The notes under the pieces are model-generated. The model ran no database searches, was not told the DNA's origin, and saw nothing but the letters and a program-made list of their open reading frames with translations. 42,642 bases of DNA from Methylococcaceae bacterium (GTDB lineage: Bacteria > Pseudomonadota > Gammaproteobacteria > Methylococcales > Methylomonadaceae): assembly GCA_030627265.1 (NCBI GenBank), contig DAOUSK010000007.1:1-42642 (forward strand), in the 5' to 3' direction. The position numbers and the translations under genes are program-made. This document shows, in pieces, positions 1 to 42,642 of this stretch. Every line of letters starts with the position of its first letter. The first letter of the stretch is position 1.

Positions 1-187
1 ACTATTTGCTAAGTTTCACGCTATGACCACCGGTAAAGAAGAAGAGATTGATTTAGAGGCGGTGGGGAAATTAGCGGTGTTAGCCGGTGTACGTGAATAC
101 CCAGCACGTGTTAAATGTGCAACTTTAGCGTGGCATACGTTGGATGCGGCCTTAAAGAATGAGCAAGAAGCCATTTCGACTGAATAA
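1..187 (+). CDS. sufU: SufU/NifU-like Fe-S cluster assembly protein, C-terminal part
   Basis: This is the 3' end of a gene that begins before the window. Reading from base 2 gives about 61 residues ending at the TAA at 185-187. The stretch LAVLAGVREYPARVKCATLAW is the conserved C-terminal end of SufU-type scaffold/sulfur-transfer proteins and contains the last conserved cysteine (RVKCATL). SufU proteins work with the SufS cysteine desulfurase in the cytoplasmic SUF Fe-S assembly system. The next gene starts 9 bases downstream, and a Rieske-type ferredoxin follows, an order consistent with the tail of a suf operon. The N-terminal half is not in the window, so the other metal ligands cannot be checked. 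Confidence 0.85.
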   Translation, partial: LFAKFHAMTTGKEEEIDLEAVGKLAVLAGVREYPARVKCATLAWHTLDAALKNEQEAISTE

Positions 188-196
188 AATAGCTTC

Positions 197-964
197 ATGT
201 ATCAGTATTCAGGAAAATTAGCGGTTTTAAAAAGCGAAGCAATACCCTTGGCAATTGCGCAAGCGTTTGCTGATCAATTAGCCGTGCCCCTATATGAATC
301 GGTCAATACAAAAACCGCAGAAGATTTTTTTTTAACATGGCGTGATGGCGAATTAAAATTAATCGACAAAGACCTGCTAAAAAAAGGCGGATTAAGTGTT
401 GATATTCGTCCTAGAAATGGTGAGCAGCGCTCTTGGCCAGCACCAAAAGAAGGCGCTTTAGCACAAGCGATTGGCAGAAAAACCAAAACCGTTGTTGATG
501 CGACAACCGGCTGGGCGCAAGATAGCTTGCATATTTTTCGTATGGGCTATGATTTACGCTGTGTTGAGCGATCACCGATTATGCTGGCCTTATTGGAGGA
601 TGCTTTTAAACGCTTAGAGCAAGTCGGTTGGATGCAGCGATTAAACTTATCTTCCCCTAAATTATTAGCGGGTAACGCGATTGATGTATTAGCATCGCTG
701 GAAGATGCACCTGAATGTGTTTATATTGATCCCATGTTTCCGCCTAAGCGAAAAAAATCAGCTTTACCTAAAAAATCCATGTTAATTTTACGAGATTTAT
801 TAGGCGATGATTTAGACAGTGAGCGCTTATTTGATGCGGCCTTTTCAGTCGCGACGAAAAAGGTCGTGGTGAAATGTCCCGACCATGCCGAGCCATTAGG
901 CGGTAAACCGTCGGTTAGTTTTGGTAGTAAATTATTACGTTATGATGTGTATTTAAAAGGTTAA
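197..964 (+). CDS. rsmJ: 16S rRNA (guanine1516-N2)-methyltransferase RsmJ
   Basis: A 255-residue class I SAM-dependent methyltransferase of usual RsmJ length. The glycine-rich SAM motif is DATTGWAQDS (residues 101-110), followed by the acidic end of the second strand in CVERSP. The catalytic-type motif DPMFPPK lies at residues 178-184 and is followed by a Lys-rich segment, as in RsmJ. The family methylates N2 of G1516 in 16S rRNA on the small subunit. The gene follows sufU by 9 bases and precedes the Rieske gene by 3, so all three are probably co-transcribed. No strong Shine-Dalgarno sequence precedes the ATG, which fits coupling to upstream translation. Confidence 0.85.
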   Translation: MYQYSGKLAVLKSEAIPLAIAQAFADQLAVPLYESVNTKTAEDFFLTWRDGELKLIDKDLLKKGGLSVDIRPRNGEQRSWPAPKEGALAQAIGRKTKTVVDATTGWAQDSLHIFRMGYDLRCVERSPIMLALLEDAFKRLEQVGWMQRLNLSSPKLLAGNAIDVLASLEDAPECVYIDPMFPPKRKKSALPKKSMLILRDLLGDDLDSERLFDAAFSVATKKVVVKCPDHAEPLGGKPSVSFGSKLLRYDVYLKG

Positions 965-967
965 AAA

Positions 968-1282
968 ATGACGGATTGGATTGATGTAGCGGCAGAGAAT
1001 GCTTTGGCAGTAGGGGAGCATCTTGTTGTTGATGCCGATGGTGTGGATGTGGTTATTTTTAAATTAGAAGACGGTTTCTATGCGTTAGAAGATGTTTGTA
1101 CGCATGATGGTGCTGAAATTGCGAGTGGAACTATTGAGGGCGATGAAATTGTTTGTCCGCGTCACGGCGCAAGGTTTTGTATTAAGACTGGGGAAGTAAA
1201 GTGTGCGCCTGCTTATGAAAATATAGAAATGTTTGCGGTGAAACTTGAGGATGGCAGAATAAAACTGAGGGAATTGGACTAA
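968..1282 (+). CDS. Rieske [2Fe-2S] ferredoxin-like protein
   Basis: A 104-residue single-domain Rieske protein. The two cluster-binding boxes are visible: CTH at residues 44-46 and CPRH at 63-66, giving the two Cys and two His ligands. There is no membrane segment or signal peptide, so it should be a soluble cytoplasmic electron carrier like the small ferredoxin subunits of non-haem iron oxygenases. No oxygenase subunit is nearby. Its place as the last gene after sufU-rsmJ points to an accessory role in the SUF operon or Fe-S metabolism, which is inference. A hairpin with a GAAA loop follows the stop. Confidence 0.85.
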   Translation: MTDWIDVAAENALAVGEHLVVDADGVDVVIFKLEDGFYALEDVCTHDGAEIASGTIEGDEIVCPRHGARFCIKTGEVKCAPAYENIEMFAVKLEDGRIKLRELD

Positions 1283-1288
1283 ATTTAA

Positions 1289-1320
1289 AATCACAGAATA
1301 GCGAAAGCTACTCTGTGATT
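1289..1320. terminator. Hairpin terminator between convergent genes
   Basis: Fourteen-base arms (1289-1302 and 1307-1320) with one mismatch close on a GAAA tetraloop. It lies 6 bases after the Rieske stop and 16 bases beyond the stop of the minus-strand gene at 1337. T-rich and A-rich flanks allow termination in both directions. Called from position and symmetry only. Confidence 0.6.
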
Positions 1321-1336
1321 AATACAAACTAAATGC

Positions 1337-1732
1337 TTAGATTAGACCTTTAAGCGCTTCGTATCTCTTTTCAGCTTCTAACAATAAAGTGTGAGCGCCT
1401 TGGTTGTCGCCAACTTTCATTGCTTTTCTAGCTTGTTTCAAGAAAGCTGCAGATTTAGCACGCTGTCTATCAACAGTATCATTTGCATTAATTTCTTTAC
1501 CCATTCTTGTCGCTGACCTGATTAGGTTTATGATACCTGCAGTATCATTACCGTTATCAATCGCATGGCGAGATTCACGGATTAACTCAACTGTTAAGTC
1601 AATTGCTTCTACTGGCTCGTAACAAGTTCTACCTTTATCTTCCGCACATTCACCAGAAACAGCAGCCGTTGAGAAAACACCCATAGATGCGCCTAACATT
1701 GCAGATAATAATAGTGGTTTTAATAGTTTCAT
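1337..1732 (-). CDS. Small exported protein of unknown function
   Basis: A 131-residue protein starting at the ATG at 1732, which has a good Shine-Dalgarno sequence (GAGGA) just upstream. A longer reading frame to 1786 adds 18 residues in front of the signal peptide and is unlikely. The N-terminus (MKLLKPLLLSAMLGASMG) is a Sec signal peptide with probable cleavage near Ala-Val-Ser-Gly. The mature part has two cysteines early (ECAEDKGRTCYEP), possibly a disulfide, and is otherwise helical and charged, ending in a TPR-like helical pair (residues about 90-130). I do not recognise the family. It is monocistronic and convergent with the suf operon. Confidence 0.65.
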   Translation of the reverse strand: MKLLKPLLLSAMLGASMGVFSTAAVSGECAEDKGRTCYEPVEAIDLTVELIRESRHAIDNGNDTAGIINLIRSATRMGKEINANDTVDRQRAKSAAFLKQARKAMKVGDNQGAHTLLLEAEKRYEALKGLI

Positions 1733-1954
1733 GTAATCCTCATTTATTTTTGTAGTTATTATGACCATTTTATCATTATGTTTCATAGATGGTCGTTAAC
1801 GCGTCATAAAATAACGCATTCGATGAATATTTTAGCATAACAATACAAAACAACAATAGAATTAAATCTCATCTAAAGCTATCTCTATATAGTATATAAT
1901 GCCAATCCATTAACTTAGCGATAAACGCTTATTTCAATTTTACTTTAATTATCA

Positions 1955-3056
1955 ATGCAAGAAATAAACCCAATCACGCAAAAAATCACGGATTTAAGCC
2001 AGCGAGCTAGTACGCTTAGGGGGTATCTTTGACTTTGATATCAAAAGCGAACGCTTAACCGAAGTTTTAAGGGAGCTAGAAAGTCCTGATATTTGGAATA
2101 ACCCTGCCCAAGCGCAGGCTTTAGGTAAGGAAAGAGGCTTATTAGAAATGGTTGTTAATACCATTAATGAGCTAGAGTCTGGATTGGTTGATGCTGCTGA
2201 TATTTTGGAAATGGCCGTTGAAGAAGGCGATGAAGAAGCGGTTAATACTATTGTTGCTGATGTTACTAACTATGGAAAGCAAGTTGAAGGCTTAGAATTT
2301 AGGCGTATGTTTTCCGGTGAAATGGATGCCAATAATGCATTTTTAGATATTCAGTCAGGTTCAGGTGGTACGGAAGCACAAGATTGGGCGGCAATGATTG
2401 AGCGTATGTTTTTACGTTGGGGCGAGCGTAAAGGCTTTAAAACAGAATTAATGGAAGAATCCAAGGGTGATGTTGCAGGGATTAAATCGGCAACCATTAA
2501 ATTTACAGGTGATTATGCTTTTGGTTGGTTAAGAACCGAAACGGGCGTGCATCGATTAGTTAGGAAATCTCCTTTTGATTCAGGTAATCGCCGACATACT
2601 TCTTTTGCTTCTGTTTTTGTTTCACCAGAAATTGATGATGATATAGAAATTGAGATTAACCCTGCGGATCTACGTATTGATGTCTATCGTGCGAGCGGGG
2701 CAGGTGGGCAGCATGTTAATAAAACAGAATCTGCCGTGCGTATTACTCATCTGCCTACAAATACGGTTGTGCAATGCCAAAATGGGCGCTCACAGCATAA
2801 AAACAAAGATGAAGCGATGAAGCAGTTAAAATCTAAACTTTATGAGCTAGAGCTGCGCAATCGTTCGGAATCTCAAAAAGAAGTTGAAGATAATAAATCT
2901 GATATAGGCTGGGGCAGCCAGATTAGATCTTATGTTTTAGACCAATCAAGAATTAAAGATTTACGTACCAATGTGGAAACAGGCAATACGGGCGCGGTAC
3001 TCGATGGCGATTTAGATCAATTCATTGAAGCCAGTTTAAAAAGTGGCGTGAAATAA
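1955..3056 (+). CDS. prfB: Peptide chain release factor 2, with programmed +1 frameshift
   Basis: RF2 recognises UGA and UAA stop codons and triggers peptide release. Translation starts at ATG 1955 and meets an in-frame TGA at 2030-2032 after 25 codons. The site AGGGGGTATCTTTGAC (2018-2033) is the classic RF2 autoregulatory signal: an internal Shine-Dalgarno, then CTT-TGA where the ribosome slips +1. Counting the shift, the product is 366 residues. The hydrolysis motif GGQ falls at residues 250-252 and the stop-recognition tripeptide SPF at 205-207, the same numbering as E. coli RF2. A naive gene finder would start at 2148 and lose 64 residues. lysS follows, as in many proteobacteria. Confidence 0.96.
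2018..2033 (+). promoter_or_regulatory. RF2 programmed frameshift site
   Basis: The internal Shine-Dalgarno-like AGGGGG is followed by TAT, the slippery CTT codon, the in-frame TGA stop and C. This matches the known prfB recoding site, by which low RF2 favours frameshifting and full-length RF2 synthesis. Confidence 0.95.
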
Positions 3057-3101
3057 GGGCGCTGGAAATAAATATCCGCCCCATATCTGCGTAGGATTTT
3101 T

Positions 3102-3136
3102 GTAGGATGGGTAGAGCGGCTTTTGCGAAACCCATC
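3102..3136. repeat. Dispersed palindromic repeat, copy 1
   Basis: GTAGGATGGGTAGAGCG, a short spacer, then GCGAAACCCATC. The outer arms GATGGGT (3106-3112) and ACCCATC (3130-3136) are perfect inverted repeats. Near-identical copies lie at 34143-34177 and 40668-40720. It sits in the prfB-lysS spacer. It resembles the REP/MITE-like intergenic palindromes common in gammaproteobacteria. Confidence 0.8.
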
Positions 3137-3230
3137 ATTTTACTTAAACGAATTACAGAACAACAATAGGGCTATTTTGGTGGTGTATCAAATAGTCAGA
3201 CTTTTAATAGTAAATTAAAGATAAAAGAAT

Positions 3231-4730
3231 ATGTCAGAAATAGAACGCGACGAACAAGAACAAATTAAACAGCGCCGTACAAAATTAGCCGCTTTACGAG
3301 AGGATGGTGGAATTGCTTTCCCTACTGATTTTCGTCGTGATGTGCTTGTTGAAGAGCTAGTTGCAAATTATGCGGAAAAAACCAAAGAAGAGCTTGAAGA
3401 AACACCGGTTCGTGTAAAGCTCGGCGGTCGGTTAATGACCCGCCGAATTATGGGTAAAGCGAGTTTTGCCCATATTCAAGATATGTCGGGAAAGGTTCAG
3501 CTTTATGTCACACGCGATACCTTAGCGGAAGGCTTTTATAACGAACAATTTAAGAAATGGGATATTGGCGATATCGTCGGTGCTGAGGGTGTTTTATTTA
3601 AAACAAAAGTAGGTGAGTTAAGTGTTCGTGTTGATGATATTCGTCTATTAACAAAAGCTTTACGCCCCTTACCTGAAAAGTTTCATGGTATCGCAGACCA
3701 AGAAATAAAATACAGACAGCGTTATTTAGATTTGATTATGAATGACGAGTCACGTCATACTTTCTTGATGCGCTCAAAGATTGTTGCTTATATTCGCCAA
3801 TTTCTGACAGAAAAGAATTTCTTAGAAGTTGAAACGCCGATGATGCAAGCGATACCAGGTGGAGCAACAGCAAAACCGTTTGAAACGCATCATAATGCAT
3901 TAGATATGGGCTTATACCTACGCATTGCTCCAGAGCTTTATTTGAAACGCTTAGTTGTTGGTGGTTTTGAACGCGTTTTTGAAATTAACCGTAATTTCCG
4001 TAATGAAGGCTTGTCTTCAAGACATAACCCTGAATTCACCATGATTGAGTTCTACCAAGCGTATGCTGAATATGGGGATTTAATGGATTTAACGGAGGCC
4101 ATGTTAAAAGGTATTGCTGAAGATTTATTGGGCAACCCCATTGTCACTTATCAAGGCGAAGAATATGATTTTGGTAAGCCATTTGATCGCATGACAGTGG
4201 TTGAATCTATTTTACATTTTAACTCTGACTTAACATTAGAAGATCTTAGTTCGCGTGAAGCGGCGGTTAAAGTTGCAGAGAGATTACATATTCCCGTTAA
4301 AGAGGGGTATGGTCTAGGTAAAGTGCAAATTGAGATTTTTGAAAAAACAGTCGAAAGTAAATTAATGAGGCCAACGTTTATTACGGCTTATCCGGTTGAA
4401 GTTTCTCCTTTAGCACGTCGAAATGATAAAGATCCGCATGTAACAGATCGCTTTGAATTCTTTGTTGGCGGACGTGAAATTGCCAATGGTTTTACTGAGT
4501 TAAATGATTCGGAAGATCAAGCAGAGCGTTTTTCTAAGCAAGTAGCAGAAAAAGATGCAGGTGATGATGAAGCGATGCACTTTGATGCAGATTATATTAC
4601 TGCACTAGAGCATGGAATGCCGCCAACTGCGGGAGAAGGCATTGGTATCGACCGCTTAGTGATGTTATTTACTGATGCGCCATCGATTCGGGATGTTTTA
4701 TTATTTCCACAGATGCGGCCTAAAAAGTAA
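3231..4730 (+). CDS. lysS: Lysyl-tRNA synthetase (class II)
   Basis: A 499-residue enzyme, typical LysRS-II length, charging tRNA-Lys in the cytoplasm. An N-terminal OB-fold anticodon-binding domain (about residues 55-165) is followed by the class II catalytic core. Motif 2 is seen in [18 protein letters not shown] and motif 3 in [13 protein letters not shown] near the C-terminus. The start ATG at 3231 gives the usual acidic helical N-terminus ([11 protein letters not shown]). It follows prfB at 174 bases, separated by a palindromic repeat, so it may have its own promoter. Confidence 0.97.
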
Positions 4731-5255
4731 TTCCCTGATAAGCCTCTGGCCATTTGTGCTAGCCTTAACGAAGCAGGATTTTTTGCGTCGTTGTGGCGGG
4801 TGCAAAGAGTTGGGGTGGCTGAGTTGATTATTCCCCCTAGTTTTCCTAAATAAAAGGGAGCCTATTATTTACGGTTTCTTTTTGCCATTTAAATCTATTT
4901 ACTTAAAAATACTTTTTCAATCACATTAATGATGTCACGTTACTAAAACTTTTTGTTTTCGTAACTGATGTCAGGCAGGTCTCAAATAGAATGAGAGCTG
5001 TAGCGTCTCACGGAAATTTTAAATTATTGATTCATATTGATAAGTGTGTAACATCAGTTAGTAATATATCGCTTATCTGCCGTCATAAACTGACGCTCAT
5101 TGGTAGTCGCTAAAGCATGGTAACTGGCATCATTCTGAGTACTTCTTTCTCAGTGCCACCTTTAGAAAACTCATGGGAAAAATCGCTTTATCTTTTTCCA
5201 TTTATTCACTAAGGATATGGCATTAATCATACTGAATTAATAGCTTAGCAAAAAC
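4731..5255. other. Gene-poor spacer before the two-component system
   Basis: No recognisable gene in about 525 bases. TGATGTCA occurs twice (4930-4937 and 4966-4973), flanking an imperfect inverted repeat with GTTAC...GTAAC arms (4939-4948 and 4956-4965). AACTGATGT recurs inverted as ACATCAGTT near 5050. CGTCA-TAAAC-TGACG lies at 5081-5095. A 40-codon open frame starts near 4991 and resembles nothing I know. The spacer could be old mobile-element debris or a long regulatory region. Confidence 0.4.
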
Positions 5256-5305
5256 CTGTCATTTACTGTCATTTGCTGTCATCGCAATCGGTAGCTCAAT
5301 ATAAT
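5256..5305 (+). promoter_or_regulatory. Triple CTGTCAT repeat and -10 box upstream of the kinase gene
   Basis: CTGTCAT occurs three times at an exact 10-base period (5256, 5266, 5276). A perfect TATAAT lies at 5300-5305. With a 17-base spacer the -35 hexamer would fall at 5277-5282, which is inside the third repeat and does not resemble TTGACA. This is the layout of promoters activated by PhoB/OmpR-family regulators. The half-site equals the E. coli Pho-box half-site, though that box has an 11-base period. The downstream operon encodes an OmpR-family regulator, so autoregulation is a reasonable inference. Confidence 0.6.
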
Positions 5306-5313
5306 ACGACGTA

Positions 5314-6288
5314 ATGAATATCTTATTTTTTGTAATGATAATTTTTCCTCAGCTGCTTTTCGCTCAGACTCAAACAGTAACCCTGTTAGAGGCTGATAAG
5401 GGGCAACAGGTACTTGTGTCTGAAGTGAGTGTGCTTGTCGATGAAAGTGGCACTAAAACTCTCTCCAATATCATTGGAGACAAAAGTGAATTTGAACCAT
5501 TAGAAAAAGAGTTTGCAGTTGGATATACCAGTGCTGCGCACTGGTTTCAAATTTTATTGCAACGAACAGGGGATGCACCAACAGAATGGGTTTTAAAAGT
5601 AGACCCTGGCATTATTAATAACTTACGTTTTTATTCAAAAAACACTGTAGGTGATTTTGTGATGCAGCAAGCGGGGGATATGTATGTCAACTTATCACGC
5701 CCAATTGATAAACAGTTTGGAGCTTATTCATTTAAAGTTTTTTTGCCTGATACCTCAGTGCAAGAGGTCTATTTTCGGTTTCAAACAAGGTCAACATCAT
5801 TATTTAGTTTTTCAATAGCAACACCTGAAATACGCACTCAAAATAACACTAAGAATAAATTGGTGTTAGGTATATTGATAGGCATCTTATGTATGTTCTT
5901 TATAGCTACTTTATTAACAGCACAGAGGTCTAATTATATAGTTCATATCATCTCTGCAGGACATATCTTGACAGGCATTATGCTTTTAATGACGTTAGAT
6001 GGGTTATTAGCACAATTTTTACTTTTTGACAGCCCCAAAACGAATAGCTATTTGACCCAAGTAGCAGCATGCTTGTTAGTTATTTTACCTATTTTGTTCA
6101 TTATCGTTTTTTTTCAATACACGAAACGTGCACCCTCGATTTACTTTGATGCTTTATGGCGTTATTGTCTCCGCATTAGTGGCACTATTAAGCTTACCTT
6201 TTGGGCTCTATACTTCAACTGCGCCAGTGATGACACTTTCTTTTTTAATGGGGTTACCTCTAGTGCTTTATATATGCTGGAAAGATAA
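5314..6288 (+). CDS. Histidine kinase, 7TMR-DISM sensor part (N-terminal fragment of frameshifted gene)
   Basis: It begins with a signal peptide (MNILFFVMIIFPQLLFA), then a periplasmic 7TMR-DISM extracellular domain (about residues 20-170, including the GYTSAAHWFQ strand typical of these domains), then three membrane helices (about 188-208, 212-240, 245-268). After the run of eight T at 6107-6114 this frame becomes non-hydrophobic and stops at 6288. The +1 frame carries the remaining four helices and the kinase core (entry at 6128). The domain logic calls for one protein of about 642 residues. The ATG at 5314 has no clear Shine-Dalgarno and lies only 8 bases after a TATAAT, so the message may be almost leaderless. 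Confidence 0.75.
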   Translation: MNILFFVMIIFPQLLFAQTQTVTLLEADKGQQVLVSEVSVLVDESGTKTLSNIIGDKSEFEPLEKEFAVGYTSAAHWFQILLQRTGDAPTEWVLKVDPGIINNLRFYSKNTVGDFVMQQAGDMYVNLSRPIDKQFGAYSFKVFLPDTSVQEVYFRFQTRSTSLFSFSIATPEIRTQNNTKNKLVLGILIGILCMFFIATLLTAQRSNYIVHIISAGHILTGIMLLMTLDGLLAQFLLFDSPKTNSYLTQVAACLLVILPILFIIVFFQYTKRAPSIYFDALWRYCLRISGTIKLTFWALYFNCASDDTFFFNGVTSSALYMLER

Positions 6289-7243
6289 ACACGCAAAGAT
6301 TCCTGGAAGTCGATCACTCTTTTATGGCTTCCTGCTTTATTTTATCTTTTTTATTATCACCATTTTAAAAATGCTAGGTATAACAATAATTCCTAATGCA
6401 GGTGCTGTTACAATATTTAGTATTCAAATGTTATCTTTAATAGGTTTAATATTTATTAGCCTACAGCAACAATCTAAGTTGCAGGCAAAAAAATACCTAG
6501 AGGCTCAAATTAAAATTGCAAAATCAGATATTGAAGTCAACATTCAGAAAAAAATCAACCAAGATAAATCAACGCTTATCAATTTGGTATCACATGAGTT
6601 AATAACACCTTTAGCAGTGATTGATAGTTCAATTCAAGTATTGGAAACACAGCACAATGAATTTGGGAATGAACGGTACCGAAGAATTCGAATGTCTGTC
6701 CAGCATCTAAATAATATTTTAGGGAATACACTAACTGCTGAACGGTATGAAAATTCACCTTTGAAGCCACGAAGAAGTCAGTTTTTATTAAAGCCATTAA
6801 TCGAAACAGTCACAAATGGTTCATCTTACTTTCATCGATTACGAATCGATATTGGTGATTCACGGTGCAGCGCTGATCGTGAATTATTCACCTCTATATT
6901 AAATAACTTATTTAATAATGCAGCAAAGTACAGCGTTCAAGATACGGATATAAATGTATCCAGTAAAAATATGAGTGTTAACGCGGTAGATGGCTCATTG
7001 CTGTCCATCAGCAATATTTTTTTATGCGAAGAGGAACCTGATGTAAAGCAATGGTTCATCAAATATTATCGGCAAGATATGCAAGAGCCTGACAGTGGGT
7101 TGGGGTTAGGGCTATATCTAGTGAAACAAATCGTGGAAGCACATGGTGGAACTATTGAGTGCTTAGTCACACCAAAAGGTGGGGACTGGTTAGTCACAAT
7201 GAATTTATGGTTGCCGAATAACACAGAGGATCAAGCAAGGTGA
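6128..7243 (+). CDS. Histidine kinase, membrane and catalytic part (C-terminal fragment of frameshifted gene)
   Basis: Called from a GTG at 6128, but the frame is open back to about 6080 and in the intact gene would continue from the upstream fragment through the T8 run. It carries four hydrophobic helices (residues about 6-28, 33-51, 62-84, 90-112), completing a seven-helix 7TMR-DISM unit, then a short coiled coil. The HisKA H-box is LVSHELITPL with phospho-acceptor His156. The HATPase N-box is NNLFNNAAKYS and the G-box SGLGLGLYLVKQIVEAHGG. The catalytic residues look complete, so a shift of one base would restore a working sensor kinase. The response regulator gene overlaps its stop by 4 bases. 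Confidence 0.8.
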   Translation: MHPRFTLMLYGVIVSALVALLSLPFGLYTSTAPVMTLSFLMGLPLVLYICWKDKHAKIPGSRSLFYGFLLYFIFFIITILKMLGITIIPNAGAVTIFSIQMLSLIGLIFISLQQQSKLQAKKYLEAQIKIAKSDIEVNIQKKINQDKSTLINLVSHELITPLAVIDSSIQVLETQHNEFGNERYRRIRMSVQHLNNILGNTLTAERYENSPLKPRRSQFLLKPLIETVTNGSSYFHRLRIDIGDSRCSADRELFTSILNNLFNNAAKYSVQDTDINVSSKNMSVNAVDGSLLSISNIFLCEEEPDVKQWFIKYYRQDMQEPDSGLGLGLYLVKQIVEAHGGTIECLVTPKGGDWLVTMNLWLPNNTEDQAR

Positions 7244-7944
7244 TTAAAGTTTATATTGTCGAAGATCAACGCTATTTGTTAGAAGATATAGTGTATTGCC
7301 TTAATAAGCAGGGATATGATTGCGAAGGAGCGGTTAATGCAAGCTATTTTTATAAGCTAATAAACAAGCAATTACCAGATGTTGTGATATTAGATTGGAT
7401 GTTACCTGATGAAGATGGCTTGGCAATTGCCAGTGAATTACGGGGTGACAGTAAAACAAAAAATATTGGCATTATATTCCTCACTGCTCGTAGTAATATT
7501 GATGATCGTATTATGGGGTTGGAAGTTGCCGATTCATATCAAGTTAAACCGATTGATTATCGTGAACTGGGGGCTATTATTAATAGTGTCTACCGTAGAT
7601 CTTCCGTAGAAATAGAAGCACCTGACCAGCCCAGTTGGAAGTTATATGAAGCAACGCTGGAATTGCACTCACCGCTAGGGCAGATTGTCTATTTATCACA
7701 TCGAGAGTTGGTTGTACTTTGTGAGTTGTCACGCAGTGCTGCCGCTAATAAACCCATTGCTGCCCAGGAAATTGTTGAATTATGGAATGAAAACTGGATC
7801 ACTTACGAAAAAAACCGATTAGAGCTATGCCTATCTCGATTACGTAAAAAAATAAAAAGCATTAGCAGTAGTAACATTAATCCAATTCGTGCAGTGAGGC
7901 ACGAAGGCTATATTTTAATAATAAAAGTTGAAATTGAGGGATAA
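7240..7944 (+). CDS. OmpR/PhoB-family response regulator
   Basis: 234 residues. The receiver domain (1-120) has acidic pocket E8/D9, phospho-acceptor D52 in VVILDWMLPDEDG, T82 and K103. The usual GADDY segment is altered to VADSY. A winged-helix DNA-binding domain (about 130-232) follows, with the wing in VRHEGYILI. It starts with GTG inside the kinase stop (overlap GTGA), so the two are translationally coupled and form a cognate pair. As an OmpR-type regulator it may bind the CTGTCAT triple repeat upstream of its own operon. Target genes are not evident from the window. Confidence 0.9.
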   Translation: MIKVYIVEDQRYLLEDIVYCLNKQGYDCEGAVNASYFYKLINKQLPDVVILDWMLPDEDGLAIASELRGDSKTKNIGIIFLTARSNIDDRIMGLEVADSYQVKPIDYRELGAIINSVYRRSSVEIEAPDQPSWKLYEATLELHSPLGQIVYLSHRELVVLCELSRSAAANKPIAAQEIVELWNENWITYEKNRLELCLSRLRKKIKSISSSNINPIRAVRHEGYILIIKVEIEG

Positions 7945-8068
7945 GTTAGTGGAAGATTCTTTAGCAGTTAGTGCGCCACTAAAAGATCAGAGGTTGTTTT
8001 AATGAGTACGAAATTTTTAGTTCATTTAAATCTAACACCAATCCCAATAAATAAAACTGGCAGTTACA

Positions 8069-8106
8069 CAGAATTATTTACAGTCTCCAGAATTATTTAC
8101 AGTCTC
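8069..8106. repeat. 19-base perfect tandem duplication at the end of the EAL-CBS-GGDEF gene
   Basis: CAGAATTATTTACAGTCTC is present twice head to tail (8069-8087 and 8088-8106). It spans the stop codon of the minus-strand gene. Because 19 is not a multiple of three, the duplication changes the C-terminus to ...NNSGDCK. With a single copy it would end ...NNSV. Confidence 0.9.
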
Positions 8107-9861
8107 TGTCTCTTGGTTCGCTTTATTATCCGGGACTCTTCTATTGATGAAATAGCTGTTGCCGGTGATTTCTTTTGCTTTATGTTTAGCGTCCGCAGCT
8201 AAGTCCGCAATTTCCATATGTGATTCACAATTAAAGGTTGCACAGGATTCGACTACGCCAATTGAAAGACTCAATAATGGATAGAAACACGGCTTACCCT
8301 TTCTATCTGTTGCATGCATTCCTTTTGCCAGTTGATGCTCTTGAGTATATAAAGCGACTACCGACTGTTTGAAAGAAGAGAGTATTCTTTTACACAAAAG
8401 CTCAAAATTTTGCTGATTAAAAATGACAATAAAATCATCTCCACCAATGTGACCTACCGTTCCTGTGCTATCAGGTATGGAGTCTGATAATAATTTTGCT
8501 AATAATTTTATGGCTTGATCCCCTTTATCGTAGCCATAAATATCATTAAATGGCTTGAAATTATCTAGATCAAAATACCCAATCGAAAATCGCACTTCAT
8601 TAGCTATATTATGATTAATAATATTATTGATGGGTGTAATGACTGGTAATAAGGTCAATGGATTAGCATGCTGTGCGTTTTTTATTTGTTGGCTGGTAAT
8701 CAATTGCAACAAATCCCTAACTGTTCCTACCCCTTTGTACTTATTATTTTCTGTTATGACAAAAGCTTGCTCATTGCGCAAACTATTGGTTAGCTGTTGG
8801 CTGACTTCTTCAATGGGGCGTTGGTAGTCAAAAATAAAAGGTTCTCTATCAATAAATTTTTCAACGGCTTTATTTCCATGTAAGTCTATTCCATAGCGAC
8901 TAGAAAAAAGCTGTGTTAAAAACCGGTCTTTACAAAGGAGTCCTGCGACTAATCCATCTTTTACCAGAGGAATTAAGGTCAATTGGCTGTTTTTTTGAAA
9001 TATATCGAGCACGTCATTATTACTATATTGAGGTGAAATAGGCGTTATCTCTTGAGCAATTTCCCCAATGCTTAATGCCGCTGTTAGGTCACTGACTCGG
9101 TTTTGTTTAAATAATCCTTCAGGAATATTTAACACCGGCACTGCTGCTGGGCGTGCAAAGTAATAGCCCTGACAAAATGCCACGCCTATTTTTTCGACAG
9201 CATGATATTCAGCTTCGGTCTCTACACCTTCAGCAATAACTTGGCAGTTAGTTGCTGCTGCTGCCATGCTTTGAATAGATCGAACAAAATTAAGTTTTAC
9301 CGAGTCTTTGTCTATATCTTGAATGAAATGTCGATCGATTTTAACGTAATCAGGCATTAACTCAGTCCACAAGCGCAAACCAGAATAACCTGCTCCTAAA
9401 TCATCTAGTGCAATTTCAAAGCCCATTTCACGATAATGCTTTATGGCATTGCGCATGACTTCGTAATTATCTGTTGGCTGGTGTTCGGTTATTTCTATCA
9501 CAACACGTGAAGCCGGAATTCCCATCTTTTTTAAAACCGCTAAAGTTTCCCCTTTTTTAAAGGCCGAATCTAGCAGAACTTCAGGGCTGATATTAAGGAA
9601 TAATTTTTGCGATAGTTTTAGGGTGGAGTATTGTTCTATACTCGTTTTTCGGCAGACTCTTTCAAGTGCTAATGATTGCTTAAAACGTTCGGCCGCACTA
9701 AATAAGTTAAGTGGGTTATGTAGAGGGCTATCAGATGGGCCTCTGATCAGAGCTTCATAAGAAAAATTTTCTCTTTTTGCTAATGAAACTATCGGTTGAA
9801 AAAGAGACGTTAATTTTTGGTTCTGAATAATGTCGCGCAGGTGTTGATTAAGGTGATCCAT
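8074..9861 (-). CDS. EAL-CBS-GGDEF c-di-GMP signalling protein
   Basis: 595 residues with no membrane segment. Order: EAL phosphodiesterase domain (about 10-245), a pair of CBS-like repeats (about 265-385), GGDEF domain (about 410-575). The EAL domain keeps EALIRG, the Asn of LNISPE, the Glu of VIEITEH, DDLGAG, KID and AEGVETE, so it should hydrolyse c-di-GMP. The GGDEF signature reads GGDDF and no RxxD inhibitory site is visible, so cyclase activity is uncertain. CBS pairs usually sense adenine nucleotides, which suggests energy-state control; that is inference. It is convergent with the two-component operon and stands alone. Confidence 0.9.
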   Translation of the reverse strand: MDHLNQHLRDIIQNQKLTSLFQPIVSLAKRENFSYEALIRGPSDSPLHNPLNLFSAAERFKQSLALERVCRKTSIEQYSTLKLSQKLFLNISPEVLLDSAFKKGETLAVLKKMGIPASRVVIEITEHQPTDNYEVMRNAIKHYREMGFEIALDDLGAGYSGLRLWTELMPDYVKIDRHFIQDIDKDSVKLNFVRSIQSMAAAATNCQVIAEGVETEAEYHAVEKIGVAFCQGYYFARPAAVPVLNIPEGLFKQNRVSDLTAALSIGEIAQEITPISPQYSNNDVLDIFQKNSQLTLIPLVKDGLVAGLLCKDRFLTQLFSSRYGIDLHGNKAVEKFIDREPFIFDYQRPIEEVSQQLTNSLRNEQAFVITENNKYKGVGTVRDLLQLITSQQIKNAQHANPLTLLPVITPINNIINHNIANEVRFSIGYFDLDNFKPFNDIYGYDKGDQAIKLLAKLLSDSIPDSTGTVGHIGGDDFIVIFNQQNFELLCKRILSSFKQSVVALYTQEHQLAKGMHATDRKGKPCFYPLLSLSIGVVESCATFNCESHMEIADLAADAKHKAKEITGNSYFINRRVPDNKANQETETVNNSGDCK

Positions 9862-10081
9862 TTCGTATTTTCTTCAATAGATACCGCAAGCTTAGAAGGT
9901 AGAGTATTAATTATTTTCCTGCTCCTTAACGGTATAAAAATAGTTGGTGTAGTCTAGCAACGGAATGTGATATTTTTATGACAGAGAATTTCATCTAAAT
10001 TTAGCTTGCTAATTTATAGATAACAATAGCTCAACAGAATTGAACCCTATGAAAATAGGGGGATTAGGGGGGGGTATTATT
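9862..10081. other. Spacer upstream of the EAL-CBS-GGDEF gene
   Basis: AT-rich, with no open frame of note. It should hold the promoter of the minus-strand gene starting at 9861. CCCTAT-GAAA-ATAGGG (near 10045-10060) is a short palindrome, followed by two G runs just before the transposase remnant. Confidence 0.4.
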
Positions 10082-10219
10082 ATGAGCACAAAACGAAAAA
10101 CATATGGTGCGAGGTTTAAGGTAAAGGTTGCCTTAAATGTTTATAAAGGTAACACAAAAGAAAACCTGCTTGATTTTTTGTTAGGAACGAGAAAATATTC
10201 CAGAAATGTGATTGAGTGA
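10082..10219 (+). pseudogene. IS3-family transposase OrfA remnant
   Basis: A 45-codon open frame from ATG 10082 to TGA 10217-10219. Its start, MSTKRKTYGARFKVKVALN, matches the opening of IS3-family OrfA proteins (KRKRYSAEFKAKVALEALKG type), which continue into a helix-turn-helix. After about 30 residues the similarity ends, and no OrfB or DDE residues follow. It is a decayed insertion-sequence end. No clear terminal repeats can be assigned. Confidence 0.6.
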
Positions 10220-10344
10220 GACTATTTGAGGTTTATTTTAATTGTATGAAGGGCGTGCAATATTGAGGTGGTTTTGGAGTTTTCCATATTGTGTAATGCT
10301 AGCCCCAATATATTTACATTTAAACTCATATAACTAAAAAAAAC

Positions 10345-10418
10345 AGTCATTCCTGCATGCCCCTAGCAGGAATCTATTATGGTCATCATTCCCGACTAAA
10401 GACTTCGGGAATGATGAC
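10345..10418. repeat. Pair of REP-like hairpins
   Basis: The first hairpin is ATTCCTGC (10349-10356) / GCAGGAAT (10366-10373). The second has perfect 14-base arms, 10382-10395 (GTCATCATTCCCGA) and 10405-10418, with a 9-base loop. Both carry the GTCATTCC motif of REP-type extragenic palindromes. They lie 31 bases beyond the stop of the minus-strand parA-like gene and may also act as its terminator. Confidence 0.75.
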
Positions 10419-10448
10419 TATTGCAGTGATTATTTATTAGAATTGATA

Positions 10449-11192
10449 TTATTTTATGCTTGCTAGTAATTCTTCCCAAAGGGATTGGTAAGCCTCTACT
10501 GAGCGAGATCTCTTAGTATATCCGCCTAAGGGCATGCGTTCCCAACCCATGCGTTCAATATCACTGGCATAGGGAATAATGCTTTGCAATATGTCGGGGT
10601 GCTGTTGGGCTAATGTTTCAATGATCTCTCGGTGCATTTTTTTACGTCGGTCAGCCATAGAGAAGAAGGGTAATAGCTGAATGTTTTTAAGATTGTTATC
10701 TTTAATGTATTTTTTTAACTGCTCTAAGGTGCGTAGGGAGAGCGTGGTAGGAATAATTGGCGATAGCAATAAATCAGATGCTTCAAAGATAGCCTCAGAT
10801 AATAATGAAATATTAGGCGGGCAATCTAAAAAAATAAAATCGTATTCCTTGGCTAAAGGGGCTAATAATTTTTTAAGGCGTTGAGTCGGTTTTTTACGTT
10901 CATCTAGAACTAAATCAAGATTTCGGAAGGAAAAATCGGCAGGAAGTAAATCAAGATTTTCAAAGTCAGTCGCTTTAATTAAACCATCAAGTTCGCGGTC
11001 TCCTGCAATTAACTCTTTACTGCCACCTTTTACTTTGGGTTTTACTCTAAAGTAGTAGCTGCTTGCACCTTGTGGATCTAAATCCCAGACCAGTGTTTTG
11101 TAATTGTTCCGAGCTGCTAAAAAAGCAAGGTTGACAGCGGTTGAGGTTTTTCCGACACCGCCTTTTATATTATAGGTAGCAATAATAGTCAT
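10449..11192 (-). CDS. ParA/MinD-family ATPase
   Basis: 247 residues. The deviant Walker A motif KGGVGKTS begins at residue 10, with the signature lysine at its start. Walker A' is WDLDPQG and Walker B is FIFLDCPP. Such ATPases bind DNA non-specifically as ATP dimers and position plasmids, chromosomes or protein cargo over the nucleoid. No parB, parS-like repeats or replication gene is near, so this is an orphan ParA of the cargo-positioning (McdA-like) type rather than a partition gene; that is inference. It follows a CHAD-domain gene by 10 bases on the same strand, which makes the CHAD protein the likely partner or cargo adaptor. Confidence 0.9.
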   Translation of the reverse strand: MTIIATYNIKGGVGKTSTAVNLAFLAARNNYKTLVWDLDPQGASSYYFRVKPKVKGGSKELIAGDRELDGLIKATDFENLDLLPADFSFRNLDLVLDERKKPTQRLKKLLAPLAKEYDFIFLDCPPNISLLSEAIFEASDLLLSPIIPTTLSLRTLEQLKKYIKDNNLKNIQLLPFFSMADRRKKMHREIIETLAQQHPDILQSIIPYASDIERMGWERMPLGGYTKRSRSVEAYQSLWEELLASIK

Positions 11193-11202
11193 TAATATTC
11201 CT

Positions 11203-12738
11203 TTATGCTTTTTGGGTAAATAATTGTTTAAACATGGTTTTATTTTTTGCTTCTATAAATAAACTGAACTGCTGGGAAAAATGATTACGAGCTTCACATT
11301 TTTTAGTGTCTAAATACTGAACTAAAACTCCCATGGCTAGCAATGTATTTGCAGGTACCTGTTCGCGCATCATTTCATCGCTAAAATCCTTGATGCTTAA
11401 TTCTTGAACTTCATAATCTTGAAAATCGCCTAAAACTGACTGAAAGCCTTTTAATGATTTAATGGCTAATTTAATGTTTGTTTCAGGATATAGGCTTTGA
11501 AAAAATTCCATTAGATAGCGTAATTTCTTACAGGTTTTTCTTAAATCGTGTAGTGCTTCAGCAGGAGATGAGTCAGTAATAGCTTCACCTTCTTTTAATA
11601 CACGCTGATATACCTTCCAAATTCGTTGATTAGCGAGTTCAAAAATAGTTTGGTCTGCTTGGCTGGCTGCGCTTTTTTTAGGCAGTGGTTCATTTAAGTA
11701 CTCTTCCCAAGCAAGTAGTTGTTTATTATATTCTGGGCTCTTTAATTTTTCAGCAAGCTCTTTTTGAGCCTGTTTTTGTTTTTGTATAAGGAAGTCATGT
11801 AAAGGCGCTATATTGTCTTGCAAAGTTAAGGGTAAGACGTCTTTATATTGTGGGTAACTAAGTAAATAAACATCCAAGTCACGGGTAGGGCCTGTGATTT
11901 GTCCTAGCCAAGCAAAAAAGCTAGCATGTTTAGCAACTATTTCCGCTGGTAAGGTGTTTTTAATTTGGCTTAATCCGGAGCGAGTTCTGCGGACAGCAAC
12001 ACGAAAATCATGCAAAAATTCTGAGTCTGTATCGGCAATTGTGCCCGATTCATTGGTATGAATCGCTTGTAATAAATGTTTATAAATCAAATTGCTTGCT
12101 TGGTCAGCGCGCATATCTGGTTTTAATTTGATAGCCAGCTTAGAGCTATAATCTTTAGGTTTTCGACCTTGTTGTTTAAGAGCTTCCTCTAAAACGGTGC
12201 TGTAAGTCGATGGGGTAAGCTCAAATTTATCCTGTAAAAGGCTGGTGAATTTTTGCAGAGCTTTGTCGTAACCTTTAAGAGGGTGAAGCTGTATACGGTT
12301 TTTTAGAAACTCGTAATCATCAATTTGTAAGCGCAAAACGATTTTTTGATCTTTATTTAAAATATTGATCAGGTAAGTTTCATAGGGGAGGTGGCATAAG
12401 GGCAATAAAGCTCTCATTTCCAAAGGGGGAGTAATCTGCTGTTTAAATACCCCGTCAGGGAATTCTTGACTAAAACTAGGGACGTTTTCAATATCTAAAC
12501 TGGCAATTGAATGCCCTTTTTTATTATCATTTAACGCGAGACGTGAAATGATTTGAGAATGGTTGAATTCGCAAATCATATTGGCGTTATATAAGCGCCA
12601 GTCAAAGGTATCATAAAATGTTTTTATCGTATATTGCTGCGTTACTATCTGCAGGTCGACCTCTTTAGTAAGTTTTGATATAAACTTTTTAGCGCTGAGG
12701 TTTGAAGGTAACTCAAAATTTGAAGGATTTTCTGTCAT
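11203..12738 (-). CDS. CYTH-CHAD domain protein
   Basis: 511 residues. The N-terminal part (about 25-185) has the CYTH-type YDTFDWRLYNANM strand but lacks the usual N-terminal ExExK metal-binding motif, so triphosphate hydrolysis is doubtful. The CHAD part (about 210-500) is helical with the conserved basic His/Arg stretches LHDFRVAVRRTRSG and LHDLRKTCKKLRYLMEFF. CHAD domains bind polyphosphate and localise to polyphosphate granules in several bacteria. It is the upstream gene of a two-gene unit with the ParA-like ATPase (10-base gap). The ATG at 12738 is the only reasonable start. Confidence 0.88.
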   Translation of the reverse strand: MTENPSNFELPSNLSAKKFISKLTKEVDLQIVTQQYTIKTFYDTFDWRLYNANMICEFNHSQIISRLALNDNKKGHSIASLDIENVPSFSQEFPDGVFKQQITPPLEMRALLPLCHLPYETYLINILNKDQKIVLRLQIDDYEFLKNRIQLHPLKGYDKALQKFTSLLQDKFELTPSTYSTVLEEALKQQGRKPKDYSSKLAIKLKPDMRADQASNLIYKHLLQAIHTNESGTIADTDSEFLHDFRVAVRRTRSGLSQIKNTLPAEIVAKHASFFAWLGQITGPTRDLDVYLLSYPQYKDVLPLTLQDNIAPLHDFLIQKQKQAQKELAEKLKSPEYNKQLLAWEEYLNEPLPKKSAASQADQTIFELANQRIWKVYQRVLKEGEAITDSSPAEALHDLRKTCKKLRYLMEFFQSLYPETNIKLAIKSLKGFQSVLGDFQDYEVQELSIKDFSDEMMREQVPANTLLAMGVLVQYLDTKKCEARNHFSQQFSLFIEAKNKTMFKQLFTQKA

Positions 12739-12937
12739 TAGTTCTGAATAAGTTTAGTTAAAGTAGTCGCTGTTATTAGCTTATTTTTTTGATTGTATCG
12801 TTATTCGGGAACATTAGCATTTTTATGTGTACAGAATTATGACAATCATTTTTTTATTCAAGAGTGAATAAGTGAGGGGCAAGTAAAGGGTAGGGGCGTT
12901 AGGTTTTACTCTGAATTGTAAAGGAAGAGGTGGATAG

Positions 12938-12982
12938 TTTTAATGGCTTACACATGCTAAACCTATATATAAGCCATTAAAA
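12938..12982. repeat. Perfect 13-base inverted repeat
   Basis: TTTTAATGGCTTA (12938-12950) and TAAGCCATTAAAA (12970-12982) are separated by 19 bases. It lies in the 273-base gap between the H1-like gene and the CHAD gene, both on the minus strand. It could be a terminator for the former or an operator for the latter. Confidence 0.65.
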
Positions 12983-12989
12983 TCTAGAG

Positions 12990-13008
12990 CATTAAAGAAA
13001 TTTTAATG
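12990..13008 (-). terminator. AT-rich hairpin after the H1-like gene
   Basis: CATTAAA (12990-12996) and TTTAATG (13002-13008) with a 5-base loop, starting 3 bases past the stop of the minus-strand H1-like gene. The stem is weak, so this is a tentative terminator together with the larger palindrome beside it. Confidence 0.4.
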
Positions 13009-13011
13009 TTC

Positions 13012-13212
13012 TTAAGCTGCTTTTTTAACTGCTTTTTTTGCAATTTTTTGTGCTGATTTTTTGTTACTTGCTTTTTTATTTAAAACTGCTTTTGTCGCTT
13101 TTTTGATAACAGATTTAGCGTTTTTCTTAGCAATAACTTTTTTAGAAACTGCTTTTTTAGTGATTTTTTTAGCAACTTTAAGTGCAACTTTTTTCTTAAC
13201 TACTTTTGACAT
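13012..13212 (-). CDS. Histone H1-like lysine/alanine-rich DNA-binding protein
   Basis: 66 residues from ATG 13212, which has the Shine-Dalgarno GGAGAA 7 bases upstream. A longer frame to 13236 adds 8 residues that do not fit. The protein is 26/66 lysine, with many Ala-Lys-Lys repeats, no acidic residue and no arginine. It resembles the C-terminal tails of eukaryotic H1, AlgP and the PHB-granule proteins PhaF/PhaM. Such tails bind DNA electrostatically. AlgP of Pseudomonas aeruginosa has been reported to affect even spacing of polyphosphate granules, which is notable because a CHAD and a ParA gene lie next on the same strand. Confidence 0.85.
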   Translation of the reverse strand: MSKVVKKKVALKVAKKITKKAVSKKVIAKKNAKSVIKKATKAVLNKKASNKKSAQKIAKKAVKKAA

Positions 13213-13319
13213 GCTTTTCTCCAATAAATAATACAAATAACTTACTAAAAGTAATAAGTTATAGCAATAATACTTTTTTTAAATTTTTTAGTCAACAAAA
13301 TATGTCAATTAGTTATAAA

Positions 13320-13346
13320 ATATAACCACTTGGCGTGTGGTTATAT
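13320..13346 (+). promoter_or_regulatory. Palindromic operator or 5' UTR hairpin
   Basis: ATATAACCAC (13320-13329) and GTGGTTATAT (13337-13346) are perfect 10-base arms around a 7-base loop. They end 12 bases before the ATG at 13359, directly upstream of the Shine-Dalgarno AGGAGGG. It is either a repressor site or an RNA hairpin controlling ribosome access. It lies between two divergent genes encoding small basic or HTH-like proteins. Confidence 0.6.
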
Positions 13347-13358
13347 TAGGAGGGTGTT

Positions 13359-13637
13359 ATGAGTTTTATAGAGTTTAAAAAATTATTGCTTGATGCAGAG
13401 ATAAGTCTGCCAAAATTTAGCAAGCTAATTAAGGTGAGTGATAAAAATTTACAGTCGTATAAGAAAAAAGATGAAGTTCCTAATGCTATTGCTGTTGTGG
13501 CGCGCTGTTTTGCAGAAATGAATGAGAAGGGTATGGATTATCGTTTGTTGATTGACAGTTTAGAGCTCAAAGCAAAAGTTAAAAAAGGCGCTGGTTTTGC
13601 TAGAAAGCATAAAGAAGAGAATGCTGCTGTTGAGTGA
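13359..13637 (+). CDS. Small HTH-like protein of unknown function
   Basis: 92 residues with a very strong Shine-Dalgarno (AGGAGGG) before the ATG. Residues about 15-45 (LPKFSKLIKVSDKNLQSYK) look like a helix-turn-helix of the Xre/Cro kind, followed by a second helical pair and a Lys-rich tail (KAKVKKGAGFARKHKEE). I do not recognise a named family. It is divergent from the H1-like gene, and the 10-base palindrome in its leader may be its own operator. A DNA-binding regulatory role is likely but unproven. Confidence 0.65.
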   Translation: MSFIEFKKLLLDAEISLPKFSKLIKVSDKNLQSYKKKDEVPNAIAVVARCFAEMNEKGMDYRLLIDSLELKAKVKKGAGFARKHKEENAAVE

Positions 13638-13731
13638 GGTTGTCTGTCATTGTTGCTGAAAATGAAAGGGCTGAAATCTACGGCTCAATGATTTTTAGTT
13701 CGCAGTAGAGAGAGGGGAATCTAGGTGATTT

Positions 13732-14898
13732 TCAATGACTACTTGCTAGTTGTTGATTGTAAAGTGCCGCGATTAAGTTTGATTGATAGACTATGCCGAC
13801 TAAGCGGTTTTCTTCATTAACAATAGGAATTTGGCGGTACCCTTGTAAGGACATCAGTTTGATTAACTCTACGATATGACTTGAATCATTTAGGGTGGTA
13901 ACGGAGGTTGTCATTATATGGCCAACAAATTCTGGTTTTGATGCAGTGAGATTATTCGTTCTTTGAATAAAGCGACGAAATTTATCTTGAATGCTTTCGT
14001 AGGCATTCAAATCAATAAACTTGAAAAAGTCATTCCACGTGATGATGCCAATAACACGATTTGCTCTATCTATAACTGGCATTGCTTTGAGTTTGTGTTT
14101 TTGCATTAGTTCCCAGGCTTGCTCTGCCTCTGTTCCATACTCAACAGTAATAATATTTTTAATCATAATATCGGCACAAGAGATATTACCTTTTATTCTT
14201 TTGAAGGCATTGGTTTCTATTTCTGCTAATAGAAAACTTAAATCAGAAGGTGTCATATCAATAAAGGTATCGGTGCTTTTTAATGCGCTGTTTATATCTT
14301 GTTCTGAAAAGCCAATGTGGTGGCTAGGGGCTGTGCTGATATGACGTTGACGACTTTCTTGTTGAGCGGGCAGTGAGTTGGGGTAATTTCTTTTTAAAAC
14401 TAAGCGGTTTATGATGATAGCTAGAATTAACAGGCTTATGACGTTGATCGCAACAGGAATTAATACAAAAGAGTAGCCAAGTGAGGAGATGGGATCCCCC
14501 ATCATTACGGGTGCTAGGCTGGTGGCTGCGCCAGGCGGGTGCAAGCAGCGTAAAAGTAGCATTAATAAAATAGAACCGCCAACGGCAGAAGCTTGCGCGG
14601 TGGTAGGATCAGCAATATTGAGCGCACAATAGACGCCAACAGTGGCTGAGATGATTTGCCCGCCAGCAAAAGGCCAAGGTTGTGCAAGTGGGCTATTGGG
14701 GATAAAAAACAGGATGATAACTGAAGCTCCCATCGAAGCAACAATAAGCGGGTAGCTAGGCCAGGGAGAGAAGATTTTAGTAATTAAAGCAATGAAAAAA
14801 ATTGAGCAAAAGCAGGCGATTAGTGACAGGGCTTTAGCTTTTAAGCTGAAATTAACAGGATCAATAGTTAAGTATTTGAAAATATTTAATAAGTTCAT
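13732..14898 (-). CDS. HPP-family membrane protein with CBS pair
   Basis: 388 residues from ATG 14898, preceded by AAGGATCC. A longer frame runs to 14937 but begins with TTG and has no ribosome site. Four to five membrane helices (residues about 25-45, 50-70, 85-105, 110-130, 148-172) carry the HPP signature CLHPPGAATSLAP between helices. A soluble tail with two CBS motifs follows (about 240-300 and 325-380; MIKNIITVEYGTEAEQAW and GHIMTTSVTTLNDSSHIVEL). HPP proteins are proposed transporters, and a plant/cyanobacterial branch moves nitrite. The CBS pair probably gates by nucleotide or ionic strength. The substrate is unknown. Confidence 0.85.
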   Translation of the reverse strand: MNLLNIFKYLTIDPVNFSLKAKALSLIACFCSIFFIALITKIFSPWPSYPLIVASMGASVIILFFIPNSPLAQPWPFAGGQIISATVGVYCALNIADPTTAQASAVGGSILLMLLLRCLHPPGAATSLAPVMMGDPISSLGYSFVLIPVAINVISLLILAIIINRLVLKRNYPNSLPAQQESRQRHISTAPSHHIGFSEQDINSALKSTDTFIDMTPSDLSFLLAEIETNAFKRIKGNISCADIMIKNIITVEYGTEAEQAWELMQKHKLKAMPVIDRANRVIGIITWNDFFKFIDLNAYESIQDKFRRFIQRTNNLTASKPEFVGHIMTTSVTTLNDSSHIVELIKLMSLQGYRQIPIVNEENRLVGIVYQSNLIAALYNQQLASSH

Positions 14899-15133
14899 TT
14901 CTATGGATCCTTTTTTGTAAGGTAAAAATAAAAACAAAAATACTTGTGCGTAAGTCCTAAGTAAAGGGAGTGTTTTTACTTTGCGACAAAAGTAGCTTGA
15001 TAAAAGAATAGGTAAGTATGGCTAAATTTACAAGAGATATATTGCTGGATGTTATAAAATATTAAGTTATATTTTGTAAAAGGCAATAAAGCAGTATTTT
15101 TGAAAATACTATTGCCATGTTATTGGAGCTATT

Positions 15134-15778
15134 ATGCGCGTTATCCTTTTAGGGAGTCCTGGTTCAGGAAAAGGCACTCAAGCACAGTTTATTACCGAAA
15201 AGTATGCTATTCCACAAATATCAACGGGTGATATGTTGCGTGCAGCAGTGAGGGCTGGAACAGAAATGGGGCTTGCTGCAAAGAAAATTATGGATGATGG
15301 CGGGTTGATTTCAGATGATATTATCCTAGGTTTAATTAAAGATAGAATTAAAGAGTCAGATTGTACTAAAGGCTTTTTGTTAGATGGGTTTCCTCGTACT
15401 ATTGCACAAGCAGAAGGCTTGATTGAGATGGGTGTTGAAATTGATGCTGTCATTGAAATCGCTGTTGAAGACGATCAAATCATTCAACGCATGGGTGGGC
15501 GTCGGGTACATATGGAATCAGGGCGTAGTTATCATATTGAATTCAACCCACCTAAAACATCAGGTAAAGATGATGTGACCGGCGAAGACTTAATTCAGCG
15601 CGCTGATGATACAGAAGAGACGGTTAAAAAACGCTTAAGTGTTTATCATGAGCAAACCATGCCGTTAGTCACTTTTTATTCTGATCTTGCAAAACAAGAT
15701 AAGCTTAAATTTTCTTCTGTTGAAGGCGTAGGGACTGTCAGTGACATTACTGATAAAGTTTTTGCTGCATTAGCATAG
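15134..15778 (+). CDS. adk: Adenylate kinase
   Basis: 214 residues, the standard long bacterial form. P-loop [10 protein letters not shown] (residues 7-16), the NMP-binding STGDMLR, the DGFPRT motif and a LID domain without zinc cysteines are all present. It interconverts ATP + AMP and 2 ADP in the cytoplasm. An lpxD-like gene follows after 18 bases. Confidence 0.97.
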
Positions 15779-15796
15779 GTAAAACTAGGAGCAAAG

Positions 15797-16855
15797 GTGG
15801 ATATTTTAAGTTCAGAGATTTATCAAGATTTTAAAGCTCAAGGGTTAATTAGCGCACATTATGGCAATGACACTCAAGTGTATAATATCGTTCCTGCTGA
15901 ATTAGCGGGAGAAGGTGATTTAGTTTTTGTTGAACATGAAAAGTATCTACGAGAAGTAATTAAAACGAAGGTTTCTGCGATAGTGACAACCGCTGAAATT
16001 GCAGAAAAAATACAGTTAGAGAATGCGGCTATTTTGGTTGCGCCAAATGTACGTATGGCAATGGCATATTTACGTCAAAAATATACAGATCGAAATGTTT
16101 ATGATTCTGAATGGGGGCAGGTGCATGCCACAGCTGTTATTCATGAGTCAGTAGATATCCCAAGTGATGTGGTTATTGGCCCTAACGTTGTGATTGGTGC
16201 TAATGTTAAGCTAGGGAAAGCTGCTGTTATCATGGCTAATTCAGTGATTGAGTTTGATGCGATGATTGGCGCGAGGACTGTTATTTATCCGAGCTGTGTG
16301 GTGTCTTATGATTGCCATATTGGCGAGGATTGTATTTTGAAGGCGGGTTGTGTCATCGGTAGTGATGGGCAGGGCTTTGCGCAAGATGCTGATTTTCATC
16401 ACCACAGAATTCCACAGACAGGTCGGGTTGTTATCGGTAATAAAGTAGTGATTGGCTCAGTGACTACGGTTGATAGAGCAACCTATACCGAAACTAAGGT
16501 CCATGATGGCACTATTATTGATGCGCAGTGTCATTTAGCGCATAACGTGGTCATTGGCGAAGATTGTATTTTAGTTGCCCAAACGGGGATTGCAGGTTCT
16601 AGTCGTTTTGGTAAGCGGGTGATTGCTTCAGGGCAAACAGGCGTGTTGGATCATGTCAATATTCCTGATGATACGATGTTATTACATCGAGCTGGCGTGC
16701 ACAGTAGTATTAAAGAATCAGGGATTTATGCTTATGGGCCAGTACAACCTTTTAAGAAATATATAAAAAACATTGCGATTTTTCAGCGTTTAACAGAAGT
16801 TTGGTCTCGATTAAAAACGCTAGAAAAACAAGTTGCTCACTTATCTGAAAAATAA
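15797..16855 (+). CDS. lpxD: UDP-3-O-acylglucosamine N-acyltransferase (LpxD)
   Basis: 352 residues starting with GTG 15797 behind AGGAGC. The N-terminal uridine-binding domain (1-100) has VFVEHEKYL. It is followed by a left-handed beta-helix of hexapeptide repeats (about 110-300; for example VVIGPNVVIGANVKLG) with catalytic-type His in CHLAHNVVIG. The C-terminal helical extension (about 310-350) ends in a coiled segment. LpxD transfers the second 3-hydroxyacyl chain in lipid A synthesis. It is not beside lpxA/fabZ here but follows adk, so it could be a second copy; the fold and His support function either way. Confidence 0.85.
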   Translation: MDILSSEIYQDFKAQGLISAHYGNDTQVYNIVPAELAGEGDLVFVEHEKYLREVIKTKVSAIVTTAEIAEKIQLENAAILVAPNVRMAMAYLRQKYTDRNVYDSEWGQVHATAVIHESVDIPSDVVIGPNVVIGANVKLGKAAVIMANSVIEFDAMIGARTVIYPSCVVSYDCHIGEDCILKAGCVIGSDGQGFAQDADFHHHRIPQTGRVVIGNKVVIGSVTTVDRATYTETKVHDGTIIDAQCHLAHNVVIGEDCILVAQTGIAGSSRFGKRVIASGQTGVLDHVNIPDDTMLLHRAGVHSSIKESGIYAYGPVQPFKKYIKNIAIFQRLTEVWSRLKTLEKQVAHLSEK

Positions 16856-16877
16856 TACGAATACGGAATAGATTGAA

Positions 16878-18284
16878 ATGTCAGAAAAAACACTATATGA
16901 CAAGCTTTGGGATGATCACGTTGTCCATACTGAGGATGATGGAGCTTCACTTATTTATATCGATAGACAGCTCATTCATGAGGTTACATCACCACAAGCA
17001 TTTGAGAGTTTACGTTTAGCGGGTAGAAAGCCTTGGAACACGCAGCGTAATTTAGCCGTTGCTGACCACAATGTTCCTACAACAAATAGGAAACAAAAAA
17101 TACCCGATCCTATTGCGCGCTTACAAGTTGAAACTTTAGATAAAAACTGTGCAGAATTTGGTATTACCGAATTTGATATGGATGATGTGCGTCAAGGAAT
17201 TGTGCATGTTATGGGGCCGGAGCAAGGAGCAACGTTACCTGGGATGACCATTGTTTGTGGAGATTCTCATACCTCAACGCATGGTGCTTCGGGAGCATTA
17301 GCCTTTGGCATAGGCACATCAGAGGTTGAGCTTGCTTTAGCAACGCAATGTCTGACACAAAAAAAATCAAAAAACTTCTTAATTAAAGTCAACGGCTCTG
17401 TTGGAGCGGGTATTACAGCAAAAGATATCGTACTGGCAATTATTGGAGAAATTGGTACCGCAGGTGGTACGGGTTATACCATTGAATTTGCAGGCACGGC
17501 TATTACAGATTTGTCGATGGAAGGCCGGATGACAGTTTGTAATATGGCGATTGAAGCGGGTGCGCGAGCAGGTTTAGTTGCTGTTGATGAAATTACGATA
17601 GATTATTACCGAGGCCGCCCTTATTCGCCAAAAGGTGAGCATTGGCTTATGGCGGAAAGAGAGTGGCAAAAGCTACATTCAGATGACGGGGCTGTTTTTG
17701 ATAAAGTTGTCGAGTTAAATGCCGCAGAGATTAAACCGCAAGTCACTTGGGGAACATCGCCTGAAATGGTTGTGGCGATTGATGCAAAGGTTCCAAATCC
17801 AGCAGATGAATTGGATTCTGTCAAGCAGCAAGGCATGATAAATGCTTTGAAATATATGGGCTTAGAGTTTAATCAGCCAATTAATGAAATTAAAATTGAT
17901 AAAGTATTTATTGGTTCTTGCACTAATTCGCGGATAGAAGATTTACGCGCAGCAGCGAGCATTGTTAAAGGCAAGAAAAAAGCGGACTCAGTTAGCTTGG
18001 CGATGATTGTTCCTGGCTCTGGTTTAGTTAAACAGCAAGCGGAAAAAGAAGGCTTAGATAAGATTTTTATAGACGCAGGATTTGAATGGCGAGAACCTGG
18101 CTGCTCTATGTGCTTAGCAATGAATGCAGATAAATTATTAGCAGGCGAGCGCTGTGCATCAACGTCAAACCGTAATTTCGAAGGCAGACAAGGTTATGGT
18201 GGGCGTACGCACCTTGTAAGTCCTGCAATGGCAGCTGCAGCAGGTATTGCGGGTCATTTTGTTGATATTAGAGAGTGGGTGTAA
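16878..18284 (+). CDS. leuC: 3-isopropylmalate dehydratase large subunit
   Basis: 468 residues, aconitase-family [4Fe-4S] enzyme of leucine synthesis. The iron-sulfur cysteines are seen in [13 protein letters not shown] and [11 protein letters not shown]. The substrate and His-rich [10 protein letters not shown] motif lies near residue 131. It is followed directly by leuD, which overlaps in frame space and begins 3 bases past the leuC stop. Genes leuC-leuD-leuB form one block. Confidence 0.97.
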
Positions 18285-18286
18285 GC

Positions 18287-18919
18287 ATGGAAGCATTTAA
18301 AACAGTAACCGCAAAAGTAATGCCGTTAGATAGAGCAAATGTCGATACGGATGCGATTATTCCTAAGCAGTTTTTAAAATCAATACGTCGTGCTGGTTTT
18401 GGGCCTTATTTATTTGATGAGTGGCGTTATGAGGATATTGGTGAGCCAGAAATGGATTGCAGTAACCGCCCTTTAAAAAAAGATTTTGTTTTAAATAACC
18501 CAGACTATCAGGGTGCGAAAATTTTATTAACGCGGGAAAATTTTGGCTGTGGTTCCTCAAGGGAACATGCACCTTGGGCTCTTGATGATTATGGTTTTCG
18601 AGCCGTTATTGCTCCTAGCTTTGCTGATATATTCTTTAATAACTGCTTTAAAAATGGGATTTTACCGATTGTTTTAAGCGCAGAAGTCGTTGATAGCTTA
18701 TTTAAGGATGTGGCTGCTGGATATCAGCTCGTTATAAATTTAGGGGCACAAACGATAGTGACACCACAAGGTGAGGTTATTCAATTTGATGTGGATGCAG
18801 CGCGTAAATATCGCCTTTATAATGGTTTGGATGATATTGCTTTAACTTTATTGCAGGCGGATAAAATTAAAGCATATGAAGCAGAGCGAGCAAAACGGGC
18901 GCCTTGGTTGTTTGTATAG
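18287..18919 (+). CDS. leuD: 3-isopropylmalate dehydratase small subunit
   Basis: 210 residues from ATG 18287. An in-frame GTG at 18275 inside leuC would add four residues and is less likely. It has the swivel-domain motifs [12 protein letters not shown] and the loop [13 protein letters not shown] that contacts the isopropylmalate. It pairs with LeuC to isomerise 2- to 3-isopropylmalate. The start follows the leuC stop by 2 bases, so translation is coupled. Confidence 0.96.
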
Positions 18920-18993
18920 AAATAAGTTAATGTGAAATAATTCACATAGAAAAAGTAAAATACAAGATTTAATAAGATTCTTAAGAGAAAAAA

Positions 18994-20079
18994 ATGACAC
19001 ATAAAATTGCAGTATTAGCGGGTGATGGAATTGGCCCAGAGATTGTTAATGAAGCCGTTAAAGTATTGGATTATTTAAATGCTGACATGGGGTTGGGGCT
19101 AGAGTTTGAAGAGGGCCTCATTGGTGGTGCTGCTTATGATGAAACAGGGTCGCCATTTCCTGAGGCAACGATTACATTGACAAAAGCTGCAGATGCAATT
19201 TTATTAGGTGCGGTTGGTGGCTATAAATGGGAGTCATTAGATATTGCTGTACGTCCTGAAAAAGGCTTACTAGGATTACGTTCCGAATTAGAGTTATTTT
19301 CTAATTTACGTCCTGCGATTCTGTACCCACAATTAGCGGATGCCTCTACTTTAAAAGCTGAAGTGGTTGCAGGTTTAGATTTAATGATCGTCCGTGAATT
19401 AACCGGCGGTATTTATTTTGGTCAGCCAAGAGGCGTAAGAACTTTAGATAACGGTGAGAGACAAGGGTACAACACACTGGTTTATTCTGAATCTGAAATT
19501 AAGCGCATTGCACACTCGGCGTTTAAAATTGCACAAAAACGGGACAAACGTTTATGTTCCGTTGATAAAGCAAATGTATTAGAATGTACAGAGCTATGGC
19601 GTGAAGTGATGGAGGAAGTTGCTAAAGACTACCCTGATGTTGAATTAAGCCATATGTATGTTGATAATGCTTCTATGCAATTAGTTCGTGCGCCTAAGCA
19701 ATTTGACGTGATGGTAACGACTAATATGTTTGGTGATATTTTATCTGATACGGCATCCATGCTAACGGGTTCAATTGGTATGCTGCCTTCAGCCTCTTTA
19801 GATTGTAATGGTAAAGGCATGTATGAACCTATTCATGGCTCGGCACCTGATATTGCAGGCAAAGGAATTGCTAATCCATTAGCGACTATTTTATCCACAG
19901 CAATGATGTTACGGTATACCTTTAATCAAAGTGTCGCTGCAGATAGAATCGAAGCTGCTGTTAACAGTGCTTTAGATTCTAATGCACGGACGGCTGATAT
20001 TTACTCAGATGGAATGATGCGAGTCAGTACTTCTGAAATGGGTGATGCTGTGGTTAACGCATTGAAAGCAGGAGCATAA
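18994..20079 (+). CDS. leuB: 3-isopropylmalate dehydrogenase
   Basis: 361 residues of the isocitrate/isopropylmalate dehydrogenase family. GDGIGPEIV at the N-terminus, the substrate arginines in [16 protein letters not shown], the DKANVLE segment, and the metal/NAD region MFGDILSD and [10 protein letters not shown] are all intact. It oxidises and decarboxylates 3-isopropylmalate with NAD. The gene starts 74 bases after leuD, and asd follows its stop by one base. Confidence 0.97.
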
Positions 20080-20080
20080 G

Positions 20081-21103
20081 ATGACTAAAAAATATAATGT
20101 TGCTGTCGTTGGAGCGACAGGTGCCGTTGGTGAGGCTATGTTATCTATATTGGAAGAACGTAATTTTCCTGTGGACAATGTGTATGCTTTGGCTAGTTCT
20201 CGTTCGGTTGGTAAGCGAATTGCGTTTAATGGTGGTAATTTAGTCGTAAAAGATTTGGCTGAATTTGATTTTTCTAAAGCACAAATTGGACTTTTTTCTG
20301 CTGGTGCATCATTATCAGAAAAATATGCACCGATTGCGGCAGAAGCGGGTTGTATTGTGATTGATAATACTTCACAATTTCGTTATGACGATGATATTCC
20401 TTTGGTTATTCCAGAAGTAAATCCAGAGAGTATTGCTGAGCACAAGAAACGAGGTATTATTGCAAACCCTAACTGCTCTACTATTCAAATGTTAGTTGCC
20501 ATTAAACCTATCTATGATGCAGTGGGCATTGAGCGTATCAATGTTTGTACTTATCAAGCGGTTTCAGGTTCTGGTAAAGAAGGTATAGAAGAAGTTGTTG
20601 GACAAACGGCACAGCTTCTAAACGGTAAGCCCATTACCTCTAAAGTTTATCCTAAGCAAATTGCGTTCAATGTTTTACCGCAGATTGATGTTTTTATGGA
20701 AAATGGATACACCAAAGAAGAAATGAAAATGGTCTGGGAAACTAAAAAGATCATGGGTGATGAGTCGATTCAAGTTAACCCAACAGCAGTACGAGTACCG
20801 GTTTTTTACGGTCATTCAGAAGCGGTACATATAGAGACGACAGAAAAAATTACAGTGGATAAAGTGCGTGATTTATTGTCTGCAGCAAAAGGTATTACCG
20901 TTCTGGATGAGCGGGTTGATGGTGGTTACCCAACGGCAGTAACAGAATCATCAGGACATGATGATGTATTTGTTGGTCGTATTAGAGAAGATATATCCCA
21001 TGAAAAGGGTATTGATTTATGGGTTGTTGCTGATAATGTACGCAAAGGGGCCGCATTAAATAGCGTGCAAATTGCAGAAGAGTTAATTAAAAATTACATT
21101 TAG
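20081..21103 (+). CDS. asd: Aspartate-semialdehyde dehydrogenase
   Basis: 340 residues. GATGAVGEAML (NADP binding) lies near the N-terminus, and the active-site Cys is in NPNCSTIQM (about residue 132). It makes aspartate semialdehyde for lysine, DAP, threonine and methionine. Its ribosome site lies within the last leuB codons. The order leuCDB-asd-fimV matches that in pseudomonads. Confidence 0.96.
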   Translation: MTKKYNVAVVGATGAVGEAMLSILEERNFPVDNVYALASSRSVGKRIAFNGGNLVVKDLAEFDFSKAQIGLFSAGASLSEKYAPIAAEAGCIVIDNTSQFRYDDDIPLVIPEVNPESIAEHKKRGIIANPNCSTIQMLVAIKPIYDAVGIERINVCTYQAVSGSGKEGIEEVVGQTAQLLNGKPITSKVYPKQIAFNVLPQIDVFMENGYTKEEMKMVWETKKIMGDESIQVNPTAVRVPVFYGHSEAVHIETTEKITVDKVRDLLSAAKGITVLDERVDGGYPTAVTESSGHDDVFVGRIREDISHEKGIDLWVVADNVRKGAALNSVQIAEELIKNYI

Positions 21104-21149
21104 GCAGAAATAGAGCCGAAGTACTTTATATCGATATAGTGGGGATAAT

Positions 21150-23819
21150 ATGATGCATAAGTTGAAAAAAATTGTTGTGGCGATGAGCTTAATAGCACCT
21201 GTTTCTGCTTATTCGTTAGGTGTAGGGGAGTTGAAACTGAATTCGGCATTAAATGAAAGCTTAAATGCCGAAATTCCACTTGCTTTATCAGCTAATGAAA
21301 ATATAAATGATATATCGATCACAATAGCAAGTCCTGAAAAATTTAATGAGGCGGGTATTTCTTGGCACTATTTTTTGTCAGGCATCCGCTTTAATAAAGT
21401 TTCAAAAGGTAATAACAGTTATATTGTTGAACTAACATCAAACAATATCGTTCAAGAGCCATTTTTAGATTTTTTAATAGAAGTGACATGGCCGAATGGA
21501 AATATTTTTAAATCGTTTACGGTTTTAGTTGACCCTGCTATTGAGAATCAAAATAATTTTATAGAGCCGATTCAGGCACCGTTAAAACAACCAAAGAGAG
21601 TAGTAACTCAAGTTAAAAAAGAACCTGAGTTAGTCATTGAAAATGACTTTTCTAGTTTGGCTGTTGAAGGTGAATATGGACCAATACAGCGTAATGATTC
21701 TTTATGGAAAATTGCAGAAAGGATTAATGGAAACCAAGGGCAGTCTGTAGAGCAAGTCATGATGGCGCTCTATAAAGCTAATCCAAGAGCATTTTATAAA
21801 AAAAATGTTAATGCTTTAATGGCAGGGAAAACATTAAAAATCCCTTCAAATGCTGATATTAATAGCTTGTCAAAAGAGCAAGCGAGCGCTGAATTTTATT
21901 TTCAACACGATGTTTGGACGGGTAAAAGAAAGGCAGCATCTAAGCCTAGAACCGTTATTGCTAATGATGAAAAGCAAGGTAAAAAGCTGACTCTTGTCTC
22001 ACCGGTAAAAGAAGAGTTAAAAGAGTCGGATTCCTTAGTTGCAAATACGGAAAAGCAGCAAAAATTAATTCATAAAAATGAAGAACTGCAAGAAAGGCTA
22101 GCTCTGTTAGAGGAAAAGTTTTTTGTTATGCAGAAAATGCTAGAAATTAAAGATAAAGAGTTATCAGCCTTACAAGATGTGCGCTTTTCTGAAGAATTAG
22201 ATGCAATTGAAGATAAAGAAAAGAAAGTAGCAAAAGAAAAAATAGCGATAGAAAAAAAAACGCAAAAATCAGCGTCAATAGTAAAAGGTAAAGTAGCTGT
22301 TCAACCCAAAGTACAAGCTAAACAGGTTCAGCCAACTGTTGAAGTGATAAAAGAGAGCGTTAGCTACTTAAACGTCATGTTGGGTTTTTTAGTAATTTTA
22401 TTAGTTGCGATTGGTGGGTTTTTCTCATGGCGTAAGCGACAAGCAGAGCCAGAAGATGAAGTTGAAAATATATTTAAGGCATCGGATTATTCCGCTTTAA
22501 CTGATAAGGTAGAGCCAACAATAGAAGATCAAGCCGCACTTTCTACAGCAAATGAAAGTTCATTTAATGCAAGGAGTGAGCATCCTAAAGTTAAAGAAGA
22601 GGTTGTGGATGATGTTCTGCTTGATGCGGATACTTACCTAGCTTATGGAAAGTATGATGAGGCAGAAAAGTCGTTACGTTATGAGCTTAGTCTATCCCCC
22701 GATAAAGATAGTTATAAACTAAAATTACTAGAAGTCTTTTATAGTAGTGAAAATAATGAAGCTTTCGATCGCTTTGTACAAGAGTTGATTCAGGATGGGA
22801 AGCGTTCAGATACCGTTTTCTGGGGGAATGTATCGGCAATGGGGCAGGACTTCTCAACTCATCCAGATTTGTTTTCTGATGATATTATTAGGGATGATAG
22901 TCCAGAGTTTGATTTAAATATTGATGAACCTGTTGATGAGCCTATTGATGTAAGCGAGGTGCTGGAATTACCTATTTCGGAACTAAATGCACTAGATAAT
23001 AATAAAGAAGAGGTAGTAACTGCATTTGAATTTGACAATGCGACTCGCGTAGAAGAAAAAGACTCTTTAGAGCCAGAGAAATTAGATATTGAGAGTTTTG
23101 AATTTACACCGAATGCGGCTGATAAAATAGAAGCAGTTGACTCTATCACTGAAAAAGATGATGAATTTGAATCATTAGAAATGATTAATTTTTCTTCGGA
23201 TACAGAGGATAAAGCAAATAAAGAGCCAATAGAAAGTTTGAGTACCATCGAAGCAGAAGAGTTAGATGTTATTGATATGGAATTAGGTGATGCTGATTTA
23301 AGCATTGAAGAAATGTCTAATGATATAAGCTCTGGTGAAGATGATGCTGAAGATTTATTATCGCTCGATTCAGAGCCCGGTATTGATTTATCTGAGTTTG
23401 ATTTGTCTGATGAGCTGGTATTAGATGATGAATTAAATAGTGATAGCCTGAGTGAGTCTCAAGAATCTGATATTCAACCCTCTGTTGAGAGTGATGATAA
23501 TAAATTTGATGATTTTGACTTCGATTTTTCCGTGGAAGGTGATGCTTCATACACTCCGCCAACGGCAGCGGATGAAAGTGGCGAGGGGGATGAGCTATCT
23601 TTAGGTGATGATGAGCAAAAGTTAACACTTGACCCTAGTGTGATTGAAGAAATAAACAACACTGGAGATTATGAAACTAATTTAGATTTAGCGAAAATGT
23701 ATGTTGCGATGGGCGAGACAGATGCGGCAAAAGAATTAGCGGAAGATGTATTGGCAAATGGATCTGAGGTGCAAAAGAAAGAAGCGCAGGAAGTACTAGA
23801 TCATATTTCTTCTTTATAG
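21150..23819 (+). CDS. fimV: FimV/HubP polar hub protein
   Basis: 889 residues. A signal peptide (1-23) is followed by the FimV N-terminal domain (GVGELKLNSALNESLNAEIPL) and a LysM peptidoglycan-binding segment (about 174-235). A coiled coil (about 290-340), a single membrane helix (about 404-424) and a long very acidic cytoplasmic region with repeated Asp/Glu-Leu motifs come next. It ends in a TPR-like FimV C-terminal domain (about 845-889; LDLAKMYVAMGETDAAKE). FimV organises the cell pole, type IV pilus assembly and chemosensory proteins. ATG 21150 or 21153 may serve as start. A strong terminator follows. Confidence 0.92.
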   Translation: MMHKLKKIVVAMSLIAPVSAYSLGVGELKLNSALNESLNAEIPLALSANENINDISITIASPEKFNEAGISWHYFLSGIRFNKVSKGNNSYIVELTSNNIVQEPFLDFLIEVTWPNGNIFKSFTVLVDPAIENQNNFIEPIQAPLKQPKRVVTQVKKEPELVIENDFSSLAVEGEYGPIQRNDSLWKIAERINGNQGQSVEQVMMALYKANPRAFYKKNVNALMAGKTLKIPSNADINSLSKEQASAEFYFQHDVWTGKRKAASKPRTVIANDEKQGKKLTLVSPVKEELKESDSLVANTEKQQKLIHKNEELQERLALLEEKFFVMQKMLEIKDKELSALQDVRFSEELDAIEDKEKKVAKEKIAIEKKTQKSASIVKGKVAVQPKVQAKQVQPTVEVIKESVSYLNVMLGFLVILLVAIGGFFSWRKRQAEPEDEVENIFKASDYSALTDKVEPTIEDQAALSTANESSFNARSEHPKVKEEVVDDVLLDADTYLAYGKYDEAEKSLRYELSLSPDKDSYKLKLLEVFYSSENNEAFDRFVQELIQDGKRSDTVFWGNVSAMGQDFSTHPDLFSDDIIRDDSPEFDLNIDEPVDEPIDVSEVLELPISELNALDNNKEEVVTAFEFDNATRVEEKDSLEPEKLDIESFEFTPNAADKIEAVDSITEKDDEFESLEMINFSSDTEDKANKEPIESLSTIEAEELDVIDMELGDADLSIEEMSNDISSGEDDAEDLLSLDSEPGIDLSEFDLSDELVLDDELNSDSLSESQESDIQPSVESDDNKFDDFDFDFSVEGDASYTPPTAADESGEGDELSLGDDEQKLTLDPSVIEEINNTGDYETNLDLAKMYVAMGETDAAKELAEDVLANGSEVQKKEAQEVLDHISSL

Positions 23820-23834
23820 ATTCTTAACGGATAC

Positions 23835-23875
23835 AAAAAAGCCCGATTATTGATGATCAATAATCGGGCTTTTTT
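23835..23875. terminator. Strong bidirectional terminator between fimV and rpoH
   Basis: AAAAAAGCCCGATTATTGAT (23835-23854) and its perfect complement (23856-23875) meet at a single base, giving a long GC-topped stem with A-tract and T-tract on either side. It can terminate fimV on the plus strand and rpoH on the minus strand. Confidence 0.93.
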
Positions 23876-23925
23876 ATGCGATATTTAGGAGTGGGTGTTA
23901 TTAAACTCTCGCTCTTTAAACTACT

Positions 23926-24780
23926 TTACATCGCAATGCTAACCGCACCTTTAATCTTATTCATGGCATTTTTTTCTAGTTGACGAATACGCTCAGCGGA
24001 AACATTATAGCGTTCAGCTAATTCATGTAAGGTCATTTTTTTCTCTGAAAGCCAGCGGTTGGTTACAATATCTTGGCTGCGTTCATCCAAGTTATTGATG
24101 GCACGACTTAGTAAAGACTCTTTATGATCTTTCCAGTCGGAATTTTCTACCAATAATGCAGGGTCAGCATTATGTTGTTCCAGATAAGTAACGGGAGAGC
24201 CGAAGCTTTCTTCATTACTATCTTCTGGTAAGTCAAAAGCCATGTCTTTACCATCAAGACGAGTTTCCATTTCGTAGACGGTTTTTAAATCAACATTAAG
24301 ATTTTCAGCGATTGCTTCTGCTTCATTTTTCGATAACCAGCCTAGTTTCTTCTTAGACTTCCGTAGGTTAAAGAAGATTTTTCTTTGTGATTTAGTCGTA
24401 GCAACTTTAACGATGCGCCAGTTTTTAATCACATATTCATGTATTTCAGCGCGAATCCAATGGACAGCAAAAGAAACAAGACGAACCCCTCTATCAGGGT
24501 TAAATCGTTTAACCGCCTTCATTAAACCAATATTACCTTCTTGCACAATATCGCTTAACGGTAAGCCATAGCCATTATAGCCACGAGCAACATGGGCTAC
24601 AAAACGTAAATTTGCCATGACTAATTGTTTGGCTGCTTCGATATCACCCTCGTCTCTATAGCGTAGAGCAAGAGCGTGTTCTTCTTCTGCATTTAATTTA
24701 TTAGTTTGACCAATGACATTTAAAGATGAATCAAAATTATCCGAATTTAATGAAATAGGTAAGGCTAATGAATCAGACAT
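23926..24780 (-). CDS. rpoH: RNA polymerase sigma-32 factor
   Basis: 284 residues, typical RpoH length. Region 2 motifs are DIVQEGNIGLMKAVKRF and SFAVHWIRAEIHEYV. The RpoH box QRKIFFNLRKSKKKL is present, as is the region 4 helix-turn-helix LHELAERYNVSAERIRQLE. It directs heat-shock transcription. It is convergent with fimV. The leader RNA may act as a thermosensor as in E. coli, but I did not find a clear structure. Confidence 0.96.
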   Translation of the reverse strand: MSDSLALPISLNSDNFDSSLNVIGQTNKLNAEEEHALALRYRDEGDIEAAKQLVMANLRFVAHVARGYNGYGLPLSDIVQEGNIGLMKAVKRFNPDRGVRLVSFAVHWIRAEIHEYVIKNWRIVKVATTKSQRKIFFNLRKSKKKLGWLSKNEAEAIAENLNVDLKTVYEMETRLDGKDMAFDLPEDSNEESFGSPVTYLEQHNADPALLVENSDWKDHKESLLSRAINNLDERSQDIVTNRWLSEKKMTLHELAERYNVSAERIRQLEKNAMNKIKGAVSIAM

Positions 24781-24937
24781 GGTAACTCCAAAAAGTAAAC
24801 ATATTTATTCATAATATCACTCTATATAGTACATGGCTAATAAACTTGAATATTTTGTGAATAGATTCAAGAAAGCTTGGAAATATAGCGTAGAATAAGG
24901 CGTTTTTAATACGTGAATAGTAAAGGTTGAATAACTG

Positions 24938-25129
24938 ATGGATAGTAAATTACTCGAAATTCTAGCATGTCCAATTTGTAACAGTACATTAGTGCATGAT
25001 AAAGCCGCACAAGAGCTGTTATGTAAAGTAGACCGCCTTGCATTCCCTATTAGTGATGGAATTCCCGTGATGTTGGAAGTTGAAGCACGAAAATTAAGCA
25101 CGGAAGAAGTGGATAAATTAAAAAGTTAA
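24938..25129 (+). CDS. Trm112-family (YcaR-like) protein
   Basis: 63 residues. The CPIC pair near residue 11 and a later Cys in [20 protein letters not shown] match the small Trm112/UPF0434 family, often zinc-binding and a partner of methyltransferases in other organisms. In many proteobacteria it lies by lpxK-kdsB, but here it stands alone. Its stop shares TTAA (25126-25129) with the stop of the convergent HisA-like gene. Confidence 0.9.
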
Positions 25130-25815
25130 TCGTTATAAATTAACCTAAAATGCTCTTTTTTTATTTGCTTGTTATGCAGAGCGGTAGCGATTAATGCTTG
25201 TTGTATTCCTAAATTTTTAAGCTGGATTAAGTCATTTAAATCACGAATTCCACCCGCAGCGATAAAATCATGATGGGGGTAATGCTGAAGATAATGCTTT
25301 ATTTTTTGAAAATCTGCCCCACAATTTTTACCGACTAAAGCTAAAGTCATAATAATTAAGCTTTTAGGCCATAATTCGGGCGTATTATAGAGCTCAGATT
25401 GACCTATTTCTAAGTTGGCAGTGGAAAAGTCTAAAGATAAAATGAAATCATTATCAAGCGCGCTTATTGTTGTGCTATCAAAAGATTCTGTTCCTAATAT
25501 AGGTGTATGCTGAGTGCTTTTTAATGGCTCATAGTTGGGGGCGATTACACCACAGTCAATGATGAAATTAATGTCAGGAAAGGCTTTAAAAAGGGCATTA
25601 ATACAGGCGGCATTATTTCCTGTGCCCATTAAACTATCAAGATCTGCGATATAAAGCGTTTTAAAATCCCAAATATTTAAGTAGGCTTCAATAACAGCGC
25701 TAGGCTCACTAAAAGGGCATAAGGGCGTTGATAAGGGTTGATACTTTTTACGTTGACCTTGCTTGGCTAAAACAGCATGACCAGATTTTATATCAATAAC
25801 AGGGATGATTTTCAT
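25126..25815 (-). CDS. HisA/HisF-like TIM-barrel protein of the H4MPT/methylofuran gene set
   Basis: 229 residues from ATG 25815. A longer frame begins with TTG at 25863 and adds residues not usual for the family. It has HisA-like strand ends: [12 protein letters not shown] at the start, [21 protein letters not shown] and the phosphate loop [18 protein letters not shown]. It is not true HisA, and no histidine genes are near. It belongs with the hisA/hisF-related proteins found in methanogens and H4MPT-using methylotrophs, here adjoining MfnD- and MfnF-like genes. The reaction is unproven; a phosphosugar or furan phosphate substrate is a fair guess. Its start codon is one base from the divergent ATP-grasp gene. 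Confidence 0.75.
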
Positions 25816-25816
25816 T

Positions 25817-26809
25817 ATGCGTTTGTTAGTATTTGAATTTATAACAGGCGGCGGTTTAGTCAATGATATTTTGCCTGCCTCTTTAATGCAAGAGGGCAGT
25901 ATGATGCGTGTTGCATTACTGCAAGATTTAGAAGAAATTCAAAATTTAAAGCTTTTAGTTTTAAATGATGGACGAGTGAATCCGCCACAAATGGCAGAAG
26001 GCGCTCTACTTAATATAAAACAAGGGACAGACCTAGCTTCCTACTTGCATGACATAAATAGTGATTATGATACCGTGTGGCTTATAGCGCCAGAAACAGA
26101 TGGCATACTGGTTCACTGGAATCAATTTTTTAACCAAAAAAATAAACAAGTTTGCTTGAGTACGAATAAAGCATTAATACTTTGCCAAAATAAATTAAAG
26201 ACGATTAACCGCCTGCAGGAAGCTGGAATTAGCTGTGTTAATAGTCAAAAGTATCAATCATTTTCAGCTCTTGATGCTGGGGCGTGGGTGCTAAAACCTA
26301 TGGATTCTGTCGGCTGTGAAGATGTTTATTTGCTGCAAACTGAGCAGCAGTGGTTTAGCGTGCTGCAAAACTTAAATAAACAGCAGGCGTATTTAGTTCA
26401 ACCTTATATAAAAGGTAAAGTACTGAGCTTATCAGCTTTATTTTATCAGGGTGAGTCTGCATTTATTTGCTGCAATCAACAGCATCTCACCTTTGATGAT
26501 AATAAATTTCAGTTACTTGGGTGTACGGTTAATGTCAAACAAGAGCAAAGGTTAGATTGGCAAAGTCTGTGCTCTAAAATTGCGCAAGCGATACCTGGAC
26601 TATGGGGTTATATAGGTATCGATTTAATTGAAACTGAGCAAGGTGAATTGCTTATTTTAGAAATAAACCCTCGCTTGACGACCTCTTATGTCGGAATTAA
26701 AGAAGCGACAGGTATAAATGTTGCCGCTCAAGTTTTAGGCTTATTGAATAAAAAAATACCCAATGTAACGGCAACAAAATCAAAAACGATCTCGGTTAAC
26801 ATTCATTAA
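25817..26809 (+). CDS. ATP-grasp ligase, MfnD-like (methylofuran/H4MPT biosynthesis)
   Basis: About 330 residues, starting at ATG 25817 (or 25805, four codons earlier and inside the divergent gene). It opens with RLLVFEFITGGG. The ATP-grasp core has WVLKPMDSVGCEDV (nucleotide lysine) and the metal-binding LLILEINPRLTTSYVG near the C-terminus. MfnD of methanogens joins glutamate to tyramine in methanofuran synthesis, and ATP-grasp genes of this type occur in methylotroph H4MPT clusters. It heads a likely unit with the ASKHA, pabB and kinase genes. Alternative: a different amino acid ligase of the same cofactor pathway. Confidence 0.75.
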   Translation: MRLLVFEFITGGGLVNDILPASLMQEGSMMRVALLQDLEEIQNLKLLVLNDGRVNPPQMAEGALLNIKQGTDLASYLHDINSDYDTVWLIAPETDGILVHWNQFFNQKNKQVCLSTNKALILCQNKLKTINRLQEAGISCVNSQKYQSFSALDAGAWVLKPMDSVGCEDVYLLQTEQQWFSVLQNLNKQQAYLVQPYIKGKVLSLSALFYQGESAFICCNQQHLTFDDNKFQLLGCTVNVKQEQRLDWQSLCSKIAQAIPGLWGYIGIDLIETEQGELLILEINPRLTTSYVGIKEATGINVAAQVLGLLNKKIPNVTATKSKTISVNIH

Positions 26810-26818
26810 GGAAAACAA

Positions 26819-27862
26819 GTGCAAGAGAATATAATTGGCTGGGATGTTGGTGGCGCACATTTAAAAGCTGCGTGGCTAAATTCTAAAGGAGAAGTGCTCG
26901 CTGTTTATCAGGAGCCATGCCCTTTATGGCAAGGTTTGCAGACCTTGGAAGATGCCTTAGCTACGATTTTACAAAAATTACCGAATGAGATTAAGCAACA
27001 TAACTTAACCATGACCGGTGAGCTTGTCGATTTATTTAGCTCTCGCGAAGAAGGGGTTAGAGCGATTATTGAGGTTATGCAAACAACGATAGCGCATGAC
27101 AGTTTAAGGGTTTATGCGGGGCGGCTGGGGTTTTTATTACCTAATAACATTAATTCTACGCAATTTGATGATATTGCTTCAGCAAATTGGTTGGCAAGTG
27201 CTAGCTATACTGCACAACAGGTGCAGACAGGTGTTTTTGTTGATATAGGCAGTACAACAACCGATATTTTGTTATTGAATAACGGGCTAGTCAGCGCACA
27301 AGGATATACTGATTTTCAGCGCTTAAAGTCAAATGAACTTGTTTATACAGGTGTGGTGAGAACGGCTGTTATGGCAGTAGCTCAGTCAGTTGAATTTGCA
27401 GGTTGCCAAGTTGGGGTGATGAGTGAATATTTTGCCACAATGGCTGATGTTTATCGATTAACTGCCGAGTTGCAAGAACAGGCTGATCAAACAGAAACCG
27501 CAGATGGTGCAGAAAAAACATCAGCTGCCAGTGCTAATCGATTAGCGCGTATGATTGGTTGTGATTTGCAGGATTTTTCTTTAGCTGAATGGAAGAATTT
27601 AGCGGATGAAATAAGAAAACAACAATTGAAGCGTATTCAAGAATCGGTGCAACATCAATTGGCTCGCTTAGATAACCTAGATAATTGCGTGTTAATTGGT
27701 GCGGGTGTTGGGCGTTTTTTAGTGCAAGAAATTGCTGAAACCTTGGACTTAAAGTATCTGGAATTTGATTCCTTTTTTACTGCAACGAGTGAGGTGAGTG
27801 AAATGAAAATAGCTGATTGCGCACCAGCGGTAGCAGTGGCTTATTTAGCTTGCGATATTTAA
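26819..27862 (+). CDS. H4MPT-linked C1 pathway ASKHA protein, MfnF-like
   Basis: 347 residues, GTG start after AAGGAAAAC. The ATPase-fold phosphate loops are GWDVGGAHLKAAW (residue 5 on) and VDIGSTTTDILLL (about residue 140), with a C-terminal VLIGAGVGRFL loop. This is the hydantoinase/oxoprolinase-related family annotated as H4MPT-linked C1 transfer pathway protein in methylotrophs. Its methanogen relative MfnF couples the furan and tyramine-glutamate moieties of methanofuran. It follows the ATP-grasp gene by 9 bases. Confidence 0.82.
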   Translation: MQENIIGWDVGGAHLKAAWLNSKGEVLAVYQEPCPLWQGLQTLEDALATILQKLPNEIKQHNLTMTGELVDLFSSREEGVRAIIEVMQTTIAHDSLRVYAGRLGFLLPNNINSTQFDDIASANWLASASYTAQQVQTGVFVDIGSTTTDILLLNNGLVSAQGYTDFQRLKSNELVYTGVVRTAVMAVAQSVEFAGCQVGVMSEYFATMADVYRLTAELQEQADQTETADGAEKTSAASANRLARMIGCDLQDFSLAEWKNLADEIRKQQLKRIQESVQHQLARLDNLDNCVLIGAGVGRFLVQEIAETLDLKYLEFDSFFTATSEVSEMKIADCAPAVAVAYLACDI

Positions 27863-27974
27863 GAGGCAGATGAGGATTGAGTGATGCTAGTCATGAAAAT
27901 ATTTGTTAAAATCAGCTTTACTTCGCACAAAACCAATGCGGAATTTTTGACTCATCGCAGGTGCCTTTAATTAC

Positions 27975-29351
27975 ATGTTATTTGAATTTCCCCAACAGTA
28001 TTCACTGCCTTACTTAGCAGATAGTGCGCGACTGTTTTCTCATATTGCTAAACAACCGTGGTCTATTTTTTTAGATAGTGGCTTGTCAGAAAAGCGCCAA
28101 GGGCGCTTTGATATTTTAGCAACAGACCCAATTGCTACTTTAGTGACCGATGCTGAGGGGACGACACTATGCGCAAATGGAAAATGTGAAATCTCACAAA
28201 ATGACCCTTTTAGCTTAATTAAAGACTATTTACCGCATCAGGAGGCTTTGCCAAACCTTCCTTTTAATGGTGGGGCAATGGGGTATTTTTCTTATGATTT
28301 AGGGCGTCGCCTAGAAACATTACCAGAACTTGCACAAGATGCTGAAAATATTCCTGATATGGCAGTGGGCATTTATCAGTGGGCGATTGTTATTGATCAC
28401 CAAGAGCAAGAAAGTTATTTGGTGGGTAATGCGAAGAGTGAGCAAGAATGGCAAAGTCTAATACATACATTTAGTGCTTACCCTCATTCAGAAGCCGGGG
28501 AAGCTAAATTTAAAATAACGACCGCAGTACAGTCTAATATGACTGAAAGCTCTTATACACAAGCATTTGATCGAATAAAAAAATATTTAAAAGAAGGCGA
28601 TTGTTACCAAGTTAATTTAGCCCAGCGGTTTGAAGCTGAATGTGAAGGTGACTTGTGGACGGCTTATTGTGCTTTGCGACAACTAAACTCTGCACCGTTT
28701 AGTGGTTATTTTAATGTACCTGGTGTGCAAATCCTGAGTTCTTCACCGGAACGATTTTTGAAAGTTTCTGGTGGTTGTGTAGAAACCAAACCGATTAAAG
28801 GAACGCGTCCTCGTAAATCAAGCTTGGTAGAAAACCAAGAGCAAATTGAGGCTTTAAAAAACAGTCCTAAAGATCGTGCAGAAAACTTAATGATTGTTGA
28901 TTTATTACGCAATGATATTAGTAAAAATTGTGTTGATGGCTCCGTTAAAGTACCCAAGCTTTTTGATATTGAAAGTTATGCCACGGTACATCACTTGGTT
29001 AGTACCGTGAGCGGAAAATTAAAGCCTGAATATCATGCTTTAGACTTGCTACGTAGCTGTTTTCCAGGCGGCTCTATTACCGGCGCACCTAAAATTAGAG
29101 CCATGGAAATTATTGAAGAATTAGAACCTAATCGACGCGGGGTCTATTGTGGTTCGTTAGCATATATAGGTTTTGATGGTAATATGGATAGCAATATTAC
29201 CATTCGCACTTTAGTGCACTCAAATAACAGCATACGATTTTGGGCAGGCGGCGGTATCGTTTACGACTCTGTCAGAAAAGAAGAGTATCAAGAAAGCTTT
29301 GATAAAGCGGCAGCAATGTTGGCGTTATTAGAGCAGTTTCAGGTAAAATGA
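27975..29351 (+). CDS. pabB: Aminodeoxychorismate synthase component I
   Basis: 458 residues of the anthranilate/para-aminobenzoate synthase family. The chorismate core has SSSPERFLKV, KPIKGTRPR, DLLRNDIS, the PGGSITGAPKIRAMEIIEELE signature and an RFWAGGGIVYDS end. The product is 4-amino-4-deoxychorismate, the source of 4-aminobenzoate. That acid is needed for folate and for the first step of tetrahydromethanopterin synthesis, which explains its place in this block. The ATG of the next gene overlaps its TGA. Confidence 0.92.
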   Translation: MLFEFPQQYSLPYLADSARLFSHIAKQPWSIFLDSGLSEKRQGRFDILATDPIATLVTDAEGTTLCANGKCEISQNDPFSLIKDYLPHQEALPNLPFNGGAMGYFSYDLGRRLETLPELAQDAENIPDMAVGIYQWAIVIDHQEQESYLVGNAKSEQEWQSLIHTFSAYPHSEAGEAKFKITTAVQSNMTESSYTQAFDRIKKYLKEGDCYQVNLAQRFEAECEGDLWTAYCALRQLNSAPFSGYFNVPGVQILSSSPERFLKVSGGCVETKPIKGTRPRKSSLVENQEQIEALKNSPKDRAENLMIVDLLRNDISKNCVDGSVKVPKLFDIESYATVHHLVSTVSGKLKPEYHALDLLRSCFPGGSITGAPKIRAMEIIEELEPNRRGVYCGSLAYIGFDGNMDSNITIRTLVHSNNSIRFWAGGGIVYDSVRKEEYQESFDKAAAMLALLEQFQVK

Positions 29352-29935
29352 TAGTTCTAAAATTAGGTGGTAGTTTATTAGCTAAACCGGTTTTACAACA
29401 ATGGTTATTGCTCGCGATTGAGCAAGGAAAAGGGCAGTTGGTTATTGTACCGGGTGGCGGTGTTTTTGCTGAGCAAGTTCGAGTGACTCAAAAACAGTGG
29501 CAATATCAAGATAGAATTGCGCATCAGATGGCAATTCTTGCGATGCAGCAAATGGCTTTATTATTTCAAGGCCTATGCACCGAATTGGTTTTAATTAATA
29601 ACACTGATTTAATCGCAGAAAATTTGCAGCAACATAAGGTAGTCGTTTGGTCACCTGACATAACTGAGTTAGATGCCTTAGGCATTGCTTCAATATGGGA
29701 TGTTACTTCAGATACCTTAGCTGTTTTTTTAGCTAAACAATTAAAAGCAGAAAATACCTTTTTAATTAAATCAGCAAAAATACCGACAAGTGCGAACCTA
29801 CAGGAATTAACGGTCGCTGGTATTGTTGATAAAGCCTGCGCTGCGACGGCTGAAAAATTAAATGTAAAAGTACAATGCTTGCAAAATAACCAGCTTTCTT
29901 TTTTTGAATCGATTCTAGGAACGAGAATTCAATAA
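29348..29935 (+). CDS. Amino acid kinase family protein, MfnE-like
   Basis: 195 residues. LKLGGSLLA at the start and VIVPGGGVFAEQVR form the nucleotide-binding core of the amino acid kinase fold, and TSDTLAVFLAKQLKA matches the central helix. It is shorter than glutamate 5-kinase and lacks a PUA domain. Methanogen MfnE phosphorylates the furan alcohol phosphate in methanofuran synthesis, and this class of kinase sits in methylotroph cofactor clusters. It overlaps pabB by ATGA, so they are coupled. Confidence 0.78.
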   Translation: MIVLKLGGSLLAKPVLQQWLLLAIEQGKGQLVIVPGGGVFAEQVRVTQKQWQYQDRIAHQMAILAMQQMALLFQGLCTELVLINNTDLIAENLQQHKVVVWSPDITELDALGIASIWDVTSDTLAVFLAKQLKAENTFLIKSAKIPTSANLQELTVAGIVDKACAATAEKLNVKVQCLQNNQLSFFESILGTRIQ

Positions 29936-30093
29936 TGCCCGAGCCTGACTTGCCTTTTACCCTCACAGTCGCACTAGAAAATCAGTTGCGTAGCTTGCTA
30001 TGCGCCTGCTTTCCTAGCGCGCCTGTGGAGCCAAAATACTGCGTCAACCTTTCGGGTATTATTAAACTCTCGCTCCTTATTAATCATGACTAA
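29935..30093 (+). CDS. Possible 52-residue microprotein
   Basis: An open frame from ATG 29935, which overlaps the TAA of the MfnE-like gene, to TAA 30091-30093, which overlaps the ATG of the DUF2959 gene at 30086. The product (MPEPDLPFTLTVALENQLRS at the start) matches nothing I know. Base use is more GC-rich than the neighbours, with TGCGCCTGC and GCGCGCC. It could instead be non-coding spacer with an inserted short repeat. Confidence 0.25.
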   Translation: MPEPDLPFTLTVALENQLRSLLCACFPSAPVEPKYCVNLSGIIKLSLLINHD

Positions 30094-30793
30094 ACCTCAT
30101 CCGCTTTTTAGTATACGTGGCCTTAGTTCCCGCTCGGTTAACCTATTAACTCGGTTTATTAACCATAAGTTTCAGCATGCCTATTACCGAACTAAAGAAT
30201 CTTTAGGGCAGCATAAACGAGAGCTAGTGGTTATTAGGGTTGAAGAAGCCAGTGAAAGTTTAGCTGAGACAAAAGTCTATTTTTCTGACGCATTAGAGCG
30301 CTTTAAAGCCGTTGTGAATGTTGATAAGAGTTCTTTAGAGGATAAATATCGCCTATTAAAAAGGCAGTTTGATTTTTGTGAAGTACAATCTCAACGGGTA
30401 TCAGAGCGAATTAAGGCAATTGAAGAAGTGAGTGATGCACTTTTCCTAGAGTGGGAAAAAGAGTTAAAAGAATACACTAGCCGAAGCTTACGAGCGCAAA
30501 GCCGGCAGCAATTAAAGCTATCTAAACAGCACTACTCGCGACTATTAAGAGCGATGAGGAAAGCAGAAAAACAAATACATCCAGTACTAGGTGCATTTAG
30601 GGACCAAGTGTTATTCTTAAAGCATAATTTAAATGCTAATGCGATCGCTGCTTTACAGCAAGAATTCTCAATGATTGCTTTAGATATATCGCAACTGATT
30701 GCCGCGATGGAATCTTCAATTTCTGAAGCGAATTATTTTGTTCAAATATTAGTCGAGAAAAAAACACTAATCGCATTGCCATCCTTAAAGTAG
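30086..30793 (+). CDS. DUF2959 family coiled-coil protein
   Basis: 235 residues. The DUF2959 pattern is clear: DALERFKAVVNVDKSSLEDKY, the long helix with VSDALFLEWEKELKEYTS, and the C-terminal VLGAFRDQVLFLKHNLNANAI. Most relatives carry a lipoprotein signal. This one starts with MTKPHPLFSIRGLS and no lipobox, so it may be cytoplasmic or have lost the signal. The protein is nearly all helical coiled coil. Function unknown. truA follows at 8 bases. Confidence 0.8.
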   Translation: MTKPHPLFSIRGLSSRSVNLLTRFINHKFQHAYYRTKESLGQHKRELVVIRVEEASESLAETKVYFSDALERFKAVVNVDKSSLEDKYRLLKRQFDFCEVQSQRVSERIKAIEEVSDALFLEWEKELKEYTSRSLRAQSRQQLKLSKQHYSRLLRAMRKAEKQIHPVLGAFRDQVLFLKHNLNANAIAALQQEFSMIALDISQLIAAMESSISEANYFVQILVEKKTLIALPSLK

Positions 30794-30801
30794 AGAAAAT
30801 T

Positions 30802-31614
30802 ATGAGAATTGTTTTAGGGGTTGAATATGATGGTAGTGGTTTTTTTGGCTGGCAGTGGCAGAAAGGCGGGCGGCGTACTGTACAAGATGAAGTGCAAAAG
30901 GCGGCATCTCATGTGGCAAATCATGCAGTCACCGTTATTTGCACAGGACGTACGGATACAGGAGTGCATGCGTTAGAGCAAGTAGTGCATTTTGAAACAA
31001 GTGCCAAGCGTAGCCAGCATTCTTGGCTGTTAGGTATGAATGCAAATTTACCTGATGATGTGCGTATTATTTGGGTGCAAGATGCTGTGGGTGATTTTCA
31101 TGCGCGTTACAGTGCAATTGCGCGATTTTATCGGTATATTATTTTAAATCGCCCGATAAAATCAGCTTTACAGCGTGATCGTGTTACTTGGTGTCATGCA
31201 CCTCTCGATGCACAAAAAATGCATTTAGCGGCACAGAGCTTAGTAGGGACGCATGATTTTACTTCTTTTAGAGCTTTAAAATGTCAGTCGATTAGTCCGA
31301 TGCGCATCATGCACTTTGTTGATGTTTATCGGGAAGGTGAGCAAGTTATCATAGATATTTCAGCGAACGCTTTTCTACATCATATGGTACGCAATATTGC
31401 TGGCGTGCTGATGGCGGTAGGTTCAGGAGAGAAGCCGGTAGACTGGACACAGCAGTTATTATTGGCAAAAAATAGACAAGTCGCGGGAGTAACGGCTTCA
31501 CCACATGGCTTGTATTTAGGTGGGGTGTATTATCCTGAACAGTACCAAGTCAGTAAACATCCAATTTTTGAAAAACTTCCTGCCAATGCGCAGCGATTTC
31601 AACATAAGAGGTAA
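30802..31614 (+). CDS. truA: tRNA pseudouridine(38-40) synthase
   Basis: 270 residues, usual TruA length. The catalytic Asp lies in GRTDTGVHALEQVVHF, and YDGSGFFGWQWQ at the N-terminus and FLHHMVRNIAG near residue 190 are family signatures. It makes pseudouridine in the anticodon stem-loop. In pseudomonads truA follows fimV; here about 7 kb separate them. Confidence 0.97.
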   Translation: MRIVLGVEYDGSGFFGWQWQKGGRRTVQDEVQKAASHVANHAVTVICTGRTDTGVHALEQVVHFETSAKRSQHSWLLGMNANLPDDVRIIWVQDAVGDFHARYSAIARFYRYIILNRPIKSALQRDRVTWCHAPLDAQKMHLAAQSLVGTHDFTSFRALKCQSISPMRIMHFVDVYREGEQVIIDISANAFLHHMVRNIAGVLMAVGSGEKPVDWTQQLLLAKNRQVAGVTASPHGLYLGGVYYPEQYQVSKHPIFEKLPANAQRFQHKR

Positions 31615-31617
31615 GTA

Positions 31618-32868
31618 ATGAAAAAAATACTATTATTATCAATGAGCTTAGTAATTTCAGGTTGTGCCAGTTTGGGCGAGGGGATGGCCACTGCATTTTT
31701 TAAAAAACAAGAAGAACAGGATTTACGGCAGTGTAAAATTTCTGGTAAAAGCTTTTCTGGAATGCAAAGCAGTTTTGAGCAACCTGGTGATACAGAAAAG
31801 GTATTAATGGTGCATGGCGTCGGAACGCATGTAGCAGGTTACAGCACGCAATTTCAAGAAAAGCTATCAACTGAACTAGATTTAAAATTAAAAAGTTCAC
31901 GATATAAAGAAATTAAATTAACGCACCCCGATTACCCTGGTGTAGATTTGGGTGAATTAAGGGTTAGGCGTTTAATGAATGAAGACCATAGTCGAGAAAT
32001 GCTTTTTTATGAATTAACCTGGTCTGCTATTACTAACCCAGAAAAAGAAAAAATTAAATACGATACATCGGGCGAATATTCTTATGATCGTGCAGAAGTA
32101 AATCAATTATTAAAACAATTTTCTAATGATGCAAGTCCTGACCCTATGATCTATTTAGGAAAAAGTCGGGGAGAGATCATAGCATCATTTCGTACCGCTT
32201 TTTGTTGGATGGTAGAGAATGATTGGGACACGTTACCAGAAGAAAGCAGCGAGTTATGTCGGATTAGTAATAACGCAGCAAAGTATTTAAAGGATGATGC
32301 ATTTTCGATTATTTCTCATAGCTTGGGGAGTCGTATTGTTTTAGATGGGATGCATGATATTGCAGCGCGAGTGACAGAAGTTGCTTCAGGTGATACGAGT
32401 AGTGCTGAGTCTAAATTTATTGCTGCACTTCAGGAAAAGGAAATTCCTTTTTATTTGATGTCTAACCAAATTCCTTTATTAGAAATGGGGGAAAATCCAC
32501 AAGAAGTGACCGGAGAAATGGATGCCTATTGTTTACCTGAAGGCGAGCATTATGATAAACGCTTAGTTAAAAAAACATCAATTATGGCATTTAGTGACCC
32601 CAATGATTTATTAAGTTACGGGATTCCTCAGTTTTTTGTACAAAACTATTTAGATTCACGTCTCTGCGCAGAAGTCACTAATATCAAAATTAATGTTGCA
32701 CATGTCATGGATTTATTTGGTATGGGGAAATTTGCTAACCCAATGACAGCGCATACTGGCTATGATAGCGATGATCGAGTAATTGCTTTAATTGCCAAAG
32801 GTATAGGAACAAAACATACCTCTGATATTGTCACTGAGCGTTGTGAATGGACTGAGTATATTGATTAA
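31618..32868 (+). CDS. Lipoprotein with alpha/beta-hydrolase motifs
   Basis: 416 residues. A lipoprotein signal peptide ends in VISGC (Cys16). Mature motifs fit a serine hydrolase: an oxyanion-type HGVGTH near residue 65 and a nucleophile elbow ISHSLGSR near residue 233, with candidate Asp and His farther on (NVAHVMDLFGMG). The likely location is the periplasmic face of a membrane. It begins 3 bases after truA and is probably co-transcribed. I do not recognise a named family; lipase or esterase activity is a guess. Confidence 0.7.
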   Translation: MKKILLLSMSLVISGCASLGEGMATAFFKKQEEQDLRQCKISGKSFSGMQSSFEQPGDTEKVLMVHGVGTHVAGYSTQFQEKLSTELDLKLKSSRYKEIKLTHPDYPGVDLGELRVRRLMNEDHSREMLFYELTWSAITNPEKEKIKYDTSGEYSYDRAEVNQLLKQFSNDASPDPMIYLGKSRGEIIASFRTAFCWMVENDWDTLPEESSELCRISNNAAKYLKDDAFSIISHSLGSRIVLDGMHDIAARVTEVASGDTSSAESKFIAALQEKEIPFYLMSNQIPLLEMGENPQEVTGEMDAYCLPEGEHYDKRLVKKTSIMAFSDPNDLLSYGIPQFFVQNYLDSRLCAEVTNIKINVAHVMDLFGMGKFANPMTAHTGYDSDDRVIALIAKGIGTKHTSDIVTERCEWTEYID

Positions 32869-32882
32869 GGAGTAGGGACTGT

Positions 32883-32905
32883 AACCCAGCATAGTATGCT
32901 GGGTT
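32883..32905 (+). terminator. Hairpin between the lipoprotein gene and ackA
   Basis: AACCCAGCATA (32883-32893) and TATGCTGGGTT (32895-32905) are perfect 11-base arms around a single base. Only two T follow, so termination would be weak. It may instead set mRNA stability at the ackA 5' end. Confidence 0.55.
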
Positions 32906-32927
32906 CATGAAATATTTAGGTATAAAT

Positions 32928-34127
32928 ATGAAAGTGTTGATTTTAAATTCAGGTAGTTCATCAATCAAATATGCTTTATTTGAGATGAACTCTCAGCACC
33001 CTGAAATGAGCGGACTTATTGAAAGGTTAGGGGCTAAAGGAAGTCAGCATAAGTACTCGTTTACAGTTAATAATGTGACAAATAAACAAGTTATTTATGA
33101 TGAAATAAACAGCCATAAACAAGGGCTGCAAGCTATCTTTAAAGTTTTAACGCAACTCAACTTAATAACAAAACCTGATGATTTATTGTGTATAGGCCAC
33201 CGTGTTGTACATGGGGGGGATAAATTTTCTCAGCCAACGATTATTACAAATGCTGTATTAGCAGAAATTAAGCAAGTAACGCCACTTGCTCCGCTACATA
33301 ATCCCGCTAACCTATTAGGTATAGAAGAAGCGATGCTTTATGCACCTAATACAGCTCAGGTCGCTGTTTTTGATACTGCATTTCATCAAACTCTACCCGA
33401 TTATGCCTTTCAATATGCAGTGCCTCAAGATTGGTATAGTGAATTATCTGTTAGACGTTATGGCTTTCATGGAACCTCCCATTTTTATGTGGCTAAACAA
33501 GCAGGGAAGTCACTGAATATTCCCCTAGAATCATTAAATATCATTAGCTTACATTTGGGCAATGGTGCGAGTATCTCGGCGATTAAACAAGGAAAGAGTA
33601 TTGATACCAGTATGGGAATGAGTCCTTTAGAGGGGCTGATTATGGGCACGCGTTCGGGGGATTTAGACCCAGCGATTATTTTTTATCTCCAAGATAAACT
33701 CGGGCTTAGCAGTGAGGAAATAAAAATGGCCTTAAATAAAGAAAGTGGCTTAAAAGGCATCTGCCATGAAAGTGATATGCGTGCGGTGCATAAGCTCGCT
33801 GAATCAGGGGATCAACAAGCACAGTTAGCCTTAGCGATGGTGAGTTATCGTATAAAAAAATATATTGGTGCTTATTTTGCAGTATTAGGAAGAGTCGATG
33901 CGATCGTATTTACAGGAGGGATAGGCGAAAATGATAGCGCGTTAAGAGAGAGTTGCTGCGCTGGATTAGAGTTATTTGGAATAGTGATTGATGTTGATAA
34001 AAATAGACAGGTTCAAACTGATGTTAGGCATATTGAGCAAGAAGGTAGGCGAGTAAAAATTCTAGTGATTGCGACTAATGAAGAGCTGGAAATTGCATTG
34101 CAAGCAAAAGCTTGTGTGGAGGCATAA
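32928..34127 (+). CDS. ackA: Acetate kinase
   Basis: 399 residues from ATG 32928, which gives the family N-terminus MKVLILNSGSSSIKY and has AGG upstream. A longer frame from 32907 adds seven residues and abuts a hairpin. It has GFHGTSHFYV, DTSMGMSPLEGLIMGTRSGDLDP and FTGGIGEND, the acetate kinase signatures. It interconverts acetyl phosphate and ADP with acetate and ATP. No pta or phosphoketolase gene adjoins it; the acetyl-CoA synthetase at 40790 is the nearest acetate gene. Confidence 0.95.
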   Translation: MKVLILNSGSSSIKYALFEMNSQHPEMSGLIERLGAKGSQHKYSFTVNNVTNKQVIYDEINSHKQGLQAIFKVLTQLNLITKPDDLLCIGHRVVHGGDKFSQPTIITNAVLAEIKQVTPLAPLHNPANLLGIEEAMLYAPNTAQVAVFDTAFHQTLPDYAFQYAVPQDWYSELSVRRYGFHGTSHFYVAKQAGKSLNIPLESLNIISLHLGNGASISAIKQGKSIDTSMGMSPLEGLIMGTRSGDLDPAIIFYLQDKLGLSSEEIKMALNKESGLKGICHESDMRAVHKLAESGDQQAQLALAMVSYRIKKYIGAYFAVLGRVDAIVFTGGIGENDSALRESCCAGLELFGIVIDVDKNRQVQTDVRHIEQEGRRVKILVIATNEELEIALQAKACVEA

Positions 34128-34142
34128 AGTATCAGGTTTTGC

Positions 34143-34177
34143 GTAGGATGGGTAGAGCGCCTTTTGCGAAACCCATC
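34143..34177. repeat. Dispersed palindromic repeat, copy 2
   Basis: Nearly identical to the copy at 3102-3136. Arms GATGGGT (34147-34153) and ACCCATC (34171-34177). It lies between the convergent ackA and PAS-GGDEF-EAL genes. Confidence 0.85.
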
Positions 34178-34229
34178 ACTTTATATTTGGGATTGGTGTA
34201 ACATGCTTTTTCATAACTTCAGTTAGTGC

Positions 34230-36140
34230 TTAATTTTTTAGATTAAAAACATCATCAAAAGAAGTAGGCTTATGAATACCATAGCCTTGAGCATAGTTAA
34301 CCCCAAGCTCAGCTAAGATATCTAATATAGCTTGATCTTCTACAAACTCAGCAATTGTTTTTAGCCCCATTACTTGACCAATCTGGTTAATAGATTTAAC
34401 AAAGGCTCTATCAGTACTATCAGCAGCAATATCCTTAACAAAATAACCATCAATTTTTAAATAATCAACGGGTAAATCTTTTAAGTAGGCAAAAGAGGAT
34501 AAACCGCTGCCAAAATCATCTAAAGCGATTTTACAGCCCTTGGCACGTAACTGTTGTAGAAATTTTGTTGCCTTGGTTAAGTTAGAAATAGCAGCTGTTT
34601 CAGTGATCTCAAAGCAAAAATAGCTAGCCGGAATGCCAGAGCTATCCAGTAGATCACTGATTCTTTGTAGTAAGCTAGCATTGGCCATTGATAGCCCCGA
34701 TAAATTAATCGCAATCATTAAATTATTGGGTAATTTTTTTGATTTATTTAGCTGCTGTAATTTCTTAAATATATTTTCTATCACCCACTGATCAATGCTG
34801 CTAATAAGGTTAAATCGCTCGGCAGCAGGCAGGAAAGCACCGGGGGGGATGAGCTTGCCATTGTTATCGACCATACGCAATAACACTTCATAATGTTCTG
34901 AAGGGGTGCTTAAATTGCTTATATCTTGTATGCGTTGTAAATGGAGTTCAAATGCACCATTGTCCAGCGCTGTATGCAAGCGAGAAATCCACTGCATTTC
35001 TTGTTGATGCTCAGATGAGGCGGAAGCATTTAATTGATGGAAGTGAACACGGTTACGGCCATTTTCTTTTGCTATATAACAGGCTGCATCAGCGGCACTT
35101 AAAATTTCAGATGCTTTTGCTTCATTTCCTGATATGGCTGCAATACCGATACTAACACCAATTTTAAAAGATAGGGTTTTCCACCCAAAACGGAAGTCTT
35201 CTACAATTTGGCGCAAGTTATTAGCAATTGCTAGGGCGTGCTCTGCGTCACAGCTTTCTAATAAAATACCAAATTCATCCCCTCCTAAACGCGCTAATAA
35301 ATCAGCTTTACGTAATGAACTTCCTAGGGAAGCACTTATTTGTTTTAAAAGCTCATCACCGGCATCATGCCCACAAGTATCATTAACTACTTTAAATTGG
35401 TCTAAATCTAAATAGAGAAGATGGTGTAATAAATTATCTATACGTGATCTTTCCAGTAGATCTTTCATTTTAGCTTCAAACTGGCGTCGATTAGCGAGAC
35501 TGGTTAAAGGATCATGAAGAGCTTGCCAGTTTAATTTAGCTGAGAGTGAGCGAGAATGAGTGACATCTCTAAAAACAAGAACAGCGCCCTGTATTTGCCC
35601 GTCATTATCTAAAATGGGAGCAACTGAATCTGTTATGGATAAATACTCGCCCTCTCTAAAAAGGCAGTGATCAGTTTCATTCGCAATGATGTCTTGTTTT
35701 TCAAGGCATGTTGCAACAGGGCAGGGAATAGCTTTTTTAGAACTTTCGTGTACCACTTTGTAAAAATGAGCCACATTTTTATTGCGCGCATCCCCCTCAA
35801 AAAACCCCGTCAGAATTTCAGCAACTGGGTTCATAAACAATACGTTGCCTTTTTTATCGGTGGTAATGACGGCATCAGCAATAGAGTTGAGCGTAACGTG
35901 CGCACGCTCTTTTTCTTCGGCAAGTTTATCTGAAATAGCCTTGTTTTCTTTGACCTGTTCAATGAGCTGTTTTTCTCGGTTAACATTGGCACTAATATCC
36001 ATTATTTGAATCAAGCAATAACGTTTATTTTTAGCTAATATTAAAGGTTTTATAGTGATTTGGTGATGTATGGGCTGATTAAGATTATTAAATAAAGGAA
36101 AGGGTTTTTTATTTAATGAATGGGAAATAATTGAAGACAT
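34230..36140 (-). CDS. PAS-GGDEF-EAL c-di-GMP signalling protein
   Basis: 636 residues from the first ATG at 36140, but that start cuts a PAS domain whose N-terminal half is encoded in frame up to about 36359 (see the entry at 36141). Order after the start: rest of PAS 1, a short coiled coil, PAS 2 (about 85-200; ADAVITTDKKGNVLFMNP), GGDEF (about 205-365; intact RLGGDEFGILL), EAL (about 385-630). The EAL motif reads EVL, yet the catalytic Asn (INLSG), Glu (FEITET), DDFGSG, KID and Glu (AEFVE) are present, so both activities are possible. It is the third gene of an operon with a receiver protein and a CheC-like phosphatase. Confidence 0.9.
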   Translation of the reverse strand: MSSIISHSLNKKPFPLFNNLNQPIHHQITIKPLILAKNKRYCLIQIMDISANVNREKQLIEQVKENKAISDKLAEEKERAHVTLNSIADAVITTDKKGNVLFMNPVAEILTGFFEGDARNKNVAHFYKVVHESSKKAIPCPVATCLEKQDIIANETDHCLFREGEYLSITDSVAPILDNDGQIQGAVLVFRDVTHSRSLSAKLNWQALHDPLTSLANRRQFEAKMKDLLERSRIDNLLHHLLYLDLDQFKVVNDTCGHDAGDELLKQISASLGSSLRKADLLARLGGDEFGILLESCDAEHALAIANNLRQIVEDFRFGWKTLSFKIGVSIGIAAISGNEAKASEILSAADAACYIAKENGRNRVHFHQLNASASSEHQQEMQWISRLHTALDNGAFELHLQRIQDISNLSTPSEHYEVLLRMVDNNGKLIPPGAFLPAAERFNLISSIDQWVIENIFKKLQQLNKSKKLPNNLMIAINLSGLSMANASLLQRISDLLDSSGIPASYFCFEITETAAISNLTKATKFLQQLRAKGCKIALDDFGSGLSSFAYLKDLPVDYLKIDGYFVKDIAADSTDRAFVKSINQIGQVMGLKTIAEFVEDQAILDILAELGVNYAQGYGIHKPTSFDDVFNLKN

Positions 36141-36410
36141 CCCATTGTGTATTGCTGAGTTAATGCCGCGAAGAGTGCTGCTTTTTTCAAGGATAGGAAA
36201 TAGGTCTATTATATTTTTTCCTAGTGCATCAATGCTATCAATACTACATTTTTTTGCAAACCATGGATTCCATTCGATAATATTAAGCGCATCATTAATA
36301 ATGATTAAGCCTAGATCACTTCCTGAAAAGATAGGTTGAAAGATGTCTGGAGTAGAGATATTGGGTTCCTTTTTTGATGGAGCAGAGGTATGAATTAGCA
36401 GTATAAATAA
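36141..36410 (-). other. In-frame PAS-coding extension with no standard start codon
   Basis: Read on the minus strand, this stretch stays open in the frame of the GGDEF-EAL gene. It encodes a good PAS N-terminus (SGSDLGLIIINDALNIIEW, then NPWFAKKCSID). It begins right after the TAA (36411-36413) of the CheC-like gene, in the same frame. No ATG, GTG or TTG occurs in frame before 36140. An AAAAAAGGA Shine-Dalgarno (ending at 36367) stands 7 bases before an ATC codon at 36359, which gives a product starting (I/M)STPDIFQP. Choices: initiation at a near-cognate codon, readthrough of TAA to give a CheC fusion, or a sequence error. Confidence 0.7.
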
Positions 36411-37037
36411 TTACATATCTAGCATTTTTTCTATAGCCTTTTTGAATTGTTGAACGGATTCAACATCCATTAGAAATGTGACGTAACCCTGTAAGTTTTT
36501 TTTCTCAACAGAAAAATCCATATTGAGTAATAAGACAATAGCTGCTGTATTTTCTAAGACACCTTTGGCTGAAAAAACTTCCTGCAAAGAACCCTTTATA
36601 AATTCAGGAATGTCGCCATGAATTTCTTGGCTAAACATATCTGCCATACTACTTAAGCAGGAATTCAAGATGACATTACCAATTTCTGTCATGGCTTCTT
36701 GCTCCATATCTGTTAAGTCATTTAAGGTAATATCATCTTGTTGTAAGACAGCCCTGACTAATTCTAAGCTTTGCTCTTCAGGAAAAAGCAGCATAGCATC
36801 ACCACCAAAAGAGCCTTGAAAGTTTTGGTGTACGCCACTGACATTTGTTTTTGCTTTTTCACCAATAATTTTAGTGGCACCTAAGCGACTAACGAACTCA
36901 ACACCAGGGACGCTTAGTTTAACCTCATCAGAGATCATTTCACTTAATGATGCAGCAGCACTTCCCATGCCGATATTAAGAACTTCGGTGACGGCATCGA
37001 CAAAAAAATCATCTAATACAGCTTTTTTATCCGACAT
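36411..37037 (-). CDS. CheC/CheX-family phosphatase-like protein
   Basis: 208 residues. Two CheC-type active-site helices are seen: VTEVLNIGMGSAAASLSEM (Glu and Asn spaced EVLN) near residue 17 and MTEIGNVILNSCLSSMAD near residue 115. This pattern is that of CheC/FliY/CheX phosphatases, which dephosphorylate CheY-like proteins. The gene overlaps the upstream receiver gene by 11 bases, so that receiver is the likely substrate. The GGDEF-EAL gene lies immediately downstream in the same frame. Confidence 0.88.
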   Translation of the reverse strand: MSDKKAVLDDFFVDAVTEVLNIGMGSAAASLSEMISDEVKLSVPGVEFVSRLGATKIIGEKAKTNVSGVHQNFQGSFGGDAMLLFPEEQSLELVRAVLQQDDITLNDLTDMEQEAMTEIGNVILNSCLSSMADMFSQEIHGDIPEFIKGSLQEVFSAKGVLENTAAIVLLLNMDFSVEKKNLQGYVTFLMDVESVQQFKKAIEKMLDM

Positions 37038-37371
37038 ATTTTAATATTTTAGCTTCAGTGATGGGTTTAGGAATAAAGTCTACTTTTAGTTCTATGGCTA
37101 GTTTTTGAATGGCTTCTTGTACATTAGCTGTTAAAAAAGCAATTCTTGCATTTGGAAATTGTGGTCGCAAAATCTTTGCCGCTTCACCACCATTCATATT
37201 GGGCATATTAAAATCGAGCAGTATCATGTCTAATTCTTGATCTTTTGCTATATCAATTGCTTGCTGCCCATCCTGTGCTTGAAGTATTTCCCAATCAGGG
37301 TGTGCTTTTTCGATGATTTTATTGAGCATCATTAAGGACATTTTGCTGTCGTCCGTGATTAAGCATTTCAT
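37027..37371 (-). CDS. CheY-like single-domain response regulator
   Basis: 114 residues, receiver domain only. Acidic pair D7/D8, phospho-acceptor D53 in MILLDFNMPNMNG, Thr in AFLTAN and Lys in FIPKPI are present. It heads a three-gene minus-strand operon followed by a CheC-type phosphatase and a PAS-GGDEF-EAL protein. No histidine kinase is close, so its phosphodonor is elsewhere. A role in relaying a signal to c-di-GMP turnover is inference from the context. Confidence 0.93.
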   Translation of the reverse strand: MKCLITDDSKMSLMMLNKIIEKAHPDWEILQAQDGQQAIDIAKDQELDMILLDFNMPNMNGGEAAKILRPQFPNARIAFLTANVQEAIQKLAIELKVDFIPKPITEAKILKYVG

Positions 37372-37486
37372 ATTTTTTATCCTAAAAATAAAACTCTGGA
37401 ACTAATGTAGCAGAGTTTGTAAACTAGATGCAAACATAAAGTGAGTGTGAAAATTATGTTTGCAGCAAGGGGCGGGGTTAACTACC

Positions 37487-39039
<1,553 letters not shown>

Positions 39040-40560
39040 ATGATCTATGCAGCACCGAGCGAAGCTAATAGTAAAGTTAAATTTAAAACCCGTTATGGCA
39101 ATTTTATTGGAGGCGAGTGGGTTGCGCCTGTTAAAGGTCAATATTTTGATAATGTCAGCCCTATTAATGGGCAGGTTTTTTGTGAGATTCCTCGGTCAAC
39201 AGAAGAAGATATTGAATTAGCACTAGATGCAGCTCATGCTGCAAAAGATGCTTGGGGTAAAAAATCAGTGACAGAACGATCAAATGCTTTATTAAAAGTA
39301 GCTGATCGCATGGAAGAAAATTTAGAAAAGCTCGCCGTTGCGGAAACTTGGGACAATGGTAAAGCAGTACGCGAAACTCTAGCGGCTGATGTACCTTTAG
39401 CGATAGATCATTTTCGTTATTTTGCCGGTTGCCTACGTGCACAAGAAGGATCTATTGGTGAAATAGATGAAAATACCGTGGCGTATCATTTTCATGAGCC
39501 ATTAGGTGTTGTTGGGCAAATTATTCCTTGGAATTTTCCACTATTAATGGCGTGCTGGAAATTAGCGCCTGCTTTAGCCGCTGGTAACTGTGTAGTGATG
39601 AAGCCCGCAGAGCAAACGCCTGTTTCTATTTTAATTTTGATGGAAGTCATTGCTGATTTATTACCTGCGGGCGTTATTAATATTGTTAATGGCTTTGGTA
39701 AAGAAGCAGGACAAGCTTTAGCGACGAGTACACGTATTGCTAAGATTGCTTTTACGGGATCAACGCCGGTTGGTTCGCATATTCTAAAATGTGCTGCTGA
39801 AAATATTATTCCTTCTACGGTAGAGTTAGGTGGGAAATCACCGAATGTATTTTTTGCCGATGTTTTAGAGCAAGAAGATGAATTTGTCAGTAAAGCAGTT
39901 GAAGGTGCAGTATTAGCTTTTTTTAATCAAGGTGAAGTTTGCTCTTGTCCATCGCGTTTATTGATTCAGGACTCTATTTATGATGCCTTTATTGAAAAAG
40001 TGATTGAACGTGCTAGCCAAATTAAACGCGGTAATCCACTTGATACAGAAACTATGGTCGGCGCTCAAGCATCAAAACAACAATTCGATAAAATTATGGA
40101 ATATGTTGAAATTGGTAAAAACGAAGGCGCTGAAGTTTTAATTGGCGGAGAGGTTGAATCTTTAGAGGGTGAATATGGCGAAGGCTTTTATATTCAACCA
40201 ACGGTTATGAAAGGGCACAATAAAATGCGTATTTTTCAGGAAGAAATTTTCGGTCCAGTGGTTTCTGTCACAACATTTAAAGATGAGGCGGAAGCTTTAG
40301 AAATTGCTAATGATACCGAGTTTGGTTTGGGTGCAGGTGTATGGACACGCGATATGAATCTTGCTTACCGTATGGGGCGTGGTATTCAGGCAGGACGTGT
40401 ATGGACTAACTGTTATCACCATTATCCTGCGCATGCTGCATTCGGTGGTTATAAAAAATCAGGTGTTGGTAGGGAAACACATAAAATGATGTTAGATCAT
40501 TATCAGCAAACCAAGAATATGCTGGTTAGTTATGATATTAACCCACTGGGTTTTTTCTAA
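39040..40560 (+). CDS. NAD(P)-dependent aldehyde dehydrogenase (AldB/ExaC type)
   Basis: 506 residues from ATG 39040, with TTGGAG 9 bases upstream. The frame can begin at TTG 39025, but that is part of the ribosome site. Family marks: [28 protein letters not shown], the Glu in [12 protein letters not shown] and the catalytic Cys in [13 protein letters not shown], whose CxC form is that of acetaldehyde dehydrogenases of the AldB/ExaC group. It should oxidise acetaldehyde to acetate. Acetyl-CoA synthetase lies just downstream, giving a route acetaldehyde-acetate-acetyl-CoA. Confidence 0.92.
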
Positions 40561-40667
40561 TATAAGGCATACGAATTCTCACTATCTATTTAAGATGAGA
40601 TATAATCCAATCCCAATAAATACTCTCTATTATAAGTATCTGGGGTAATTATTTATTTACCTTTTAT

Positions 40668-40720
40668 GTAGGATGGGTAGAGCGTAGCACTAGTTTTTTA
40701 GGTGCGCAGTGAAACCCATC
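40668..40720. repeat. Dispersed palindromic repeat, copy 3 (longer form)
   Basis: It begins GTAGGATGGGTAGAGCG and ends GTGAAACCCATC like the other two copies, but the centre is 18 bases longer and different (GTAGCACTAG...GGTGCGCA). Arms GATGGGT (40672-40678) and ACCCATC (40714-40720). It lies between the aldehyde dehydrogenase gene and acs. Confidence 0.8.
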
Positions 40721-40789
40721 AACCCGACTGACACAAGCATTAAAATAATGATGCACCAAGGTAGCGAGTAGAAACAAGGAAAGCCATTT

Positions 40790-42642
40790 ATGACAGAACA
40801 TCACACCTATGAACACCAAGTCCACCCTGTAAAAGATCATATTGCTAAAAATGCACATATTAATAATGAGCAATATTTAGCTTTATACCAGCAATCGATA
40901 GAACAGCCTGAAACCTTTTGGGCTGAGCAAGCGGATAAATTTTTAGATTGGCAAAAACCTTGGGATAAGGTACTTGAATACGATTATCCTAAAGGCGAAA
41001 TTAAATGGTTTGAAGGCGGAAAACTTAATGTCAGCGTGAATTGTCTTGATAGACATCTGGCGACACGAGGCGAACAAGTTGCTTTGATTTGGGAGGGGGA
41101 CGACCCTACCAATGATAAAAAAATGACCTATCGAGAATTGCATCAAGAAGTCTGCCGATTTGCGAATGTCTTAAAAGCACAAGGGGTGCAAAAAGGTGAT
41201 CGGGTGTGTATTTATTTACCCATGATTATTGAATCTGCCGCTGTTATTTTAGCGTGTACACGCATTGGTGCCGTGCATTCCATTGTCTTTGGTGGATTTT
41301 CTGCAGAAGCTTTAAAAGATCGAATTAATGATTCTGATTGTAAATTAGTTGTTTGTGCAGATGAAGGTTATCGCGGCGGTAAAATCATACCGATTAAAGC
41401 AGCGGTGGATAAAGCCATTACAGGTTGCCCAGGCATAGAAAGTGTCATCGTTATTAAAAATAGCGGTAATTCCGTTGCATGGAATGATGCAAAAGATGTT
41501 TGGTATCACCAAGCCATGTCTGAGGTTTCAGCAGAGTGTGAACCCGAATGGATGGATGCTGAAGATCCTTTATTTATTTTATATACCTCAGGTTCAACAG
41601 GCCAACCCAAAGGGCTGGTACATACGACAGGTGGTTACCTATTGTATGCAGCGATGACGCACAAATATATTTTTGATTATCAAGAAGGCGAGATTTATTG
41701 GTGTACTGCTGACATAGGCTGGATTACCGGCCATACCTATATGATTTATGGGCCTTTATGCAATGGTGCGACCACTTTATTATTTGAAGGCGTGCCAACA
41801 TACCCCGATGCCAGTCGTTTTTGGCAAGTTGTGGATAAACATAAAGTCAATATTTTCTATACCGCTCCCACAGCCTTACGAGCATTAATGGCTCAAGGTA
41901 ATCAATATTTAGACAATACCACACGCAGTAGTTTACGGGTGCTGGGTTCGGTAGGTGAGCCAATTAATCCAGAAGCTTGGGAATGGTATTACGAATTGGT
42001 TGGTAATGAAAATTGCCCCATTGTTGATACTTGGTGGCAAACCGAAACGGGCGGAATTTTAATCACCCCATTACCCGGTGCAACCGAATTAATACCCAGT
42101 TCAGCAACGCGACCTTTTTTTGGTGTTAAACCTGCTATTTTAAGTAATGAAGGTCAAGTAATCAAGGATGGTACTGAAGGTGTGTTAGTCATGGAGCGGC
42201 CATGGCCAGGACAAGCACGTAGTATTTACGGTGATCATCAGCGTTTTATTGATACCTATTTTAAAAATTACCCAGGCTATTATTTTACTGGTGATGGCGC
42301 AAGGTGTGATGCACGTGGTTATTACTGGATTACAGGCCGTGTTGATGATGTCATTAATGTGTCAGGGCATCGCATGGGAACGGCAGAAGTAGAATCAGCC
42401 ATTGATGAGCATCCCTTAGTCGCTGAAACGGCAGTCGTCGGTTATCCGCATGATATCAAAGGACAAGGTATTTATGCTTATGTAACGTTAAATGTAGGAA
42501 CGGAAGGGACTGACGAATTAAAAAAAGAACTGGTTAAATTAGTTCGCGCTGATATTGGGCCGATTGCCAGTCCTGATATTATTCAATGGGCTCCTCAGCT
42601 ACCGAAAACCCGTTCGGGTAAAATTATGCGCCGAATTTTGCG
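40790..42642 (+). CDS. acs: Acetyl-CoA synthetase, 3' end cut by the window
   Basis: About 617 residues are visible from ATG 40790 ([20 protein letters not shown]), preceded by AAGGAAAG. The frame stays open to the window edge, so about 35-40 residues are missing. It has the AMP-binding signature [20 protein letters not shown], the acetate-pocket [20 protein letters not shown], and the C-terminal [13 protein letters not shown] with the acetylatable catalytic Lys. It makes acetyl-CoA from acetate, ATP and CoA through acetyl-AMP. It follows an aldehyde dehydrogenase gene, 229 bases and one palindromic repeat away. Confidence 0.96.

Follow-up and report, generated by a model that had tools for sequence, protein, structure and literature searches.

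The infC gene of E. coli is reportedly autoregulated through its unusual start codon, a finding ascribed to Butler and to Brombach, both in 1987. AUC codons are in general poor starts and are normally disfavoured by the initiation factor IF3. Two further described systems are relevant here. In switches between the start codons AUG, GUG and UUG, the poorer codons tend toward compensation by a stronger Shine-Dalgarno sequence, as reported by Belinky, Rogozin and Koonin (2017; PMC5622118), and in coupled gene pairs the coupling of termination to reinitiation is almost abolished at a distance of about 20 nt, as reported in PMC10666635.

The locus presented here, a PAS-PAS-GGDEF-EAL gene behind a gene for a CheC/CheX-like protein, shares with infC the lack of a standard start before the conserved protein and an AUC codon behind a Shine-Dalgarno sequence at about 8 nt. 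It differs from infC, where the near-cognate codon is conserved and said to be autoregulatory, in that the codon is found in one genome and the gene does not code for a translation factor. As in the switches treated in PMC5622118, a poorer start codon would be accompanied by a stronger Shine-Dalgarno sequence; the candidate codon is, however, none of the three considered there and lies 15 codons downstream. A report of a comparable near-cognate start was not found among the open-licence papers listed.

Results

The window, i.e. the whole stretch of 42,642 nucleotides that was analysed, is one contig (G000:C7) of a metagenome bin of 2.3 Mb in 182 contigs, with a completeness of 91.5% and a contamination of 3.2%. 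Among named records, the closest one found is contig JAQRMR010000083.1 of a Methyloprofundus sp. metagenome-assembled genome, which is the same contig as G012:C104 of our set, the two agreeing in the 300 bases that surround the stop of CheC (the genome is referred to as G012 below). The organism thus appears to be a Methyloprofundus-like methanotroph. The same bin contains a contig of 4161 bp (C159, locus L067) with the gene order found at 33.7–37.9 kb of the window, a nucleotide identity of 79% and ends formed by fragments of ackA and purB, again as in the gene order of the window. Given the shared gene order including the ackA and purB fragments, together with the 79% identity, C159 is more likely to represent the equivalent locus of a second species in the bin than a duplicated copy or paralogue.

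Unless stated otherwise, all features lie on the minus strand. The upstream gene codes for a CheY-like response regulator (37027..37371; Pfam Response_reg, 1.5e-20), which is also found beside CheC in G012, C159, G198, G195 and G194. It is followed by the CheC/CheX-like protein (36411..37037), which passes the curated cut-offs of both Pfam families (CheX 1.7e-12, 47.7 bits against a cut-off of 27; CheC 3.3e-8, 33.8 bits against 22) and ends with the stop codon TAA at 36413-36411. The body of the PAS-PAS-GGDEF-EAL gene is an open frame bounded by the probable ancestral start and the stop codon (34230..36404). Its GGDEF (2.7e-43, 147.9 bits, cut-off 23.8) and EAL domains (5.2e-67, 226.1 bits, cut-off 31.3) are Pfam matches above the curated cut-offs; the GGDEF domain is intact by sequence, the translated EAL motif is EVLLR and the product is predicted to be a c-di-GMP enzyme. 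Rfam gave no match at gathering score within the window, no terminator was detected in 36000-37600, where promoter-like sites number 8 against 5.7 (sd 2.4) in shuffled sequences, and a search for tandem repeats in 34000-37500 was negative. As a side observation, the repeat GTAGGATGGGTAGAGCG.CTTTTGCGAAACCCATC, roughly 40 bp in length, stands between genes at 3093-3147 and 34143-34184 and recurs at some tens of similar places in the window's genome and in G012.

The frame in phase with CheC stays open behind the TAA from 36410 down to 34230, i.e. for 726 codons. The preliminary description had stated that it contains no ATG, GTG or TTG before 36140, and this was confirmed: the first standard codon in frame is the ATG at 36138..36140, located 90 sense codons after the CheC stop or 91 when the stop is counted. 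This ATG corresponds to residue 89 counted from an ATA at 36404, has no Shine-Dalgarno sequence and encodes a conserved internal methionine of a PAS fold which is invariant in ten aligned sequences. In the structural model described below, a start at this position would leave only the last of the helices and cost the fold its first two strands. As an internal Met codon that splits the PAS fold and has no Shine-Dalgarno sequence before it, ATG 36140 was rejected as the true start.

Whether the stretch upstream of 36140 is coding was assessed by substitution patterns and modelling. Between the window and G012, dN/dS amounts to 0.28 over the 5′ part, which reaches from the ancestral start position as far as 36140; it falls to 0.16 within residues 20-88 and is 0.07 in the remainder of the gene. 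The corresponding values for the 5′ part, residues 20-88 and the rest are 0.52, 0.35 and 0.11 between the window and C159, and 0.27, 0.13 and 0.11 between G012 and C159. The distances in dN to C159 over the 5′ part are similar (0.31 for the window, 0.29 for G012), the gap in dN/dS arising mostly from dS, and a mild relaxation of constraint in the window's lineage is possible. An AlphaFold2 model based on the ten-sequence alignment (mean pLDDT 83, pTM 0.76) contains a first PAS domain at residues 20-137 (35994..36347) with pLDDT values of 69-95 in blocks of ten; residues 1-15, counted from ATA 36404, have values below 50, and residue 20 is where the first helix starts. The best PDB matches listed for the model are mostly LOV/PAS domains, with Foldseek E-values down to 1.2e-7. 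Judged by the low dN/dS relative to G012 and the modelled PAS fold, the stretch upstream of 36140 is coding. The PAS N-terminus proposed in the preliminary description is thus upheld by dN/dS and the modelled fold but is only weakly supported by Pfam, which alone gives a weak first PAS domain (PAS_8, residues 24-74) with no stretch passing singly. The absence of a standard start from a conserved PAS-coding frame is confirmed, as far as the assembly can be relied on.

Relatives were collected by a family search of 237 genomes, 62 of which matched, 30 of the 67 matches being given as loci. Two of these 30 are the window and G012; the remaining 28 were used, supplemented by C159 and G012 and by a further 80 loci taken from named genomes; removal of nine duplicates left 101 distinct CheC loci. 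The CheC/CheX-like gene is directly followed by a PAS/GGDEF gene in 100 of the 101 (L039-L152), which range from Methylococcales to Oxalobacteraceae, and the one locus without such a downstream gene (L055) was set aside (n = 100). Among the literature matches listed, the gene pair is unnamed in titles and in the openings of abstracts. An in-frame ATG, GTG or TTG lies within 30 nt of the CheC stop in 96 of the 100 relatives, ATG being the codon in 88, and the four exceptions have standard start codons farther off, at +46, +50, +67 and +87 nt. In the relatives with a CheC identity of at least 50% (n = 18), 17 carry an ATG between -1 and +17 nt relative to the stop of CheC and one carries it at +87. 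The arrangement of these 17 resembles that of the coupled gene pairs in PMC10666635, from which the window differs by having no standard start in this range and a candidate start, ATC 36359, too far away for coupling by the distance limit given there. Since relatives keep an ATG near the CheC stop, the comparison indicates that the standard ATG is lost in the window's genome or in its assembly.

The position of the lost codon was traced in the closest relative. Behind the CheC stop, G012 reads GTA TTG ATG and the window TTA TTT ATA. The ATA at 36402..36404 and the ATG of G012 are equidistant from both landmarks, 6 nt from the CheC stop and 25 codons from a conserved Phe of the PAS core in an ungapped alignment, and ATA 36404 is therefore probably the ancestral start. 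The match rests on equal distances and not on the flanking sequence, because the tail between ATA and ATC 36359 (codons 2-15) is only 50% identical to G012 (21/42 nt); in the ten-sequence alignment the two tails align with gaps. None of three species pairs gives evidence of amino-acid constraint on codons 2-15, which consequently do not discriminate between a start at AUA and one at AUC. According to the preliminary description, a near-cognate start would be refuted by relatives with an ATG at or near 36359. Such an ATG is present nearby, in G012 6 nt after the stop and 45 nt upstream of 36359, which points to a lineage-specific loss rather than to a conserved non-AUG start, a base error or a recent mutation being still possible.

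One conceivable consequence is that AUA 36404 itself serves as the start for ribosomes that have just terminated CheC translation 6 nt upstream, at the same distance from the stop as the ATG of G012. Such a short distance favours coupling, and the near abolition at about 20 nt reported in PMC10666635 speaks against a coupled start at ATC 36359, 51 nt off. ATA 36404 is, however, not preceded by a Shine-Dalgarno sequence. AUA is also said to be a very weak start codon in E. coli, in work by Hecht from 2017. On balance, we regard reinitiation at AUA as quite unlikely.

A true and recent loss of the start, which would leave the gene poorly or not expressed, or expressed as a fragment from a downstream start, and would mark an early pseudogene, receives equally little credence from us. 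It would accord with the retention of a start near the CheC stop in 96 of 100 relatives and of a standard start farther off in the other four, with the lack of a conserved replacement start and with the higher 5′-part dN/dS of the window than of G012 relative to C159. Against it stand an uninterrupted frame of 726 codons, the sequence-intact GGDEF and EAL domains and the low dN/dS relative to G012, and the downstream ATG 36140 offers neither a Shine-Dalgarno sequence nor an uncut PAS fold.

Base-rate controls were performed on the window's genome. In 11 stretches of the genome, the first standard start lies more than 60 codons into the frame in 3 of 101 non-overlapping long frames. One is the PAS-GGDEF-EAL gene; the other two are short, with 147 codons and, in L230, 117 codons. 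The 147-codon frame shows the same lack of a standard start in G012. In an ortholog control, 95 reciprocal pairs with G012 were flagged if at least 10 aligned residues preceded the first standard start, which applied to 28 pairs for the window's genome and 23 for G012. Fifteen of the 28 flagged pairs were covered, and the five of at least 200 aa among them were inspected singly: the PAS-GGDEF-EAL gene, prfB and three with starts at the same position in both genomes. The other ten are short frames with 99-144 aligned residues, some of which are probably antisense shadows, and one of the short flagged frames (L236) is shorter than its G012 partner. In the prfB case, at 1998-2160 on the plus strand (ORF to 3056), conservation of the frame reaches beyond ATG 2148 on its upstream side, where no start codon is present; from its motif we take this frame to be prfB (release factor 2) with a programmed frameshift site.

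These controls bear on the proposal that the real cell has an ordinary ATG which was obscured by a consensus error or by mixed strains. ATA differs from ATG by a single base, and the bin is fragmented and includes a contig resembling a second species. On the other hand, no other start loss was seen among the inspected genes of at least 200 aa compared with G012 (within the 15 of 28 flagged pairs), and the adjacent AAGGA-ATC would have to be a coincidence, so that we consider an error at the old ATG unlikely, though somewhat less so than the two preceding explanations. An indel at the run of six A residues, also raised in the preliminary description, is improbable as the source of the missing start, because the stretch from the CheC stop through the end of the run is free of ATG, GTG and TTG in every frame and a shift there could not supply an upstream start. 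Equality in length of the 5′ part with G012 likewise disfavours such an indel.

The second mechanism of the preliminary description, a CheC-PAS-GGDEF-EAL fusion produced by readthrough of the TAA, did not withstand the comparison. The frame is in phase with CheC in the window and in 12 of the 100 relatives, but the phase is not conserved (0, 1 and 2 in 12, 26 and 62 relatives, respectively), differing in 88, which led us to reject readthrough; all 18 close relatives also possess a separate ATG for the downstream gene. No RNA structure was found at the CheC stop (fold z-score 0.98; 168 of 200 shuffled sequences fold at least as well). A fusion by readthrough is accordingly scarcely conceivable.

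The best-supported reading is initiation at a near-cognate codon within the conserved frame. The first 30 codons contain six candidates, ATA 36404, CTG 36401, ATT 36395, ATC 36359, ATC 36344 and ATC 36332, and ATC 36359 is the only one with a Shine-Dalgarno match of at least 4 nt. This ATC (36357..36359; residue 16 counted from ATA 36404) is preceded at 7 nt by AAGGA (36367..36371) as part of AAAAAAGGA at 36375-36367, exactly as noted in the preliminary description, whose hint prompted the test of this site. For an estimate of its significance, coding segments of 24 codons were screened for a 5-nt Shine-Dalgarno sequence at a spacing of 5-9 nt before an in-frame ATT, ATC, ATA or CTG. Such sites occur in 43 of 1074 coding segments of the genome, with an ATC so placed in 7 of 1074, while shuffling of the segment yields such a site in 1.4% (bases) or 2.6% (codons) of cases. 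The same Shine-Dalgarno criterion applies to 12 of 83 first standard starts in the genome, these being first standard codons rather than verified starts. With a looser spacing of 4-12 nt, a 5-nt Shine-Dalgarno sequence stands before 87 of the 2209 near-cognate codons located within genes; given six candidates, the chance is then about 20%. Depending on the null model, the SD-ATC site is thus expected by chance with a probability of about 1-20%.

The predicted protein architecture is compatible with this start. In the model, initiation at ATC 36359 would remove just the disordered tail and keep both PAS domains, GGDEF and EAL, and the nine aligned relatives start 6-25 residues before the same PAS position, for which ATC 36359 gives 10. 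The near-cognate codon is not conserved among the relatives, as G012 and C159 carry ACT and TCT, respectively, at this place and have no AAGGA there either; none of the relatives is known to start at an ATC in this position, and a standard start within 30 nt of the CheC stop is present in 96 of the 100. Of the near-cognate initiation put forward in the preliminary description, ATC 36359 as the best-supported start is retained; ATA 36404 as the likely site of the ancestral start was not discernible from the window by itself. Taken together, the sequence features provide moderate evidence for ATC 36359 as the start, and we give about even odds to what is our most likely reading, namely that the protein is made from the near-cognate AUC 36359 after a lineage-specific loss of the ATG.

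The comparison with infC made in the preliminary description holds within the genus, with ATC instead of ATT as the start. In the window's genome, the open frame of infC has no standard start before residue 37 and reads ATC GCT TCT AAA AAA GAT after GGAGG. Among 18 genomes of the genus searched, the window's genome included, 16 contain infC (L242, L245-L259); all 16 have ATC at the likely start and all 16 have it behind a GGAG-like sequence (GGGG in one), a stop codon being located only one codon before the ATC in four of them. Because the infC ATC is invariant in 16/16 genomes, AUC initiation very probably works in this genus.

Discussion

The data are most likely explained by a lineage-specific loss of the ATG in an otherwise intact c-di-GMP gene which is now started at AUC 36359. 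We propose the following scenario: The ancestral ATG, located 6 nt after the CheC stop, would have become ATA in the window's genome. The intact protein could still be made from AUC 36359 by means of the AAGGA 7 nt upstream, and the shift would only cost the unconserved and presumably disordered N-terminal tail. Translation from the AUC would be low and independent of CheC termination 51 nt away, and the enzyme level could respond to IF3 availability, as that of infC does. A low enzyme level and a possible IF3 response are both expected because AUC is a poor start and disfavoured by IF3. A further-reaching and decidedly tentative suggestion, which we ourselves consider rather doubtful, is that relocation of the start, away from the AUG next to the stop of CheC and onto an independent, IF3-sensitive AUC, uncouples the c-di-GMP level from CheC translation and lets it follow the state of the initiation machinery, in the manner of infC.

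Gene finders limited to ATG, GTG and TTG would predict a truncated product beginning inside the PAS fold. The ancestral arrangement of the start is visible in the sister species, and the conserved infC AUC of the genus offers a ready control. If the AUC start is true, the locus would represent a natural relocation of a translation start once its AUG was lost, and this in a gene that serves signalling and is not part of the translation machinery.
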